A stretch of DNA of 59,240 nt from Desulfovirgula sp. (lineage in GTDB: Bacteria > Bacillota > Desulfotomaculia > Desulfotomaculales > Desulfovirgulaceae), in assembly GCA_020725525.1 (NCBI GenBank), contig DYEX01000010.1, forward strand, positions 1 through 59,240. Reading direction: 5' to 3'. The notes under the pieces are model-generated. The model was not told the origin of the DNA. It did not search any database and saw only the letters and a list, made by a program, of their open reading frames with translations. Position numbers and translations under genes: made by a program. Of this stretch, positions 1-59,240 are shown one piece after another (positions within the stretch are counted from its first letter, which is position 1; the number at the start of each line of letters is the position of its first letter).

Positions 1-335
1 AGAATCTCTGGTTCTGGTGGCCATGCTGACCCTGGTTGTAAGCCACCGGCTGCTTAACCACATGCGGTTGCTGGCTCCGGAGAAAAGTGCCCGCTTTACT
101 CTTTTGCGCTGGGCCGAGTCGTTTTACTCTATTGCGCCGGTTATAATGACTCGTGTACTCAAGTTCATCGGAATTGACGAAGATCCTCTCCTGCTCATAA
201 TTTACTTCATGGCTGAGGGCGTTGATCCCAATGTCAACAGAGAACGCCTGTTGTCACCCTGGGTAAAAGCAGTCAATTCCCAGGTATTAGATGGAAATAA
301 GTAACATATCTGGTAAACCGATCACGCATGTGCAC
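1..335. mobile_element. Right end of an IS4-like insertion sequence
   Basis: The window opens inside a transposase reading frame that stops at 304. About 32 bases later the sequence becomes a near copy of the nuclease 3' region found at 4890 onward. That switch at 335/336 places the edge of the element, because the intact copy keeps its own last codons there. The left end lies outside the window, so the inverted repeats and target duplication cannot be compared. Confidence 0.6.
2..304 (+). CDS. IS4-family-like transposase, C-terminal part (partial at window edge)
   Basis: An open frame enters from the left edge (frame 2) and gives about 100 residues. They combine a hydrophobic stretch (LVLVAMLTLVVSHRLL), a basic helix and a short hydrophobic tail. 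This resembles the C-terminal end of IS4-type DDE transposases of thermophilic Firmicutes, whose catalytic residues would lie upstream of the window. It is a partial gene, not necessarily a broken one. The family call is from general resemblance, without a diagnostic catalytic motif in view. It is the likely agent that truncated the adjoining nuclease copy. Confidence 0.5.
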   Translation, partial: ESLVLVAMLTLVVSHRLLNHMRLLAPEKSARFTLLRWAESFYSIAPVIMTRVLKFIGIDEDPLLLIIYFMAEGVDPNVNRERLLSPWVKAVNSQVLDGNK

Positions 336-517
336 GGCACATATCCTGCCTTAACCGCCTCTTCCCTGCTCCGGAACTCCACCCGGTTCTGTGAAGCTAT
401 CTTCTGCGCCCATTGACAGTCCGGGCGGTGGAACTTCTTGGAGTTCGAGTTGCCGACGTACTTCGCCACGCCGCCGGTCTTACCAACCGGAGCCACAGGA
501 GCCGCACTCCACAGCCC
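336..517. repeat. Dispersed repeat, copy 1 (partner 4890-5071)
   Basis: A 182-bp segment matches 4890-5071 in the same orientation with only scattered substitutions, roughly nine in ten bases identical by eye. It covers the C-terminal zinc-binding-like domain of the nuclease. The match begins abruptly at GGCAC (336) next to the IS end and fades beyond 517. Confidence 0.85.
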
Positions 518-562
518 TTTCCCTGCTCCCTTGCCTCCTATGGTATTGTCATCACCTGAATA
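336..562 (-). pseudogene. Truncated second copy of the stalk-domain thermonuclease (C-terminal part)
   Basis: On the minus strand this encodes the nuclease C-terminus (GLWSAAPVAPVGKTGGVAKY and following residues), nearly identical to the gene at 4868. Two differences matter. The final residues CKVCRP are replaced by sequence reading out of the IS element, which removes the last zinc-type cysteine pair. Upstream of GLWSAAP, a remnant reading QVMTIP is followed by a stop, with roughly 15 codons missing relative to the intact copy. No start codon or nuclease core remains. The fragment is therefore dead, and it sits in a degenerate duplicate of the locus at 4.57-5.99 kb. Confidence 0.8.
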
Positions 563-602
563 CAGCGGGGAGCGCCGCCAAGGACCCGCTGCAGCCCAGC
601 CC

Positions 603-1028
603 CTACATTAAAGCCCACACGCGGACCTTGAGGAACTTTTCCGCAGGGATTACCTGATAAACAGCTCCGTCCCAACCGATATTAAGAAGTCTCGGACTTC
701 TCCAACAATAGTCGTTTTCAGGGAAAAACAGAAAGTCAAGAAGATTTCCTTCTTTTGAAAACCTCACCACACCCAGCCTGACGCCTTTCCCCGGCAGCGC
801 CTCTTCAACCTGCACCCATACGTTCCCAAGCCCGTCCTCTCCGACAAACTCAGCGCCAGCAATGGTTTTTTCGCTTCCGTATCGTCCTGTCCAGACGACG
901 CTGTTGCCTTCAATTCGGGAGACATCGAGAACTTTTTCGCCTTTGATATCAAGCCGGTAGCGGCGCTCCAAGAACTTTTCGTCTTGGAAGGAGTAAAAGC
1001 GTTCTTTTTCAGGAAGCCACAAAACCAC
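603..1028 (-). pseudogene. 5'-truncated hypothetical protein, fused to a DUF3006 start
   Basis: The frame gives about 141 residues with repeated beta-strand-like sequence (VVLWLPEKERFYSFQDEKFL; later WTGRYGSEKTIAGAEF), resembling a propeller or beta-sandwich C-terminal portion. It can begin at a GTG (1028), but no plausible ribosome site precedes it. Immediately upstream, in a different frame, is the N-terminal half of a DUF3006 protein. The arrangement suggests a recombination junction near 1025-1035 with loss of the true 5' part. No family was recognised for the C-terminal portion. Confidence 0.4.
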
Positions 1029-1030
1029 TT

Positions 1031-1129
1031 TGCAGGGATCAATACTTTGGGGATATTGAAGGTCTTCTGGCCGAACTCTATTACGGCCCAGTCCCCATCT
1101 AAACGGTCTATAATGAACATTTCAAACAT
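1031..1129 (-). pseudogene. DUF3006 protein, N-terminal fragment
   Basis: The first 33 codons read as a typical DUF3006 start, with the hallmark IIDRLDGDWAVIE and FNIPKVLIP strands. The family normally runs to about 70 residues ending in an acidic tail. Here the sequence switches at about 1030 to an unrelated frame. DUF3006 genes often neighbour stalk-domain nuclease genes, which fits the decayed nuclease copy at 336-562. The two remnants probably derive from one duplicated locus. Confidence 0.6.
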
Positions 1130-1250
1130 CCTTCCGGATATAGATTTGGTTGGTTACTTTTTCTTCACAAGGTACCAAAAAGATCCTTCCTGAAAAGAAA
1201 AAGGCCTGGATATTTGGCCTGCGAAAACCCTATGATAGAAGTGGCATCTT

Positions 1251-1270
1251 TCCACGGGTAAACCCGTGGA
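1251..1270. terminator. Palindromic hairpin between hydrolase and decayed locus
   Basis: TCCACGGG-TAAA-CCCGTGGA is a perfect 8-bp stem with a 4-base loop, followed on the plus strand by ATTTT. It lies 18 bases past the stop of the alpha/beta hydrolase (minus strand), so it could end that transcript, although the U-tract is better on the opposite strand. Confidence 0.5.
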
Positions 1271-1287
1271 TTTTCCCACCCGACCCT

Positions 1288-1926
1288 TTATCGTCTAATT
1301 GCTAATACTCGGGCGAAAAAGTCAGCCACCATCTCCCCAACCTTAGCCTCGTATCCCCACCAGAAGTGATCAACCCCGGGAATCAGCTCAACAATCTTTG
1401 GTTCGGCCATACCGGCAGTTTTCTTTAAGACCGAGGAAGGGGGAATTATATTATCTTCTGCCCCAGTAACAATCAACTTTGGTTTGGTGCATTGCTTAAG
1501 CACGTTGGCAGGGATAACTGGAGAAACGGCCGCGATGGCCCGAACTACATCATTGGTGTCACCAACTGCCAGGGCCACCATCCCCCCGAAGGAATAACCC
1601 ATGATACCGATCCGGGACGGGTCGATTTCTTCCTGGTTTGCGAGCAATAAAAGGGCCGCTTGCGCGTCTTCCTGTTCACCGATTCCGTTAGCAAAGCAAC
1701 CCTGGCTGCGGCCCACACCGCGAAAGTTGAAACGCAGGCTGGCTATTCCATTACTGGTCAAAGCCCGGCTAACGGCGAGGATGACGTTGTTATTCATATT
1801 GCCACCGTATAGGGGATGGGGATGACATAGCACTACCCCGGGAAAGGGACCAGAAACAGCCGGCAGGTCCAGGCAGGCTTCCAGGACCAGACCGGAGCTA
1901 TGCAGATCAATTTGTATTTTTCTCAT
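1288..1926 (-). CDS. Alpha/beta hydrolase (dienelactone hydrolase/S33-like)
   Basis: This 212-residue protein is a compact cytoplasmic alpha/beta hydrolase, with no signal peptide. The nucleophile elbow GYSFGG places Ser112. An acid at Asp158 (GAEDNIIPP) and His187 (PGVDHFWWG) complete a credible triad. The HPHPLYGGNMNNNVI segment supplies the oxyanion region and is typical of the 'CocE/NonD-like' small hydrolases common in Firmicutes. The ATG at 1926 is preceded by GGAAGTG. The gene stands alone between the radical SAM gene and a hairpin. Substrate cannot be deduced; an esterase or lipase-like activity is likely. Confidence 0.8.
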   Translation of the reverse strand: MRKIQIDLHSSGLVLEACLDLPAVSGPFPGVVLCHPHPLYGGNMNNNVILAVSRALTSNGIASLRFNFRGVGRSQGCFANGIGEQEDAQAALLLLANQEEIDPSRIGIMGYSFGGMVALAVGDTNDVVRAIAAVSPVIPANVLKQCTKPKLIVTGAEDNIIPPSSVLKKTAGMAEPKIVELIPGVDHFWWGYEAKVGEMVADFFARVLAIRR

Positions 1927-2053
1927 ATGGTCACTTCCTCTTGCTGTTGGGGTCAGTCCAAATAAAATGCAAAATGCATTTCCCGCCGGCCAATAGCCAA
2001 GTCCTCCCTGGACACCAGATCAGAGGCTCCCCCTTCCAGCGGAGCGTTTACCT

Positions 2054-2884
2054 TTAATTAACCCTTAAATCGTAGCCGTATTCCTGCGAAAGGGTCGCCA
2101 ACTCTTCTGATAGTGTACGCAAGTACCCGCGGGGGTCGGAAAGGTACTGTTCCAGGTGTTTCAGCGCCCAGGGAAGCATTGTCTGGTAAGCAAATTTTAG
2201 ACGATATACGGAAGTAGGATAAGGGTTCAACGAATCGAGGCAGACTTCCTTAACCCCGGCTTCTTTCAGGCCAGATATAAGCTCCTCCAGTACCCCGGGA
2301 GCGTCGCTCACTCCCGGAAGAACAGGCGCAATAAAGGCCCATATGTGTAAACCTTCGGCAGCGAGCCTTTTCGCGGCCAGGAGGCGTGCCGACGGCGTGG
2401 CGGCCCCGGGCTCTAACTCAGCGGCTACCCTATCATCAGAAGTGGTCACAGTAAAACCGATGGAACAATTTTTCAGCTTCTTGAGTACATCCACATCTCG
2501 TACTACAATGTCAGATTTCGTAAGCAGGTCAATCTCCGCGTTTGGCCACTCCTCCGCAAAGACCTCCAGGGAACTCCTGGCAAGACCGAATTCGGCCTCC
2601 GCGGGCTGGTAGGCGTCTGTAACGGTACCAAAGATAATCCTGCCCGAAAGGTTTCTTTTCCGCTTTAATTCTCGCCTCAAAACCTCCGGGAAGTTGACTT
2701 TAGCGGCCACGAATTCACCCCATTTCCCGGAGTGGCCGGAAAAACGGAGCACCGTGTCCGCATAGCAGTAACGGCACCCGTGGGAGCAGCCGACATAAGG
2801 GTTCAGGCAGTAGCGGTAGCCCGGAATGCCGGTCCTGCTGAGGGCCGTTTTGCAGTAGGTTGGGCTTATCGCCGCTTTGGACAT
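2054..2884 (-). CDS. SPL/Rv2578c-family radical SAM protein
   Basis: The 276-residue product has the radical SAM triad Cys33-X3-Cys37-X2-Cys40 (CSHGCRYC), preceded by the NPYVGC motif that marks the spore photoproduct lyase-like/Rv2578c group. Later blocks FGTVTDAYQP, LLTKSDI, VTTSD and DSLNPYP match the partial TIM barrel of this group. It is shorter than true SplB (about 340 residues) and lacks its C-terminal cysteine region, so DNA photoproduct repair should not be assumed. The start at 2884 is the only good ATG. About 125 bases separate it from the hydrolase downstream. Confidence 0.8.
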   Translation of the reverse strand: MSKAAISPTYCKTALSRTGIPGYRYCLNPYVGCSHGCRYCYADTVLRFSGHSGKWGEFVAAKVNFPEVLRRELKRKRNLSGRIIFGTVTDAYQPAEAEFGLARSSLEVFAEEWPNAEIDLLTKSDIVVRDVDVLKKLKNCSIGFTVTTSDDRVAAELEPGAATPSARLLAAKRLAAEGLHIWAFIAPVLPGVSDAPGVLEELISGLKEAGVKEVCLDSLNPYPTSVYRLKFAYQTMLPWALKHLEQYLSDPRGYLRTLSEELATLSQEYGYDLRVN

Positions 2885-3060
2885 TTTGACGTGGCTCCGT
2901 TCCTTTTAGTCTCCGAAAGTATGGGCAGTATTCTTCCCTTTTCTCTTCTTCCAGGCCGCATTCCCAATAATCGTGACCCAAAATTTAGCGATTGTTTGTC
3001 CTTACAAGCAGGATGGGCAAGACTTGTTCTCTACGGTGGCATTATTCATGGATGACTGGC

Positions 3061-4524
3061 CTATCCCCTCTTTAATCTATCAAACCAGCCAATCACATTG
3101 CCCAACAGCCTGATGGCCCCTCTCTTGATGCGTTCCCCCAGTGGAGGTCCATCCAGGCCAAGCCTGTTGGCCTCCTCCTTCAAACGCTTCGCACAGGTAT
3201 CCACTTTCTGCAGGGCCGATATAAGTCCCGGGTGATTAAACCTCTCTTCTTCCATTACCCACCGGCAGACCTCCAGGCCCGGCTTATACAGACCGTGTTC
3301 CCACTGCGAGCGGTCATAGTATGCCTTATCGACGACGGCTGCCCAGGCAGCCTTCTCGCGCAGCCCCTCTATCCTATTCTCTATCCTGCTCTTTATCTCC
3401 CGGAACAGAAGACACCGGCGTGACGGCCAGAGCCAGCTCAGGAAGTTGATCTTCAAGCGGCGTCTGACTGACCCGATCTTGCCCTCCAGTGCCGCGACCT
3501 TGTGCTCTATGGCCTCCGGCACCAACCGCACCACTTCATATAACGCCCTGTTCAGCTTATCCTTGGCCTCCTCCAGGGGCTGCAGCCGAGCACTGTTAGC
3601 CAGTTTCCTGCCGGCCACAGCGCCGGCTACTGCCCCGAGAATACTCCCAATAGCCGCTCCGACCGGCCCCAGCACCATACCGCCAACGGCCAAACCCACT
3701 TTGCTGCCGATAAAACCACCACCGCCTACCATTGCTACGTCCCTTCCGACATTCCTTGCAGCCTCGGACAAATTAACGCGGCCGTCTGCCAGCAAGACAC
3801 CTTCTCTCACCGCTGCCAGGGCCAGAGTGATGACCGGCACGTGGAAAGGCATCGAATCAATTGCGTGAACACCATGGATTGTGTTATGTACATGCTCCGC
3901 GACCTGGGAGTGGATAAGGTCTTTATCCACTATTACGTGGCTGTTGTCGGCGAAGTGCTGTCCCATTTCAGCATTGACGATGACCGGAATATCCGGGTAC
4001 CTCTCCAGGTGCTCTTTGATAATGGCAGGATCCATGACGCATTTAACCTGAAGGGGGTGGCCGTCCACCAGCAGGTCCCAGCCTTCCTGGTTGGGTGTGT
4101 CGGGAAACTCCACCACATGCCCCTGGGCAGCAAGGTGCGCCGCCACTATCTGCTCGGCCGCGTACCCCTGAAGTCTCTCCACAGCTCCAGTGATGGAGGC
4201 CTCGCTGCCGGTGTAGAACTGGTCATGGACGTACGCGCTGAGCCGGTTAAACGTACTCAGATCCAGCTTGCTGGAGAAATCCATGGCCTCCAGTACCCGG
4301 TCATCCATCATGGCCAGGGCGTGGACGACATCATAGGCCGTGGCACCAGCCACTGCGGCTGGCTCTATTATCCGGTACCACGGACTTCCAGTCAACTCGC
4401 CGAGCCTGTCCTCTGTAATAACCTTCTGGCTGAGTTCTTCATGGAGCTTCTCCCATCGGTAGCGCCGCAATAAGGCAAATCCCACCACTGCAGCAGGGAC
4501 GGCGAGAATTATACCAACCACCAT
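3061..4524 (-). CDS. Membrane-associated protein with PD-(D/E)XK-like domain and glycine zipper
   Basis: The 487-residue protein has a hydrophobic N-terminus (residues 2-19) and a helical region. A restriction-endonuclease-like block follows at residues 115-185 (AEQIVAAHLAAQG, then GWDLLVDGHPLQVKC with Asp150 and Gln159-x-Lys161, then PVIVNAEMG). Next comes a glycine-rich membrane segment (about 265-305, GGGGFIGSKVGLAVGG and similar) and a long charged helical tail. The D...QVK arrangement with an upstream Glu (Glu116 or Glu124) resembles PD-(D/E)XK nucleases. Seeing it joined to a glycine zipper suggests a membrane-bound or pore-associated nuclease-like protein. It is a single gene with no obvious partner. 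Function is unknown, and catalytic competence is inferred from motif spacing only. Confidence 0.55.
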   Translation of the reverse strand: MVVGIILAVPAAVVGFALLRRYRWEKLHEELSQKVITEDRLGELTGSPWYRIIEPAAVAGATAYDVVHALAMMDDRVLEAMDFSSKLDLSTFNRLSAYVHDQFYTGSEASITGAVERLQGYAAEQIVAAHLAAQGHVVEFPDTPNQEGWDLLVDGHPLQVKCVMDPAIIKEHLERYPDIPVIVNAEMGQHFADNSHVIVDKDLIHSQVAEHVHNTIHGVHAIDSMPFHVPVITLALAAVREGVLLADGRVNLSEAARNVGRDVAMVGGGGFIGSKVGLAVGGMVLGPVGAAIGSILGAVAGAVAGRKLANSARLQPLEEAKDKLNRALYEVVRLVPEAIEHKVAALEGKIGSVRRRLKINFLSWLWPSRRCLLFREIKSRIENRIEGLREKAAWAAVVDKAYYDRSQWEHGLYKPGLEVCRWVMEEERFNHPGLISALQKVDTCAKRLKEEANRLGLDGPPLGERIKRGAIRLLGNVIGWFDRLKRG

Positions 4525-4569
4525 TCTTTCCCTCTTTCCCTAATTTGCATCATACCATTACAATGTTCT

Positions 4570-4824
4570 TCAGTCACGACCTCTCCGCCGTTCAATCGCC
4601 GCTCCTCCAAACATTCTACACCAGCTTAAAGCACACAGGAAAAATGGAGAAAATTTCTGGATACGGTATGCTCGCGAATTTTTATCAATAGGCAGAAAGA
4701 TTCCAACAAAACTGGCTAAAGCTCTTTCTTTGGAGTTTTCTTGGTAAGCTTTAGCGGAGGGCCAATCTACGTACTCGGATTTAGTAGGATTTGTTACGGC
4801 AAGTAAAATTGCAACGGCCAGCAA
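4570..4824 (-). CDS. DUF4359-like small exported/membrane protein
   Basis: After a hydrophobic stretch (LVLLAVAILLAVTN) the sequence continues NPTKSEYVDWPSAKAYQ and ASFVGIFLPI, which match the DUF4359 pattern of an N-terminal membrane segment followed by an NP..EYV motif. The annotated TTG start cuts into the hydrophobic segment; the in-frame sequence upstream stays open for about ten codons without a better start. The last 25 residues may be unrelated read-through. The gene lies about 45 bases after the nuclease stop on the same strand, so the two are probably co-transcribed. Confidence 0.45.
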   Translation of the reverse strand: MLAVAILLAVTNPTKSEYVDWPSAKAYQENSKERALASFVGIFLPIDKNSRAYRIQKFSPFFLCALSWCRMFGGAAIERRRGRD

Positions 4825-4867
4825 TACCAGCCATTTTGAAAACTCTTCAAGGCTTTCACCCCTTTAA

Positions 4868-5653
4868 CTACGGCCTGCAAACCTTACAAGGCACATATCC
4901 TGCCTTAACCGCCTCTTCCCTGCTCCGAAACTCCACCCGGTTCTGTGGAGCTATCTTCTGCGCCCATTGACAGTCCGGACGGTGAAACTTCTTGGAGTTC
5001 GAGTTGCCGATGTACTTCGCCACGCCGCCGGTTTTACCAGTTGGAGCTACAGGAGCCGCACTCCACAGCCCCTTCTCTTTTTCTCTGGCTTCTCTCTGGA
5101 ATTTTACGAACATATCGGCGTACTTAACATTGGGCGGGACCGTCATCACCTGGGCGTAACCACCCAACAGGAGCCGGGCGTTGTACATCTTGGCCCGCAC
5201 TTCCTCTTCGGAACCAGAAGAAGGCCGCTCCAGCCAGACGTAGGCCAAAAGGCGGCCGTACTTATCCCGCTCCTGGACGTCGAACTCCAGGTAAACAGTC
5301 TTCCCGGAAAGCCTCTCCCGGGTGTAGGCCGCAGCTTCTTTTCCGTAAGGTTGTTCCTCTATTCCCAACTCCGGATGAGCTATCTCCGGGCAGTTGACGC
5401 CGGTGAACCGCACTTTTTCGTCTTTCCCGTCAAGCTGCACATGCACGGTGTCGCCGTCAGAAACAGACGTAACGATAGCCGGGACCACGCGGACCCGGTT
5501 CTGCGCCCGGGGCGGCTCCGGCAGATTTCCTTTTGGCCCCACCAGCACGACCTGGCTCCCGGGGTCCCAGCCCACCTCGTAGCCAAACGCTTCGGCTACA
5601 AATCTGGCGGGAAGGTAAGTACGCCCGTTGCGTACTACCGGGGCAACGTCCAT
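4868..5653 (-). CDS. Staphylococcal-nuclease-like thermonuclease, downstream part of a split gene
   Basis: The 261 residues start in the middle of a copper-amine-oxidase-like stalk domain (NGRTYLPARFVAEAFGY). They continue into an SNase domain (about 55-200) with DGDT (Asp67-Asp69), Arg82, Glu90 (NCPEI) and the DKYGRLLAYVW block. They end in an Ada-like metal-binding tail (HRPDCQWAQ ... PCKVCRP). The ATG at 5653 directly abuts a TAG that ends the upstream frame in the same register, so the real gene is 5986-4868. The missing codon would give EPKQMDVAPVV, the normal stalk-domain sequence. With its signal peptide and stalk the intact protein would be a cell-surface nuclease. Translation from this internal ATG would give a cytoplasmic, truncated product. 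Confidence 0.8.
   Translation of the reverse strand: MDVAPVVRNGRTYLPARFVAEAFGYEVGWDPGSQVVLVGPKGNLPEPPRAQNRVRVVPAIVTSVSDGDTVHVQLDGKDEKVRFTGVNCPEIAHPELGIEEQPYGKEAAAYTRERLSGKTVYLEFDVQERDKYGRLLAYVWLERPSSGSEEEVRAKMYNARLLLGGYAQVMTVPPNVKYADMFVKFQREAREKEKGLWSAAPVAPTGKTGGVAKYIGNSNSKKFHRPDCQWAQKIAPQNRVEFRSREEAVKAGYVPCKVCRP
4890..5071. repeat. Dispersed repeat, copy 2 (partner 336-517)
   Basis: This is the parental copy of the 182-bp segment duplicated next to the IS end. It encodes the C-terminal metal-binding-like domain of the nuclease and continues to the natural stop at 4868, which the other copy has lost. Confidence 0.85.
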
Positions 5654-5986
5654 CTATTTGGGTTCATCGTTGACGTACATCACCTTGCCGCCCACGGCCA
5701 GGACCACGGTAACCTTATCCCTGATCAGGGTGACCGTGCCTGCAGAAGGACTCCAGGTGATTTTGTCTTCCGGTACCCCCAAGGCCAGGGCAAGGTAGCG
5801 CACCGGGACGTAGGTCCTGCCCTGTTCGGCGAATGCGGCAGCGTCCATCTGTTTCGCCTGGCCGTCCGCAGTGTACCCCTTCTGGCCGACAACGAAAACG
5901 GCTTTATGATCCGGTGCGGCCAGAACGGGGAAAGCGAAAGCCAGGATTACCAGCAGGAAGGTCAACAAGGCGGCTGTTTTGCGCAT
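5654..5986 (-). CDS. Stalk-domain N-terminal part of the split thermonuclease
   Basis: This frame supplies a clear signal peptide (MRKTAALLTFLLVILAFAF, cleavage after VLA) and most of a copper amine oxidase N-terminal-like domain (TYVPVRYLALALGV, then KVTVVLAVGGKVMYVNDEPK). It stops with TAG at 5654-5656, one codon before the in-frame ATG of the nuclease part. Related proteins read ...NGEPKQMDVAPVV, so a CAG-to-TAG change fully explains the split. Read together, the two parts make a 372-codon secreted nuclease. Alternatives are a sequencing error, a true nonsense mutation, or readthrough. Confidence 0.75.
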   Translation of the reverse strand: MRKTAALLTFLLVILAFAFPVLAAPDHKAVFVVGQKGYTADGQAKQMDAAAFAEQGRTYVPVRYLALALGVPEDKITWSPSAGTVTLIRDKVTVVLAVGGKVMYVNDEPK

Positions 5987-6066
5987 TCCGAAACACCCTG
6001 CACCGCAGGTATTTTCCTGATTTTTTCTACTTTCCGGCGCGAATTCCTGCTTTGAAATGGAAAATG

Positions 6067-6150
6067 TTATCTTCCTGCTGCCGACCCCGCCGTTTTGGAG
6101 CCGAGCTTCGCCCGGTAATAATCCACAATCAGCTCATCCACCTTCGTAGC
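6067..6150 (-). pseudogene. Spo0E-like phosphatase, C-terminal fragment
   Basis: Overlapping the 3' end of the propeller gene in another frame is EATKVDELIVDYYRAKLG followed by a short tail and a stop. It carries the (S/T)xxVDxLIxxYY signature of Spo0E-type aspartyl phosphate phosphatases and closely parallels SRKVDKLILEYYQAKV of the gene at 11091. No start and no first helix are present, so this is a leftover 3' piece. Confidence 0.55.
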
Positions 6151-7810
6151 TTCCCGGGATACCCGCAACGTCATCGTAACCCGGGCGCGGCCGCCAGTGA
6201 CGCGGGAATTCAAGGTATACTCCGTATGCCGGGTTCAGGTAAGGCACTTTTGTCCCAAAAACCGTTTCCTCGTCCAGGTGGCGAAAAATCTCCGTCCTGA
6301 TCACCCTGCCGTTTAAATCAAGGAACCGATCCGCAGGAGTGTTCGTTGCCGGATCGATGAAAACCCGCAGACGAAGGTAGGGCCCGGGCTCATCGCCGCT
6401 TTCAAGCTTATCCACCCGGAAATCTACCGCCAGCTTCCCGCTCCGGTTAACGACGATCTTTGCCCAGGGGTACCTGGCCAGGAGCTTCTTCGCTTCCGGC
6501 GTGCCCTTCGCCGCATTGATGAGCGCGGCGTCGGCAACGCCCGGCCAGTAGGCGAAAAGCTCGTCCCAGGCCACGGCACCGTAATAGCCGAAGGTAAAGT
6601 CCCCGGTCAGGAGCCCGATACTCTCCACCACCTGCTCAAGGTCGCTGCCATCTGGCTGGACCAGCCACAGGCTGGCCTTGTTTTCACCGTCGAGCCGCGC
6701 GAAAAGTATGTACCAGCCGTCGGCCGAGAAAAACGGCCGCTCGTCGCGGTAGGCCGGGTCGTTCGTAAGCCGGCGCGGCTTCCCGCCGTCGGTGCCCACC
6801 ACCCAGAGCCTGCGCGACGCCAGACCTTGACGCAACGTCTGCTCGTACCCGCCCGCATCCTTGACTTCCGGCCCCGCGCTGTAAACCAGGAGCTTTCCGT
6901 CCGGGGAAAAGGCGGGATCAACCGCCGCCTGACCGGTACCGGTCGGGTAGGCAAGCCTGCCGGTCCTGAAATCGTAGACGGTGAGACGCTTGTTTACCCA
7001 TGTCTCTCGCCCCGCGCCGACAATGATCGCCAGCTTCCCCGGCGCGGTGACCAGAAAGCTGGGCCGTACGAGGACGGCGCTCTCCCAGTCCCAATCCTTC
7101 CCTATGAGGGGGACGGGTTCCTCGCAGCCGTCCGCCGGGGCTAGGCCGAGAGGAAGGCCGTCGGCTTCGATGGAAGCCGAACAGTGCCCGCGCCACAAGA
7201 TGATCATTTTCCCGTCGGACGTCCAGCCCGCCAGCCGCGGCATCTCGCCCATCACGCCACTTTCCCGGTCGAAGTGCAGGCGCGAGGTGTACACCCTCTT
7301 CACGGCGCCTGAGGTGGCGTCTACCTTCCAGATGCCGGCGTAACCCGGCACACCCGGCTCTATCTTCTGCCTCTCTAGGGCCACCCACTTACCGTCCGGC
7401 GACCAGGCGATGCGCCCGAGGTCGACACCGGGCTCCCGCTTCACCAGGACGCAGAGCCCATCCTTCGCCGGTTCGCCCGCGCAGAGTTCCCCGCCTGCAG
7501 TGAAGGCAAAAACATCTGCCACCGGAGACCAGGCAAACTCGCTTACCCTTTGCGCTACATGGCGGGCCCCATCCCTACTGAGTCCTACCAGCCATAGATC
7601 CTCGCCCCTGCGAAAAAGAAGCCACCTGCCAGTTGGAGACCATACGGGGCGGGAAATATTCTCCCCGGCGGCCAGCTGCCTCGCCTTCCCGCCCGGTAAA
7701 TCTTTCACCCAGAGTTTTCCCTCGGCCACCCAGGCCACCCTGCCGGCAGTGGGCGGCTTGCCTGAACTGAGGTCGGAAATCCTCCACCGAACCGCCAGGA
7801 TGCCGAGCAC
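6134..7810 (-). CDS. TolB/WD40-like beta-propeller protein (N-terminus frameshifted)
   Basis: The product consists of PD40/TolB-type repeats (VWSPTGRWLLFRRGEDLWLV, IAWSPDGKWVALER, AFSPDGKLLVYSAG, FFSADGWYILFARLDG), then a C-terminal domain ending near GVYLEFPRHWRPRPG. The GTG at 7810 is a poor start. The upstream frame from a TTG at 7892, with AAGGAG before it, encodes an N-terminal membrane anchor (KKPGFIAVLF...). It would join as WVVAASVLGILAVRW if one T were removed from a five-T run near 7846-7851 (minus-strand reading). The intact gene is therefore probably 7892-6134, encoding an anchored extracytoplasmic propeller. Function unknown. Confidence 0.7.
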   Translation of the reverse strand: MLGILAVRWRISDLSSGKPPTAGRVAWVAEGKLWVKDLPGGKARQLAAGENISRPVWSPTGRWLLFRRGEDLWLVGLSRDGARHVAQRVSEFAWSPVADVFAFTAGGELCAGEPAKDGLCVLVKREPGVDLGRIAWSPDGKWVALERQKIEPGVPGYAGIWKVDATSGAVKRVYTSRLHFDRESGVMGEMPRLAGWTSDGKMIILWRGHCSASIEADGLPLGLAPADGCEEPVPLIGKDWDWESAVLVRPSFLVTAPGKLAIIVGAGRETWVNKRLTVYDFRTGRLAYPTGTGQAAVDPAFSPDGKLLVYSAGPEVKDAGGYEQTLRQGLASRRLWVVGTDGGKPRRLTNDPAYRDERPFFSADGWYILFARLDGENKASLWLVQPDGSDLEQVVESIGLLTGDFTFGYYGAVAWDELFAYWPGVADAALINAAKGTPEAKKLLARYPWAKIVVNRSGKLAVDFRVDKLESGDEPGPYLRLRVFIDPATNTPADRFLDLNGRVIRTEIFRHLDEETVFGTKVPYLNPAYGVYLEFPRHWRPRPGYDDVAGIPGSYEGG

Positions 7811-7964
7811 CGATGCTGCAACGACCCAAAAACAAAACCGCTATAAAACCTGGTTTTTTCCAGATACCGCGCACAGTTTCCCTCTCCCCCAACTACAAAA
7901 TGCTCCTTCCCGGGCAACCGGCCGGTCGCAGGCCCGGACAGCGGCCCATTTCTCATCCTCTCCG

Positions 7965-8084
7965 TTACCCTTCCCGCAACTCCGGTTGGGCCAGAATCAT
8001 CCTGTTTACCGCTTCCACGAAGGCTTCCGGCTCCGCCGGGGACAGGAGATGCGGAAAAAGAGGACGAATAATCTTTGCAAACAT
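7965..8084 (-). CDS. Small hypothetical protein, resembles the C-terminal tail of bacterial PH-domain proteins
   Basis: Thirty-nine codons from an ATG at 8084 read MFAKIIRPLFPHLLSPAEPE followed by an amphipathic helix (AFVEAVNRMILAQPELREG). The SPAEPExFxEAL pattern is typical of the last strand and helix of bacterial PH (bPH) domains. The same tail recurs at 24240-24315. It lies just after the ABC permease stop and may be a remnant rather than a gene; no ribosome site stands out. Confidence 0.35.
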   Translation of the reverse strand: MFAKIIRPLFPHLLSPAEPEAFVEAVNRMILAQPELREG

Positions 8085-8092
8085 CTGCACGG

Positions 8093-9766
8093 TCAGCGCA
8101 CGCAGGCCTCCCTCCGCTCGATTTCCCTTCCGCCAAGCACGACCCCCACGACAAAGGCGAGCACGCCAATGATCACAAGCCAGAGCAGCCCCAGCGCCCG
8201 CACCAGGACGCGCCAGCCGGTCCACGCGCCCGCTGCCACAAAGAACACGCCCACAGCCAGGGAAGCCGCATAAAGCAAAGAAACAACCCAGAAGAAAAGG
8301 TACGCCGCTCCACCCACCCTCTGGCGAACGTTCTGCGCGTTAAAGTCCGGTGACAGAGTACCACACCAGGCACCCAGAGCGGCCAGTCCGGGCGTTACCA
8401 GCAATACAAAGGATGCTACAACAATTAGCCGGAAGTCACGCAGGCCCAGAAGCAGGCTTGCCGCAAGTGTTACCGCCAGAAGCGGCGCCAGTACGGGGGC
8501 TACCACGCCCATAATTTTACCCTTCAGAATTTGTTCCCCGGTTATTGGTGTACTGCGCAAAAACGACCAACTGCGCCCCTCCCGTGCCACACAACCTAAA
8601 GCCAAAGGCCCCACCAGAGCCCAGGAAATTGCACCGGCTACACCCAAACAAACATAGAGAAGCAGTTCTGGAGGCAAAAGAGTGGACCCTCCTCTTCTCA
8701 GCGCGGGAGCTATGGTTACCACTACCATCATCACCAGCATGTACATGGCTTCCATCCACTCCCGCAGGTCGCGGCAGATCATGCGCATTTCTTTCCCGGC
8801 CAGGGCCCAGAGGGGACCTCTAAGGGATAGAAGGCTTTTTCTCCTGTTGGCCACCAAAACTGCGGAAAGCGGTCGGCGTCGAAGCCGCAGGTGTGTTTCG
8901 GCTGCCCCAACCCAATGAGTATAAAACGCTTCCTGCACGAGCAAAAAAGAAAGGACCAGAGCGAAAAAGGAAACCACAGCAGTGAGCCCGCCCCAAAAGA
9001 GAAAGTCGGAAAGACTCCCCCGGGAAGCTGCCACTGTTGCTTGCGCCAGCCAGTGTGCCGGAGAGACCTTTGGTTTGGCAAAAGAGAGGCGGTCCGTAAG
9101 GGAAATGACTTCCTGTGGCCCCCAACTAGCAAAGTAGCTGGAACCGAGGTAAAAGAAAGCATACATTACGATTCCCAGTAGCGTTCCTAGAGCTGCGCCC
9201 AGTTCCCGCACGCGGTAGGGCGGTATTACCCGCACCACCAGCGCCTCCGCCAGCACCGCCAGCGCGGTGGGCAGAAAAAGAAAGAGCAAACTCAGGAGCA
9301 AAGCTGCCGGGTAAAAGGACCACCTCGCACCCACCCCTGCCCCGTAGCCACACGCCGCCGGTAATACTACCACCAGGACTACCGGCAGCTGGCTGGCAGC
9401 CAACTCGCAAAACTTTAAAGCGAAAATCTGGCGCACGGTAAAAGGGGCGGCAAGTAGCAGGGGCAAGTCGGAGGAGGCATGGAGGGCAAAAAAGGCTGCG
9501 GCGAACCCGCTTACCAGGAGGATCAGCAGGCCAATATCGTAAAGAGCACTGAGCAGTACCAGCTCTCCTTCAGGAGCGACTGGCACAGGCGTGGCTCCCG
9601 TCAAGACCGGCTGAACCGCTTTGAAAAGAAAACGGCAGGCTCCAAAGACCATAACAGCCAGGGCGCCGGCCATCAGTACCAGCACGGCAGTTCCCACCCG
9701 TGCCTGGGGAGAGCGCAAGTAATTCCAGCAAGCTATCCTGGCTTTCCAGAGCAATAGTTGCCTCAC
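8093..9766 (-). CDS. ABC-2 type exporter permease
   Basis: The 557-residue integral membrane protein has about a dozen predicted helices in clusters (residues 25-45, 70-90, 115-180, 235-260, 335-420, 440-555) and the length of the putative ABC exporter (EcsB/ABC_export-like) family. The start overlaps the ATPase stop by four bases (ATGA), so it is translationally coupled to it. Together they form a complete two-component exporter. The cytoplasmic loop near 290-330 (LAGKEMRMICRDLREW) is the usual coupling region. The substrate is not apparent from the sequence. Confidence 0.8.
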   Translation of the reverse strand: MRQLLLWKARIACWNYLRSPQARVGTAVLVLMAGALAVMVFGACRFLFKAVQPVLTGATPVPVAPEGELVLLSALYDIGLLILLVSGFAAAFFALHASSDLPLLLAAPFTVRQIFALKFCELAASQLPVVLVVVLPAACGYGAGVGARWSFYPAALLLSLLFLFLPTALAVLAEALVVRVIPPYRVRELGAALGTLLGIVMYAFFYLGSSYFASWGPQEVISLTDRLSFAKPKVSPAHWLAQATVAASRGSLSDFLFWGGLTAVVSFFALVLSFLLVQEAFYTHWVGAAETHLRLRRRPLSAVLVANRRKSLLSLRGPLWALAGKEMRMICRDLREWMEAMYMLVMMVVVTIAPALRRGGSTLLPPELLLYVCLGVAGAISWALVGPLALGCVAREGRSWSFLRSTPITGEQILKGKIMGVVAPVLAPLLAVTLAASLLLGLRDFRLIVVASFVLLVTPGLAALGAWCGTLSPDFNAQNVRQRVGGAAYLFFWVVSLLYAASLAVGVFFVAAGAWTGWRVLVRALGLLWLVIIGVLAFVVGVVLGGREIERREACVR

Positions 9767-10533
9767 GGCAAATCCCCTTCTTCCAGGGAACGAACCACTT
9801 CGGCATACGCTGTGCCGCCCGTAAGCTGTAAAAAGAGATCCTCTAGAGAGGCCATATCTTTTTGAGATAGCCCTTTCAGCTCATCGATGGTGCCGCAGGC
9901 AATAAGGCGGCCCCTGTCGATGATCCCTACCCGGTTGCATATACGTTCCGCAATTTCCATAATGTGAGTGGACATAAAGACCGTCACCCCGCGCCCGGCC
10001 AGCATGCGGAGGGTGTCCTTTAAAATCCTGGCGCTTCGAGGGTCCAGCCCCGTCAAGGGTTCATCAAGAATAAGTACGCTGGGGTCGTGAACCAGCGCTG
10101 CTGCTACCGCCAATTTTTGCCGCATGCCTCGCGAGTAGGATTGAACAAGTTCATCAGCCCGCTCTTCCAAACCGAACAGATGTAATAATTCGGCAACACG
10201 GTCTATTCTCCGTTTTTCGTCCACCCTGTAGAGGTCGGCCATAAAGGATAGGAATTCCCGTCCGGTGAGCTTTTCGTAAAGGAAGGGTTCGTCGGGGACA
10301 TAGCCCAAAATGGCCTTGGCCCGGAGCGGTTCTGCATGAATGTCGTAGCCACCAATAAAAGCGCACCCGGCAGTGGGACGCAGCAGTCCGGTCAGCATGC
10401 GGATGGTGGTGGTTTTGCCCGCCCCGTTAGGGCCGAGAAAGCCGAAAATTTCCCCGGGTACCACCTCCAGATCCAAACCGTCTACGGCGGTAAAACGGCC
10501 AAAACGCTTGGTAAGCCTTTCGGTTTTAATCAT
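9763..10533 (-). CDS. ABC transporter ATP-binding protein
   Basis: The 256-residue ATPase begins at MIKTERLTKRFG (ATG 10533, GGGAGA upstream). The 18 codons open before it have no support. It has Walker A (GPNGAGKTT, residues 34-42), a Q-loop (GYVPDEPF), the signature SRGMRQ, Walker B with catalytic Glu (VLILDEP), a D-loop (TGLDP) and H-loop (STH). This is the CcmA/NatA-type architecture. It pairs with the permease downstream, and the substrate is unknown. The gene upstream (10550-11005) overlaps its leader closely, suggesting one transcript. Confidence 0.85.
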   Translation of the reverse strand: MIKTERLTKRFGRFTAVDGLDLEVVPGEIFGFLGPNGAGKTTTIRMLTGLLRPTAGCAFIGGYDIHAEPLRAKAILGYVPDEPFLYEKLTGREFLSFMADLYRVDEKRRIDRVAELLHLFGLEERADELVQSYSRGMRQKLAVAAALVHDPSVLILDEPLTGLDPRSARILKDTLRMLAGRGVTVFMSTHIMEIAERICNRVGIIDRGRLIACGTIDELKGLSQKDMASLEDLFLQLTGGTAYAEVVRSLEEGDLP

Positions 10534-10549
10534 CCGCGTCTCCCTCTTT

Positions 10550-11005
10550 TCATCTCTCGGTACGCACCTTCCATAAAAGGTGGGCAACCGCGGCCAGCAA
10601 AAGGCCCAGGCCGCCCGCCGCCACCGCCACTGCTGCCGCGAAGCGCCACCACACTATTGTGAAAGGGCGCTCCCACGGGGAGAGCAAGCGGGTGGTCCAC
10701 ACGTCACCCGGCGGGCTGTAGCGGCTCTGGTCCTGCACCACCTTAACCCCCGTCATTTCTTCCATGGCCCGGTTCCACACGAGAACCTTTCCTTCGCGGT
10801 CAACGGCAAGGGTGGCATCCGGGAGGGAGTCAACGATCCTTTCAAGGAGATCCAGCTTTTCCGTTAAATTTTCCGGCAGGAGTTTACTGCTGGCGCCGAG
10901 CAGGAGTTCAAGAAACTTCTTCGCCGCTCCGGCTTTTTCCTCTGGCAGAGCGTCCACCAGCCGGTAAAGTTCGTCTTTTCCTCGACCCGGGTTCATGCAA
11001 TTCAC
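10550..11005 (-). CDS. Chimeric protein: PAS-domain start joined to a membrane-protein C-terminus
   Basis: Three unrelated pieces are read in one 151-residue frame. Residues 10-33 (DELYRLVDALPEEKAGAAKK) resemble the leader of small regulatory proteins. Residues 50-88 (RIVDSLPDATLAVDREGKVL, NRAMEEMTGVK) are the start of a sensor PAS domain, cut before its core ends. From VVQDQSRYSPPGDVWTT onward the sequence is the tail of a small membrane protein with one helix, also found at 23789-24157. The PAS part lacks most of its fold and no kinase follows. It is open and could be translated, but it looks like a recombination product. It directly precedes the ABC exporter genes. Confidence 0.5.
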   Translation of the reverse strand: MNCMNPGRGKDELYRLVDALPEEKAGAAKKFLELLLGASSKLLPENLTEKLDLLERIVDSLPDATLAVDREGKVLVWNRAMEEMTGVKVVQDQSRYSPPGDVWTTRLLSPWERPFTIVWWRFAAAVAVAAGGLGLLLAAVAHLLWKVRTER

Positions 11006-11090
11006 AGCTCCTTTTGAACACTTTTCTCCGGATGTTTTTTATTTTTCGGGGAACAAAATCCTGCCCCGGAATAGATGAAGAAACAGACGG

Positions 11091-11315
11091 TTATTCCCCG
11101 CCGCGGCCTCCGACGCCCCTGGGCCGTACTTTAGCCTGGTAGTACTCCAAGATCAGCTTATCCACCTTCCGGCTGGCCGCCAGGAGCTTCTCTTTGTCGC
11201 CCGGATCGACGGCCATCAATTCTCTCCTGGCTTTTTCCAGCCGCAGGATCGTCCTGCCGAGTTCCAGCAAAAACCTCCCCCTTTCACCAACTTGCACCAG
11301 ATTCAATTGAACCAC
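11091..11315 (-). CDS. Spo0E-family aspartyl-phosphate phosphatase
   Basis: The 74-residue protein is two helices: RTILRLEKARRELMAV, then EKLLAASRKVDKLILEYYQ. The SxxxDxLIxxY signature with its central Asp defines Spo0E-like phosphatases, which dephosphorylate Spo0A~P and so delay sporulation. The length fits the family (50-90). The tail (KVRPRGVGGRGGE) is glycine-rich. A fragment of a paralogue is present at 6067. It implies an endospore-forming host. Confidence 0.7.
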   Translation of the reverse strand: MVQLNLVQVGERGRFLLELGRTILRLEKARRELMAVDPGDKEKLLAASRKVDKLILEYYQAKVRPRGVGGRGGE

Positions 11316-11385
11316 TTCCTGGAAAGAGCGTCAAGGGGAACGCTGTCGAACGGTGTTGGCAGGGTCAAACTTTTCCCTGTGTGCG

Positions 11386-11703
11386 TCAAGCCAGCTCGAA
11401 CTCCACCACCCATACCCCGGCGTCCGGATCCCAGAAGCCGTATATCTTCTCGAACGCCTTCCGGTACGCTCCCATCGATGAGCAGCCCTCCCTGTGGGCA
11501 TCCTCCTTTGTAATGCTATCCAGCCGCTCCCGACGGACGGCAATCACCCTCACATAAGTAAACACTGGTGAACGGAGCCGACCTTTCATAAAAAACAAAA
11601 GGCCGGGCATCCCCGGATAAAGACGTCCGGCATTCCAAGTACCACTTCCCCACTGGCTGACTACTGATCCTCCAATACCGGCTTCGGGTTTAGGATACGC
11701 CAA
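11386..11703 (-). CDS. ASCH-domain-like protein, probably 5'-truncated
   Basis: The second half (TYVRVIAVRRERLDSITKED, then FEKIYGFWDPDAGVWVVEFE) matches the end of phage-type ASCH domains, where RLQDITEEDA and WVWVIEFE-like blocks are conserved. The first 50 residues do not resemble the ASCH beta-barrel start, which normally includes a GxxR/K motif. The 5' half may be foreign sequence. ASCH domains bind RNA or modified nucleosides. This truncated form is probably inactive. Confidence 0.45.
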   Translation of the reverse strand: MAYPKPEAGIGGSVVSQWGSGTWNAGRLYPGMPGLLFFMKGRLRSPVFTYVRVIAVRRERLDSITKEDAHREGCSSMGAYRKAFEKIYGFWDPDAGVWVVEFELA

Positions 11704-11715
11704 GAGTATACATCT

Positions 11716-12054
11716 TCACCACTCCGTCGGGTAAAGAAGCCGTGCTACTCGCGAAGGAAGCCAGTGATGTTTTGTTGTACCGTTCGCATAAGTTGTTACC
11801 TCTCCGGTCCCCAGTCTTACAGCCATTTTCCCCAGGAGCCGCCCTTCTTTAAAAACGAGCAGCCATTCGGTTTCGTCTCTCCGGCCCTGCACCCCACCGG
11901 TCAGGGTGCTGACCAGCAGGAGGCCGCGGTAGGCTCCGAAACCGGGACGGACCTGCCCTTCGGTCGGCGCATTTTCCGCCTTAACTGCCTTCAGTTCCCG
12001 TGTGAGGCTCTCTTCGCTTACCAGCCGCGGTTTTTCTTCCTCCAGGGATAAGCT
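11716..12054 (-). pseudogene. Start-less open frame, remnant of an unrecognised protein
   Basis: About 113 codons stay open on the minus strand and look protein-like ([72 protein letters not shown]) but have no ATG at the 5' side. It abuts the AAA remnant on the other strand. A 5'-truncated gene is the simplest reading. I do not recognise the family. Confidence 0.35.
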
Positions 12055-12084
12055 ATGAATCTCTTCCCCGCAGGGGGATTTCAG

Positions 12085-12425
12085 ATAAAGGCGCTTTCTT
12101 TGCCCTCTTCCAGCACCGGTTTGACCGCCGTGGAATCTACCTCCTCGACGAGCCCGAGGCGGCCCTGTCTCCAGCCCGGCAAATAGCCTTCCTGCGGCTC
12201 CTATGGCAGATGGAGCAAACCGGTAACGCCCAGTTTCTCATTGCCACCCACTCGCCCATTCTGCTGGCCTGCCCCGGGGCAACGATCTAAAGCCTGGATT
12301 ATTCCCCTCTGCAGTCTGTGGAATACGAGGACACCGAACACTACCGTCTTACCCGCGACTTTTTGAACAACCGGGCACGTTTCTTCCGCCACAGCCTCCC
12401 TATCCTGGAATTTTCGCCTTCCAGT
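12085..12425 (+). pseudogene. AAA_21-type ATPase, C-terminal remnant with internal stop
   Basis: Plus-strand sequence encodes [20 protein letters not shown] (Walker B and D-loop), [18 protein letters not shown], then TAA, then SLDYSPLQSVEYEDTEHYRL and TRDFLNN in the same frame. This is the standard C-terminal half of small predicted ATPases (AAA_21), where ATIYSFD would be expected, so the TAA replaces a Tyr codon. The Walker A half is absent. It is clearly non-functional. Confidence 0.7.
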
Positions 12426-12452
12426 ACCTTTTTCATCCTCAACCCGGCCGGT

Positions 12453-13019
12453 TCACCTGAAAGTTGCAACCAGGTTGGCCATTGCCTCGCGAAATACCAT
12501 AGGCGGTCTGAACATGGCGGTTTCATGAACCCCGGCACCGTAAGCTTTAATTCCCAGCCGATGGGCTTCCTTCATGGCCCGGAGCAAGTGAAAATCGTGG
12601 GTAACAATAATGGCACTGTCCCAGCCATGTTCCCGCATGATTTTAAGGGCACCCACCAGGTTTTCCCGCGTGTTCCGGGAGCAAACCTCCGCATGAACAA
12701 TATCAGCAGGTATACCTGGCGCTATAATAGTTTGCCTGGCCGCGGTCCCCTCGGGGGTAGGGTTTAAATGGCCCACTCCGCCGGTAGTGATGATAGCCCG
12801 GGCGTACCCTTGACGGTAAAGCCTTTCTGCCAGGGTGATTCGTTCGAATAAAGCAGGACTAGGGCCGTTCGGCCACACGGCGGCGCCCAGCACGATGATA
12901 ACATCGGCTTTTTGCGGCTGGGTTTTTCGCCCGTACCATTCAACGTAGCCGTACAGGCCCCCCAGCGTTAACGAGGCAGTGGAAAACAACATCAAGGTAA
13001 TCAACGTAATTTTTTTCAT
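12453..13019 (-). CDS. YdcF/SanA-family (DUF218) membrane-anchored protein
   Basis: The 188-residue product has an N-terminal transmembrane anchor (residues 4-25) and the DUF218 core: ADVIIVLGAAVWPNGPSPAL, RAIITTGGVG, ARQTIIAPGIP, CSRNTRENL, and AIIVTHDFHLLRAM. These match SanA/YdcF-type proteins, implicated in envelope integrity, though the biochemical role is not settled. The length fits the SanA subgroup. The ATG at 13019 is preceded by GGAGGGGCG, a good ribosome site. It is a single gene. Confidence 0.8.
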   Translation of the reverse strand: MKKITLITLMLFSTASLTLGGLYGYVEWYGRKTQPQKADVIIVLGAAVWPNGPSPALFERITLAERLYRQGYARAIITTGGVGHLNPTPEGTAARQTIIAPGIPADIVHAEVCSRNTRENLVGALKIMREHGWDSAIIVTHDFHLLRAMKEAHRLGIKAYGAGVHETAMFRPPMVFREAMANLVATFR

Positions 13020-13079
13020 GAACGCCCCTCCGCTTTCAATAGTATAGAAATTAAAGGCGTTTTACAACATGGCAAAAGG

Positions 13080-13303
13080 TTAAGTAAGGCAAGTCTGACC
13101 TGCTGATACCCCCTTCGGCCCTACCCAGTTCAGCAGCTTTTCCCCGTCAATTTTATTCACATGGGCCAGGCCAAAACCAGCCCCCGAAGCCAATTCAATA
13201 TTAACGCTTGCGGAAGCCGTAGCCGGATTGCTGCCTGCCGGCTCCCGATCAACCAGCAGAGACTGCCTGAGCAGTTCAACATTCTTAACGGAAACCGCCG
13301 TTA
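13080..13303 (-). pseudogene. Start-less C-terminal fragment of an unrecognised protein
   Basis: The minus strand stays open for about 74 codons ending in TAA. It reads protein-like sequence (VKNVELLRQSLLVDREPAG, ASVNIELASGAGFGLAHVNK, IDGEKLLNWVGPKG). There is no start, and it adjoins the truncated bPH-type frame at 13301. I cannot name the family. Confidence 0.3.
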
Positions 13304-13595
13304 ATACGACCTATCACTGATCTGGTACCGCCACCTTCGCCAGCGAAGATCGGGAAGTACACCGATTTCCAGCACCCCGTACAAAACCACCAGCAACCCT
13401 GGAAAAACCAGCAACCACCAGGGCCAGGTCAATTTTAGAACAACAAACACCCCGAGGCTTGTAGCCAAAAGCCCTAACACTACCGTTTTGATTGTCCCGT
13501 GAATTCTCCAAACCTTTATTGAGGCGGAACTGAACCGGATACTGAAACGTGTACCAGCAGTGAGAAGAAAAAACCTCGCCGGTGCGGGACCGGGG

Positions 13596-13629
13596 GCTCG
13601 ATAAGTTAATAAGTTAAGTGCCTGGCACC
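13596..13629. repeat. REP-like element, copy 1 (partner 25318-25351)
   Basis: A 34-bp sequence identical to 25318-25351 ends in the palindrome GTGCCTGGCAC followed by C. The preceding half contains two TAAGTTAA-type words. Palindromic GTGCCTGGCAC-ending elements resemble REP sequences mobilised by REP-associated tyrosine transposases. No such transposase is in the window. Confidence 0.75.
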
Positions 13630-13736
13630 ACTGCTGGACCACTCCTTGACCCCCATCCCTGCCATCCCGGTAAACCTGCTTTCCCGTTGATCTAAAAAAG
13701 GAACTGTCGTTTAAGCCGGCCGGCAAACTGTTGGCA

Positions 13737-13764
13737 TTTAACACCTGTTTAACAATATTTAACA
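13737..13764 (+). promoter_or_regulatory. Pho box: three TTTAACA repeats
   Basis: TTTAACA occurs at 13737, 13748 and 13758, spaced 11 and 10 bp, so all three face the same side of the helix. This is the direct-repeat arrangement bound by PhoP/PhoB response regulators (TT(A/C/T)ACA-type words). It sits about 20 bp upstream of a -35 hexamer and about 80 bp before the alkaline phosphatase start, the expected position for phosphate-starvation activation. Confidence 0.75.
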
Positions 13765-13784
13765 AGCAGTTATCTGGTCATCAA

Positions 13785-13812
13785 TTGAAACTTAACATAA
13801 ATCTGTTAAGAT
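13785..13812 (+). promoter_or_regulatory. Promoter of alkaline phosphatase with internal palindrome
   Basis: TTGAAA (13785-13790) and TAAGAT (13807-13812) are separated by 16 bp. The spacer and -10 box contain a perfect inverted repeat, CTTAACA-N6-TGTTAAG (13791-13810), whose left arm is a fourth TTAACA word. The palindrome could let the same regulator, or a repressor, contact the core promoter. Confidence 0.6.
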
Positions 13813-13845
13813 AACGCCAAAAATATTTTTCCCGGAGGTGTCGCT

Positions 13846-15480
13846 ATGACCAAAACCATGAAGAGAATCCCGGCTATCCTCGTTATTGTTTTGCTCCTGT
13901 TGGTCAGCGTTTCTGCCCCCCTCGCCAGCGCGGCAAGTGCACCTGCCGTAAAGAATGTTATCCTCATGATCCCAGACGGCATGAGCGTCGGCGGGACAAC
14001 TCTGGCCAGGTGGTATAAAGGCGGTACGCCCCTGGCCATGGACGAAATGGCCTGCGGCCTGGTGAGAACTTACTCCTCCGACGCAGCCATCGCTGACTCC
14101 GCACCTGCGGCAACGGCCTTCTCCACCGGCTTTAAGTCCCATACCGGCTACGTGGCGGTTTTGCCTGACGTGGCCGACATGCCGGGCCTTCAACCCATCG
14201 CCAGGGGCGATGAAAAGAAACCCGTGGCCACCATCCTCGAAGCAGCAAAACTGGCGGGAAAAGCCACGGGACTGGTAGTTACCTGTGAAATACCCCACGC
14301 CACCCCGGCAGCTTTCTCCGCCCATTACCCGGACCGGAACAACTATGATGATATCCTCGAACAACAAGTATATAGCGGTATAGATGTGGTGCTGGGCGGC
14401 GGTTCCAAATACCTGACACCCGAGGCCAGAAAAGACAGGGAAGACTTAATTAAGGTAATCAAGGACCTGGGTTATGATTATGTAACCACGCCGGAAGCAC
14501 TTCGTAAGTCCACTTCCAACAAGTTGTGGGGCATGTTTGCTCCCAAAGATCTAAGTTATGATTTTGACCGTGACCCGGCAAAACAGCCCAGCCTGGCGGA
14601 AATGACCAGCAAAGCCATTGAGGTGCTTTCTAAAGATAAGGACGGATTCTTCCTGATGGTGGAAGGGAGCAAAATAGACTGGGCCGCCCATGCCAATGAC
14701 CCGGTGGGCGTAATCAGCGATATCCTGGCCTTTGACAACGCCGTAAAAGTGGCCCTGGACTTTGCCAAAAAGGATAAGCACACCGTTGTCATCGCAGTAA
14801 CTGACCACGGTAACGGTGGAATCACCATCGGAGACCGGGAGACCAGCAAAAATTACGACGAGCTGCCCCTTTCCACATTCATCGAGCCTTTAAAGAGGGC
14901 AAAACTGACCGGTGAAGGCGTCGAGAAAAAATTAAACGCCGGCAGGAGCAACATCAAAGAAGTAATGGCAACTTATTACGGCATCACCGACCTGACGGAG
15001 GACGAAATCAAAGCAATCAAAGAGGCCAAACCGGGCAAGTTGAATTATGTTGTGGGTCCAATGCTTAGCAAGCGGGCCCATATCGGGTGGACCACCAACG
15101 GCCACACCGGCGAAGATGTGGTTCTGTACGTGTACTCGCCGACCGGCGACCGGCCCACGGGAGTGATTGAAAACATAGATATAGCTAAGTACATGGAGAG
15201 AATACTGGGCCTTAACTTACAGGAAACCACCAGAAAACTCTTCGTGCCGGCAGAATCCGCTTTCCCGGCCAGGGGCGCCAGGGTGGAATGGGATGACAGT
15301 GATCCCAACAACCCCGTGTTTGTGGTTACCAGGGGCAATGATAAATTAAAATTGCCGGTAAACAAAAATCTTGCCGAAATCAACGGTAAGCTGGTTAAAA
15401 TGAACGGCCTGACCGTTTATAATGGTGTGACCACCTTTGTACCACAGGAAGCACTTGATTTAATGAAGGCACTGCAATAG
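13846..15480 (+). CDS. phoA: Secreted alkaline phosphatase
   Basis: The 544-residue protein has a signal peptide (residues 6-30, ending ASA). The alkaline phosphatase metal/nucleophile sites follow: MIPDGMS (Asp44) and ADSAPAATAF (nucleophile Ser85). Later metal ligands lie in EGSKIDWAAHANDP and VTDHGNGG, and HTGEDV supplies a histidine. The last 65 residues (LPVNKNLAEINGKLVKMNGL, TTFVPQEAL) look like half of a stalk domain, suggesting cell-wall association. It hydrolyses phosphomonoesters outside the cell to free phosphate. ATG 13846 is preceded by CGGAGGTG. The triple Pho box upstream predicts PhoPR control. Confidence 0.9.
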   Translation: MTKTMKRIPAILVIVLLLLVSVSAPLASAASAPAVKNVILMIPDGMSVGGTTLARWYKGGTPLAMDEMACGLVRTYSSDAAIADSAPAATAFSTGFKSHTGYVAVLPDVADMPGLQPIARGDEKKPVATILEAAKLAGKATGLVVTCEIPHATPAAFSAHYPDRNNYDDILEQQVYSGIDVVLGGGSKYLTPEARKDREDLIKVIKDLGYDYVTTPEALRKSTSNKLWGMFAPKDLSYDFDRDPAKQPSLAEMTSKAIEVLSKDKDGFFLMVEGSKIDWAAHANDPVGVISDILAFDNAVKVALDFAKKDKHTVVIAVTDHGNGGITIGDRETSKNYDELPLSTFIEPLKRAKLTGEGVEKKLNAGRSNIKEVMATYYGITDLTEDEIKAIKEAKPGKLNYVVGPMLSKRAHIGWTTNGHTGEDVVLYVYSPTGDRPTGVIENIDIAKYMERILGLNLQETTRKLFVPAESAFPARGARVEWDDSDPNNPVFVVTRGNDKLKLPVNKNLAEINGKLVKMNGLTVYNGVTTFVPQEALDLMKALQ

Positions 15481-15580
15481 CCCGGATTTACGAAGTACAT
15501 CCCCCGTTAAGCAGTCCGCGCATTGCCACCCTCTTGCTTATAGCCCGTCTACTCCGGCCATGGGGCAGGCGGGCCACTTT

Positions 15581-15809
15581 TTATAACGGTGGTGTTGCCG
15601 TCGATTCCAAGGTAAACCTGGCTACCCGGGGCGGCGGCAGGAACTCCCAGGTACCGGTAACGCCCGCGGCCAGAGCGCCCAGCTCCAGGTGCAGCATGGC
15701 GGTGCCGCAGTCCAGGCGCTTGGGAATATTGTAGGTGTCGTGCAGGTTGTCCACGGCCACCGTAATATCCCCACCTCGAACCGCCAGGGTTGCCCCCTCG
15801 TTTAAATTG
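15581..15809 (-). pseudogene. Nitroreductase-like protein, C-terminal remnant
   Basis: The minus strand reads GGDITVAVDNLHDTYNIPKR followed by LDCGTAMLHLELGALAAGVT and WEFLPPPRVARFT before a stop. The IPKRLDCGTAMLHLELGA block is typical of the C-terminal segment of the TM1586-like nitroreductase group. An in-frame stop precedes it and the flavin-binding N-terminal half is missing. Confidence 0.5.
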
Positions 15810-15814
15810 CCAGT

Positions 15815-17914
15815 TCACCTTTCCGGGTAAACGGCGTCGGCAGCCAGGGTACCGGAGATGACCACCGCCTCGATGCCCGCCCCCGGAAAAACGCCGGCGC
15901 CGGCCAGGTAGAGCCGCTCCACGGGGCTTTTGGCCGGCGGCCGCCACTGACCGGCGGCGGGGCCGTAGATGGCACCTCCCGTCGTCCAGGCATAGCGGGC
16001 GAACGTGGCCGGGCTGGCCTCTTCCCGGAAGACGATGTGCTCCCGCAGGCCGGGCAGCACCAGTTCCGCCAGGGTGATCAACGCGTCGCCGAACTCTCTT
16101 TTGCGCCGGACATAGTCGGGCATCCGGCGGTCCCAGGTTGTTGCCTCCGCCCGGGGAACCAGGGTCAGCAGGGTGATGGCGGCGTGTCCGGGCGGCGCCA
16201 GGCCGGGATCGACCCTGGAGGGAGTCATTATGCCAAGCCCCCGGCCGTCTCCGGTGTGAACCAGGGTGACCGGCTCCAGGTCCGGCACGAAGTCGACGCC
16301 CAGGAAGACCGCAAAAGCCGAGGTAGAGAATTCCAGGTCTTCAATGCGTCGCACAAAATCGGGCGGTAGATGTTCCCGCCCCACCAGTTCCAGGAAGGTC
16401 TTGCGGACGTCGGCGCCTGCGATGACGGCCCCGGCACGGTGGACTTGTCTGTCAGCCAGGATTACGCCCGCGGCCCGGCCTCCTTCGATGAGGATGCGCT
16501 CTACGGGTGCGCGCAGGAGTACCCGGCCGCCGTGCGCCTCGATCACGTCTGCCAGCACGCCGGCAAGGGCCTGGGAGCCGCCCACCGGGTAGTAGCCGCC
16601 GTCGAAGTAGTAGCCGAAAAGGGGGGCCATCTGGGCGGCGGTGAGCGCTTCCGGCCGGTCGCTCAGGTAGCCCGTCAGGAGGAGCAGGAACCGTTTCAGA
16701 GATGCATCCTGGAAAAACCGCTCCAGCATGACCGTGTAGGGAAGGTCCATCCAGCGGAAGGCATACGGGTGGGTGCGCGGGTAGGCCAGCATCTCCCCCG
16801 GCGTGCGCGGCGGGCACGGCACGCCGCCGGTGCGCTCCACGCCGGCGTAGAGGTCGTGGTAGATGCCCTCCATCTCGGCGAAAAAGGCAGCTATAGCCTC
16901 CCGTTCCGCGGGAAAGCGCGCCTGCAGAGCCCTGACCAGTTCCTCTGCCGTGCCGGGCACCTTGAGCCGGAAGCCGGGCAGCACGTATTCGTGGCCCACC
17001 CGCCGCCATTCCAGCCGGTCGCCGATTTCCAGCTGGCGCAAGAGATTGGTCACCGGGCCGCGCGGTCCCAGCCCGCTGACGTCGTGCACCCCCGCATCGA
17101 AAACGTAGCGCAGCCGCTCGCCGCCCCGCCGCACGTGCCGCTCCCACGAGGTGCAGAAGCCGCCCGGCCGGTGGTGCTGCTCCGCCACCAGCACTTTCAG
17201 GCCCCGCCGCGCCAGGAGGGCCGCCGCCGTAAGGCCGCCGATGCCGGCGCCCACGACGATGACGTCGTGTTCGGCTTCACCGGCCGGCCGCGCGGGGCCG
17301 AAGACCGGGTCCGGCCACCGGTACGGCTCGCGGGCGGCTATTTCCCGCGCCAGAATGTGCTTGGGGTACCAGCTGGGGAAGAAAAGGGAAAAAGCGATGC
17401 CGGCCCCGATGGCGGCGTTGGGGACGGCCACGGTGAGCCAGAGGCGGGCCTCCGGCCAGGCAAGCGCCAGCACACCCATCGCGGCGTTGAAGGTAAAAAT
17501 CGCGCCCCAGACTGCCGTAATCAGGGCGTTGGTGCGGTAAAAGAGGGGATGGCGCCAGTATTCGCGCGGCCAGTCCTCGCGGGCGTACTGGTAGGTGAAG
17601 GGCGAGCCGGCCAGGAGCGTCCCCCAGGCCATCAGCGCCAGGGCAGCGCCGGCCAGCACGGCACTGCAGGTCTTAAAAAGCGGGGAACCAAGGACGACGG
17701 TCACCGCAAAGTGAGCGGCAAAGAAAGCAAGCGTCACCAGCTCCATCGTCTTGACCTGCCGCTGCCGGAAGCTATAGGCGTTTAAGACCAGGGCGGCGGC
17801 CAGGCCGGCCGTCACCGCCTCCGTCCAGAGGCCGGGACCCGAGAGCGCCCAGTACAGGATCCAGGGGACAAAGCCGGTGAAAATCCAGACCGTGCCGGGT
17901 ATTTTCTTATCCAT
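15815..17914 (-). CDS. Membrane-domain/FAD oxidoreductase fusion (phytoene desaturase-like)
   Basis: The 699-residue protein joins a six-helix membrane domain (about residues 8-185) to a CrtI-like FAD amine-oxidase-fold domain (215-699). The dinucleotide-binding motif is VIVVGAGIGGLTAAALLARR (GAGIGG 222-227), and LYLAGAGVFPGAGIEAVVIS is the usual C-terminal FAD motif. CrtI-family proteins act on isoprenoid chains and normally lack this membrane part. The fusion suggests a membrane-confined substrate such as a polyprenyl lipid or quinone. The start ATG 17914 follows AGGAGGG. No carotenoid genes are nearby. The reaction is unknown; the flavoprotein fold is well supported. Confidence 0.75.
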   Translation of the reverse strand: MDKKIPGTVWIFTGFVPWILYWALSGPGLWTEAVTAGLAAALVLNAYSFRQRQVKTMELVTLAFFAAHFAVTVVLGSPLFKTCSAVLAGAALALMAWGTLLAGSPFTYQYAREDWPREYWRHPLFYRTNALITAVWGAIFTFNAAMGVLALAWPEARLWLTVAVPNAAIGAGIAFSLFFPSWYPKHILAREIAAREPYRWPDPVFGPARPAGEAEHDVIVVGAGIGGLTAAALLARRGLKVLVAEQHHRPGGFCTSWERHVRRGGERLRYVFDAGVHDVSGLGPRGPVTNLLRQLEIGDRLEWRRVGHEYVLPGFRLKVPGTAEELVRALQARFPAEREAIAAFFAEMEGIYHDLYAGVERTGGVPCPPRTPGEMLAYPRTHPYAFRWMDLPYTVMLERFFQDASLKRFLLLLTGYLSDRPEALTAAQMAPLFGYYFDGGYYPVGGSQALAGVLADVIEAHGGRVLLRAPVERILIEGGRAAGVILADRQVHRAGAVIAGADVRKTFLELVGREHLPPDFVRRIEDLEFSTSAFAVFLGVDFVPDLEPVTLVHTGDGRGLGIMTPSRVDPGLAPPGHAAITLLTLVPRAEATTWDRRMPDYVRRKREFGDALITLAELVLPGLREHIVFREEASPATFARYAWTTGGAIYGPAAGQWRPPAKSPVERLYLAGAGVFPGAGIEAVVISGTLAADAVYPER

Positions 17915-18075
17915 GGGCCTTTCCCTCCTGCATGACCGCGGCCAGGGCGGTACGCCGCACCACTCCGGGATGCAATGATGGGCACAAGAAAAGACGCATA
18001 CAATTTACCTGCCGGTCATTTCTCCTGGGGTTGCGGCATTTCCCCGGCCTGCAGGGCTGCGGGCGGCAGTTTTTC

Positions 18076-20412
18076 TTAATCAACCCTGGACCTGCGGTCT
18101 TTTACGTAAACGCTACCCGGCAGGGACTTGGCGTAGCGTTTGAGCTGAGCCGCCTTTTCCGAAAATTTTTTTTGGTCGTACAGGCAATCGCGGCCAGTGC
18201 ATTCAACAATGGCCATGGATATAGAAATTAAAGGGAAAAAAGTCTCCCCGCCGCTCCGGTCGCAGCCGCGTATTCCTCCCGCCGCACGGTCCTCCGGGTC
18301 GTAAAAGCGGCGGATCAGCCGGTCGAAATACCGGGCAATTTTTGCGCATAAAATCTCTGCCTTTTCCGGAACGGTTATGATGATAAAGTCATCGCCCCCG
18401 ATGTGGCCGATGAAATCATTTCTGGCGCCGAACTTTTTTACGACACTGCTCAGGAGAGCGGCGGTAAACAAAATCACCCGGTCACCGCTTTCAAAGCCGT
18501 ACCTGTCGTTATAAGACTTGAAATGGTCCAGGTCCAGGTAGATCACCGCACAGTCCTCATTTTCCCTGGCCCGCCTGGACAGCTCCTGCTCGATGGCTAT
18601 ATTTCCCGGCAATCCGGTCAGCGGGCTGGCGCCCCTGGCCATTTCCAGCCGGATTCTGGTCATGGTATCAAGTAAATTCTGGACCGATACAACCCCTTTG
18701 AACAGCTGATTTCTTGTAACAATGATATAGTCGTAGAGCTTGAGCCTGTCCCGGTTCATGGCAACCTGGGAGACTATTTCAATGGGAGTGTCTTCCTCCA
18801 CCACCAGGGGAGAAGTGTCCATTAGCGATGTTACCGGGCGGTCGAAATACAGGGGTACCCCGTACTGCATCCCCAGGTAGCGGTCCAGGCGGTAGCGCAT
18901 CACCAACCCCACGGGTTTTCCCTCTTCTACCACCACCACTCCATCAAGCAGGTCATTTTCTTCCAGTATTTTCTTAACTTCGCGAACCAGACAGTCTTTG
19001 CGGACACTTACGGCGTTTTCCGCGATTTCTCCTACCGGGAAGGCATGCTTCCAGGCCCTGTTGCGCCCGCTGGAAGCCAGCCGGAGCACCTTAACCTCCA
19101 CAGTCTCATCCAGACAGGCTTTCGGGAATACCGGCCTGCCCAAAAAGTAGCCCTGGCCGTAGTGGGCGCCGATACTGGCAAGGGTGGTCAGTTCCTCCCC
19201 GGTCTCAATGCCCTCGGCAATAATGGCGCAGCCGATTTTTTCGGCAAAGGTTATAAATGTCTCCAGCAGGACCCGCTTGATAGAGTTAAGGTTGATGTCC
19301 CTGACCAGGGACATGTCTATTTTAATGAAGTCGGGCCTGATTTCCGCAATGGACTGCAGGGAGGAAAATCCGGAGCCGGCATCGTCCACGGCCACCATAT
19401 AGCCCTGGCTGCGGTAATGTTCCAGGGTTTTGTTAAAATTGGGAAAGTCCCTGATGCAGTGCCGCTCGGTAATTTCAAACACGATGCTGGAAGGTTTGAG
19501 GCCTATCTCCCCGATCAGCCTCATGGTCTCTCCCCTGACGAAATGGGGATCGCTGATGGTGCGGGGGTGGATGTTCAGGAAGAGCTTCTGGTCCGGCCCC
19601 AGATCCCCGAGGTTTTCCAGGGCCAGCCGGCGGCAGACCCTTTCCAGGGGATAGAGCAGCCCGGCTTTCTCAGCAAATGAAAAAATAATATCGGGGCTGC
19701 GGAAATAGCTCTCCCGGGGCCCCCTGGTCAGGGCCTCCCAGCCCAGGATACCGCCGGAACGCAGGGAAACTACGGGCTGGTAGACGATCTCAAACCGGGC
19801 CTGGTCGAGAATTTCCCTGAACTCGGATAAGAGCATGGCCGTCTCCAGGCTGATGGAACCCCTGGCCATCCCCTGGGCCTCGCGCAGCGCCGTATAAAGC
19901 TGGCTCTCCACGTTTTTCGCCTTAAAACTGAGGACGGCGTACCCCACGTGGATGTCCGGTTCCCCGCCGGTAATTTTCAAATACTCCTGCTTTATCCTTT
20001 CCCTGATGCCAATGCAGGAAGTGACGGCTATTTTCTGCAGCTCACCGTGCTCCGGCCTGCCTTCCATCGCCATCAGGACGACAAAGTCATCACCCCAGAG
20101 ATTTTCCACGGCAAGGATTTCGATACCGGGGAAAATTTCGGGTATTTCTCTTTCCAGGCTTTTTTTAAACATGGCCAGGATCTTCGAGGCAGCCTGAAAG
20201 CCGCTCACCTGCTCCACCTCGTGGAATTTCACCAGGTCAAAATAGAGGAGCACCACCGGCCTTGACTTCTGGAGGTTTTCCCGAACCTTTCCGGCCAGGC
20301 CGGGGTCCTTCAGGCTGTGGTTCCGGAATATGGTCCTTCTTTTAAAGCCGGGAAAAGAAAAGAACCTGGAGGCGGCTTCCCAACCTTTGATTATCCCGGA
20401 GATCACGGCCAC
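18076..20412 (-). CDS. Cyclic-di-GMP protein: degenerate GGDEF, EAL, CBS pair, GGDEF
   Basis: The 778 residues carry a divergent GGDEF-like domain (about 50-190, with WGDDF). An EAL domain (about 205-445) follows, with YQPVVSLRSGGILGWEALTR, FEITERH, VDDAGSGFSS, FIKIDMS and IAEGIE, retaining the catalytic Glu and metal ligands. Two CBS motifs (about 465-590) and a C-terminal GGDEF domain with intact GGDDF complete the protein. It may thus both make and degrade c-di-GMP, with the CBS pair sensing a nucleotide. No transmembrane segment is seen, so it is cytosolic. It is a single-gene unit. Confidence 0.85.
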   Translation of the reverse strand: MAVISGIIKGWEAASRFFSFPGFKRRTIFRNHSLKDPGLAGKVRENLQKSRPVVLLYFDLVKFHEVEQVSGFQAASKILAMFKKSLEREIPEIFPGIEILAVENLWGDDFVVLMAMEGRPEHGELQKIAVTSCIGIRERIKQEYLKITGGEPDIHVGYAVLSFKAKNVESQLYTALREAQGMARGSISLETAMLLSEFREILDQARFEIVYQPVVSLRSGGILGWEALTRGPRESYFRSPDIIFSFAEKAGLLYPLERVCRRLALENLGDLGPDQKLFLNIHPRTISDPHFVRGETMRLIGEIGLKPSSIVFEITERHCIRDFPNFNKTLEHYRSQGYMVAVDDAGSGFSSLQSIAEIRPDFIKIDMSLVRDINLNSIKRVLLETFITFAEKIGCAIIAEGIETGEELTTLASIGAHYGQGYFLGRPVFPKACLDETVEVKVLRLASSGRNRAWKHAFPVGEIAENAVSVRKDCLVREVKKILEENDLLDGVVVVEEGKPVGLVMRYRLDRYLGMQYGVPLYFDRPVTSLMDTSPLVVEEDTPIEIVSQVAMNRDRLKLYDYIIVTRNQLFKGVVSVQNLLDTMTRIRLEMARGASPLTGLPGNIAIEQELSRRARENEDCAVIYLDLDHFKSYNDRYGFESGDRVILFTAALLSSVVKKFGARNDFIGHIGGDDFIIITVPEKAEILCAKIARYFDRLIRRFYDPEDRAAGGIRGCDRSGGETFFPLISISMAIVECTGRDCLYDQKKFSEKAAQLKRYAKSLPGSVYVKDRRSRVD

Positions 20413-21000
20413 TCACCCGAACTTTTTAATACAAGCTTATTGCAGCAAGTTTAAGGCATTATTACTTTTCCAAAAAAGAAAAGCAAATTTCCGGTTAAAT
20501 TTTCTTTAATCCCCCGGCCTGCCGGCCGTCCGCAGCTCCTCTAGAAGATGCTTTACATGGGTTTCGCTTTACAATACACAAAAAGTAAACCTTTTGTCTC
20601 ATGGAGGTAAAGTCTAGTGTTCGCCAAAATTTCAAAAAAAGGCCAGATACCTTGCCTGGGCATCGGGGCACAAGTCTCAGGTTTCAATTCCGACCCGATG
20701 TAAACGATCCGCCACTTTGCAGGCACCGGCGGGTCGAGCAGGGTCAGGGGGCAGATGAAGAACAGCCTGCCGTGCGGGTCCCAGAAGAGTAAAGAAGGCA
20801 GAAACGCCGGGCGGGAACGCGACCAGGAGAAGCGTCTTCGCCGAGCAGCGCACCAGTTTTTATGAACACTTTTCAGGAAAACCCCTTCCGTCGGTAGAAT
20901 GTGACACGGGTGATAGAGTAACAAAAAAAGTCCCGGCGAAAATGCTTATTTCCCATCTAGTTCGATGGTAAATCAAAGCATATAATAATGGGGAGAGGTG
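20413..21000. other. Long gap holding one gene remnant and a promoter
   Basis: Apart from the membrane-protein remnant at 20664-20860 there is no supported gene. Close to the right end, TATAAT (20981-20986) followed by GGGGAGAGGTG gives a plausible promoter and ribosome site for the antitoxin-like gene at 21007. Confidence 0.4.
20664..20860 (-). pseudogene. Remnant of the small membrane protein family (LLDPPVPA type)
   Basis: The minus strand encodes DPHGRLFFICPLTLLDPPVP then AKWRIVYIGSELKPE. This is the same tail as LALLDPPVPAVWRIVCIGLE at 23789-23870. Upstream frames are inconsistent with one another, so only the C-terminal stretch is recognisable. Confidence 0.5.
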
Positions 21001-21006
21001 ATGCTG

Positions 21007-21246
21007 ATGCGAACTAACGTCAACATAGATTGGGAGGTTTTGAAAGAAGCGAGGCGCCTTGCGGGGATCAAAAAACAGTCCGAAGTATTGACTATGGCGC
21101 TCAAAGAGTTCGTGCACCGGCGCCGCACAGCACGCCTGCCGGGAAAGGCTCGCCGAGCGCACTTACGACCGCTCGGTCGGCGCCTTCATCTGCGCCCGGC
21201 AGCGGGGCGGCCCGCATTCCGAGTAGCCTGCCAAGCCCCCAATTAG
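21007..21246 (+). CDS. VapB-like antitoxin, C-terminus probably frameshifted
   Basis: MRTNVNIDWEVLKEARRLAG followed by IKKQSEVLTMALKEFVHRR is a standard ribbon-helix-helix start of the VapB/DUF2191 type. ATG 21007 has GGGAGAGGTG about seven bases upstream, better spaced than the earlier ATG. After FVHRR the sequence becomes Arg/Pro-rich and unlike any antitoxin tail, suggesting a lost reading frame or junction. No PIN-domain VapC toxin follows, so it is orphaned. RHH proteins of this type bind their own operator and neutralise the toxin. Confidence 0.5.
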   Translation: MRTNVNIDWEVLKEARRLAGIKKQSEVLTMALKEFVHRRRTARLPGKARRAHLRPLGRRLHLRPAAGRPAFRVACQAPN

Positions 21247-21461
21247 TGAGGTGCGTATCGACTATGACGGGAGTGTTTCTCAGGCTCGCTCTTCTTGCCG
21301 GAGTTGCTTCGACCGTAGCGGGTTACCTGGCTTCCTGGCTACGGCGTGGCGCCTGGGCCGCAGGGAAAAGCTGGATGCCTTTAAACGCCTGGGACAGTGG
21401 GAAGCGGCCATGGAAAAAAGGGGCAATGATCCGTAATAATTGATTGTGGGCGAGAAGAAAG

Positions 21462-21896
21462 ATGAGCGACATCAAAACAATGGTCAATGGTTTAAACAAG
21501 TTTCTCACCGCCATATATGGAGAGGAAACCCGCTTGAGCATCCTTCTGGCAATGCTTGGCTTTGAACCCCAGCAAATTGACTTCCTCCGGAAGCACCATT
21601 TAGAGCAGGTGGTAACCTCTTTTATTACGGCTATAAATGAATGCCCGGGCATTAAATCAAAGGATAATCGTTTGCGTATGATTATAACCCGCCGGTTTGG
21701 GCTGGATGGGAAACCACCGGAAACGCTTCAGGCAATAGGTGCAAGTATGGGAATAACCCGTGAGCGCGTTCGTCAACTTGAACAAAAAGCCATCAGAAGG
21801 TGCAAGTACCATAAAACACGGAACTTCTTACAAACCAGCCTGTATCAAATAGCATCATCACTATTAAGCAACAGCGAACCTGTCAGCGATTCTTAA
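21462..21896 (+). CDS. Sigma-70 region-4-like HTH protein
   Basis: This protein of about 144 residues ends with a close match to region 4.2 of primary sigma factors: LGASMGITRERVRQLE-type sequence here reads AIGASMGITRERVRQLEQKA. It is preceded by MIITRRFGLDGKPPETL. The N-terminal 75 residues are helical and do not resemble regions 2 or 3, so it cannot bind a -10 element as a full sigma factor. It is likely a stand-alone DNA-binding or anti-sigma-interacting regulator. ATG 21462 is chosen over the TTG at 21444 since the family start is near MSDIK. The neighbours are gene debris. Confidence 0.6.
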   Translation: MSDIKTMVNGLNKFLTAIYGEETRLSILLAMLGFEPQQIDFLRKHHLEQVVTSFITAINECPGIKSKDNRLRMIITRRFGLDGKPPETLQAIGASMGITRERVRQLEQKAIRRCKYHKTRNFLQTSLYQIASSLLSNSEPVSDS

Positions 21897-21938
21897 AAAA
21901 GGACCAGGTGGGTTTTCCATGGCATCGTCTTCATTTAG

Positions 21939-22304
21939 TCACCTTCCAGGTTGTTCAAATACGGCTTTCCTTAAAATTACCAGGTCATCATCCAGCCCAA
22001 GGCGCGAGATCCCCACCCGGACCCTGGGGTAAAAACGCTGGGTTTCGGCCTGGTAACCCACCCTCCGGCGCACGGCTACCGAGTCTTTCACCGCATCCTG
22101 GCCCAGTACCCGGATCTCGCCGGCGGTGGGCTGGAGCAGGTTCAAAAGCAGTTTGATGGTGGTGGTTTTTCCGGCCCCGTTAGGTCCCAGAAGAGCAAAC
22201 ACGCTGCCCCGCGGCACTTCCAGGTCCAGACCGTCCACAGCCGTTTGCCCGCCAAAAATCTTGGTGAGACCGCGGGTAAGCACGACCGGCTCACTCATCG
22301 TCAT
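21939..22304 (-). pseudogene. Truncated ABC transporter ATP-binding protein
   Basis: The first 90 residues are a normal ABC ATPase (LTKIFGGQTAVDGLDLEVPR, Walker A GPNGAGKTT, Q-loop region GYQAETQRFYPRV). After the Q-loop the sequence diverges and stops at 121 residues. The signature, Walker B and H-loop are therefore missing, and ATP hydrolysis is impossible. The start overlaps the stop of the GntR regulator, the usual YtrA-type operon layout. The permease that should follow is absent. Confidence 0.75.
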
Positions 22305-22710
22305 GCTCTATCTCCCCCTTTTGGGTATCTTTGCCCCCCATACCCGCCACTTTTTTCTTTACCGCGGCCAGCACTTCCGCAGGCGTGCAACGAAGCTGGT
22401 AGGCCTCCACTAACAATCTTTCCACCGCCTCGTCCAGCCGTCGCAGGCGCTCCCGGTCGGTCAAAGTGGAAGAAGGGGTAGCCACGAAGGTACCCCGGCC
22501 GCGCAGGGTGTATATTATGCCTTCGTGTTCCAGCTCCTGGTAGGCCCGGGATACGGTGTTCGGGTTAATCGACAGTTGCAGGGCCAGTTCCCGCACAGAA
22601 GGCAATTGTTCCCCCGGCGTCAGGACGCCGCTGGCCACGGCGCGGCGGATCTGCTCCATTAACTGTACGTAGATTGGCACGCCCCGGCCGGGCTCCACAC
22701 GAAACCACAT
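22291..22710 (-). CDS. GntR-family regulator, YtrA subfamily
   Basis: The 139-residue product has a GntR winged helix (PIYVQLMEQIRRAVASGVL, PSVRELALQLSINPNTVSRA, YTLRGRGTFVA) and a short two-helix tail (about 40 residues) characteristic of YtrA-type regulators, which lack a large effector domain. Such regulators repress an operon that includes themselves and an ABC transporter. Here the regulator is intact but its ATPase partner (21939-22304) is truncated, with overlapping stop and start. It is probably autoregulatory. Its own promoter lies in an AT-rich stretch beyond 22711. Confidence 0.8.
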   Translation of the reverse strand: MWFRVEPGRGVPIYVQLMEQIRRAVASGVLTPGEQLPSVRELALQLSINPNTVSRAYQELEHEGIIYTLRGRGTFVATPSSTLTDRERLRRLDEAVERLLVEAYQLRCTPAEVLAAVKKKVAGMGGKDTQKGEIEHDDE

Positions 22711-22750
22711 TCTATATCCCCTACTGTATTTATGTGCTGATGTATTAATA

Positions 22751-22888
22751 TTATAGTACTGTGCCGCAGTTGATTATGTCAATATTAAAATCACCATGGT
22801 AAAGGTAACAGCTCAGCACTTCCTTCAATGCTGAACGGAATACCCGCAACAGGGATTTTTCATCTACCCCTCTGATCTGGGAAATCAT
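22751..22888 (-). CDS. Small open frame, possibly a gene remnant
   Basis: Forty-five codons read MISQIRGVDEKSLLRVFRSA, then LKEVLSCYLYHGDFNIDII and a stop. The composition is protein-like, but no ribosome site precedes the ATG, and a TAA lies seven codons upstream in frame. It overlaps the area where the GntR promoter should lie. Family unknown. Confidence 0.25.
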   Translation of the reverse strand: MISQIRGVDEKSLLRVFRSALKEVLSCYLYHGDFNIDIINCGTVL

Positions 22889-22912
22889 GCCGGACGACTT
22901 GATTTATCACGC

Positions 22913-22933
22913 AACTAAGTGATACACTTAGTT
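22913..22933. promoter_or_regulatory. Palindrome upstream of the RHH remnant (candidate operator)
   Basis: AACTAAGTG-ATA-CACTTAGTT has two perfect 9-bp arms around a 3-bp centre. It lies 17 bp before the ribbon-helix-helix fragment, the usual location of an autoregulatory antitoxin operator. Confidence 0.55.
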
Positions 22934-22950
22934 ACGTAGAGGTGGAGGAT

Positions 22951-23034
22951 GTGGAGGATGTGGAGTACCAGAATGTTACCCTTTCGCTACCTAAGGAAGT
23001 GCTGCGCCGGGCGAAACATATCGCTATTGCATAG
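22951..23034 (+). pseudogene. Ribbon-helix-helix antitoxin, N-terminal remnant
   Basis: From a GTG start the frame reads VEDVEYQNVTLSLPKEVLRR then AKHIAIA and a TAG. This is the first strand and helix of a CopG/RHH protein, cut before the second helix. It is joined, one frame off, to the tail of an XRE-type repressor. A palindrome 17 bp upstream may be its old operator. Confidence 0.55.
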
Positions 23035-23258
23035 AAAGCGGCGAACGCCAACCAAGCGTAGAAGTAATTGAACAAATCTGCCATGGGCTGGGCTTGTCCC
23101 TCGCTGAATTCTTCGCCGAGAATGGCCAGCCGGAGGAGCTGCCGGCTGACGTCCGGCGTATGATTGCCATTGCCCGCCGCCTCACCCCCCGGCAGAGAGA
23201 GCTGCTCCTGGAAGTAATGGAGGAGAGGGCTTGGTACAATGATAAGAAGGGGGAATGA
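23025..23258 (+). pseudogene. XRE-family HTH repressor, C-terminal remnant
   Basis: The frame IESGERQPSVEVIEQICHGL then LSLAEFFAENGQ and RRMIAIARRLTPRQRELLLE is the end of an XRE helix-turn-helix (recognition helix exit, helices 4-5) plus the usual short tail. The first three helices are missing and replaced by the RHH fragment in another frame. It ends at 23258, directly before the next start region. Confidence 0.6.
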
Positions 23259-23291
23259 ATATGTCTGACCTGATTGAAAGGGGAATGATCC

Positions 23292-23582
23292 ATGTCCGAA
23301 CAATTGCTGAAAGAAATTCTCGGTGAATTGAAAGCCCTGAACCAGCTCATCGGCAACCTGGAAGCCGGCCAGGAGCAACTGCGACAGTCACTTGCGAGAA
23401 TCGAGAATGAACACGGCGAAAAGTTATCAGCCCTGTTCGACGGCTACAAACTTCGCGGCGACCAGGTTGCGGAACTTAAACGCCATCTAGATCTCCGCCT
23501 TGATTCCATTTCCCTCGATCTGGCCTACCTCGTCAGCAAGATCGCCAGTCATGAGGCCGCTATAATTAAGCTGGCTAAGTAA
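23292..23582 (+). CDS. Small coiled-coil protein of unknown function
   Basis: The 96 residues are almost entirely heptad-like helix (LLKEILGELKALNQLIGNLE, then EQLRQSLARIENEHGEKL and LKRHLDLRLDSISLDLAYL). No membrane segment or motif is present. ATG 23292 is preceded by GGGGAATGATCC, a modest ribosome site. Similar short coiled-coil proteins are frequent in clostridia and often lie next to HTH repressors, as here. It may be a structural or adaptor protein. Function unknown. Confidence 0.6.
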   Translation: MSEQLLKEILGELKALNQLIGNLEAGQEQLRQSLARIENEHGEKLSALFDGYKLRGDQVAELKRHLDLRLDSISLDLAYLVSKIASHEAAIIKLAK

Positions 23583-23614
23583 AGCCCTATCACTCCCCGG
23601 CAGCACGGGGTTGA

Positions 23615-23736
23615 TTAGCCTAAAGGCAACCAGGTCATTGTTGCCAGGCCGTAAAGCAGGAACAGAAGCAGGCCGGGAAGGACAATTTTCAACACGCGGC
23701 GCCGGGAAAAAGACGGCCGATAGCGTTTTCGAGCAT
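23615..23736 (-). pseudogene. Remnant of a small membrane protein (frame broken)
   Basis: After GGGAGAGGTACCG, an ATG begins MLENAIGRLFPGAAC and stops. In the next frame the sequence continues RRRVLKIVLPGLLLFLLYGL and ATMTWLPLG before a stop. A single frame change would give one roughly 40-residue membrane peptide. It lies in a stretch of decayed genes. Confidence 0.35.
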
Positions 23737-23788
23737 CGGTACCTCTCCCTGGGAGTCCTCTTTATGCTCGGCGCAATCGCTCGCGGGC

Positions 23789-24157
23789 CTACGGCTCCAA
23801 CCCGATGCACACGATCCGCCACACCGCCGGCACCGGTGGGTCGAGCAGGGCCAGCGTGATTTCGCTCGCCGAAAGATAAAGGCAGCCACGGCGGGCAAAA
23901 AGAGCCAGGCCGCCCGCCACCGCCGCCACCAAGCGCCACCACACCACCGCGAGGGCACACTCTCACGGGGAGAGAAAGCGGGTGGTCCAAACGTCCCCCG
24001 GCGGGCCGTAGCGACTCTGGTCCTGCACCACGAACCAGAAAGGGCGCCCCAGCCGCACCGCGCGCAGTTCCTCCGGTCCTGTCACCGCCGCCACCGGCAG
24101 GAAGAGCATCGCCACGATTCCGGCCGCGGCCAGTAGCAAACTTAATACCAGCACCAC
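23789..24157 (-). pseudogene. Small membrane protein with internal stop (VVQDQSRY family)
   Basis: The frame starts with a hydrophobic helix (VVLVLSLLLAAAGIVAMLFL) and continues to PFWFVVQDQSRYGPPGDVWT and TRFLSP. There a TGA occurs where the chimera at 10550 has TGG (SPWE). It then continues open through a second helix (VVWWRLVAAVAGGLALF) to LALLDPPVPAVWRIVCIGLE and a stop. A Trp-to-stop change explains the break. A third copy of the tail is at 20664. The family is unnamed and recurs three times in this window. Confidence 0.6.
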
Positions 24158-24239
24158 CTTTTTTCCCCAGCCTCAGCACCTCCCCATTCCGGCAGCCTTC
24201 AACTGCGGCACACATCCCCGAACGCGCCGAACAGCACCG

Positions 24240-24315
24240 CTAAGCCGCAGTACCGTAAAGCCGGGCACGCAGCGCCTCGTAGAACCTCTGCGGCTCCGCC
24301 GGGGAAAGAAAGTAC
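24240..24315 (-). pseudogene. bPH-type C-terminal tail remnant
   Basis: Directly after the methyltransferase stop, KYFLSPAEPQRFYEALRARL and YGTAA precede a stop. This repeats the SPAEPExFxEAL tail seen at 7965-8084. It has no start and only the last strand-helix unit remains. Confidence 0.45.
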
Positions 24316-24792
24316 TTATGCCGCCTTCCGTCCTAAAACGAACAGCCTGTCGAACGGCAATTCTATTTCGCCGTAGCCGCAGATGGCCTCCAGTTCTCCG
24401 GCCAGCCGCGTGCAGAAGGCAGCATGGGTCGCTTCCGGCAGGAAGGCGAGATAAGGCTGCAGGCCGGCGGCGCGGAAAAAGGCTACCGCCGCTTCCGCCG
24501 CAGGAAAGCGGAGCGGCCATTCCTCCCGCCAGACCTTCACTTCTGAGAAGCCCGCAGTTTCCACCAGCCTGCGATAGCTTTCCACTTCACCCATAAACCA
24601 GGGATATTTGCCGCTCCAGTACGGGCAGTCCGGAATCATCGCCATTGCTACCTTATCCAGGACAATCAGCAACGGCGGCGAGAAGTCTTTCGCCGTGAAC
24701 TGGAGTGCCAGCCTGCCTCCGGGCCGCAGGGCACGGAAGAGCGCTGCCAGCACCATTTCCTGTTCCCAGACCCACTGCAGCGCCGAGTTCAA
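24316..24792 (-). CDS. SAM-dependent methyltransferase, C-terminal part of a split gene
   Basis: The 158 residues begin NSALQWVWEQEMVLAALFRA and continue RPGGRLALQF and DFSPPLLIVL, the second half of a trans-aconitate-methyltransferase-like fold. The upstream piece ends DVIF-stop, and homologues read DVIFSNSALQW. The two frames are out of register by one base within ATTTTTTGAAC, so one missing base in a six-T run separates them. The TTG start here is an artefact of the split. The intact gene would be 25106-24316, about 263 codons, the normal family length. Confidence 0.7.
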   Translation of the reverse strand: MNSALQWVWEQEMVLAALFRALRPGGRLALQFTAKDFSPPLLIVLDKVAMAMIPDCPYWSGKYPWFMGEVESYRRLVETAGFSEVKVWREEWPLRFPAAEAAVAFFRAAGLQPYLAFLPEATHAAFCTRLAGELEAICGYGEIELPFDRLFVLGRKAA

Positions 24793-25106
24793 AAAATCAC
24801 ATCGAACTCATCCACCAAATCCAGATCCCGCATATCGTGCACCCGGAACGCAAGGTTTTGTATACCGGCAGCTTTTGCCTTGCTCAGCGCTACCTCAATC
24901 ATTCCGGGGGCATTGTCGATGCCGAGCACCCGCCCCGGGTAGGCTATCTTTGCCAAATTAAGGGTCAGCTCCCCCGTGCCGCAGCCAACGTCAAGCACCT
25001 CATCTCCGAGCCGGACTGCCGCAAGCCGGATCAGGAGATCACCTACCGCAAAACGCTGCCGGGAAACCGCATCGTATTCGTGACCGTTCCAGGCGCTGGT
25101 TGCCAT
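24789..25106 (-). CDS. SAM-dependent methyltransferase, N-terminal part of a split gene
   Basis: ATG 25106 follows AAGGAGG at ideal spacing. Two codons open further upstream are ignored. The protein starts MATSAWNGHEYDAVSRQRFA and shows the SAM-binding glycine motif LDVGCGTGELT, then the acidic strand GIDNAPGMIE and FRVHDMRDLD. It stops at 106 residues because of the one-base frameshift described for the downstream part. The motif I to IV order is standard class I methyltransferase. Substrate unknown; Tam/UbiE-like enzymes act on small molecules. Confidence 0.75.
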   Translation of the reverse strand: MATSAWNGHEYDAVSRQRFAVGDLLIRLAAVRLGDEVLDVGCGTGELTLNLAKIAYPGRVLGIDNAPGMIEVALSKAKAAGIQNLAFRVHDMRDLDLVDEFDVIF

Positions 25107-25194
25107 AACCAACCTCCTTGTATGCTAAGCCCATAAGAAACTCAAGTGCTGCAAGGGCAGAAGCGCGGCAAACCCAACAGGGCGGCTGCGCCGG

Positions 25195-25318
25195 CTATGC
25201 TGGTGCCGTAAAAAATCGCCGGGCACCCAGCCAGGCAACAAACTGCCTGAATTCGTCCCGGCTCAGGTTCCTTAGCCCGCCAGCCAGCTTCCACAGGACA
25301 TGAGGCGGGGCCGGGGAG
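25195..25318 (-). pseudogene. Start-less protein fragment beside the REP-like element
   Basis: The frame reads PAPPHVLWKLAGGLRNLSRD then EFRQFVAWLGARRFF and a stop. It looks coding (alternating hydrophobic and charged helix) but has no start, since the REP-like repeat begins exactly where the 5' part should be. Family not recognised. Confidence 0.3.
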
Positions 25319-25351
25319 CTCGATAAGTTAATAAGTTAAGTGCCTGGCACC
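25318..25351. repeat. REP-like element, copy 2 (partner 13596-13629)
   Basis: This copy is identical over 34 bp to the one at 13596, in the same orientation, and ends in GTGCCTGGCAC at 25340-25350. It lies immediately after the stop codon of the GntR regulator gene (minus strand) and bounds a gene fragment on its other side. Confidence 0.75.
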
Positions 25352-25355
25352 GCAC

Positions 25356-26069
25356 TTAAATGCGCAGGCCTTTTTCCACCTTGTCCAGGTGGTCGAACAT
25401 GGCCCGGCGGGCGTCCTGATCCCGGCCTTCTTTAATGGCCAGGAAAATGGCCTTGTGCTCGTTTAACAAGCGCTGGGGCGTGCCGGGCGTCATATAAAGC
25501 TGCATGCGGGCCGTACGCAGCACTCTCTGCATGGTACCGGCAATGGTGTTCATCAGTTCCACCAGCAGGGAATTGTGGGTGGCTTCCGCTATGGCATAGT
25601 GGAATTTCCAGTCGGCCTTTTCCCCCAGGTCCCCGGCTTTAATATCGGCTTCCATCTGGGCCAGGGCCTCCTCCATCTGGGCCAGCTCCTCCGGGGTATG
25701 CCTTAAAGCCGCCAGGCCCGCCGACTCTACCTCCAGTATTTTACGCAATTCCATCAATTCTTCCGTGGTGTCCCGGTCCATCATTAACACCAGCGAGAGA
25801 ACATTAATCAGCGCCTGGGGTTCCACCCGCCGCACAAAGGTGCCCTCACCCGGCCGTATTTCCAGTATTCCCATGGCTTCCAGGGCGCGAAAGGCTTCCC
25901 GTACCGCCGAACGGCCCACCTGGAGCTTTTCGGCCAGCTCCTTCTCTGAGATCAGCTTATCCCCGGGATTTAATACACCTTCGGCAATTAATTGCTTCAC
26001 CTGATCAATTATTTCCTCGTAAATTTTCCTGGGCTTTATTGGTTTTAAGGCATCGTACACGGCCCCCAC
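25356..26069 (-). CDS. GntR-family regulator, FadR/FCD subfamily
   Basis: The 237-residue protein has an N-terminal winged helix (KIYEEIIDQVKQLIAEGVLN, ELAEKLQVGRSAVREAFRAL, RPGEGTFVRR) and a C-terminal FCD domain (about 100-235). The FCD Asp/His-type metal ligands include FHYAIAEATHN. Such regulators usually sense an organic acid. ATG 26069 follows GGGGAGGTGGGGG. It lies downstream of nadC but is separated by a stem-loop and tandem repeats, so it is likely its own unit. A 68-bp copy of its internal coding sequence appears inverted at 53027-53094. Confidence 0.85.
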   Translation of the reverse strand: MGAVYDALKPIKPRKIYEEIIDQVKQLIAEGVLNPGDKLISEKELAEKLQVGRSAVREAFRALEAMGILEIRPGEGTFVRRVEPQALINVLSLVLMMDRDTTEELMELRKILEVESAGLAALRHTPEELAQMEEALAQMEADIKAGDLGEKADWKFHYAIAEATHNSLLVELMNTIAGTMQRVLRTARMQLYMTPGTPQRLLNEHKAIFLAIKEGRDQDARRAMFDHLDKVEKGLRI

Positions 26070-26086
26070 CTCCCCGCCTTTTATCG

Positions 26087-26123
26087 TTTTCTGAAAAAAA
26101 GGTTACTTTTCTGAAAAGGTTAC
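26087..26123. repeat. Tandem repeat upstream of the GntR gene (candidate operator)
   Basis: TTTTCTGAAAA(AAA)GGTTAC is present twice in tandem (26087-26106 and 26107-26123), differing by three A residues. It is 18 bp before the GntR start on its 5' side, a suitable place for autoregulation. Confidence 0.5.
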
Positions 26124-26128
26124 CAAAC

Positions 26129-26163
26129 TATCCGGAAACAGTCGTCCCCTGTTTGTCCGGATA
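26129..26163. terminator. Stem-loop between nadC and the GntR gene
   Basis: TATCCGGAAACAG pairs with CTGTTTGTCCGGATA across a 7-base loop, with a small bulge. It lies 38 bases beyond the nadC stop on the minus strand and probably ends the nad transcript or serves as an operator. There is no strong U-tract. Confidence 0.5.
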
Positions 26164-26200
26164 AATGACGGGCGCCGCCCTTTTCATTTTTGTAATTATT

Positions 26201-27046
26201 CTACAGGGGCTTCATTTCTCCTACATCCAGGCTGATGTCCAGCGACCGGGCGGAATGGGTAAGCGCACCCAGGGAAATAAAATCCACTCCCGTGCGGGCA
26301 ACCTCCACAATGTTCTGCTCGTTAATCCTCCCCGAAGCTTCCAGGAAAGCTCGACCACCCACCAGTTCCACCGCCCTTGTCATAGTGGGGATATCCATAT
26401 TGTCCAGCATGATAATATCGGCCCCGGCGGCCAGAGCTTCCTCCACTCCGGCCAAATTCTCAACCTCAACCTCCACCTTCATGGTGTAGGGTATATTGGC
26501 CCTGGCCAGCTCTACCGCCCGGGTGATGCTCCCGGCCACCTTGATGTGGTTATCCTTAATCAAAACGGCGTCGTACAGGCCAAAGCGGTGGTTGAGGGCA
26601 CCCCCCACCCGCACGGCGTACTTTTCCAGGATGCGCAAACCGGGGGTAGTCTTGCGGGTGTCCACTATTTTGGCCTTGAACTCCCGGATGAGCTCCACCA
26701 GCCGGGCGGTATAAGTGGCAATGCCCGACATGCGCTGCAGAAGGTTTAAGGCTACCCGCTCGCCGCTCAAAATGGCCCGGGCCTCCCCCTCCACCCGGGC
26801 CAGGAGCTGTCCGGCCTGGACTCTTTCCCCTTCCCGCACCCGAATTTGAAAGGAGATGTGCGGTGAAAGCCGGCGGAAAACGGCCCCGGCCACGGGCAGG
26901 CCGGCCACCACTCCCGGTTCTTTGGCATGAATAAACCCAATGGTGGTGTAATCCGGTGGTACGATGCTGTTGGTGGTTACATCGCCGGTGCCTATATCCT
27001 CCTTGAGCACCCGGTCGATCAGATCTTCCAGAACGATGTTCTGCAT
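26201..27046 (-). CDS. nadC: Nicotinate-nucleotide pyrophosphorylase (carboxylating)
   Basis: QAPRTase (281 residues) converts quinolinate and PRPP to nicotinate mononucleotide, CO2 and PPi. ATG 27046 follows AAGGGGGATAAGG. The 73 codons open upstream overlap nadB and are not used. Family blocks are present: LKEDIGTGDVTTNSIVP, RMSGIATYTARLV, VDTRKTTPGLRILEKYAV, GGALNHRFGLYDAVLIKDNH, and DIIMLDNM. These cover the phosphoribosyl- and carboxylate-binding Arg, Lys and His residues. It is the third gene of nadA-nadB-nadC, with an 83-base gap from nadB. Confidence 0.95.
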   Translation of the reverse strand: MQNIVLEDLIDRVLKEDIGTGDVTTNSIVPPDYTTIGFIHAKEPGVVAGLPVAGAVFRRLSPHISFQIRVREGERVQAGQLLARVEGEARAILSGERVALNLLQRMSGIATYTARLVELIREFKAKIVDTRKTTPGLRILEKYAVRVGGALNHRFGLYDAVLIKDNHIKVAGSITRAVELARANIPYTMKVEVEVENLAGVEEALAAGADIIMLDNMDIPTMTRAVELVGGRAFLEASGRINEQNIVEVARTGVDFISLGALTHSARSLDISLDVGEMKPL

Positions 27047-27129
27047 CCTTATCCCCCTTTGAATGAACCGCACCCTGCTTTGGCCGGGCACTTGAGTTTG
27101 CAGTTCCCTATCATAATAAGTCAAACCCC

Positions 27130-28710
27130 TCAGCGGCGCAGGATAACATGTTTCAGCCATAAGTCCCGGGGTTGGGGGTAATCCAAACGGTAATGGCCTC
27201 CCCGGCTTTCCGTACGGATCAGCGCTGCCTGGGCAACCAGCTGCCCAACCACAAGCATATTCCATACCTCCATTCCGTCCGTACCCGCAGCCTGATGCCC
27301 GGCAAGGTACGACCAGTCCTCAAAGAAGGCCAGGGCCTTTTCCAGTCCCTCTGCCGTACGCACAGGTCCAACATACTTACCCATTACGCTTTGAATCTGC
27401 CGGCGCAAACGAGCTGCATCCACTTCAGGGGAACCGGCCAGTTCATGGCAGGAAAATTCCGGATGCCCATGGCGCCGCGGGGGCAGGCTGTTCACTCGCT
27501 CCACAATACGGCCTCCAAAAACCAGGCCGTCCAGCAGGGAATTGCTGGCCAGGCGGTTGGCGCCATGCACTCCCTGGCAGGCCACCTCGCCGCAGGCATA
27601 GAGCCCCTCAATACTGGTTTCCCCATAAAGGTTGGTTTTTACTCCTCCCATCATGTAGTGGGCCGCCGGAGCCACGGGAATGGGGTCTCTGGTGACATCC
27701 AGCCCGTAAGAGGCGCAGGTGCGGCTGATGGTGGGGAAGCGCTGCTGGACCATGGCCGGATCCAGGTGGGAAAGGTCGAGGAATACCCTGTCGCAGGCGG
27801 TACTGCCCATTTCTTTAAGAATAGCCCGTACCACCACGTCCCGGGGTGCCAGTTCCGCCAGCTCGTGATAACGGGGCATAAACCGCTCCCCGTAGCGGTT
27901 CCGGAGGTAAGCTCCCTCGCCCCGCACGGCCTCGGAAATAAGAAAAGGAGGTGCCCCCGGCAGGCTCAACACGGTGGGATGGAATTGAATGAACTCCATA
28001 TCCATCACTTCCGCCCCGGCCCGCCAGGCCATGGCAATGCCGTCACCCGTGGCCACCGCGGGATTGGTGCTGTGCTCAAAAAGCTGGCCCAACCCGCCGG
28101 TGGCCAGTACCACCGCCCGGCCCCAGAAAACCCGCAGCTCTCCGGACGACCCGTCCACGGCAAGCACACCGTAACAGGTGTTGTCCCGCACCAGAAGGTC
28201 CACCGCAAAATGGTTTTCCCGTACGTCAATATTGGGACTTAACCGTGCCTGCCCGGAAAGCACCCGCTGGATTTCCGCCCCGGTGGCATCCCCGGCGGCA
28301 TGGAGAATACGCCGCCGGCTGTGGGCCCCTTCCCGGGTAAGGGCCAGTTGACCGTTTTCCCGGTCGAACTGCGCCCCCATGTCAATCAATTCCCGCACCC
28401 GGTCCGGACCCTCGTTGACCAGCACACTTACCGCCTCGGGATCACAAAGTCCCGCCCCGGCGGCCAGGGTATCCTTTAAATGCAGGGCCGGAGAATCGGA
28501 ATGACCCAGGGCGGCGGCAATGCCTCCCTGGGCCTTGTCGGTGTTGCTATCCTCCATGGTGTGCTTGGTAAGCACCACCACCCGTTGATTAAGACGGCTG
28601 GCCGCGTACGCAGTATACAACCCGGCTATACCACTGCCCAGGATGACATAATCCCAATTTTCCCGGGGCAGCTGCCGGGTATCGAAGTTGACCAGATATC
28701 TTCCGGCCAA
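27130..28710 (-). CDS. nadB: L-aspartate oxidase
   Basis: NadB (526 residues) oxidises aspartate to iminoaspartate with FAD, passing electrons to fumarate or oxygen. Seen are the N-terminal FAD motif (VILGSGIAGLYTAYAAS), DKAQGGIAAALG, RRRILHAAGDATGAEI, the substrate loop MEFIQFHPT, SEAVRGEGAYLRN, and the C-terminal GEVACQGVHGANRLASNSLL. It differs from the Sdh/Frd flavoprotein at 29990 in lacking the fixed Fe-S partner. In this anaerobe fumarate is the likely oxidant. The stop is 21 bases upstream-to-downstream from nadA, so the genes are one operon. Confidence 0.95.
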   Translation of the reverse strand: MAGRYLVNFDTRQLPRENWDYVILGSGIAGLYTAYAASRLNQRVVVLTKHTMEDSNTDKAQGGIAAALGHSDSPALHLKDTLAAGAGLCDPEAVSVLVNEGPDRVRELIDMGAQFDRENGQLALTREGAHSRRRILHAAGDATGAEIQRVLSGQARLSPNIDVRENHFAVDLLVRDNTCYGVLAVDGSSGELRVFWGRAVVLATGGLGQLFEHSTNPAVATGDGIAMAWRAGAEVMDMEFIQFHPTVLSLPGAPPFLISEAVRGEGAYLRNRYGERFMPRYHELAELAPRDVVVRAILKEMGSTACDRVFLDLSHLDPAMVQQRFPTISRTCASYGLDVTRDPIPVAPAAHYMMGGVKTNLYGETSIEGLYACGEVACQGVHGANRLASNSLLDGLVFGGRIVERVNSLPPRRHGHPEFSCHELAGSPEVDAARLRRQIQSVMGKYVGPVRTAEGLEKALAFFEDWSYLAGHQAAGTDGMEVWNMLVVGQLVAQAALIRTESRGGHYRLDYPQPRDLWLKHVILRR

Positions 28711-28731
28711 GTTTTAACCCCCCCTAATGCA

Positions 28732-29655
28732 TCAGGTAACCGCCAGCATCCTTTCCAGTGAACGCAGTGCTTTTTCCCGGATCTCGGCCGGTACCGTCAC
28801 CCGCGGTTCCAGGGTAACCAGTGCCCGGTGCACCTTCTCCAGGGTGGTGGCCTTCATGTTCGGACATATTAATTTATCGGAAGCAGGATAAAAGTGTTTA
28901 TCCGGGCATTGTTTACGGAACTGGTGTAAAATACCCATTTCCGTACAGACAATAAATTCTCTGGCGTCACTTTCCCGGGCAAAGCGGATCATGCCCGTGG
29001 TGCTGGCCACCGCATCGGCCAGGTCAATCACTTCCGGGCGGCATTCCGGGTGAACCAGCACCAAAGCGTCGGGATGGGCCTCCCTGGCAGCCAGCACATC
29101 TTCAGCAAACAGCTTATCGTGGGTATTGCAGTACCCTTCCCACAGGTGTATTTTCCGTCCCGTCTGCCTGGCCACGTATTGCCCCAGGTTCTCATCGGGG
29201 ATAAAGAGCACCGGTTGATCTGCCGGCAGGGAGGAAACGATTTTCACCGCATTGGCACTGGTGCAGCACACATCGCTTTCGGCCTTAACGGCGGCAGAGG
29301 TATTAACATAACAGACCACTACGGCCCCGGGGATTTCTTTTTTCCTCTCCCGTAGTGCTTCCACGGTAACCATATCGGCCATGGGACACCCGGCTTTGAT
29401 CTCGGGCAGGAGCACAATTTTGTCGGGAGACAAAATGGCCGCACTTTCGGCCATGAAGTGCACACCGCAAAAAACAATTACCTCCGCGTCGGTTTTGGCG
29501 GCCTGCTGGGACAATCCCAGGGAATCCCCCACAAAGTCGGCAATTTCCTGTACCTCCGGGCGCTGATAGACGTGGCTTAAAATTACAGCCCGCTTTTCTT
29601 TTTTCAATCGTTTAATTTCTTCAGATAAGTAACGAATTTTATCTTCAGCAGACAT
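28732..29655 (-). CDS. nadA: Quinolinate synthase
   Basis: NadA (307 residues) condenses iminoaspartate with dihydroxyacetone phosphate using a [4Fe-4S] cluster. The three-fold repeated fold is evident: [34 protein letters not shown], and [29 protein letters not shown] and [14 protein letters not shown] follow. Cysteines in these blocks supply the cluster ligands. The length matches the family. The first gene of nadABC, it starts at ATG 29655 (GGAGTGAAGCT upstream), and a sigma-A-like promoter lies about 120 bp upstream. Confidence 0.95.
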
Positions 29656-29773
29656 AGCTTCACTCCTTAACCGTTTAAACCATGACTATTCAGAGCAAAA
29701 ACCACATCCTACCATAGCGCCCACGGAAAAATAACCGCAAAAAGCAACCGAAAATGTCTACAATCATGAGATA

Positions 29774-29803
29774 ATTCTAACCACAGGCGTCGAGAATTGT
29801 CAA
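29774..29803 (-). promoter_or_regulatory. Promoter of nadABC
   Basis: On the minus strand TTGACA (29803-29798) and TAGAAT (29779-29774) are 18 bp apart, upstream of nadA. A second TTGACA word lies at 29831-29826. No clear NiaR/NrtR-type operator was recognised. Confidence 0.55.
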
Positions 29804-29913
29804 GAGCCAGGTCATTGCGGGATGCTGTCAATTAACAATGAGTCATTCCCCAAAATTTTTAGGGGAACGCCTGTTTACTCATACGAAATAGCGAAGATCC
29901 TCAAAATGATTCA

Positions 29914-29964
29914 GTGGACAGGGGGGAACAGCATCTTTGTAGAATGCATCCCCCACCTGTCCAC
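29914..29964. terminator. Stem-loop after the Sdh/Frd operon
   Basis: GTGGACAGGGGGGA pairs with TCCCCCACCTGTCCAC (one bulged base) across a loop of about 20 bases. It begins 25 bases past the stop of the flavoprotein gene and is the likely 3' end of the fumarase-Sdh/Frd transcript. There is no classic U-run, so termination could be factor-dependent. Confidence 0.5.
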
Positions 29965-29989
29965 AGGCAAATAAGCGGAATGCTTTAAC

Positions 29990-31702
29990 CTACTTCGCGG
30001 CCACATCTTCCGGGCGGAGACGGGTGAACTTCACCGGATGTGTTTCTATGAAATATCCATCTCCTTTTTTGCGCATAAAGATATTGCATAACCAGTTCTG
30101 GTTATCGGTTTCGGGAAAATCTTCACGGTAATGGGAACCGCGGCTTTCTTTTCTATATAGTGCACTTGCCGCCACCAGCTGGGCTACCACCAGCTGGTTT
30201 CGCAAATTGAGTATTTCGTTTAAAGCCAGGTTGTAGCCCCGCAAAGAACCGGTGGGAAGCTTGGCCCTTTCCACCTCTTCTGACATTTCGGCCAATCTTT
30301 TCAGTGCCTGCTCCAGCTTCTGCCCGGTGCGCACCACGCCTACTTTCTCCCACATTAAGTTTTTGAGCTCATCCCGCAATTGATACACATCGGGACCGTC
30401 CGCGTGTCCAAAAAATTTGAGCACATTATTGGTGAACATCTTTACCTGGACCTGATCAACGGGAACCCAATCCTGGCTTTGGGCAAATTCGGCAGCCGCA
30501 TCTCCCGCCCGGGCACCGAAAACCGTCGAGTCGGCAATGCCATTACCGCCCAGGCGGTTTGCTCCATGCACGCCGCCGGCATCTTCCCCGGCCACAAATA
30601 ACCCTTTCAAGGAACTGTAACAATTGACATCAATTCTAACTCCACCCATCTGGAAGTGGGCCGTAGGGCTAACTTCTACCGGTTCCCTGGCCAGGTCCTT
30701 GCCAATATCCCTTACCCGCTCGCACATGCCGGGAAACTTACTTTCCACAAACTCGGCGCCCAGGTGGGACATGTCCAGAAGAACACCTCCGGCCGGAGTT
30801 CCCCGCCCGGCCATTATTTCCATATAACCGGCCCGGGCTACCCGGTCACGGGTGGAACGCTCCAGTCTCTCCGGGTCATAGCGCTCCATGAACCGCTCCC
30901 CGATGGCATTGTAGAGACGGCCGCCGGCCCCCCGCAGGCCTTCCTCCAGCACGCTGCCGCTCAACCTGGACTTACCCGCCAGCAGCCCGGTGGGGTGGAA
31001 CTGTAACATTTCCATATCCACAAATTCCGCCCCGGCACGCCAGCACATGGCCATCCCGTCACCGGTTTTATCAAAAGAGGGGGCAGAAATTTTATACATG
31101 GAGGCACTGCCGCCGGTGGCCACAATCACCGCTTTAGCTTTGACCACGATGAACTGGCCCGTGCGAATATTCATCAGCAGGGCCCCAACCACCCGGTCCC
31201 CATTGCTGTTGGTTAACAGTTCAAGACCTCGTGTTTCTTCGAGTACGGTAATATCGCGCGCAAAAACCTGATCCGTCGCCCGAGCAATAATTTCTATGCC
31301 GGTCAGGTCGCCCCGGTGTACCGTCCGGTCGAAGGACTGCCCGGCAAAAGGCTTTTGATGAATACGCCCGTCTTCCCGCCGGTCGAAAAAGCAGCCAATT
31401 TTGGTTTCCATTTCATAGATACGTTTTGGGGCGTCATTTACCAGAGTCCAGGCCAGTTCCTGGTTGTTGATAAACGCACCGCCCTTAATGGTGTCCTTAA
31501 AATGCAGTTCCACCGAATCTTTAGGATCCAGTACCACGTTGTAGCCACCCTGCACCATGCGGCTGCAGCCGCATTTACCGATCAGCCCTTTGGTGGCCAG
31601 TACAATCTTAAGCCGCGGGTTGCTGTCGTAAGCATGGAGGGCGGCAAACAATCCGGCACCCCCACTACCCAGGATTAATATATCGGTTTTAATTTCTTCC
31701 AT
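29990..31702 (-). CDS. sdhA: Succinate dehydrogenase/fumarate reductase flavoprotein subunit
   Basis: The 570-residue subunit begins MEEIKTDILILGSGGAGLFA (FAD motif). ATG 31702 is chosen because the 24 codons before it precede the fold. It contains CGCSRMVQGGYN near the flavin-attachment loop, METKIGCFFDRREDG, VDMEMLQFHPTGLL, GAGGRLYNAIGERFMERYD (catalytic Arg region), and AGEDAGGVHGANRLGGN. It interconverts succinate and fumarate at a cytoplasmic site. It is the last gene of fumA-fumB-sdhC-sdhD-sdhB-sdhA. Direction cannot be told from sequence; menaquinone-linked fumarate reduction or reverse-electron-transport succinate oxidation are both plausible in this group. Confidence 0.9.
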   Translation of the reverse strand: MEEIKTDILILGSGGAGLFAALHAYDSNPRLKIVLATKGLIGKCGCSRMVQGGYNVVLDPKDSVELHFKDTIKGGAFINNQELAWTLVNDAPKRIYEMETKIGCFFDRREDGRIHQKPFAGQSFDRTVHRGDLTGIEIIARATDQVFARDITVLEETRGLELLTNSNGDRVVGALLMNIRTGQFIVVKAKAVIVATGGSASMYKISAPSFDKTGDGMAMCWRAGAEFVDMEMLQFHPTGLLAGKSRLSGSVLEEGLRGAGGRLYNAIGERFMERYDPERLERSTRDRVARAGYMEIMAGRGTPAGGVLLDMSHLGAEFVESKFPGMCERVRDIGKDLAREPVEVSPTAHFQMGGVRIDVNCYSSLKGLFVAGEDAGGVHGANRLGGNGIADSTVFGARAGDAAAEFAQSQDWVPVDQVQVKMFTNNVLKFFGHADGPDVYQLRDELKNLMWEKVGVVRTGQKLEQALKRLAEMSEEVERAKLPTGSLRGYNLALNEILNLRNQLVVAQLVAASALYRKESRGSHYREDFPETDNQNWLCNIFMRKKGDGYFIETHPVKFTRLRPEDVAAK

Positions 31703-31739
31703 AAGAAATACATACCCCCTTTGTTGAAACCACCGGACT

Positions 31740-32459
31740 TTATCCTCTGAAAAGCCCCAATCGCTTGAATACACACCGTTTCTTCAGTTGCTGGATGGCC
31801 TGGGTGGGGACAATCTTCTTGGGACACACTTCCGCACAGTTAAACTGGGTGTGACACCGCCAGACGCCTTCGGACTGTTCCACAATGACCAGCCGTTCAC
31901 GAGTTGCAGCGTCGCGCTTATCGGCAATGAGGCAGTAAGCTCTGGTCAGGGCAGCAGGTCCCAGGTAATGGGGATCGGTGGCCACCATGGTGCAGGCTCC
32001 ATAGCACGCCCCACAGGTAATACATTCCAGCATGTAATCGATTAATTCCCTTTCTCCGGAATCGGGCTTGCAAATTACCGGCTCTTTTAGATCTTGTTTG
32101 GGAATCAGGTAGGGCTTTATTTTCTTATATTTTTCAAAGAAAGGTTCCATATCTACGGCCAAATCCCTGATAATGGGTAAATTAGGAAGGGGCATAATGG
32201 TGATATCCTTTGTCCCCAGGGAACTGACCTGGGTCCGGCAGGCCAAACGGGGCCGGCCGTTGATATACATGGCGCAGGAACCGCACATACCTATACGGCA
32301 GGAACACCTGTAGGCCAGAGTGGGATCGTGGTAATTCTGTATGTTCATCACCACGTCCAGTACGGCCATGTTGGGAAACTCTTCTATCTTAAAGGTATCA
32401 AACCTGGGCACCTTATCTGTCTCGGGATTGAATCGGAACACCTTAACATTAAGAGTCAC
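31740..32459 (-). CDS. sdhB: Succinate dehydrogenase/fumarate reductase iron-sulfur subunit
   Basis: The 239-residue protein has a plant-type [2Fe-2S] domain (YRCSCRIGMCGSCAMYINGR) and a C-terminal ferredoxin-like domain (CITCGACYGAC, then HTQFNCAEVCPKKIVPTQ) for [4Fe-4S] and [3Fe-4S] centres. It relays electrons between the flavoprotein and the membrane haem/quinone subunits. The start at 32459 follows GGGATGCTGG and is about 25 bases after the anchor gene stop. The flavoprotein follows 37 bases downstream. Confidence 0.93.
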   Translation of the reverse strand: MTLNVKVFRFNPETDKVPRFDTFKIEEFPNMAVLDVVMNIQNYHDPTLAYRCSCRIGMCGSCAMYINGRPRLACRTQVSSLGTKDITIMPLPNLPIIRDLAVDMEPFFEKYKKIKPYLIPKQDLKEPVICKPDSGERELIDYMLECITCGACYGACTMVATDPHYLGPAALTRAYCLIADKRDAATRERLVIVEQSEGVWRCHTQFNCAEVCPKKIVPTQAIQQLKKRCVFKRLGLFRG

Positions 32460-32484
32460 TTTCCAGCATCCCCTTTCGTCCCTA

Positions 32485-32808
32485 TTAGACGAACTGCCAG
32501 AGGGAATATATGCCCATAATAAACAGGCCTGCCCCCACCAGCAGCAACACGGCGGTTATCGAACGGGATCTTACGTTAAAATCTTCCAGAACGTTATGCA
32601 ACCCATTTAGCGCATGAAACAATCCGAAGGCCAATAGAAGGGAATCCACCGTTAAGAACAACGCCGTCTGCAGTCGCCGGGCCGCATCGGCATAGACCAG
32701 GATTTCACCGGGATTCTGATAATGCAAGACCCAGAAGTGCACCCCCAGCACCAGAATTAAAAAGAAAGCGGTTATGCGCTGAAAGAGCCATGTCCATCCG
32801 CTCAACAT
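32485..32808 (-). CDS. sdhD: Succinate dehydrogenase/fumarate reductase membrane anchor (SdhD-like)
   Basis: The 107-residue protein begins MLSGWTWLFQRITAFFLILV. ATG 32808 lies just after the SdhC stop; an alternative start further upstream is unlikely because it overlaps sdhC. Three hydrophobic helices carry His residues (VLGVHFWVLHYQNP; LFHALNGLHNVLEDF) positioned as haem b ligands. It forms, with the preceding SdhC-like protein, the quinone-binding membrane part. Confidence 0.8.
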   Translation of the reverse strand: MLSGWTWLFQRITAFFLILVLGVHFWVLHYQNPGEILVYADAARRLQTALFLTVDSLLLAFGLFHALNGLHNVLEDFNVRSRSITAVLLLVGAGLFIMGIYSLWQFV

Positions 32809-32828
32809 TTCATCACGCTCCCTAACGG

Positions 32829-33203
32829 CTAAAAGATTTCCGGCAATACCCGCCACAACAGGAATAGATAAATAACCAGCCCTGCGGCCATCAGGACCCA
32901 AAAAATCTCTTTCTGGCGGTTAAATCCTATGCCAATGTCAAACAATAAAATTCTGATCCCATTTAAGCCATGATAAAGAACTGCGGCAGCCAGCAGCAGA
33001 TCCAGTATTAAAAACAATGTACTGCCCATGAGGAAACCGAGCACACTATTAAAGGTCTCCGGTCCCCGCAGCAGGGAAGTACCCATCAGCACTATGTGCA
33101 AGATAATGTAAAAAACCAGTGCCAGTCCGGTAACCCGGTGGAACAACCAGGCCCACATGCCTACGGTATCCCACACCTGGCTTCTGTTTTTAAAGGTATA
33201 CAT
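32829..33203 (-). CDS. sdhC: Succinate dehydrogenase/fumarate reductase cytochrome b-type subunit (SdhC-like)
   Basis: The 124-residue protein has the SdhC signature MWAWLFHRVTGLALVFYIIL followed by HIVLMG, and AVLYHGLNGIRILLFDIG in the second and third helices. These histidines are candidate ligands for one or two b haems. It anchors the catalytic subunits and exchanges electrons with menaquinone. It sits between fumarase beta (about 100 bases upstream) and SdhD (20 bases downstream). Confidence 0.85.
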   Translation of the reverse strand: MYTFKNRSQVWDTVGMWAWLFHRVTGLALVFYIILHIVLMGTSLLRGPETFNSVLGFLMGSTLFLILDLLLAAAVLYHGLNGIRILLFDIGIGFNRQKEIFWVLMAAGLVIYLFLLWRVLPEIF

Positions 33204-33304
33204 TCTTCCACACGCTCCTGCTTGTTATTTGGAATTCCAATGTAACGGCATTTATTGCAGGTGGGCACCCTTTCCCCGGGGCGCCCACCCTGCGCCAAAG
33301 TTGC

Positions 33305-33892
33305 TCAAATGCCAAGCCTCTTATAAATATCCGCAAGCCTGTCCCGTGCCCGGGCCTTTACCTGGTAGTACATATTATTACCCTCCGAGTCCATTGCCAC
33401 GATAAGGGGGCCGAAATCCCTAACCCGGAACTTCCAGATGGCCTCAGGCATTAAATCTTCCCACCAAACTCCTTCAATGGCCTGGATTTTTTCCGTCTCC
33501 CAGGAAGCAGCGCCACCTACAATAGCCAGGTAACAACCACCGTATTTTTTCATGGCCTCCATGCTGGCTTCCATCATTCCTGCCTTACCGATGATTGCCC
33601 TCACCCCATACTGGCCCATTAAACCGGGAGTAAACCGGTCCATGCGGGAGCTGGTAGTAGTCCCAATGCAAACCTTTTCGTACCCGCCGTTTACCTTGCG
33701 CACGTTGGGTGCGGTATGAATACAGGCAGCACCGGTAAGATCGACCGGAGGCGGAACATTGTGCTCAAACATGCGTATGAGGTTGGCATCCCTTATACCG
33801 AAGATAGTGCCTTCTAAGAAGACTGTATCGCCGACCTTCAGCTTCCGGACATCTTCTTCCGATAAGGGCGTGGTCAGTCTGTACTCGGCCAT
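33305..33892 (-). CDS. fumB: Class I fumarate hydratase, beta (C-terminal) subunit
   Basis: The 195 residues match the C-terminal half of class I fumarases: LKVGDTVFLEGTIFGIRDAN, RMFEHNVPPPVDLTGAACIH, TTTSSRMDRFTPGLMGQYGV, and KAGMMEASMEAMKKYGGCYL. As in archaea and many Firmicutes the enzyme is split in two genes. With the alpha subunit it hydrates fumarate to malate. It starts 15 bases after the alpha subunit stop. Confidence 0.93.
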   Translation of the reverse strand: MAEYRLTTPLSEEDVRKLKVGDTVFLEGTIFGIRDANLIRMFEHNVPPPVDLTGAACIHTAPNVRKVNGGYEKVCIGTTTSSRMDRFTPGLMGQYGVRAIIGKAGMMEASMEAMKKYGGCYLAIVGGAASWETEKIQAIEGVWWEDLMPEAIWKFRVRDFGPLIVAMDSEGNNMYYQVKARARDRLADIYKRLGI

Positions 33893-33907
33893 GGTTATCC
33901 CTCCTTC

Positions 33908-34807
33908 TTAATACCCGAATTCCACCCGGCCACAGGCATCAATTTTCGCCCTGGCTCTTCTCGCCGGCCAGCACTGGATATTGACAGCCACCGGATTCTG
34001 GGTTATATGGGTATAGGCGTATTCAATGTTTAAGGCCAGGGCCGTGGTTTTTCCTCCCAAACCCATAGGCCCAATACCTAACTGATTAACTGCTTCGAGT
34101 AATTCTTCTTCCAGGGCCGCAATGTCGGGATCGTCATTCCGTGAACCTAAGGGACGGGTTACCGCAGCCAGCTTGGCCAGCTTGACACAGAGGTCGGCCG
34201 TACCTCCCAGTCCTACGCCTATCACAAACGGCGGACAGGGGTTGGCTCCTGCTTCCAGCACACTATCGATAATAAATTTCTTGACTCCCCGGATGCCCTC
34301 GGCAGGGATCAGCATCTTGAGAAAACTCATGTTCTCGGAACCGGAACCCTTGGGCACCATTAAGATCTCCAGGGTATCGTCATCTTTAACGAAATCCAGA
34401 TTGATTAAGGGAATGCGATAACCCGTACTGGTCTGGTGATTGGTTCTCTTAATGGGATGACAGACGCTGGAGCGCAATGGGTGCTCTACGGTAGCCCTTT
34501 CGGTACCGCGAATGATGGCCTCCTGCAGGCGCGGGATGTCAATATTAAGACGGCTGCCCACCTTTACAAAGTAAAGGGGAATACCTGTATCCTGGCAGAG
34601 CAGACGCTGCTTGTCATCGGATATGGCAATGGCTTCTAACATGGTGGATAAGACTTTCCTGGGAGTATCTTCCGTTTCTGTCTCATAAGCCTTTTGAAGG
34701 GCCCGCCGCACATCGGGGGGCAAGTCTTTAAGGGCTTTAATATAGAGACTTTTCGCCGTGTCCTCGACGATGGAATAAAGTTCCCCGTTAACAGATGCGG
34801 TTGTCAT
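33908..34807 (-). CDS. fumA: Class I fumarate hydratase, alpha (N-terminal) subunit
   Basis: The 299 residues carry the [4Fe-4S] domain. The three Cys ligands are expected in LLCQDTGIPLYFVKVG, SSVCHPIKRTNHQT and GANPCPPFVIGVGLGGT. The last blocks (GPMGLGGKTTALALNIEYAY) are also typical. It pairs with the beta subunit downstream. The start ATG 34807 follows GGGAGGTGGGCTAATTT. It is the first gene of a six-gene fumarate/succinate operon and makes it oxygen-sensitive. Confidence 0.93.
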   Translation of the reverse strand: MTTASVNGELYSIVEDTAKSLYIKALKDLPPDVRRALQKAYETETEDTPRKVLSTMLEAIAISDDKQRLLCQDTGIPLYFVKVGSRLNIDIPRLQEAIIRGTERATVEHPLRSSVCHPIKRTNHQTSTGYRIPLINLDFVKDDDTLEILMVPKGSGSENMSFLKMLIPAEGIRGVKKFIIDSVLEAGANPCPPFVIGVGLGGTADLCVKLAKLAAVTRPLGSRNDDPDIAALEEELLEAVNQLGIGPMGLGGKTTALALNIEYAYTHITQNPVAVNIQCWPARRARAKIDACGRVEFGY

Positions 34808-35073
34808 AAATTAGCCCACCTCCCAAAATTAATGAATTTTGAAGCCTGTCCATATTACCGCCGGGCTCCCACCTCCCTTTAGATCATTTTCCTGGAGCCC
34901 TCTGGGGCGGTCGAGCCACTGAAAATTTATCGCCGATATTACCTCCTAACTGGAGGGAACATTGATATGACATGTAAGGTCTTACCATGATTGGGATGCG
35001 CCCACTGCTCTCGCTCTGTATCTGGCTGCCCAAGAAGGCTCTACATCTCCATGCCAAAGGCGTTTAAACTTGC

Positions 35074-36480
35074 TTATGCTTGACCAGCCCACCCCGGGGC
35101 AGCTTGTCTTTCGGAGAAGAGAAATTTGTTCAGGAGAATACTCAAAACCCCCAGCACCACTCCGACCACCAGGGTGCCCACCAGGGATACCAGGCCGTGA
35201 TAGTGATACCAGAACAATAGATAAACTGTGGACACCATTATGGACATGAGCATCAGGGGGAAGGCCACCTTCAGGTAGCTTATGAAGGTGATGAGAACTC
35301 CCCTCTTTTCGGCCATGCCGATGACCACCACGTTGGCCGAGGCACCAATTACGGTACCGTTTCCACCCAGGCAAGCCCCCAGGGACAGCGCCCACCACAA
35401 AAGATCCAGATTACCCATCTGGCCCAGGCGCCCCATGTCATGGATCAGCGGGATCATGGTGGCTACGAAAGGAATGTTATCCACAAAGGCCGAGGCCAGG
35501 GCAGAAACCCACAGGATGAGCATGGCCGCCGGCATCAGCTGTCCCCGGGTGATTTCCAGGGAAAAGCGGGCCACAGCCTCGATGACGCCTACTTTCTCCA
35601 GAGCTCCCACCACGATGAACAGGCCCACGAAGAAGAAGATTACCGGCCATTCCACCGCGTGAAGGACGTGCTCAGGGTCCTCCCGGGTCAGGAGCAAAAG
35701 CAGGCTGGCACCCGACAGGGCAATAACCGACGACTCCAGGTGCAGGAACTGGTGCAGCACAAAACCGGCAATGGTAAGACACAGCACCACCAGACATTTT
35801 TTCAGCAGCACCGGGTCCTTGATTTCATCCTTTTCATTCATCCGCATGATTTTTTCTTGCAGTTCCGGCCGGGACACCAGCTGGCGGCGGTAGATAATGC
35901 GCAGGCAGAATATAGTCAGGATATAGATTACCACAACTACCGGCGTCAGGTTGATGACGAAATCCATGAACCCCAGGTGGGTCTGGCTGCCGATCATGAT
36001 GTTGGGCGGGTCGCCAATTAAAGTGGCCGTGCCGCCGATGTTGGAAGCAATGATTTCGGCAATCAGGAAGGGTATGGGGCTGATCTGCAGCTGGCCGGCA
36101 ATGGCAAAGGTAACCGGCACAATTAAAAGCACCGTGGTCACGTTATCCAGGAAAGCCGAAAGCACCGCCGTTACCAGGGAAAGGGCGGCCATGATGCGCA
36201 GGGGTTCTCCCTTTGCCCGGCGGGCTGCCTTGACGGCCAGGTATTCGAAAACCCCCGTGCGGCGGGTAATGCCCACAATGATCATCATACCGACCAGGAG
36301 GCCGATGGTGTTGAAGTCAACGGCGTGCACAGCCTCTTCGAGGTTCATGGTCCCGGTGAGGGCCAGAAGTGCGGCCCCCACCAGGGCAGCCACTGCCCGA
36401 TGAATTTTTTCCGAAACAATGACAGCGTAAGTTAGCAGGAATACGGCAGTGGCAAAGATAACCTGGACCTGCGCTGACAT
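35074..36480 (-). CDS. ArsB/NhaD-family (IT superfamily) ion transporter
   Basis: The 468-residue integral membrane protein has 11-12 helices with two inverted halves, each holding the hallmark loop (LSAFLDNVTTVLLIVPVTFA; LASAFVDNIPFVATMIPLIH). GGTATLIGDPPNIMIGS is characteristic of the ArsB/NhaD/CitM/SLC13 superfamily. It may carry a dicarboxylate, Na+/H+ or arsenite. Its position between fumarase/Sdh and TRAP genes favours an organic acid, by inference. ATG 36480 follows GAGGAGTGAGAAG. It follows the TRAP gene by 72 bases on the same strand. Confidence 0.75.
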   Translation of the reverse strand: MSAQVQVIFATAVFLLTYAVIVSEKIHRAVAALVGAALLALTGTMNLEEAVHAVDFNTIGLLVGMMIIVGITRRTGVFEYLAVKAARRAKGEPLRIMAALSLVTAVLSAFLDNVTTVLLIVPVTFAIAGQLQISPIPFLIAEIIASNIGGTATLIGDPPNIMIGSQTHLGFMDFVINLTPVVVVIYILTIFCLRIIYRRQLVSRPELQEKIMRMNEKDEIKDPVLLKKCLVVLCLTIAGFVLHQFLHLESSVIALSGASLLLLLTREDPEHVLHAVEWPVIFFFVGLFIVVGALEKVGVIEAVARFSLEITRGQLMPAAMLILWVSALASAFVDNIPFVATMIPLIHDMGRLGQMGNLDLLWWALSLGACLGGNGTVIGASANVVVIGMAEKRGVLITFISYLKVAFPLMLMSIMVSTVYLLFWYHYHGLVSLVGTLVVGVVLGVLSILLNKFLFSERQAAPGWAGQA

Positions 36481-36552
36481 CTTCTCACTCCTCATTAAAT
36501 CTGTGGCAAACTGCAGCACTTAAAAAATTTAATACCTGAATGTCCCAAAAAG

Positions 36553-38517
36553 CTATTGTATTTTTATATCGGCAGCACCTGCCCGCTGACGCCGAATGGT
36601 AACCATTTGCCATAATAACAACATGATCATCAGCACGAAGCCCATTATGTCTGTATAAACATCGGGCCAGCATAGCAATACCGCCGAGATGCCGGCAAGT
36701 ATCCTTTCTACCCAGTTAAGCTTGCGCAACTGGTAGCCCTGTGTAAACCCGGCTACCATATAAATCCCCAAAAAGGCGCCGGCAATAGCCCGGATGACTT
36801 CCGGAGTGGGGCCATTAAACAAGATTGGTGTATAGGCAAACAGGAAGGGAATGATGTATAACGGCTGGCCAAAGCGCACCGCCGTCCAGCCGGTTTTCAT
36901 GGGGTCTGCCTGGGCAATGGCAGCCCCGGCAAAAGCAGCCAGACATACGGGCGGGTTGATATTACCAATCAAGCTCATCCAGTAAACGATTAAATGGGCC
37001 GCCAACACTTCCACACCCAGTTCCTGCAAAGCCGGCACTGCAAGGACGGCCAGAATAACGTAGGAGGTGGTGGCGGTAATACCCATGCCCAGAACGTAAG
37101 CGGCGACACCGACCAGCAAAATGGCCACGGGCAATATCCCGCCGGAAAGGGCCAGCAGCAGGCTGGAGAACTTCAGGGCCAGTCCGGTGAGGTAGACAAC
37201 CCCGACAATGATGCCGATGGTACCGACCGTTGCCCCCACGGTCAGGGATTGAACCGTACCCTTAACCAGGGCGTCACCGATCTCCTTCAGCCCCATGCGG
37301 GTATCCTTGCGCACCCAACTTAGCGCCACGCAACCGACAATACCCCAGAAGGCGGTCGCCCCCGGCGAATAACCGTTCACCAACAAGTAAATGACCACTG
37401 CCACCGGAAGCAGGTAGTACCACCCCTGCTTCAGTTCGTGCCTGGGATCGGGCAGTTCACTTTTGGGCAACCCCGACAACCCCAGATTTCTGGCCTGATA
37501 GTCCACCATCAGGTACAGGTACATGTAATATAGTACGGCCGGCACAAAGCTCACCAGGGCGATATGCCAGTAAGAAATACCGGTGAATTCGGACATTACG
37601 AAGGCACCGGCTCCCATAATGGGAGGCATCAGCATGCCCCCGGTGGAAGCCACCGCTTCAATAGCTCCGGCCATATGGGGCTTGTAGCCCACCCTTTTCA
37701 TCAAAGGTATGGTGAAGGTGCCGGTGGTCACTACATTGGCCGCTGCGCTGCCGTTGATGGAACCCATCAGACCGGAAGCCACAATGGCCACTTTGGCCGG
37801 GCCGCCCCTGGCCCTGCCGAGCAGGCTATATGGAAAGTCAATAAAAAACTTCCCTGCCCCGGAAAACTCCAGGAATGTACCGAAAAGCATAAACATAAAT
37901 ACAAAATTGGCAAAAATGGCTGCCACGCCACCAAAAATCCCGTACAGGGAGGAAAAGAGGAAACCGGCTACACGGTGCAGGGTAAAACCTTTATGGGACA
38001 GTATGCCGGGGAAATAGGGGCCGAACAGGGCATAAATAACAAATATAACAGCAATTACCGCCAACACGTTACCGGTTACCCGGCGCGTGGCCTCAATGCA
38101 CAAAACAATGGCTATTAGCCCCATGATTAAATCGGGAGTGGTTACAAAACCAATGCGGTTGGCCATCTGGCCGTAGTTTATTACGAAATAAACGGTTACG
38201 ACTACGGCCAGCAGCGCCAGTATGCCATCCAGTACAGTTATGCGATCACGTGGGGATTTTTTGCTCGCCGGGTAAAGCAGCAGGCACAGGAAAACGGTTA
38301 TGCCCACGTAAATTCCGCGGTTAGCTTCAGGAGAAATAATGCCAAATTTCGACTGGTAAAGATAAAACAGGGCAAACAGGCCGGCTACAATAGCAACAAA
38401 CAAGCCAACGGGGCCAGTAAGAGTCCGCCTGGCTGAAGCCCCTTCATATTCTTCTACCATTTTTTCTATATCTTTACCCTCCGGCGGTGCAGGGCTGCTT
38501 GGCTGAGTCAGGAACAT
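36553..38517 (-). CDS. TRAP transporter fused permease (DctQM/TAXI type)
   Basis: The 654-residue protein combines the small (4-helix) and large (12-helix) TRAP subunits, as is usual when the binding protein is TAXI-type. Recognisable blocks are GAGKFFIDFPYSLLGRARGG, GLMGSINGSAAANVVTTGTF, EAVASTGGMLMPPIMGAGAF, and YVLGMGITATTSYVILAVLA. It uses the sodium or proton gradient to import an organic acid captured outside. It follows the TAXI gene by 98 bases that hold a tandem repeat. Confidence 0.9.
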   Translation of the reverse strand: MFLTQPSSPAPPEGKDIEKMVEEYEGASARRTLTGPVGLFVAIVAGLFALFYLYQSKFGIISPEANRGIYVGITVFLCLLLYPASKKSPRDRITVLDGILALLAVVVTVYFVINYGQMANRIGFVTTPDLIMGLIAIVLCIEATRRVTGNVLAVIAVIFVIYALFGPYFPGILSHKGFTLHRVAGFLFSSLYGIFGGVAAIFANFVFMFMLFGTFLEFSGAGKFFIDFPYSLLGRARGGPAKVAIVASGLMGSINGSAAANVVTTGTFTIPLMKRVGYKPHMAGAIEAVASTGGMLMPPIMGAGAFVMSEFTGISYWHIALVSFVPAVLYYMYLYLMVDYQARNLGLSGLPKSELPDPRHELKQGWYYLLPVAVVIYLLVNGYSPGATAFWGIVGCVALSWVRKDTRMGLKEIGDALVKGTVQSLTVGATVGTIGIIVGVVYLTGLALKFSSLLLALSGGILPVAILLVGVAAYVLGMGITATTSYVILAVLAVPALQELGVEVLAAHLIVYWMSLIGNINPPVCLAAFAGAAIAQADPMKTGWTAVRFGQPLYIIPFLFAYTPILFNGPTPEVIRAIAGAFLGIYMVAGFTQGYQLRKLNWVERILAGISAVLLCWPDVYTDIMGFVLMIMLLLWQMVTIRRQRAGAADIKIQ

Positions 38518-38563
38518 GCATCGCTTCCTCCTTTTTTTTGGGGGGGAGGGGAGCGGGCATAAA

Positions 38564-38611
38564 ACCCGCCCCTGCTTGAAGAAACTACCCGCCCCTGCTT
38601 GAAAAGAAACT
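38564..38611. repeat. Two-unit tandem repeat between TRAP genes
   Basis: ACCCGCCCCTGCTTGAA(AA)GAAACT is present twice back to back (38564-38586 and 38587-38611), the second with two extra A residues. It lies just after the TAXI gene stop and may be a recent duplication or part of an mRNA processing hairpin. Confidence 0.75.
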
Positions 38612-38615
38612 AATT

Positions 38616-39650
38616 TTAAGAAGAGCCGGATATATTGGGTGGAATAGTCATACCCTTTTCCTTAAAGAACTTCTCCGCTCCCGGATGGAGAGGTACTGCC
38701 AGCTTGTCCATTCCCAGCAGAGCATTTTGGAGCGTCATGTCCTCCCCGGCCTTGTGCGTTTGACGCAGTTTAGCCTGGCCGCTATCGGAATAAATGGCCT
38801 GGAGCATTTTGTAAACGGTTTCTTCAGGAACATCCTTATGAACTACCAGGTAGACGGGGTTATTGTAAAACTTTAAATCCTTTTCCTGACCTTTATAGGT
38901 ACCGCTTTTCACGTTTTGAACCAGGTAGAAGGGGTATTTTTGTCCAAACCCTTTTGCCTCCCCTTCGGCAGGAGCATCAATGATGTTAACGGGTGTCAGG
39001 GCCGAAACATCGGTAATAGCAGCCCATGGAACACGGGAAAAATACCCCATCACATCAATGGTACGGTTCTTCAATCCATCGGCCATATCTTCCGGGGGAA
39101 GGTACATTACCTTGACCTTATCCCACAGGCCCATATGTTTGAGGAAAGTCTCACCGAATATGGCTGCGCCAGAGCCCTGTGGTCCGATGGACACACGTTT
39201 TCCTGCAAAGTCAGCCACCGTCTTGATTCCACTTTCCTGCAAAGACACCCAGTGATACGCAGCATTCCAGGCAAAGGCGGCTACTCTGAAGTCCTGGATT
39301 TTTTGATCTTTAAAGAACTCCTGACCATTCCATGCCCAGTAAATTTCCGAAGCATTAGCCCAGGCCATATCGGTTTGCCCGGACTGAATCAGGCGCAAAT
39401 TCTCCGCCGAGCCGCCGCTGGTTTCCACGCTAATATCAATGCCTTGTTCTTTAACAATGCTTGCTATGGCCCCACCCATGGGATAATATGTTCCACCTGT
39501 TCCAGCTGTGGCAAAGCTGTAGGCCTTCTGGCTTCCCTGTCCAGCCTGATTTTCTCCCTCACCTTTTTTGCCGCATCCGCTAATACCAGCAGACAATAAA
39601 CCTATCACCAAAATTACCGTGAGGATCGCCACTACGGACCTGCTTTTCAT
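38616..39650 (-). CDS. TAXI-family TRAP solute-binding lipoprotein
   Basis: The 344-residue protein starts MKSRSVVAILTVILVIGLLS and has a lipobox (SAGISGC, Cys26), so it is a lipid-anchored external receptor. ATG 39650 is preferred over codons 19 residues upstream, since the signal sequence begins there. TAXI features include FATAGTGGTYYPMGGAIASI, QSGQTDMAWANASE, and GKRVSIGPQGSGAAIFGETF. The last 100 residues contain KFYNNPVYLVVHKDVPEE. It delivers a ligand to the fused permease; the neighbouring genes suggest a hydroxy- or sulfo-carboxylic acid. Confidence 0.9.
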   Translation of the reverse strand: MKSRSVVAILTVILVIGLLSAGISGCGKKGEGENQAGQGSQKAYSFATAGTGGTYYPMGGAIASIVKEQGIDISVETSGGSAENLRLIQSGQTDMAWANASEIYWAWNGQEFFKDQKIQDFRVAAFAWNAAYHWVSLQESGIKTVADFAGKRVSIGPQGSGAAIFGETFLKHMGLWDKVKVMYLPPEDMADGLKNRTIDVMGYFSRVPWAAITDVSALTPVNIIDAPAEGEAKGFGQKYPFYLVQNVKSGTYKGQEKDLKFYNNPVYLVVHKDVPEETVYKMLQAIYSDSGQAKLRQTHKAGEDMTLQNALLGMDKLAVPLHPGAEKFFKEKGMTIPPNISGSS

Positions 39651-39763
39651 TTTAATCTTCGCCTCCTTGAAACTATTTTTGACACCAAAACGACCCGTCC
39701 CAATCAATCGCTTCTCCCGGATTACCCCCCCTTTTCTGAACAGCTCTTTATTATAGCCCCACT

Positions 39764-40822
39764 TTAACCAGCACCCATTGCCTGGAGAAAAACTTCCCCT
39801 GCGGTCAATTTCCCCGAGCAGGTGGCCAGAATTTCGCTCACCAAAAGAATCGCTGCGTCCTCGGAACCCAGTTTGCCGCGCAAGAAACCGGAAAGATCCA
39901 GATCGATAATATCCCTGATGTTCCAGGAATCGGCAGCCACCCGCAGAACAGGTACAAAAGAATCAACCAGTGGTTGTCCTCCTGGGGTCGAAACAATAAG
40001 ATGGATCCCTGCAGAAACAACTTTCTCAGGAGCGAACCCATCAGAAACGGCTACATAAACTCCCGGGTTTTCAGGCAGCGCTTGCGGAAGAACAACAGTA
40101 CCCTCAATGGGAGCAGAACCCCACTGGTCTTCATTGTTAAGCTTGTCCGTGGCAAAAACGTTATCCCTACCCCTGCCAGCCATGGAAAAATGACGAGCTA
40201 AAATATCAGTCACCCCGGACCCGGTCGCCCGCCGGGCCAGCAATTTCAGAAGGGATTCTTCCATCTCTCCAAAATAGAGTGTACGGCCCCCCTCTTCCAC
40301 AAGCCGGTCAGAACACCTGTCGAAAACAGGCAGCAGCTTTCCCTCTTCTACTGCCATCCTGCCGGAAAAATCAAAAGCCACACACAACTTGTTCACTGAA
40401 ACCAGCTCTCGCCGGGTAGTGGATATATCGCGTTTCATTTCCACCGCTGCCTGGAAGGCTGCAGTCGAAGCCTGTCCAATACCCCCGTATTCCGGAAGCC
40501 TGATCAACCGGACTGGCCTGCCGGTAAGGGAAACAGAGTGAGCCAGGCTATCAACAACAGAATTATCAGACAAGTTTCCCGCTACGACAATTACCCCCCC
40601 AATGTTGGGGTTGGTGACAGCACCAATTAATGCGGCTCGAAGATAAGACTCTGTTCCCTGAGGACTGAACTGGCCTGGCAATCCGCTGACCAGTGTAATT
40701 CCTTGCACCATTCCTAACAATTGACGGCAGACATAACTCGCAAAAGAACCCAGGGGAACGACGCACAAATGATTGCGGATGCCTGCCGAACCGTCGGGTC
40801 TCATATATCCTAAAAATTCCAT
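39764..40822 (-). CDS. UxaA-family large-subunit-like hydrolase/lyase
   Basis: The 352 residues start MEFLGYMRPDGSAGIRNHLC, the standard opening of UxaA/GarD/SuyB large subunits (GYxRxDGxxGxRN). They end in the family tail (SWNIRDIIDLDLSGFL, LTAGEVFLQA). Internal identity to the second copy at 41645 is modest, and several blocks are shorter (about 30 residues less). No SAF small subunit adjoins it. It leads the TAXI-TRAP-permease gene series and has a GAGGTNNTACC site 20 bases upstream. It could be a dehydratase for a hydroxy acid imported by the transporter; the reaction is not known. Confidence 0.65.
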   Translation of the reverse strand: MEFLGYMRPDGSAGIRNHLCVVPLGSFASYVCRQLLGMVQGITLVSGLPGQFSPQGTESYLRAALIGAVTNPNIGGVIVVAGNLSDNSVVDSLAHSVSLTGRPVRLIRLPEYGGIGQASTAAFQAAVEMKRDISTTRRELVSVNKLCVAFDFSGRMAVEEGKLLPVFDRCSDRLVEEGGRTLYFGEMEESLLKLLARRATGSGVTDILARHFSMAGRGRDNVFATDKLNNEDQWGSAPIEGTVVLPQALPENPGVYVAVSDGFAPEKVVSAGIHLIVSTPGGQPLVDSFVPVLRVAADSWNIRDIIDLDLSGFLRGKLGSEDAAILLVSEILATCSGKLTAGEVFLQAMGAG

Positions 40823-40841
40823 GGTGCCCCTCCACAATATT

Positions 40842-40850
40842 GGTAATACC
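40842..40850. promoter_or_regulatory. GntR operator candidate upstream of the UxaA-like gene
   Basis: On the minus strand GAGGTATTACC matches GAGGTNNTACC, the word also found twice before suyA-like (41238-41276) and once before the dehydrogenase (44972-44982). GGT-N3-ACC is the palindromic core seen for FCD-type GntR regulators. It lies 20 bases before the start codon at 40822. Confidence 0.55.
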
Positions 40851-40972
40851 TCTTACCCCTGATGTTATAGATTATGCCAAAATTATATGTCCTTTGCAAT
40901 ATGCTTTCTAAACATTATAAATGCTTATTTTATTTAAACTTCTTAAATTGAAACTTTATGAGTTACCGGGAT

Positions 40973-41139
40973 ATGGAATCACGCAAATAAATTTGCCCGC
41001 CGTGCCGGAGGTTATATCCTTTCAGCACGATGGAAGCATGGGACACCTCTTTAACCGCTCCGGCTAAATTGTCAACCATTTCTCTAAAAGCCCTGGCCAC
41101 TTCTCCCACTTCATCGCGGGACGCGGATGCTATCTTTAC
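40973..41139 (-). pseudogene. HAMP-domain remnant of a chemotaxis receptor
   Basis: The minus strand reads VKIASASRDEVGEVARAFRE then MVDNLAGAVKEVSHASIVLK and a stop. The DEVGEVARAFREMVDNL stretch is the second helix of a HAMP domain, as in methyl-accepting chemotaxis proteins. It lacks a start, the receptor part and the signalling domain. Confidence 0.55.
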
Positions 41140-41197
41140 CGTCAGACACCCTTAATCCTGACCAAAATTTTTACCGGCTTCCATAAGAAAAAAGCAG

Positions 41198-41227
41198 TTG
41201 ACACCCGGCGGGAAACTAAAGTATAAT
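41198..41227 (+). promoter_or_regulatory. Promoter of the SuyAB-like operon
   Basis: TTGACA (41198-41203) and TATAAT (41222-41227) are both perfect consensus hexamers, separated by 18 bp. This very strong promoter would need repression, which the two adjacent operator copies can provide. Confidence 0.85.
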
Positions 41228-41237
41228 TTACCCAGTA

Positions 41238-41276
41238 GAGGTCATACCACATACCACTTTCCAGTGAGGTTCTACC
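41238..41276 (+). promoter_or_regulatory. Two operator copies overlapping the transcription start of the SuyAB-like operon
   Basis: GAGGTCATACC (41238-41248) and GAGGTTCTACC (41266-41276) are spaced 28 bp centre to centre, both followed by ACAT. They lie immediately downstream of the -10 box, where a bound regulator would block initiation or clearance. Both are palindromic at GGT-N3-ACC. Confidence 0.7.
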
Positions 41277-41360
41277 ACATAGGGAAGTGCCAAAAATTTT
41301 TCTCTTTTTAAAATTTATGGCCAGGCCTGGCTAACTAACCAATCAAGGGAGGAGGATACC

Positions 41361-41642
41361 ATGGCGGTAAAATTTTTTGTGCACCACGAGAAGGATACCG
41401 TAGGAGTCGCGGTGGCCGATATCAAAGCCGGTGAGACCGCCACCGGCTGGGTGATGGACACCGACGCTGAAATCACCGTGACGGCCCTCAACGACATTCC
41501 TCTGGGCCACAAGATTGCCCTTTGCGATATTCTCGCCGGCGACGCTGTAATCAAATATGGCGAATCCATCGGCAAAACTACCCAGGCCATCAAAAAAGGG
41601 GAACACGTGCACATCCATAACCTAAAGACTGCGAGGTGGTAA
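41361..41642 (+). CDS. suyA: SAF-domain small subunit, probable (2R)-sulfolactate sulfo-lyase subunit alpha
   Basis: The 93-residue protein is a single SAF domain: [60 protein letters not shown]. This is the small subunit of UxaA-type enzymes, which binds the catalytic iron site with the large subunit. SuyA of sulfolactate-degrading bacteria is an 8-kDa protein of this form, but the same domain heads altronate and galactarate dehydratases. The context (TSUP exporter, Ldh_2 dehydrogenase) favours SuyA. The start follows GGAGGAGGATACC. It overlaps the leader of the large subunit gene. Confidence 0.7.
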
Positions 41643-41644
41643 AG

Positions 41645-42808
41645 ATGACACTAAAATTTATGGGCTACCGCAGGGAGAACGGCAGAGTGGGGGTCCGTAA
41701 CCACGTTGTGATTTTGCCTCTCGATGATATATCCAATGCCTGCGCTGAAGCAGTGGCCAACAACGTAAAAGGGACTATCGCCCTACCGCACCATTTCGGC
41801 CGCCTTCAGTTCGGCCGCGACCTGGAGCTTTTCTTCCGCCAGTTAATTGGCATTGGCAGCAACCCCAATGTGGCCGCCTGCGTCGTCATCGGCATCGAGA
41901 CTTCTCACTGGACCACCCGGGTAGCCGAGGGAATCGCCAAGACCGGCAAGCCCGTGGCCATGTTCGGGATTGAAAGATACGGCGATTTCAACACCATCGA
42001 GCGGGCTTCCAGAAAAGCCAAAGAATTCGTGCACTGGGCCAGCGAACTCCAGCGGGAAGAATGCGAAATCGCCGACCTGGTGGTCAGTGTGAAGTGCGGC
42101 GAGTCGGACACCACCTCCGGCCTGGCCTCCAACCCCACTGTCGGTAAAGTGGTGGAGCGGCTGACCGCAGCCGGCGCCTCCTGCAGCTTCGGCGAAACCA
42201 CCGAACTGACCGGAGGCGAGCATATTGTTGCCGCCAGGATGAGAACCCCGGAACTAAGGGACAAGTTCATGGCCCTTTTCAATGATTACCAGGCTCTCAT
42301 CATGCGGGAAGAAGCCGACCTCCTCGGCTCCCAGCCGACCCAGGGCAACATCATCGGTGGTTTGACCACCATCGAAGAAAAAGCCCTGGGCAACATCCAG
42401 AAGATCGGCAATTGCATGGTGGACGGCGTCCTTGAATCTGCCGAATACATTCCTCCGCGGACCGGCAAGCTCTGGTTCATGGACACCTCCTCTGCGGCGG
42501 CGGAAGCCGTAACCTTGTGGGCAGCCGGCGGTGCCGTGATTCACCTCTTCCCCACCGGCCAGGGCAACGTCGTGGGTAACCCCATTGTCCCGGTCATCAA
42601 ACTGACGGCCAACCCCATTACCGTCTCCACTATGTCCGAGCACATTGACGTGGACGTATCCGGCGTGCTCCGCCGCGAACTGACCCTCGACCAGGCCGCC
42701 GACAAGTTGATGGAGATGATCATCCGCACCGCCAACGGCCGCCTGACTTCCGCCGAGGTGCTGGGCCACAGGGAATTTGTCATCAATAAGCTATACCGCA
42801 GCGCATAA
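41645..42808 (+). CDS. suyB: UxaA-family large subunit, probable (2R)-sulfolactate sulfo-lyase subunit beta
   Basis: The 387-residue protein starts [20 protein letters not shown] and contains [60 protein letters not shown], and [20 protein letters not shown]. The length (about 42 kDa) is that of SuyB; altronate dehydratases of one-gene type are about 500 residues. SuyAB splits (2R)-sulfolactate into pyruvate and sulfite. The ATG at 41645 is two bases after the small subunit stop, preceded by GAGGTGGTAAAG. Enzyme family is certain; the substrate is inferred from subunit sizes and neighbours. Confidence 0.7.
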
Positions 42809-42880
42809 ATCCTCTTTTATCGGACGGCAAAGTAATTAAAAAAGAATACCATTCCCCTCCGTATTACCCCCATATATACA

Positions 42881-42921
42881 AAATAAGCCCCGGAAGTACC
42901 GAACACTTTCGGGGCTTATTT
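42881..42921. terminator. Intrinsic terminator after the SuyAB-like genes
   Basis: AAATAAGCCCCG (42881-42892) and CGGGGCTTATTT (42910-42921) form a perfect 12-bp stem with a 17-base loop and A/T flanks, working in both directions. It separates the suy genes from the TSUP gene, which thus likely has its own promoter or depends on read-through. Confidence 0.85.
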
Positions 42922-42963
42922 ATAAAATCGTCAAAGTTTACATAACTAAGAGGGAGAAATATT

Positions 42964-43695
42964 ATGCTAAACATCTTTTCCATACTAGCCGCCTTTGTAG
43001 CAGGGTTGTTAAAAACTGCCTTCGGCATTGGCGCAGGGGTATTTTTAACTCCCCTGCTGTCTCTTACCATAGACCCCAAAACGGCAGTGGGTTTAATGGC
43101 ACCCATGATGCTTATTACAGATTTCTCGACTTTGGGTACCCACTGGAAAAAGTGGGATAAAAAACAACTCCTGATAATATTGCCCGGCGCCCTAATAGGT
43201 ACCATTTTGGGAAGTTATTACCTGGTCGGTGCTTCTCCCGAAAGAACCAAAATAACCATAGGAACTATTGCTTTACTTTTTTCAACCCTTCAAATTTTAC
43301 GTACGAAAAAGGAAAAATTTTTTGCAAATATAAAATTCAGTCCATGGCAGGGCAGCATTATCAGTATCGTAGCCGGGACTGTTTCGGCAATAGCCCACTC
43401 CGGGGGCATTGTTCTGACCATTTATTTAATGACACTGAATTTAAAGAAAGAAACTTTTGTGGCCACTCTGGTGGGATTCTTACTCTTTGCTGATTGTTTA
43501 AAGATAGTAATGTTTAGCAGGTTGGGAATCCTCACTTTGCCCCTGGTCAAAATCAGTTTATTCCTGGTTCCGGTTTTGTTTTTAGGTAGCTGGGCGGGAA
43601 GTAAATTAATTAAAAAGATATCAGATAAGCAATTTATTATTTACATTAATATTCTCGTCTTTTTAAGCGGGCTTATCTTATTGATCAAACACTAA
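42964..43695 (+). CDS. TauE/SafE-type (TSUP) sulfite/sulfonate permease
   Basis: The 243-residue membrane protein has about eight helices in the TSUP two-fold pattern: AAFVAGLLKTAFGIGAGVFL, SLTIDPKTAVGLMAPMMLIT, LPGALIGTILGSYYLVGASP. The second half contains SIVAGTVSAIAHSGGIVLTI. TSUP members export sulfite or import sulfonates in taurine, sulfoacetate and sulfolactate pathways. Its place after suyAB suggests sulfite export or sulfolactate uptake. It is more AT-rich than its neighbours. ATG 42964 follows GAGGGAGAAATATT. Confidence 0.8.
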   Translation: MLNIFSILAAFVAGLLKTAFGIGAGVFLTPLLSLTIDPKTAVGLMAPMMLITDFSTLGTHWKKWDKKQLLIILPGALIGTILGSYYLVGASPERTKITIGTIALLFSTLQILRTKKEKFFANIKFSPWQGSIISIVAGTVSAIAHSGGIVLTIYLMTLNLKKETFVATLVGFLLFADCLKIVMFSRLGILTLPLVKISLFLVPVLFLGSWAGSKLIKKISDKQFIIYINILVFLSGLILLIKH

Positions 43696-43740
43696 GCCCG
43701 CCTGGAACCTGATGAAAGTCCTTAAGTATGAAAGCCCTCC

Positions 43741-43769
43741 GGTTCCCGCACCCGAAGGTGCAGGGAACC
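43741..43769. terminator. Hairpin between convergent genes
   Basis: GGTTCCCGCACC-CGAA-GGTGCAGGGAACC folds into a 12-bp stem with one bulged base and a stable CGAA tetraloop. It lies between the TSUP gene (plus) and the dehydrogenase (minus), so it may end both transcripts. Confidence 0.65.
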
Positions 43770-43808
43770 ATGCCAGGGGCAGCAAGCCGAAGAAATCCAG
43801 CCTGTCTT

Positions 43809-44855
43809 TCAGCTCTCCAGAGTCCGGACGCCCAACTCCAGAGCAAGCTGGTTCAATTCCTGAAGCAGGTTTTCATCAACCGGAATACCTTCTCTTACCC
43901 GTTGTTCGGCCTTGACCCGCCGCCTTTCGCCAGGGATCAAAATCTGTTCAAACCCTTCGGCCAAAGGTACGGCCTTTGCGCCCCGGATCATATCAGCCAT
44001 CCGCTTATGAAACGTTTCCAGCGGCATCAGGCGGGACACGTCTATGGTCAGGAAACAATGACCGATGTTTACCGGTTCCAGACTGTCGTCGTAAATCCAG
44101 CCCACCCCCGGCCCGTAGGCTGAACCGGAAAGAATACCGGACATCACTTCCACCGCCAGGGCCAGGGCGTATCCTTTGGCACCGCCTACGGGCAGCACCG
44201 CCCCTTCCAGGGCTTTCTGCGGGTCGGTGGTCGGTCGCCCTTCTGCATCAATGGCCCAACCCGGCGGGATCTCCCGCCCATCTCTGGCCGCCAGGATGAT
44301 ATTTCCCCGGGCCACGGTGGAAGAAGACATGTCCACCACCACCGGGTATTCGTCCGTGGGAAAGGCAAAGGCAATGGGATTGGTGCCGAAATAAGGTTTC
44401 CGGCCGCCCCAGGGAGGGATACCCGGGGGAGAATTGGTAAATGCCATACCCACCATTTGCCACCGGGCAGCCATCTTGCAGTAATAGGAGGCGGCACCGA
44501 AATGATTGCTGTGTTTGGTGGTCACAAGCCCTACGCCGTATTGTCCCGCCAGGTCGATGGCTACTTCCATAGAGCGCACTGCCACCAGCTGCCCCAGGCC
44601 GTTATCCCCGTCCACTGCAGCCACCGCTCCAGACCGGTTAACTTTAATTTGAGGCCGGGCATTGATTCGGCCATTTCTCAGCCGGGAAAGATAAATGGGC
44701 AAACGGCTGATTCCGTGGGTGTCAATGCCTTCCAGGCTGGCATCAATTAATACATCGGTGACCACCCCGGCATCCTCCGGCAGCACACCAGCAGCTGTCA
44801 TCAGGTCCCGGCAAAATTGAGCCAATATATCCACGGGGTATTTTTTCAAAAGCAT
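43809..44855 (-). CDS. comC: Malate/L-lactate dehydrogenase family (Ldh_2), probable (R)-sulfolactate dehydrogenase
   Basis: The 348-residue NAD(P)-dependent oxidoreductase shows Ldh_2 blocks: ASLEGIDTHGISRLPIYLSR, VTTKHSNHFGAASYYCKMAA, GTNPIAFAFPTDEYPVVVDM, and LPVGGAKGYALALAVEVMSG. ComC, from sulfolactate degraders and coenzyme M synthesis, belongs to this family and interconverts (R)-sulfolactate and sulfopyruvate. Malate, lactate or ureidoglycolate are alternatives. A GAGGTNNTACC site 117 bases upstream matches those before the suy-like operon. The assignment rests on context. Confidence 0.6.
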   Translation of the reverse strand: MLLKKYPVDILAQFCRDLMTAAGVLPEDAGVVTDVLIDASLEGIDTHGISRLPIYLSRLRNGRINARPQIKVNRSGAVAAVDGDNGLGQLVAVRSMEVAIDLAGQYGVGLVTTKHSNHFGAASYYCKMAARWQMVGMAFTNSPPGIPPWGGRKPYFGTNPIAFAFPTDEYPVVVDMSSSTVARGNIILAARDGREIPPGWAIDAEGRPTTDPQKALEGAVLPVGGAKGYALALAVEVMSGILSGSAYGPGVGWIYDDSLEPVNIGHCFLTIDVSRLMPLETFHKRMADMIRGAKAVPLAEGFEQILIPGERRRVKAEQRVREGIPVDENLLQELNQLALELGVRTLES

Positions 44856-44971
44856 TTAAAAATCGACCCCCGTTATTTCATACTCGTCAGGGCAGCTCAC
44901 GCCGCAGGTTTTTTGTACCCGTCCCTGGTTGGACAAGAGGTAAGCATGTCCTTCCTTATACACGGAGGAGT

Positions 44972-44982
44972 GAGGTCATACC
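44972..44982 (-). promoter_or_regulatory. Operator candidate upstream of the Ldh_2 dehydrogenase gene
   Basis: GAGGTCATACC is identical to the first operator of the SuyAB-like promoter. It overlaps the -35 area of a minus-strand promoter whose -10 would be TATAAG (about 44959-44964). It lies between the dehydrogenase and its likely regulator. Confidence 0.6.
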
Positions 44983-45017
44983 TTGATAGTGCACAAATAC
45001 CCCTTTATTGTTAAAAG

Positions 45018-45713
45018 TTACAGAGCCCGCTCCACACTTTGAATATGCTCCAGCATAGCTTTTATCGCAGTATCCTTGTCCCGGCGACTGATGGCCTCCA
45101 TAATACGCTGGTGATCTTTGATGGATTGGATGGCCCGGCCGGGAATGGCTGTAGTACGACTGCGCATACGGTCGTAGACATGATAGAGGCTGCTGACGAT
45201 GGCAATTAAAACATGGTTCCGGGTGAAGCTAAAAATTGCCCCGTGAAAACGGGCGTCGTGCTCCCGGGCATAAGCAGGATCAACTTCATTGGTGGTAATG
45301 CGGGCCAGAGCATCCTCAACTATTTCCCGTAAGGCGAGGATCTCTTCATCGCTGGCCCTTTCCACCGCCAGGCTGACTGCCTGTGTTTCCAATACCTTGC
45401 GCACTTCCAACAAATCTTTGATTTCGTCCTTTTTGACCACCAGCAATTCGCCCAGGGTATTCATTAACGAAGTGACATCATTCTGGGCAATAAAAATACC
45501 CTGCCCCTTTTTAATGGTCACCATGCCCATGGTGGCCAGTATTTGAATAGCCTCCCGCACCGAAGTACGGCTAACATTCATCAACTGAGCCAGTTCTCGT
45601 TCAGGAGGCAGGCGATCCCCGGGCTTTAGTTTTCCTTCGGCAACCAGCGAGCGAATCTGAGCCACAATGCGCTGGGAACGATTAGTATTTTCTGAGACTA
45701 CTGGTACAAACAT
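45018..45713 (-). CDS. GntR/FCD-family regulator of the SuyAB-like regulon
   Basis: The 231-residue regulator has a winged helix (RIVAQIRSLVAEGKLKPGDR, ELAQLMNVSRTSVREAIQIL, GQGIFIAQND) and an FCD domain with the metal-site type motif AREHDARFHGAIFSFTRNH. FCD regulators respond to small organic acids such as lactate. It lies beside the sulfolactate-type genes, and four GGT-N3-ACC words occur before their promoters, so it is the prime candidate regulator. It is distinct from the GntR at 25356. It has its own sigma-A-like promoter. Confidence 0.8.
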   Translation of the reverse strand: MFVPVVSENTNRSQRIVAQIRSLVAEGKLKPGDRLPPERELAQLMNVSRTSVREAIQILATMGMVTIKKGQGIFIAQNDVTSLMNTLGELLVVKKDEIKDLLEVRKVLETQAVSLAVERASDEEILALREIVEDALARITTNEVDPAYAREHDARFHGAIFSFTRNHVLIAIVSSLYHVYDRMRSRTTAIPGRAIQSIKDHQRIMEAISRRDKDTAIKAMLEHIQSVERAL

Positions 45714-46152
45714 CTTCTATTCGTCCCTCCCCTCAGCTTTGGTCGTAAAAAACGGTCAACCCGGCAATCCTTATGTCAGGACCATTTTTTAACTTTCATA
45801 AAAGGGTAAGGTGGCAAGACTATCACTGATCCAGCATAGTTTATGGCCTTTGTGGTACATAAAAAATTTAGTAATTATTCTGCACTATTTTTATATTTTA
45901 GCACGCAGCCAGGCATATTTCAAGCAACTTACACACTGAGTCATCCCCATTTTTTAGTTACATTTCTCACGAAATCCCATTGTTTTGAGAGCGTGAGGTT
46001 TCATTCTTTTTCCAAGGAGTGATACTTTTGTTTATGCTTGCTAAAATCTACATCCGCCGTATCGCGGGAAAATTACCCTAAAACCGGCACAAAGGGCTTC
46101 TTACCAGTTTACTTCATACCGGGCGGTTAACAACAAAAAAGGAGGGCCCGGC
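45714..46152. other. Gap between the GntR gene and panD
   Basis: No gene is supported in these 439 bases. They hold the GntR promoter just described and, at the right end, the panD terminator. The middle part, about 45960-46120, shows no feature I can name. Confidence 0.5.
45851..45923 (-). promoter_or_regulatory. Promoter of the GntR/FCD gene with a half operator
   Basis: On the minus strand TTGAAA (45923-45918) and TAAAAT (45900-45895) are 17 bp apart. About 40 bp downstream, TGTGGTA (45851-45857 on the plus strand) equals half of the operator word (TGTGGTATGACC), which could allow weak autoregulation. Confidence 0.6.
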
Positions 46153-46178
46153 CTAGCCTACCTCTCCCGGTGCCTCCT
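46135..46178 (-). terminator. Intrinsic terminator of the pan operon
   Basis: On the minus strand AGGAGG-CA-CCGG pairs with CCGG-GC-CCTCCT and is followed by TTTTTTG. The stem starts inside the last codons of panD and ends about 20 bases past the stop. Confidence 0.65.
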
Positions 46179-46536
46179 CCCGCCGGATCTCCACCACCCG
46201 GTTCTGCCCGTCCACCATGACCACCGTGGGCGAAAAACCGGCCGCTTCCTCCGGGGTCATCATGGCATAGGAAATGATAATGACCGTGTCCCCGGGCTGC
46301 ACCAGCCGGGCGGCGGCACCGTTAAGACAGATGACGCCGGAATCCCGGGGCCCGCTGATGACATAGGTTTCAAACCGGGCCCCGTTGTTGTTGTTGACAA
46401 CCTGCACCTTTTCGTGGGGTAAAATGCCGGCCGCTTCCAGCAGCGCCCGGTCAATGGTGATGCTGCCCATGTAGTTCAGGTTGGCCCCGGTTACAGTGGC
46501 CCGGTGAATTTTAGATTTGAAGAGCGTAATAAACAT
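46153..46536 (-). CDS. panD: Aspartate 1-decarboxylase proenzyme
   Basis: PanD (127 residues) makes beta-alanine from aspartate. It self-cleaves at Gly24-Ser25 (YMGSIT) to create the pyruvoyl cofactor. Lys9 (SKIHRA), Arg54 ([12 protein letters not shown]) and the [10 protein letters not shown] block match the family. It is the last gene of the pantothenate operon, 88 bases after panC, and supplies the second substrate for PanC. Its 3' end forms part of a terminator stem. Confidence 0.95.
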
Positions 46537-46624
46537 GCCAGCGTACCCCCCTTCCCTTGAGGCGTTCGGCTTCCGGCCCGGCGGCCTTCTTCAGGTGGCG
46601 CCGGGCCGGACAGAAACTTTAGTT

Positions 46625-47485
46625 CTACAGCACCCCATCCGGGCTGCCGAGCACAAGGTTATCGATTAACCGGGTAGAGCCAAAGCGTACGGCCAGGGCC
46701 AAAAGGACAGGACCGTCAAGCCTGGACACCGGCTTCAAACCGGGAACTGACCGGATTTCCACGTAGTCGATCCGGGCCCGGGGCTCGGCGGCAATCATGC
46801 CCCGCACCAGTTCCACCAGCCGGTTCGCGTCCCGTTCCCCGGACTCGTAGGCCCGGCGGGCGGCATCCAAACTTCGGGGGAGCACGGCGGCGGCCCGCCT
46901 TTCCTCCGGGCTCAGGTACACGTTGCGGGAACTCATGGCCAGGCCGTCTTCCTCCCGCACCGTGGGCACCGTAACTATTTCCAGATCCATGTTCAGGTCT
47001 TCAACCATACGCCGGATTACCAGGGCCTGCTGGGCGTCTTTCTGGCCGAAAAAGGCCTTGTGGGGGCGCACAATGTTGAACAGCTTGGTCACCACCGTGG
47101 CCACCCCCCGGAAGTGACCGGGCCGGAAAAGCCCGCAGAGGCATTCGGTGAGACCTTCGACATCGACATGGGTGGCAAAACCGGGAGGGTACATCTCCTC
47201 CACGGAGGGATGGAAGACCGCATCCACGCCCACTTCCCGCGCCAGGGACACATCCCGGTCCAGGTCCCGGGGGTAGCGGTCGTAATCCTCCCGCGGGCCG
47301 AACTGCAGCGGGTTGACGAAAATGCTGACCACCACCACATCACAGGCCTCTTTTGCCCGGCGCATGAGGGTGAGGTGACCCTCGTGGAAATAGCCCATGG
47401 TGGGGACAAATCCCACGGTCAGGCCCCGGGAACGGGCCCCGCGCACAAAATCCCTGATTTCTCTGATCTTATGGCAGATGAGCAA
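46625..47485 (-). CDS. panC: Pantothenate synthetase
   Basis: PanC (286 residues) ligates pantoate and beta-alanine using ATP. The HIGH-like nucleotide motif is GFVPTMGYFHEGHLTLMRRA, followed by VSIFVNPLQFGPREDYDRYP, GHFRGVATVVTKLFNIV, FFGQKDAQQALVIRRMVEDL, and the KMSKS-like region LAMSSRNVYLSPEER. It lies 20 bases after panB. Confidence 0.96.
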   Translation of the reverse strand: MLICHKIREIRDFVRGARSRGLTVGFVPTMGYFHEGHLTLMRRAKEACDVVVVSIFVNPLQFGPREDYDRYPRDLDRDVSLAREVGVDAVFHPSVEEMYPPGFATHVDVEGLTECLCGLFRPGHFRGVATVVTKLFNIVRPHKAFFGQKDAQQALVIRRMVEDLNMDLEIVTVPTVREEDGLAMSSRNVYLSPEERRAAAVLPRSLDAARRAYESGERDANRLVELVRGMIAAEPRARIDYVEIRSVPGLKPVSRLDGPVLLALAVRFGSTRLIDNLVLGSPDGVL

Positions 47486-47505
47486 GGGAACACTCCCCCT
47501 CTGGC

Positions 47506-48342
47506 TTAATACAATTTGCTCAGCACTTCCTCCGGCATGTCAAAACCATGCTCCGGGCCGGGGAAGGCGCCGCTCTGCACTTCCTCCCGGTAGGCCTTGA
47601 GCGCCCGGGCAATCTCTTCGTGGAGGTTGGCATAACGCCTGGCAAATTTGGGCGACTTCCCCAGGAACATCCCCAGCAGATCGTGGGTCACCAGGACCTG
47701 CCCGTTGCAGTGGGGTCCCGCGCCTATGCCGATGGTGCATACCTCCAGGGTTTCGGTAAGCAGCTTGGCCAGGGGGACGGGTACACACTCCAGGACGATG
47801 GCAAAGACTCCTGCTTCCTGAATGGCCCGGGCGTCTTCAAGCAGTTTTTTTGCCTGGGCCTCGTCCTTGCCCTGCACCTTGTAACCGCCCATCTGGTGAA
47901 TGGATTGGGGTGTTAAGCCCAGGTGGCCCATTACCGGAATGCCGCAGGACACCATAGCCCGGATGGTACCGGCCACCTCCCGGCCGCCCTCCAGCTTGAC
48001 CGCCTGGGCGCCTCCTTCCTGCAGGATGCGGCCGGCGTTGCGCAGGGCCTCTTCCCGGGAAATGTGGTAGGACATAAAAGGCATGTCGCCGATAACCATG
48101 GCCCGCCTGACCCCCCGGGTGACGGCTTTAATATGGTGAATCATATCGTCCATGGTCACGGGAATGGTGGAATCATAGCCTAAAACGGCATTGCCCAGGG
48201 AATCTCCTACTAAAATGGCATCAATCCCCGCTTCATCCACCATCCTGGCCATGGGATAATCGTAGGCCGTGAGCATGGTAATTTTCCGGCCGGTATTTTT
48301 TGCTTCCCGGAAATACGCAGTGGTGACCCGCTGGTTACTCAT
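47506..48342 (-). CDS. panB: 3-methyl-2-oxobutanoate hydroxymethyltransferase
   Basis: PanB (278 residues) adds a hydroxymethyl group from methylene-THF to ketoisovalerate. Its motifs are KITMLTAYDYPMARMVDEAG, DAILVGDSLGNAVLGYDSTI, MGHLGLTPQSIHQMGGYKVQ, and CTIGIGAGPHCNGQVLVTHD, with Mg ligands Asp and Glu in these blocks. Its start overlaps the stop of the DUF2520 gene by eight bases, implying translational coupling. Confidence 0.96.
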   Translation of the reverse strand: MSNQRVTTAYFREAKNTGRKITMLTAYDYPMARMVDEAGIDAILVGDSLGNAVLGYDSTIPVTMDDMIHHIKAVTRGVRRAMVIGDMPFMSYHISREEALRNAGRILQEGGAQAVKLEGGREVAGTIRAMVSCGIPVMGHLGLTPQSIHQMGGYKVQGKDEAQAKKLLEDARAIQEAGVFAIVLECVPVPLAKLLTETLEVCTIGIGAGPHCNGQVLVTHDLLGMFLGKSPKFARRYANLHEEIARALKAYREEVQSGAFPGPEHGFDMPEEVLSKLY

Positions 48343-49258
48343 GAGAGGATACCTCCCTGGATTTGGTTATATCTTCCTCATTGACCGAAGCCATGAATAC
48401 TTCTTCCAGTTGCCGGGCCTGCCCGGCATCAATGCTGCCCTTTTCCCTGGCCACCTGGATGGTGTACAACCCCAGCAGGCGGTAGAGCCGGGACTCCCGG
48501 TTCCCCACCCGGTCCAGGGCCGGCAGGTGCCCGGCAATGGTGGGCACATCTCCCCGGGCCACCGGGCCCGTAAGGGCTTCCACCGGTCCCACCCGCCGGA
48601 TATTGTTTATTGTGCCCCGCACCAGGGGATACAACGCTTCAAAAGCTTCCCTCCGGGAGAGGCCAAACCGGCCGTAAACGCTGGTCGCCAGGTGCATCAA
48701 AGACACCAGGTAGTTGGAAGCAATGCAGGCCGCCGCATGATACAGGGGCTTATCTTCAGCCTTGATGATAAAGGCATGTCCTCTTAAGTCGTCAACCACC
48801 TGCCGGGCCGCGGGAATGGCCGCCTCATCCCCCTCCAGGGCAAAGTAGGACCCGGGGAGGTTTTCCCTGGCCCCCGCAACATCAGCAAAGGACTGTAACG
48901 GGTGGATGGACACGGCCAGGGCCCCGGCTTCCCGGACACCGTGCAGTTCACTGGATGCATGGGCGCCGCTGGTGTGGGCCACCACCTGGCCGGAACGAAA
49001 TCCCCCTTCCCGGGCAATAAGTTCCGACACCGGAGCAATCTCCCGGTCAGGCGTGGTAATAAAAACCAGATCGGCCTTTAGCGTTGCCTCCCAAGGCCGG
49101 TCATAAGCACTGCAACCCAGGGACCGGGCCAGTTTTTGGGCCGGCTCCGGACTCCTGCTGGCCACGGCCACCACCGGGTAACCCCGCTCCTTTAAAAGCA
49201 GGGCCAGGGCGCTGCCCACTTTACCGCAGCCCACCACGGCCACCGAAGGCTTACTCAT
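48335..49258 (-). CDS. Rossmann-fold/DUF2520 reductase-like protein, candidate ketopantoate reductase
   Basis: The 307-residue protein opens with a nucleotide-binding motif (SVAVVGCGKVGSALALLLKE) and has a Rossmann domain (to about 150) and a DUF2520 C-terminal domain. The latter includes KPLYHAAACIASNYLVSLMH and a long helix bundle, as in ketopantoate/6-phosphogluconate dehydrogenase-type enzymes. It heads the panBCD operon, which lacks panE. The position suggests the missing ketopantoate-to-pantoate reduction, by inference. ATG 49258 and an alternative start at 49267 are both possible. A terminator-bearing leader precedes it. Confidence 0.65.
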   Translation of the reverse strand: MSKPSVAVVGCGKVGSALALLLKERGYPVVAVASRSPEPAQKLARSLGCSAYDRPWEATLKADLVFITTPDREIAPVSELIAREGGFRSGQVVAHTSGAHASSELHGVREAGALAVSIHPLQSFADVAGARENLPGSYFALEGDEAAIPAARQVVDDLRGHAFIIKAEDKPLYHAAACIASNYLVSLMHLATSVYGRFGLSRREAFEALYPLVRGTINNIRRVGPVEALTGPVARGDVPTIAGHLPALDRVGNRESRLYRLLGLYTIQVAREKGSIDAGQARQLEEVFMASVNEEDITKSREVSSHE

Positions 49259-49320
49259 CTTTCCCACCCCAACTCCTCAAATCCTGGTTCCGGCAAACAG
49301 AAAAGAAACCCGCGCAATTC

Positions 49321-49353
49321 AATAAAAAATGCCTTCCGGGCTCCCGAAAGGCA
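49321..49353 (-). terminator. Intrinsic terminator inside the pan leader
   Basis: TGCCTTTCGGG-AG-CCCGGAAGGCA on the minus strand is an 11-bp stem (one G-U or mismatch) followed by TTTTTTATT. It lies between the leader and the DUF2520 start, not at a gene end, which is why it looks like an attenuator. Confidence 0.8.
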
Positions 49354-49480
49354 GTAAATGTTCCCCCTCACCTCCGTCTCGGTCCTTCCCGGCTCCAAGC
49401 GGCAAGACTGGTATTTGGTTGTTGAGGTGCTTTTGAACTAAAAGGTATGGTTCCCGCGGGGATACCATCCCACGGATAAA
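49321..49480 (-). promoter_or_regulatory. Leader of the pan operon with attenuator-like structure
   Basis: The minus strand from a promoter TTGTAT-N18-TAAAAT (about 49479-49508) gives a leader of roughly 160 bases. It has a 5' hairpin (GGTATCCCCGCGGGAACC, about 49443-49466), a purine-rich middle (GACGGAGGTGAGGGGGAAC) and an intrinsic terminator just before the first gene. The layout suggests a ligand- or protein-dependent attenuator. No TPP, SAM, T-box, FMN, glycine or cobalamin consensus was found. A 'pan' motif RNA is conceivable but was not confirmed. Confidence 0.5.
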
Positions 49481-49539
49481 TTTTATCATACACCCCGGCA
49501 AAAATACAATAAATTTTTGAAAAAAGTGGCTGAAACAAA

Positions 49540-49571
49540 TAACACGCCTGAGTAAAATTTTTAGGCGTGTA
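49540..49571 (-). terminator. Terminator of the small membrane-protein gene
   Basis: ACACGCCT and AGGCGTGT are perfect arms around a 13-base AT-rich loop. It lies about 46 bases past the stop of the gene at 49617 on the minus strand, followed by TATTTGTTT. Confidence 0.6.
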
Positions 49572-49616
49572 CAATAACAGCAACTGTTATCCTCCGGTAA
49601 AGGATTATGGCTTGTT

Positions 49617-49802
49617 TTAAGCGGCAACAATGGCCAGGCCCAGTAAGAATGCTGTAAGAGCCAGGATGCCCAGTATTAGGCAAGGGAAGGGAAAAAGACC
49701 GAAAGCTACGAGAATACCGAAAATGATCAGGCCAAGAGCGGCGATCAGAGCTCCCCCAACTATGCCAGTTACATTACCGGGAAAGGGACAAAAGATAGCC
49801 AT
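49617..49802 (-). CDS. Small hydrophobic membrane protein
   Basis: The 61-residue protein starts MAIFCPFPGNVTGIVGGALI. It contains two transmembrane helices rich in Gly, Ile and Leu, separated by FGLFPFPCL. ATG 49802 is preferred because AAGAGGAGGAATCCGGT precedes it; the 18 codons upstream are not needed. Small proteins of this kind in Firmicutes are often phage-shock or stress membrane peptides, but no specific family was recognised. It ends in an intrinsic terminator. Confidence 0.55.
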   Translation of the reverse strand: MAIFCPFPGNVTGIVGGALIAALGLIIFGILVAFGLFPFPCLILGILALTAFLLGLAIVAA

Positions 49803-49934
49803 ACCGGATTCCTCCTCTTCTGAAATCATGAAAATGCACCTGGGTGCATCTCCCAATTACATAATATGAATCTTTAGGAAGCAACGTTACATTACAGGCA
49901 ATATTTAACTATGCCAGCGAAATTTAATTTGTTA

Positions 49935-50045
49935 TTACCGGCCTGTTTTAAAGATGCGGTGGTAAAAATGTTCAAAGCAAAACCTGGCTACCTCTTCCTG
50001 CTTTTCCTTGAGTTTTTCGAGGAATTTGTTGCCGTTCTCCCCCAT
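49935..50045 (-). CDS. Very small protein (36 residues) with a strong ribosome site
   Basis: ATG 50045 follows GAAGGAGGAATTGTC at ideal spacing. The frame reads MGENGNKFLEKLKEKQEEVA then RFCFEHFYHRIFKTGR and a stop. It is a charged amphipathic helix without membrane segment. It lies upstream of the small membrane-protein gene and may be co-transcribed. Family unknown; the ribosome site is the main evidence. Confidence 0.5.
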   Translation of the reverse strand: MGENGNKFLEKLKEKQEEVARFCFEHFYHRIFKTGR

Positions 50046-50239
50046 GACAATTCCTCCTTCAAGGTAGCCAGTTAGAGATATATCCGGTCCCCCAAAAGCA
50101 ATTGGCCCGCATAAGGTTTAACCAGGTCCGGATGCAGGTACAACAGAAAAAGTGGTTTCAGCGCGTCACCAAAGCAGGGGTTCGGCGGCGAAAAAAAGAA
50201 TAATTAGACCAGTTAAATACTAACAGGTGAATAAACAAA

Positions 50240-51406
50240 ATGCGCGAAACCCGGGAACGGGAACATATCCCACTGGTACAGCTGGCTTTAATTCAATTGC
50301 TGGTACTGTTGCCGGCCTATTGTTTGCCGGCCGTCCTGCCCCTGGTGGAAAAGCAGTGGGGAATCAGCCACGGGGAGGCCGGGATAATGGTGGCCGCCTT
50401 TCAGGCCGGGTACATTGCGGCAGCCCTGGTAGCCCTCCCCCTTACCGACCGCATTGACGCCCGCTATGTGATGGCCGGAGGAGCCATTTTATCGACCTTC
50501 ACCCATACCCTCTTTCCCCTGCTGGCCCGGGATGCCTTGTCGGGCACCCTGCTGCGGGCGCTGGCCGGTGCGGGCCTGGGAGGCATCTACATGCCCGGGG
50601 TAAAAGTAATTTCCCTGGCCCCCAGCTCCCGCGGCCGGGCAGTGGGTTTTTACGTTTCCTCCTACCTGGTGGGCACTTCCCTTTCCTTTGCCCTCACCGG
50701 GGCACTTACCGCTTTTTTAACCTGGCAGGAGGCCTACCTGGCCCTGGCCGGGGTCAGCTTTGCGGCCATCGCCCTTTCTTTCTGGCTGTGGCGCCAACCG
50801 GAAACCGCCTTTTTACCCGGCACCCGGAAAGCAAAAATCCCGGCAAACAGTTCCGGGGGAGATGAAACACCTGGCCTTGCTTCGCAGACCGGGCCACCGG
50901 AACCGGCGCAGGGAATCCAGCAGGTTGAAACCAGCCAGCGTAACCTGGCCATGGTTCTGGTCATCCTGGCCTATGCGGCCCACATGTGGGAGATGTACGG
51001 GTTGCGTTCGTGGTTGACGCCCTTTCTTACCGTCGTTTTCCAAGACCGCTACGCCCAGGCCACTTCCCTGGCGGCCACCCTCACGGCCCTGTCGGTAATG
51101 CTGGGGGCTCCATCCACCCTGGCCGCCGGCTGGCTCTCAGATCGCCTGGGACGCACGGGCACGGCCCTGGCGATCATGCTCACCAGCGCCGCCTGTTCAT
51201 TCACCATGGGCTGGCTGCTACCGGCACCGCCGTGGCTGTTGCTGCCGGTGGGCCTGGTTTACAGCTTGAGGGTACGGCGGACTCACCGATATTTTCCACC
51301 GGACTGGCGGAAATCGCCCCCCGGGAAAAACTGGGCCGCATCATGGCCTGGCAGACCTTTGTGGGTTATATTGCCGCCACCGCGTCCCCCGCGGTTTTTG
51401 GGCTGA
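50240..51406 (+). CDS. MFS transporter, frameshifted near the C-terminus
   Basis: The first 345 residues are a normal 12-helix MFS protein: LVQLALIQLLVLLPAYCLPA, GIMVAAFQAGYIAAALVALP, DRIDARYVMAGG (motif A area), then GWLSDRLGRTGTALAIM in the second half. After LLLPVGLVYSL the frame becomes Arg/Pro-rich. The correct continuation is one frame over: LEGTADSPIFSTGLAEIAPR, then KLGRIMAWQTFVGYIAATAS and helices to a stop at 51546. One missing base near 51267-51275 separates them. The intact gene would be 50240-51546. Substrate unknown; it resembles nitrate/cyanate-type or drug MFS proteins only generally. Confidence 0.75.
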   Translation: MRETREREHIPLVQLALIQLLVLLPAYCLPAVLPLVEKQWGISHGEAGIMVAAFQAGYIAAALVALPLTDRIDARYVMAGGAILSTFTHTLFPLLARDALSGTLLRALAGAGLGGIYMPGVKVISLAPSSRGRAVGFYVSSYLVGTSLSFALTGALTAFLTWQEAYLALAGVSFAAIALSFWLWRQPETAFLPGTRKAKIPANSSGGDETPGLASQTGPPEPAQGIQQVETSQRNLAMVLVILAYAAHMWEMYGLRSWLTPFLTVVFQDRYAQATSLAATLTALSVMLGAPSTLAAGWLSDRLGRTGTALAIMLTSAACSFTMGWLLPAPPWLLLPVGLVYSLRVRRTHRYFPPDWRKSPPGKNWAASWPGRPLWVILPPPRPPRFLG

Positions 51407-51590
51407 TTCTTGACGTTTATGCCGGTCCGGCCGGCTGGATCCTGGCTTTTTCCAGCCTTGGTGCCGGGGTGCTGGGTGGAGCGGCGCTAATGTTTTACCT
51501 TTCCTTCTTGCCGGCAAGCCGGGCCATGGGCGAAAGGCCGCGGTAGAACACGTCTTGCTGTTACAGGCACCACTCACTTAATTCATGCTG

Positions 51591-51806
51591 TTATTGACAT
51601 CCCTGATCAATGTGTGCCCTTACAATGTGTGCCCTTAAAAAAGTGTATAAGAACATATCAATCAATGAGTATATAAACAATGCCAATACAGCACCCGCAA
51701 CAATCTTGCCATATTTTAAACGGCGCAGGAAGCGGCCCTGCTGCCAGGCCGATTCGAAGGGGTCTAAATACTGGTAGTGGGGGTTAAAAAACGAGGCGAG
51801 GATGTC
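51591..51806 (-). pseudogene. Start-less small membrane-protein frame
   Basis: Minus strand reads ILASFFNPHYQYLDPFESAW, QQGRFLRRLKYGKIVAGAVL, then a hydrophobic helix and FLRAHIVRAHIDQGCQ before TAA. No start codon occurs between the upstream stop and NPHYQYLDP. It looks like a real protein tail whose 5' end was lost where the amidohydrolase gene begins. A short direct repeat (CAATGTGTGCCCTTA) lies within it. Confidence 0.35.
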
Positions 51807-51808
51807 CT

Positions 51809-53041
51809 ATGTCTATAATAAATCTTGGCCCCGGCCAGACCTTGCTCATCAAGGCATCCCGCGTCTGGCGGGGCACTCCGGCACCGCCCCAGGAAGCGCT
51901 TATTTATGTACAGGAGGGGAAAGTAGCGGCTATTTCACCCGTTAACCAACCGGAGGGATGTGAGCGCAACGGCCCTGCTGAAGAGTCGTTGAACGTCCTT
52001 GAGCTTCCCGGCTGCACTATGGTCCCCGGCTTCATCGACTGCCACGTCCACCTGGCTCTGGACGGCAGGGATTTTTCGAGGGCGCAGCAGCAATGGACCG
52101 CCCCGGGGGAATTACTTGAGCGGGTGAAGGCGGACTTAACAAATACCCTGGAACGGGGCATTGCAGCCGTACGGGACGGGGGAGACCGGGCGGGTATCGG
52201 CCTTGAGGTAAAACAGCTGGTTGCAACCGGCAGGTTGGCCGGGCCTCTGGTACTGGCCTGCGGGCATGCGCTGCACCGGCAGGGAAGGTACGGCTCTTTC
52301 CTGGGACCGGGTTTAACCCCGAAGGAACTGGAAAAGGCGGTGGATTCCCTGGCCCGGCAGGGAGTGGACCACCTCAAGATCCTGGTATCGGGAATAGTAA
52401 GCTTCTCCGAGTACGGGCGGGTGGGCGGCCCCCAGTTCACCCGGGATGAACTGCAGCGAATAGTCTACCGCGCCCGCAGCCGGGGGCTGAGAGTCATGGC
52501 CCACGCCAGCGGGGACGATGCCGTTCGCCTGGCCGTGGAAGCAGGGGTGGATTCCATAGAACACGGCTATTTCATCAGCGAGGAATCCCTGCACCGCATG
52601 GCCGCTCAGGGTATTGCCTGGGTGCCCACGGTAATCCCGGTGGCCGGCCAGGTGAGGGGAAAATTGCGGGCACAATATACGGCCCGGGAAATTGAGGTCA
52701 TCACCCGCACCTGGCGGCGCCAGGTGGAAATGATCAAAAAAGCCCAGGAAATGGGCGTTATCCTGGGAGTGGGCACCGACGCCGGGGCCACCGGCGTATG
52801 CCACGGCCGGGGCTTCCTGGAGGAACTGCTGCTTTACCGGGAAGCCGGCCTTTCCCCGGCGGACATCCTTCTGGCCGCCACCCGCAACGGCGCGGCCATC
52901 CTGGGGCTGGGGCACCTGCTGGGCTGCATTGAACCGGGGCGACCCGCCTTCCTGGTAGCCGTGGAAGGCAACCCCTGGGAGGATATCAGCGCCCTGGCCA
53001 GGGTAAAATATGTATTCCGGCCCGCATGCAACTTTACATGA
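51809..53041 (+). CDS. Metal-dependent amidohydrolase, 3' end replaced
   Basis: The 410-residue enzyme has the amidohydrolase metal motifs: PGFIDCHVHLAL (His79, His81), DHLKILVSG (carbamylated-Lys candidate), MAHASG and SIEHGYF (His ligands), and GVGTDAG (Asp). This is the imidazolonepropionase/prolidase-like branch of the cyclic amidase superfamily. The last residues (VKYVFRPACNFT) are not the normal VKxVFKxGRxV ending: from about 53027 the DNA is a copy of the internal GntR coding sequence at 25441-25509. The product is missing only its final strand. Substrate unknown. Confidence 0.75.
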   Translation: MSIINLGPGQTLLIKASRVWRGTPAPPQEALIYVQEGKVAAISPVNQPEGCERNGPAEESLNVLELPGCTMVPGFIDCHVHLALDGRDFSRAQQQWTAPGELLERVKADLTNTLERGIAAVRDGGDRAGIGLEVKQLVATGRLAGPLVLACGHALHRQGRYGSFLGPGLTPKELEKAVDSLARQGVDHLKILVSGIVSFSEYGRVGGPQFTRDELQRIVYRARSRGLRVMAHASGDDAVRLAVEAGVDSIEHGYFISEESLHRMAAQGIAWVPTVIPVAGQVRGKLRAQYTAREIEVITRTWRRQVEMIKKAQEMGVILGVGTDAGATGVCHGRGFLEELLLYREAGLSPADILLAATRNGAAILGLGHLLGCIEPGRPAFLVAVEGNPWEDISALARVKYVFRPACNFT

Positions 53042-53094
53042 CCCCCGGCATGCCCCCAGCGCCTGTTAAACGAGCATAAGGCCATTTTCCTGAC
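53027..53094. repeat. Inverted copy of internal GntR coding sequence (25441-25509)
   Basis: CGGCCCGCATGCA onward for 68 bases closely matches the minus-strand coding of the GntR gene around residues RMQLYMTPGTPQRLLNEHKA. The copy is not in the GntR frame and ends abruptly at CCATCCTGCACG. It forms the last codons of the amidohydrolase. Confidence 0.75.
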
Positions 53095-53106
53095 CATCCT
53101 GCACGT

Positions 53107-53439
53107 TTAATTTAATGCCAGAAGGTCCTGAAGGGAGGCCTGCAGGGCCATGAAAAAAGAGGTACCGGCTACATTGCCTTGAAAGTCTTTTAAACGACGC
53201 TTGTCAACAGCGCGTATCTGGTCAGGGAGTGCGCGGGTGACTTTGCCGTGAAAGGTTAATTCCGGTCGAAAAGAGGCGGGCCTGGCTCCTGTAGAAAGGG
53301 GAACGATTACAACAGTAGAAAGATAGTTAAATGGTTCATTGGATACCACCACTGCATAGTGAGGCCCCCGCAGAATATGGCCCGTTCCTTCCAGGCTAAC
53401 TCTATAAATATCTCCTGGACGGGGAATTTCGGCAGGCAT
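53107..53439 (-). CDS. MazF/PemK-family toxin (endoribonuclease)
   Basis: The 110-residue protein has MazF blocks: RPGDIYRVSLEGTGHILRGP, HYAVVVSNEPFNYLSTVVIV, PLSTG, and the helix PDQIRAVDKRRLKDFQGNV. The conserved Arg (RGP), Thr/Ser (PLST) and C-terminal helix are those of sequence-specific mRNA cleavers. The start is the ATG that overlaps the antitoxin TGA (TGATG). It forms a toxin-antitoxin pair with the gene directly upstream. Confidence 0.85.
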   Translation of the reverse strand: MPAEIPRPGDIYRVSLEGTGHILRGPHYAVVVSNEPFNYLSTVVIVPLSTGARPASFRPELTFHGKVTRALPDQIRAVDKRRLKDFQGNVAGTSFFMALQASLQDLLALN

Positions 53440-53699
53440 CAAAGCTCACCCCTTTCGGCCCGGGCCATTCTTTCTATATGTTCCGAAAAGTCTGCTTCCG
53501 CCCAGGCCGCGAGATCTTCTTCTTCCGCCAACCGGCGACATTCTTCCGCAAGCTTCTTCCGTTTTAGCTCCTTGACATATCGTTCTACCGCACTCCGCAC
53601 GAAGTCGCTCAAAGTCGGAAATTCTTCAGGATTGCGTACCTCCTCAATGGATTTCAGAAGACTGGTAGGCATGCGAATCGTCGTGCGAATATGCTCCAT
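53439..53699 (-). CDS. MazE-like ribbon-helix-helix antitoxin
   Basis: The 86-residue protein starts MEHIRTTIRMPTSLLKSIEE, an RHH DNA-binding fold, then FPTLSDFVRSAVERYVKEL and a charged C-terminal tail (EEEDLAAWAEADFSEHIERM) suited to wrap the toxin. ATG 53699 is chosen over a start 15 codons upstream because GGGGTGA precedes it. It represses the operon and neutralises the MazF-type toxin. Confidence 0.8.
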   Translation of the reverse strand: MEHIRTTIRMPTSLLKSIEEVRNPEEFPTLSDFVRSAVERYVKELKRKKLAEECRRLAEEEDLAAWAEADFSEHIERMARAERGEL

Positions 53700-53760
53700 A
53701 GTTATCACCCCAAAAGTCAGACATTGCTGCATACATTGTAGCATACAATAAAGTATGATT

Positions 53761-53803
53761 CAATACGGCCCGGGGAATTGAGGACATCACCCGCAACTGG
53801 CGG
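53761..53803. repeat. Degenerate copy of amidohydrolase coding sequence (52673-52717)
   Basis: CAATACGGCCCGGGGAATTG and the following 23 bases match CAATATACGGCCCGGGAAAT at 52673-52717 with small indels and substitutions. The copy is in a frame broken by a stop. It lies next to the toxin-antitoxin promoter. Confidence 0.7.
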
Positions 53804-53837
53804 ATTGATGCCAGGCCGGCGAGCTTTTACCCCCGCT

Positions 53838-53990
53838 ACCGCTAATAATAAGGTAACCCAGTGGGGGAAAAGCCCCGCACAGGTGCTCCAAGAAAGCATC
53901 AACGTTGTCCGGCAAATAACGGACGAAGCGCCGCGGCAGGATCTGCTGGCTACTATGGCCAAAATCAAGGCCTTACTTTTTCCGCATCGT
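53838..53990 (+). pseudogene. C-terminal protein fragment near the toxin-antitoxin locus
   Basis: The frame reads TANNKVTQWGKSPAQVLQES, INVVRQITDEAPRQDLLATM, AKIKALLFP. It looks like a helical C-terminus without a start. It may be the end of a nuclease/transposase-associated protein; I do not recognise it. Confidence 0.25.
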
Positions 53991-54068
53991 TTGTCTTATT
54001 TTCGCCGTCTTCCAGTACAGCCCCGATTTCGCGAATAAAATTTTCAAAATCACCGGGAGGATAAAGGA

Positions 54069-54350
54069 TTAATTGGCTTGCTGTTTCTGATAATAACGCT
54101 GGAGCAAAAGTTCTTTTACTTTTTTGTATGGCATATACCGGGTTATTTCTTCATCGTGTAATCTTATCTTCAGGTTTATGCCCGAAACCTCTTTGCTTAA
54201 TTCCTGTTAGTTAAAAGAATGCCGCAAAGTGGAACCAGATTTCAAGAGGGGTGATCTGTCTTTTTTTTATTATCAGAATAAGTCTCTGATCATTTGACAG
54301 CCATAGTTCAGGGCTGATTTCCCATTCATATTCCTCAGGAGTTATTTCTT
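54069..54350 (-). pseudogene. Frame-broken protein remnant before the AAA ATPase
   Basis: Minus strand frames read ITPEEYEWEISPELWLSNDQ, RLILIIKKRQITPLEIWFHF, then (next frame) NLKIRLHDEEITRYMPYKKV and KELLLQRYYQKQQAN with stop. Together they suggest one decayed gene with several frame changes. Not recognised. Confidence 0.35.
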
Positions 54351-54382
54351 ACCAGCCTGGAATCTGAATTTTGCAGGCCACA

Positions 54383-55510
54383 TTAAGATAGTTCCCGCAA
54401 GATATATTCCTGTAACATCGGTTCAGTAAATTTATACACTCCGCGCCCGCTTTTTTCTATGACTCCTTTGGTCATCAGGAAATCGATAGCCCTTTTGACC
54501 TCGTTAGGGTGTTCCTTTCGGGAATAAGCTCTTTCCCCCCGGGTAATTCTCTTTAAAACCTTGCCGGAGTGGGGGTTTTCGTTTAATTCATCAATTATCC
54601 TGTCGAACAGAGGGGAGAGCGCGTACAACGCCCGCTCGTACCCAATTCTGACGGTTTCGAGGGAAAGCTTTTTTTCGGAAGCTTCGAGGAGGAAGTGATA
54701 AACTTCTGAGCACACAATCATGGTGTCTTGTGGGTGTCCTCCGGTAAGCTTCACAATTTCCCTTATACTGTCCTCGTCAGCTGTTAAGCCTGCGCTGGCG
54801 AACTTTCTGGCGATGTATTCTATCCAGGCGTCTTCCGGAATAGGGGGGATGGGAAGAGTTAGGGCAAACCTGTAGAATGCCTGCTTGCTGCTGGCAAAAA
54901 TGTTCTTCATGAGGTCTTCTTTGGAACCCAGGAAAAGGTAGGACACGTTTTTGTGCATTTGAAAGTGCGCTCTCATCTTCTTGTAAATTTCCCCGCCGGC
55001 GACCCGAGAGGCTTCCTGGAATTCGTCAAAGACCACCACCATTTGCTTCTTTTCTTTTCTGGCCAATTCATCGGGCAGGTCCAGGGCATAGTCGAGCAAC
55101 CTGCTTTCGTCCCGGTCCCTTTCCAAGAGGCGGAAGTCGATTTCGAGATCCCTCAACTTGAGCGCCAAACTGGCCGAACCTGCAATGTTTTTGATGTTTC
55201 CGATGAGCTCACTTACCGTTTTCCTGATTCCCGTTCTGTTCTCCAGGCATGCGTCGATGATGGACAGGGCGAAGTCGCGCCTGTCAGAAATGCGGAACAT
55301 GTCCACGAATGCCGTGTAGCACCCTTCTTTTCCCAGCCTCCTCAAAACCTCCAGCGCGAGGGAAGTTTTTCCTATCCTGCGCGGGCCAGCCAGTGTAATG
55401 CTCTGGCCTTCGAGAAGCCTGTTTGTAAGGGAACTCAAGAAGTTTTCCCGGTCGACTATATCTTCCTCGGAAACCGGCCCCCCCAGGGGGAATAGTTTTT
55501 CTTTTTTCAT
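54383..55510 (-). CDS. AAA+ ATPase (ATPase_2 / Orc1-Cdc6-like fold)
   Basis: The 375-residue protein has Walker A (ITLAGPRRIGKTSLALEV), Walker B (KKQMVVVFDEFQEASRV), a sensor region (NVSYLFLGSKEDLMKNIF), an arginine-rich LTGGHPQDTMIVC block and a C-terminal winged helix (YSRKEHPNEVKRAIDFLMTK). This is the ATPase_2 family of stand-alone ATPases that act on membrane or DNA partners. ATG 55510 gives MKKEKLFPLGG. A palindrome overlaps its promoter. There is no adjacent partner gene. Its role is unknown; some relatives belong to mobile or defence loci. Confidence 0.75.
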   Translation of the reverse strand: MKKEKLFPLGGPVSEEDIVDRENFLSSLTNRLLEGQSITLAGPRRIGKTSLALEVLRRLGKEGCYTAFVDMFRISDRRDFALSIIDACLENRTGIRKTVSELIGNIKNIAGSASLALKLRDLEIDFRLLERDRDESRLLDYALDLPDELARKEKKQMVVVFDEFQEASRVAGGEIYKKMRAHFQMHKNVSYLFLGSKEDLMKNIFASSKQAFYRFALTLPIPPIPEDAWIEYIARKFASAGLTADEDSIREIVKLTGGHPQDTMIVCSEVYHFLLEASEKKLSLETVRIGYERALYALSPLFDRIIDELNENPHSGKVLKRITRGERAYSRKEHPNEVKRAIDFLMTKGVIEKSGRGVYKFTEPMLQEYILRELS

Positions 55511-55546
55511 TTGCCGGATCACCTTCTTATCATAGTTTTTATGATA

Positions 55547-55571
55547 TTATATCACTAAACTTGTGATAATA
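55547..55571. promoter_or_regulatory. Palindrome overlapping the AAA ATPase promoter
   Basis: On the minus strand TTATCAC-N7-GTGATATAA is a near-perfect inverted repeat, and its right arm overlaps TATAAT. Repression by a dimeric regulator is plausible. The element lies about 40 bases before the ATG. Confidence 0.5.
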
Positions 55572-55767
55572 AAATATCTTTTTGATTGGGGTCGTTTTCG
55601 TGCCCCAACCCCGGTTGTCTGGTCAAAGTGATAACCGCAGAAGCAATACAAACGCAGGTAGAGAATACACGTTTCTTATGTGGAAGATCCTTTTTCCAAT
55701 GTCGTTCCGGGGACGCATGAAACGCCTTTCAGGTTGCAGGGAAAGGATATACTTTCCATAAAGATAT

Positions 55768-55950
55768 GTGAACATGGTGCCGGTTATGGAGGAAAAACGC
55801 AATGAAATAAAATTATCTATAAATACGAATAAACTGCGACAAAAGGCGGCGGACATCCGTCAGGCCCTGAGCAGGCTTAAGCCGGTGACGGAGCTCACCA
55901 GGGAGGAATTTTTAGCTGACGAGCAAAGGATTGCCGCAAGCAAGTATTAA
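55768..55950 (+). pseudogene. HepT (HEPN) toxin, N-terminal remnant
   Basis: The 60-codon frame reads INTNKLRQKAADIRQALSRL, KPVTELTREEFLADEQRIAA, SKY and stop. This is the first helix pair of DUF86/HepT proteins (IRQALxxLKPxxxLTxEEFL). The catalytic RX4-6H motif and second half are gone. It precedes the intact MntA-like gene by 36 bases. Confidence 0.65.
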
Positions 55951-55986
55951 CTGATTGAGCTCTGACCATCCGAAAGGAATGGTTTT

Positions 55987-56436
55987 ATGTACAGGCGATT
56001 TTCCCTGCCGGAAAAGGAACGCCCACCGGTTTGCCGGCTGGCCGCCCGCCTGCTGGCTAAAAGAAAAGAAATTATCTTCGCCTATGCCTTTGGTTCTTTT
56101 TTGGAAGAAGCTACCTTCCGGGATATTGACATAGGAGTATATTTGCAGCAAGAAACCATCCCCCGGGAAAAGGCTCTCGAATACGAACTTTCCCTGGGTG
56201 GGGAACTGGAGCAGGAAATACATTACCCGGTGGATATAAAGGTGTTAAATTATGCTCCCGTAACCCTGTGCCATTCGGTTACCGGCGGCAAGGTGCTTTT
56301 CAGCCGCGACGACGAGGTGCGGTATGAATGGGTGGAAAAGACCTGGGATGTGTACCTCGACATGCAGTATTTTTTACGCAATTCCCTGCGGGATTTGTTG
56401 CTGTCACCGGGGCAGCCGACCCGGGTGAGGAAGTGA
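55987..56436 (+). CDS. MNT-domain nucleotidyltransferase (MntA-like antitoxin)
   Basis: The 149-residue protein carries the minimal nucleotidyltransferase signature FAYAFGSFLEEATFRDIDIG (GSX10DxD), with a third carboxylate later (YPVDIKVLNYA). MntA enzymes polyadenylylate the HEPN toxin HepT as an antitoxin mechanism. The first gene of the pair is truncated, so this is an orphan antitoxin. ATG 55987 follows AAAGGAATGGTTTT. It ends in an intrinsic terminator at 56439. Confidence 0.8.
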   Translation: MYRRFSLPEKERPPVCRLAARLLAKRKEIIFAYAFGSFLEEATFRDIDIGVYLQQETIPREKALEYELSLGGELEQEIHYPVDIKVLNYAPVTLCHSVTGGKVLFSRDDEVRYEWVEKTWDVYLDMQYFLRNSLRDLLLSPGQPTRVRK

Positions 56437-56438
56437 AC

Positions 56439-56466
56439 AGCCCGGCTGTTACAGACAAGCCGGGCT
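56439..56466 (+). terminator. Intrinsic terminator after the MntA-like gene
   Basis: AGCCCGGCT-N10-AGCCGGGCT is a perfect 9-bp stem followed by TCTGTTA. It starts four bases after the MntA-like stop codon. Confidence 0.75.
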
Positions 56467-56498
56467 TCTGTTACGTCAAAGCAATTGACCCTTATTTT

Positions 56499-56612
56499 TT
56501 ATAATTGTTCCACGCCCTTCCGGTCAACACCGGCCAGCAGCTCCCTCACCCCGCCCCGGCCCGGTATGACCAGATCCGGCGCCAGGTCGGCCAGAAAAAT
56601 CGCCGCTTCCAT
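56499..56612 (-). CDS. Short open frame, possible protein tail
   Basis: Thirty-seven codons read MEAAIFLADLAPDLVIPGRG then GVRELLAGVDRKGVEQL and TAA. The hydrophobic-charged pattern looks coding, but no ribosome site is seen and the ATG may be internal to a lost gene. Not recognised. Confidence 0.3.
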   Translation of the reverse strand: MEAAIFLADLAPDLVIPGRGGVRELLAGVDRKGVEQL

Positions 56613-56660
56613 AAAATTTAGGGAAACGGCGATTGCTTAAGCCAAACTTAGTTGCTAAAC

Positions 56661-56978
56661 TCAATATCCGTTTTTCCAACTCCAGATAGCGGTTTGCAGG
56701 TACTCCCGAACAGGACCAATCATTTCACCTGCTTCATACTCGGTAGCCTGGGATACGGATTCAGTCGCAATGTCGAATATTTGTTGAACGGTAAGCTGGC
56801 CGCTTTTGACAAGGTCATCCACCTTGGATAAAATATCCGTCACTATGACCGGGCCTTCGAGTTTGGTATGGAATAACCACTCCCACATTATTGTTTCTGG
56901 AACTCCCGATGCAATAGCATAATTTACCCAGGCGTGGACATTATCTAATCCCCGTTCGATTTCAGTTTCATCTAGCAT
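56661..56978 (-). CDS. Hypothetical helical protein
   Basis: The 105-residue product starts MLDETEIERGLDNVHAWVNY (ATG 56978, preceded by AGGAGGGATGCGAGAGCA). It is mostly helical: SGVPETIMWEWLFHTKLEGP, ILSKVDDLVKSGQLTVQQIF, TEYEAGEMIGPVREYL. The 37 codons open upstream are rich in hydrophobic residues but lack a ribosome site. No motif was recognised. It stands alone. Confidence 0.5.
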   Translation of the reverse strand: MLDETEIERGLDNVHAWVNYAIASGVPETIMWEWLFHTKLEGPVIVTDILSKVDDLVKSGQLTVQQIFDIATESVSQATEYEAGEMIGPVREYLQTAIWSWKNGY

Positions 56979-57276
56979 TGCTCTCGCATCCCTCCTGCTT
57001 TGGCGATTAGTGGCTTGAATTAATCTATACCTAATAGCAACGACAATCACTGCAGGAAAGAGAAGCGGAAAAGAGAAAGATGGAAACACCTCGGCCCGCC
57101 AGCCCGTTTCCCTCTTTCCTCATTTAGCTTCCGCTAAAGTTATCATAACGGATTGGGGCACAGATTGAACTTGCCCCGTTATAACCTGCTATTTCTCATG
57201 TCTATTATAACTAGGCAAGCTCGGTGCCATGATTTTTAAGGGCTATGCTAAATATTTCCTTTTATTGCAATCCTTT

Positions 57277-57440
57277 TTATTGCAATCCTCCAGGCGGTGG
57301 AATTATCTTATCACCATACTTTACCTTGAAACCATTAATCTCGGCTAAGAATTCGCTCATTTCCCGAGTATTTATACCTATTGCCTTATTTCCTTCGGGA
57401 GACTGCACCCCCCGCACCTTCCTTTTTAAATCTGGGGTCA
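57277..57440 (-). pseudogene. Small protein fragment
   Basis: The frame reads LTPDLKRKVRGVQSPEGNKA, IGINTREMSEFLAEINGFKV, KYGDKIIPPPGGLQ and TAA, with plausible composition and no good start. It overlaps the stop of the next fragment (57438). The bases TTTTATTGCAATCC are duplicated around its stop. Confidence 0.35.
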
Positions 57441-57548
57441 GGTTTCCTTTTGCCGGTTCTGCCGGTAGACCAGGCCCGAAGCCACGGTCAGCAGTTCCCC
57501 CCGCTGGTTCTCCACGGTAATCCGGTACAACCGGTATGGCGGGTTAAA
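57438..57548 (-). pseudogene. Short protein tail
   Basis: NPPYRLYRITVENQRGELLT then VASGLVYRQNRQKET and TGA lie in a frame that overlaps the following fragment by its stop codon. There is no start codon of its own. It looks like the C-terminal end of a beta-rich protein, unrecognised. Confidence 0.3.
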
Positions 57549-57689
57549 TTTTCCTCCTGGGCGGTGGCCACCAGTTCTCAATGGCGGTTGTTTATTTCCA
57601 TAAGCGGGTTCACTGAATATTTACTTCCAAAAATCGACACTTGAGCTCTGATTTATGCCATGCCCTACTCTTTAACTACACTTATACTT

Positions 57690-57935
57690 TCATGATTTAG
57701 CAATTAGGCTAAAAAATAACGCAACAATGACATATACTATTATTATGCTGCTAATGGCTCTATATTTATCTTTTAATAACAACCCTATAACTAAAAGTAT
57801 CAAGATATTTAAATATCCAGCAATCTTATCTGGTATTTTGAATACATGAAATATATATCCAAAAAAAATATTTAAAGAATAAATAAATGCTAACAACATT
57901 AAGTTAATTAAAATATTGCATATTCGAGTGAGCAT
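57690..57935 (-). CDS. Small integral membrane protein
   Basis: The 81-residue product starts MLTRICNILINLMLLAFIYS (ATG 57935; AAGGAAAGGAATAATACT upstream). It has three hydrophobic helices separated by short charged loops (FKIPDK, KDKYRA). It is AT-rich compared with the rest of the window, as is the neighbouring secreted protein, suggesting horizontal acquisition. Function unknown. Confidence 0.55.
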   Translation of the reverse strand: MLTRICNILINLMLLAFIYSLNIFFGYIFHVFKIPDKIAGYLNILILLVIGLLLKDKYRAISSIIIVYVIVALFFSLIAKS

Positions 57936-57964
57936 AGTATTATTCCTTTCCTTAAAACTTGATG

Positions 57965-58000
57965 ACCAGACCACTCCCTTCAACAAAGGAGGGGCCTGGT
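57965..58000. terminator. Stem-loop between the membrane and secreted protein genes
   Basis: ACCAGACCACTCCC pairs with GGAGGGGCCTGGT with a small internal mismatch; the plus strand continues TGAATTTTTG. On the minus strand it lies about 125 bases beyond the secreted protein gene. Confidence 0.5.
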
Positions 58001-58124
58001 TGAATTTTTGTATGTTAGGTGCTTTTATCGAATTAATACCCAACAATCTAAAGTAAACCAATTTTATTTCACATATTATAATCTGTTGACCCTATTATTG
58101 CTAAGGGTATTAGACTCCCGAATC

Positions 58125-58727
58125 TTATTGCCATTCCAATGATATTTGATTATAATCAACTCCAAAACCGCCTGGACCAGGTGTCCATTCACCCCATGTG
58201 TTTGTATCACATAGCTGTGCTGTTGCAACATCTTTATAATATTTGCAATCAACAGCTGCTGAGACGCCAAATCTTAGAGCATATCTATGTCCAGCTTTAA
58301 GTGTTACTGTTATAGAATCATTTATCGTTCCCGTCTCTGGCGGCATATATCCTGTTATTGTTTTGCTAAATACAGTTTTACCACCAATATCTTCATATGT
58401 GGTTAAATCATAAATAGAGATTCGCACTTTTCCTGCAGCTGTTGAACCATATGACTTCAACAGCGTTTGTAATTGAGCCTTCCAATTCCCTTTAAAAGTT
58501 ATTTTTGCAGATCTCGAACTTGACCCAGAGACACTAATTTCATTTCCGATCCAAGCCCAATCACCTGCATTACCTACAAATGCAATAAACACACCAGCAT
58601 CCGCCCACCCAGGTACGTTTGCATATCCAAACCCATGACCATATGTACCAAAACCACTACCATCCGCTCCACTATTTCCTGCATTAGCCCAGCTAAATGT
58701 TTTATTTGTCCCAATTAGGAACATCAA
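58125..58727 (-). CDS. Secreted beta-sandwich-like protein, downstream part of a split gene
   Basis: The 200 residues have many aromatic and Gly/Ser positions (SWANAGNSGADGSGFGTYGH, VPGWADAGVFIAFVGNAGDW, GFGVDYNQISLEWQ), like an extracellular beta-sandwich. The natural join to the upstream piece is DVPN-GTNKTFSWANAG: the two frames differ by one base within CCTAATTGGGAC. The intact gene would be 59010-58125 with about 290 residues. The product may be a cell-surface or antimicrobial-type protein. No family recognised. AT-rich. Confidence 0.6.
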   Translation of the reverse strand: MMFLIGTNKTFSWANAGNSGADGSGFGTYGHGFGYANVPGWADAGVFIAFVGNAGDWAWIGNEISVSGSSSRSAKITFKGNWKAQLQTLLKSYGSTAAGKVRISIYDLTTYEDIGGKTVFSKTITGYMPPETGTINDSITVTLKAGHRYALRFGVSAAVDCKYYKDVATAQLCDTNTWGEWTPGPGGFGVDYNQISLEWQ

Positions 58728-59010
58728 TAATACTATCGGTAGTAATATCTTGAATTGTGAGATTATGAGGATTAAAGCACGGGTCTTTTTTTATTCCAGC
58801 CTTATTCATATCTTTTTCCATTTTGTCTATAATATCTTCTGCGGTTTTGTTATTTGAAACATCTGCAGATATAACCATCTGTTTGCTACTGTCAGGAACC
58901 ATAAAATTATTGTTTGATTCAGCTGCAAACGCAACCATGCCAGGTAACAACAAATTAGCTAAAATAGCGAGTACGAGTAAAATAATAACCTTTTGCCTGA
59001 CGTACCTCAT
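58702..59010 (-). CDS. Secreted protein, signal peptide-bearing upstream part of a split gene
   Basis: The 102 residues begin MRYVRQKVIILLVLAILANL, with a signal peptide ending about MVAFA. A polar region follows (VISADVSNNKTAEDIIDKME) and the frame ends at IIDVPNWDK. The frame then stops, while the second part starts in the next frame. The ATG 59010 follows AAAGGAGGTC. This supplies the export signal for the C-terminal part described at 58125. Confidence 0.65.
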   Translation of the reverse strand: MRYVRQKVIILLVLAILANLLLPGMVAFAAESNNNFMVPDSSKQMVISADVSNNKTAEDIIDKMEKDMNKAGIKKDPCFNPHNLTIQDITTDSIIDVPNWDK

Positions 59011-59086
59011 TTAAAGACCTCCTTTTTTAGGGCAAAATCGTTGGTGATTGTAATTGAAAATAAACTTAAAAATGTTTTAATAGAGT

Positions 59087-59240
59087 ATGCTACCTGCAAA
59101 CGAGATCTCTGAAAAATTGGGTCAAAGAACAACCCATCACATCTACCAAGCTACCCATAAAATGGAACAAATTGCGTGGCACTACAAATTTGAACTGTAT
59201 ACTCTCAAAGCCTTGCCATATCTAGGCTCAGCAGTTCTCA
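59087..59240 (+). CDS. Possible gene start cut by the window edge
   Basis: From ATG 59087 the plus strand stays open to the end: MLPANEISEKLGQRTTHHIY, QATHKMEQIAWHYKFELYTL, KALPYLGSAVL. It has protein-like composition but a weak ribosome site (TTTTAATAGAGT). It diverges from the secreted-protein gene. Family not recognised. Confidence 0.3.
   Translation, partial: MLPANEISEKLGQRTTHHIYQATHKMEQIAWHYKFELYTLKALPYLGSAVL

Follow-up and report, generated by a model that had tools for sequence, protein, structure and literature searches.

The leader of a DUF2520-panBCD operon in Desulfovirgula sp. is a pan motif RNA and a probable transcription attenuator

The RNA leader in front of the DUF2520-panB-panC-panD operon of Desulfovirgula sp. 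was identified by covariance-model comparison as an ordinary member of the catalogued pan motif family (RF01749). The leader probably acts as a transcription attenuator of this operon, in which an antiterminator would compete with the second hairpin of the motif and the binding of an effector would lead to termination. The locus was studied within a window of 59,240 nucleotides, which is the whole stretch of DNA analysed (contig DYEX01000010.1, positions 1 to 59,240), and in relatives from the same class, the same phylum and beyond. Besides the identity of the motif, conserved hairpins, a conserved terminator behind them and a co-varying complementarity between the 5' arm of this terminator and the foot of hairpin II were observed across the relatives.

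The preliminary description of this DNA had reported no match to a known riboswitch. No validated ligand riboswitch reached its cut-off, which agrees with that statement, but the leader does match a catalogued structure. A search with the Rfam covariance models, the pan motif included as had been proposed, aligned the window leader with RF01749 over the complete model (positions 1-92 of 92) at 53.3 bits, with a gathering score of 36.2 and an E-value of 1.7e-6 over the whole window. RF01749 was the only family at its gathering score; TPP, FMN, SAM, glycine, T-box and the other Rfam riboswitch classes gave nothing at cut-off in the window, and the earlier judgement by eye that the leader is not of the T-box, TPP, SAM, FMN or glycine type was correct. 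When lax thresholds were applied to positions 49250-50000, two more Rfam matches appeared, both far under their cut-offs. The two tandem hairpins with their conserved bulged A residues were present in the window leader, both in the RF01749 alignment and in an alignment of 40 sequences. One copy of the motif was found in the source genome of the window, and the motif was also detected in the control genome, Bacillus subtilis. The pan motif was described in 2010, and the relevant part of that report suggests a role in protein binding and notes a dimeric form (Weinberg et al., PMC2864571).

The leader and its operon lie on the minus strand in the order -10 element, hairpin I, linker, hairpin II, purine-rich tail, terminator and DUF2520-panB-panC-panD, and the pan motif RNA occupies 49370-49471. 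A promoter had been proposed here and was read in the sequence as an extended -10 element, TGATAAAAT (TGnTAnnnT type), at 49488-49480; it was unlisted in a generic sigma-70 scan of the window, there being no good -35 box. Transcription would start at about 49474, and the leader RNA would therefore begin at hairpin I (49444-49471), the 5' hairpin of the preliminary description, which carries bulged A residues. A purine-rich middle had also been described; a purine-rich tail does exist, but the rest of this region consists of an A/C-rich linker between the hairpins and of the highly conserved hairpin II (49374-49402), which is the more conserved of the two and has a basal helix CCG:CGG under a bulged A. 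The basal 3' CGG of hairpin II and the purine tail AGGUG form the proposed antiterminator strand (49369-49376), placed by the swap test given below, and the proposed partner of this strand is the terminator 5' arm UGCCUUUCGGG (49343-49353). The intrinsic terminator itself (49330-49353) has 10 pairs at -15.7 kcal/mol followed by the U tract TTTTTTATTG; by sequence and fold it stands between the sensor and the first gene, whose start is at about 49267, just where it had been placed originally.

The first gene (48335-49267) encodes a Rossmann-like/DUF2520 protein (Pfam PF10728, 3.5e-38; also PF10727) for which no NCBIfam model scored above cut-off. It is followed on the same strand by panB (47506-48342; TIGR00222, 362.9 bits), panC (46625-47485; TIGR00018, 354.7 bits) and panD (46153-46536; TIGR00223, 171.1 bits). 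The DUF2520 gene product is possibly the ketopantoate reductase of the operon. In Francisella, PanG is a novel ketopantoate reductase. The name PanG is applied to YkpB of B. subtilis in the available part of a further report (PMC11487621). An assignment of DUF2520 as PanG was considered and set aside, the link to DUF2520 being unconfirmed and the domain not being found in the available part of PMC6957218. Upstream of the leader, a frame for a small hydrophobic protein of 79 aa (49617-49856, minus strand) gave no Pfam match, and an inverted repeat near 49540-49570, after this frame and just upstream of the pan promoter, could be its terminator. A membrane transporter, MFS-like by eye, is encoded on the plus strand (50240-51546) and is apparently split over two frames; the 388-aa frame 50240-51406 has an unlikely tail and the frame 50986-51546 carries on the membrane protein, which suggests a frameshift or a sequencing error before 51406.

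The folding energy of the leader was unremarkable (z -0.81; 34 of 200 shuffles folded equally well), and the case for a leader that is more than chance is therefore comparative. In an alignment of 40 leaders picked by hand, the window included, 13 of the 20 pairs of hairpins I and II had changed on both sides and 94.4% of cells paired. Neither value was reached in any of 500 shuffles of the alignment, and slid versions of it had at most 47.7% of cells paired. Changes on both sides were seen in 8 of 9 pairs of hairpin I and in 5 of 11 pairs of hairpin II, where 3 pairs were invariant; the pair at columns 99-111 was unpaired in 18 of the 40 leaders. Compensatory changes are thus present among the relatives, and a lack of conserved structure, raised earlier as an objection, is excluded. 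The promoter was conserved as well, TGnTAnnnT being found within 34 nt before hairpin I in 43 of the 50 genus representatives of the class (mean 3.0 and maximum 9 in 500 letter shuffles). A match to the pan motif was obtained in 102 of 113 genomes of the window's class, above cut-off in 98 of them, and in 116 of the 299 genomes of the phylum sample. Two loci of genome G053, L005 before panC-panD and L049 before panB, have the same altered 3' strand of hairpin II, GGACUAAGACGG.

The genes behind the motif were assessed by tblastn with the window's four proteins. Of 109 match rows in the class 108 were examined (G066:C575 was left out), and at least one pan-operon gene lay downstream in all 108 loci; a hand count of the tblastn table gave a downstream DUF2520 gene in 92. 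The genomes G033, G053, G069, G070 and G072 had two loci each, one before panB and the other before panC-panD, while others of the same group had one match only, before panB (G042, G071 and G073, for example). The separate copies before panB and panC-panD indicate that the motif follows the pathway and not a single gene. Published transcript maps include the pan motif, in the parts available: that of Bacillus methanolicus has it before panB-panC-panD (PMC4342826), that of Paenibacillus riograndensis places it in 5' UTRs (PMC5670726), and that of B. amyloliquefaciens counts it among 5' UTRs with the gene unnamed (PMC4634765).

A terminator, defined as a hairpin no weaker than -6 kcal/mol with a U-rich stretch behind it, separated the motif from the first pan gene in 107 of the 108 class loci; in L011 it was assigned by hand, the script having chosen a later hairpin. 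At a stricter limit of -8 kcal/mol it was found in 96 of the 108 loci from a phylum search and, among the matches listed, in 38 of 53 non-redundant loci from a cross-phylum pattern scan, which yielded at least 80 loci. In a large part of the class the 5' arm often reads CCUUUCGG, and in other loci CCUUCUG or CCUUCCG; CC[CU][UC][CU][CU]G was found in 59 of 88 terminator 5' arms. Such a terminator could in principle be constitutive, or belong to a small upstream transcript, and stand unregulated in front of the operon. The unexceptional folding energy would fit this explanation, as would the full leader folding with the terminator formed, but it is very unlikely given that the order promoter, motif, terminator and pan gene is kept and that the 5' arm and the hairpin II foot co-vary beyond the class. 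The conserved order likewise makes a small upstream transcript, named in the preliminary description as a possible owner of the terminator, an improbable one. The original suggestion of conditional termination before the pan operon gains support from the conserved terminator of the class loci and from its 5' arm, which appears to match a competing partner at the foot of hairpin II.

This partner was located by a swap test, the logic of which is that a true second partner should pair more strongly with the leader's own arm than with the arm of another leader. In a first test on 50 genera of the class, with 10-nt windows and whole arms, the foot of hairpin II and its 5' strand scored alike (z -2.5 each). 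The windows were then shortened to 8 nt, only the last 11 nt of each arm were used, and 38 distant loci were added. The leaders available numbered 188 (108 from the class and 80 pattern-scan matches listed), 160 of which were non-identical, and a set of 88 was formed from one leader per class genus and each distant locus, all with a terminator of -8 kcal/mol or better. The strongest peak of the scan in this set fell on the basal 3' strand of hairpin II and the five bases behind it (z -4.5, 0 of 1000 permutations), a z that includes kinship, as do those of the other swap tests, the permutations leaving shared descent in. Mean pairing at the peak was -7.33 kcal/mol for own arms and -6.59 for swapped arms, and the signal was down to z -2.2 at three bases upstream and to z -1.2 at two bases downstream. 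A z of -2.1 was still seen at the 5' strand of hairpin II. Stratified permutation of the 88 leaders returned z -4.46 (0 of 5000). The class alone was weak (z -2.4; 17 class families alone, z -1.8), and the distant loci alone gave z -3.8 (38 loci, among the matches listed).

Held-out tests were performed with the 8-nt window and 11-nt arm unchanged. The phylum search had produced about 125 match rows by hand count, made up of 10 class loci, 28 and 80 phylum loci, and 7 rows that were left out, these being among the weakest and none above cut-off. Subtraction of 10 duplicates of the first set, 12 loci without a terminator and 25 loci of genera already used reduced the 108 phylum loci to 61 held-out genera. 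The peak recurred at its earlier position (z -5.0, 0 of 2000) and was flanked by windows of z -2 to -3 that extended as far as 7 bases upstream, into hairpin II, and when two near relatives of the first set were removed the remaining 59 leaders gave z -5.16 (0 of 5000). With one leader per family, drawn 100 times from 86 loci of 45 families, the mean z was -4.5 (range -5.6 to -3.5), and the terminator 3' arm, which served as a control, gave only z -1.6.

The individual pairs were then counted. All 7 ungapped pairs with the own arm were formed in 29 of the 88 leaders (mean 18.3 and maximum 26 in 300 permutations), and at least 6 of the 7 in only 51 of 88 and only 29 of the 61 held-out leaders. 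The pair types include double changes, the counts leaning towards pairing because only leaders with at least 6 of 7 pairs were used: pair 3 was U-A 30 times and C-G 10 times in the 51 leaders, and in the 29 held-out leaders pair 2 was C-G in 20 and U-A in 5, pair 4 was U-A in 20 and C-G in 3, and pair 6, which lies inside hairpin II, was C-G in 18 and U-A in 3. The facing arm position was a U in 10 of the 11 scorable leaders with a basal CAG and in 20 of the 58 with CGG (Fisher p 7e-4), in a table that covered all 96 loci with a terminator, was not thinned by relatedness and contained 9 CAG and 9 CGG leaders that were unscorable. These data support an antiterminator that competes with hairpin II, as an average over relatives and not as proof for the window locus. 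In L283, L285, L286 and L329, all of one genus, the foot of hairpin II is built differently, and UUGGUC, located behind hairpin II, seems to be used instead in the lineage of L091, L101, L106 and L108.

Other pairings were tried and rejected. The terminator arm is complementary to the apical part of hairpin II, CCGGGAAGG, but here own arms had no advantage over swapped arms (offsets -18 to -14, z -1.1 to 1.1). A pairing of CACCUC in the linker with GAGGUG behind hairpin II, seen in the fold of the window leader, breaks by eye in L013, which is of the same genus. The stretch behind hairpin II was also considered as part of a ribosome-mediated attenuator with a leader peptide, for the window has a Shine-Dalgarno-like GGAGGUGA after hairpin II and a TTG-started frame of 47 aa (49398-49255) that overlaps the leader. 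This explanation is scarcely credible: no ATG, GTG or TTG is suitably spaced behind GGAGGUGA in the window, and this stretch changes together with the terminator arm among relatives.

Folds of single sequences were mixed, and these equivocal predictions were not used as proof of the antiterminator. For a nascent window RNA that begins at hairpin I and stops after the terminator arm, the predicted fold joins this arm to the 3' side of hairpin II, and in a transcript from hairpin II into part of the loop hairpin II stays intact (-19.1 kcal/mol), so that the outcome for the alternative helix and the terminator depends on the point at which the transcript is cut. The complete window leader folds with the terminator formed; as the terminator wins once whole, antitermination would need kinetics or help. 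Among nascent folds of the 108 class leaders, the largest partner of the arm was the hairpin II 3' strand and tail in only 34, the others being hairpin I or the early linker (32), the region after the motif (26), the linker (13) and the hairpin II 5' strand (3).

We infer the order of events, the direction of the response, from binding to termination, and the nature of the effector. Transcription would start at hairpin I, and once hairpin II is made, the purine tail would catch the 5' arm of the emerging terminator. Through an exchange of strands at the basal CGG pairs of hairpin II the antiterminator, typically CGGrAGG with CCUUyCG, would then arise, and the operon would be expressed. An effector that keeps the base of hairpin II closed would leave the arm free, the terminator would form and the operon would be silenced. 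Since the antiterminator competes with hairpin II in this scheme, anything that stabilises hairpin II would cause termination. The effector would report that pantothenate or CoA is sufficient, and would probably act via a protein gripping the bulged-A hairpins of the motif.

Hairpin I seems to be missing from some relatives, which would leave hairpin II, about 28 nt, on its own. The hairpin I signature was absent by a loose pattern in 43 of the 53 non-redundant pattern-scan loci, among the matches listed, a count to be read with the finding that the pattern misses at least two hairpins by eye (L127 and L173). A TTGAC box was seen by eye at the place of hairpin I in the deltaproteobacterial loci L115, L125, L143, L155, L165 and L170 and in the proteobacterial locus L163. 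A promoter count for the absence of hairpin I gave 4 of 53 among the matches listed, one of them apparently spurious (mean 0.59 and maximum 6 in shuffles). Outside Bacillota the RF01749 cut-off was reached by only 5 of 19 loci. In the deltaproteobacterial genome CP070692.1 two copies of hairpin II with terminators were noted; one of these, L162, lies before panD, and no pan gene was detected by tblastn downstream of the other, L138. The exact hairpin II pattern was matched in 5 of 301 Chloroflexi genomes. In the four Chloroflexi loci L120, L186, L346 and L347 a single hairpin lies between a TATA-type -10 and the ATG of a DUF2520 gene, 4 nt before the ATG and with no terminator; it fills nearly the whole 5' UTR, leaving no room for hairpin I. 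In another locus, L140 (Anaerolineales; 2865-3865, minus strand), a single pan hairpin is found about 70 nt before the gene for a phosphonate-type ABC substrate-binding lipoprotein (PF12974, 4.7e-70), which is a possible transporter member of the regulon for uptake of a B5-related compound.

The output in the four Chloroflexi loci is presumably translation, and they provide the argument for an alternative in which the regulated step in general is translation or mRNA stability and not termination. For the motif as a whole this is unlikely, because a terminator-like hairpin and U tract are present in the window and in 107 of the 108 class loci, and the same hairpin seems to have a second output in Chloroflexi. 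The apparently solitary hairpins bear also on the possibility of a small-molecule riboswitch, in which CoA, pantothenate or a precursor would be bound directly by the two hairpins, which would drive the same terminator switch. The position of the motif before biosynthesis genes of one pathway, the conserved nucleotides in the hairpins and the terminator after them are what such a riboswitch would display, and a 2022 review, in the part available, lists CoA with the cofactors for which no riboswitch is known (PMC9971707). Direct binding is nevertheless somewhat doubtful, as a form of about 28 nt is small for a metabolite aptamer without further structure, and the relevant part of Weinberg et al. 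(PMC2864571) takes the simple dimeric form as suggestive of protein binding. The attenuator with a competing antiterminator is retained here as the preferred reading, and the relatives apparently with hairpin II alone point to a compact recognition element.

A wider proposal can be offered tentatively, as one that is possible but short of probable. It holds that a single platform, composed of the hairpin II 3' foot and purine tail and of the terminator arm, is used from Bacillota to Deltaproteobacteria, with a binder of hairpin II switching B5 synthesis off. Hairpin II alone (about 28 nt) would be the sufficient unit; it would have been rewired to the start codon in some Chloroflexi and placed before a phosphonate-type ABC binding protein in one genome, and its partner would be a widespread RNA-binding regulator of CoA synthesis.

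The window leader belongs to a known RNA family, to which the present analysis adds the suggestion of a testable expression platform and of hairpin II alone as a widespread unit. An antiterminator with named bases makes the pan motif testable by compensatory mutants, including in B. subtilis, and the proposal predicts the sign of regulation. The single-hairpin forms hint at the part that could serve as bait when the missing protein or ligand is sought. In the open-access papers searched, no effector or mechanism assigned to the pan motif and no regulatory protein named for it was found, and Weinberg et al. (2010; PMC2864571), in the relevant passage, mention no expression platform. The likeness of the window leader to RF01749 extends to both tandem hairpins at full length, to the bulged A residues and to the position upstream of panB, panC and panD; the difference is that the Rfam model ends 4 nt after hairpin II, which places the terminator and the proposed antiterminator pairing outside the model. 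In the PyrR-binding pyr leaders of Bacillus and in the trp/TRAP system, an effector bound to the RNA decides between antiterminator and terminator before a biosynthesis operon; the pan leader would be alike in its proposed working, with another sequence and another pathway. The TPP, FMN and SAM riboswitches, none of which was at cut-off in the window, likewise place a sensor and a competing helix ahead of a terminator and a biosynthesis operon, and the pan leader differs from them in that its sensor has apparently shrunk to one short hairpin in some relatives.
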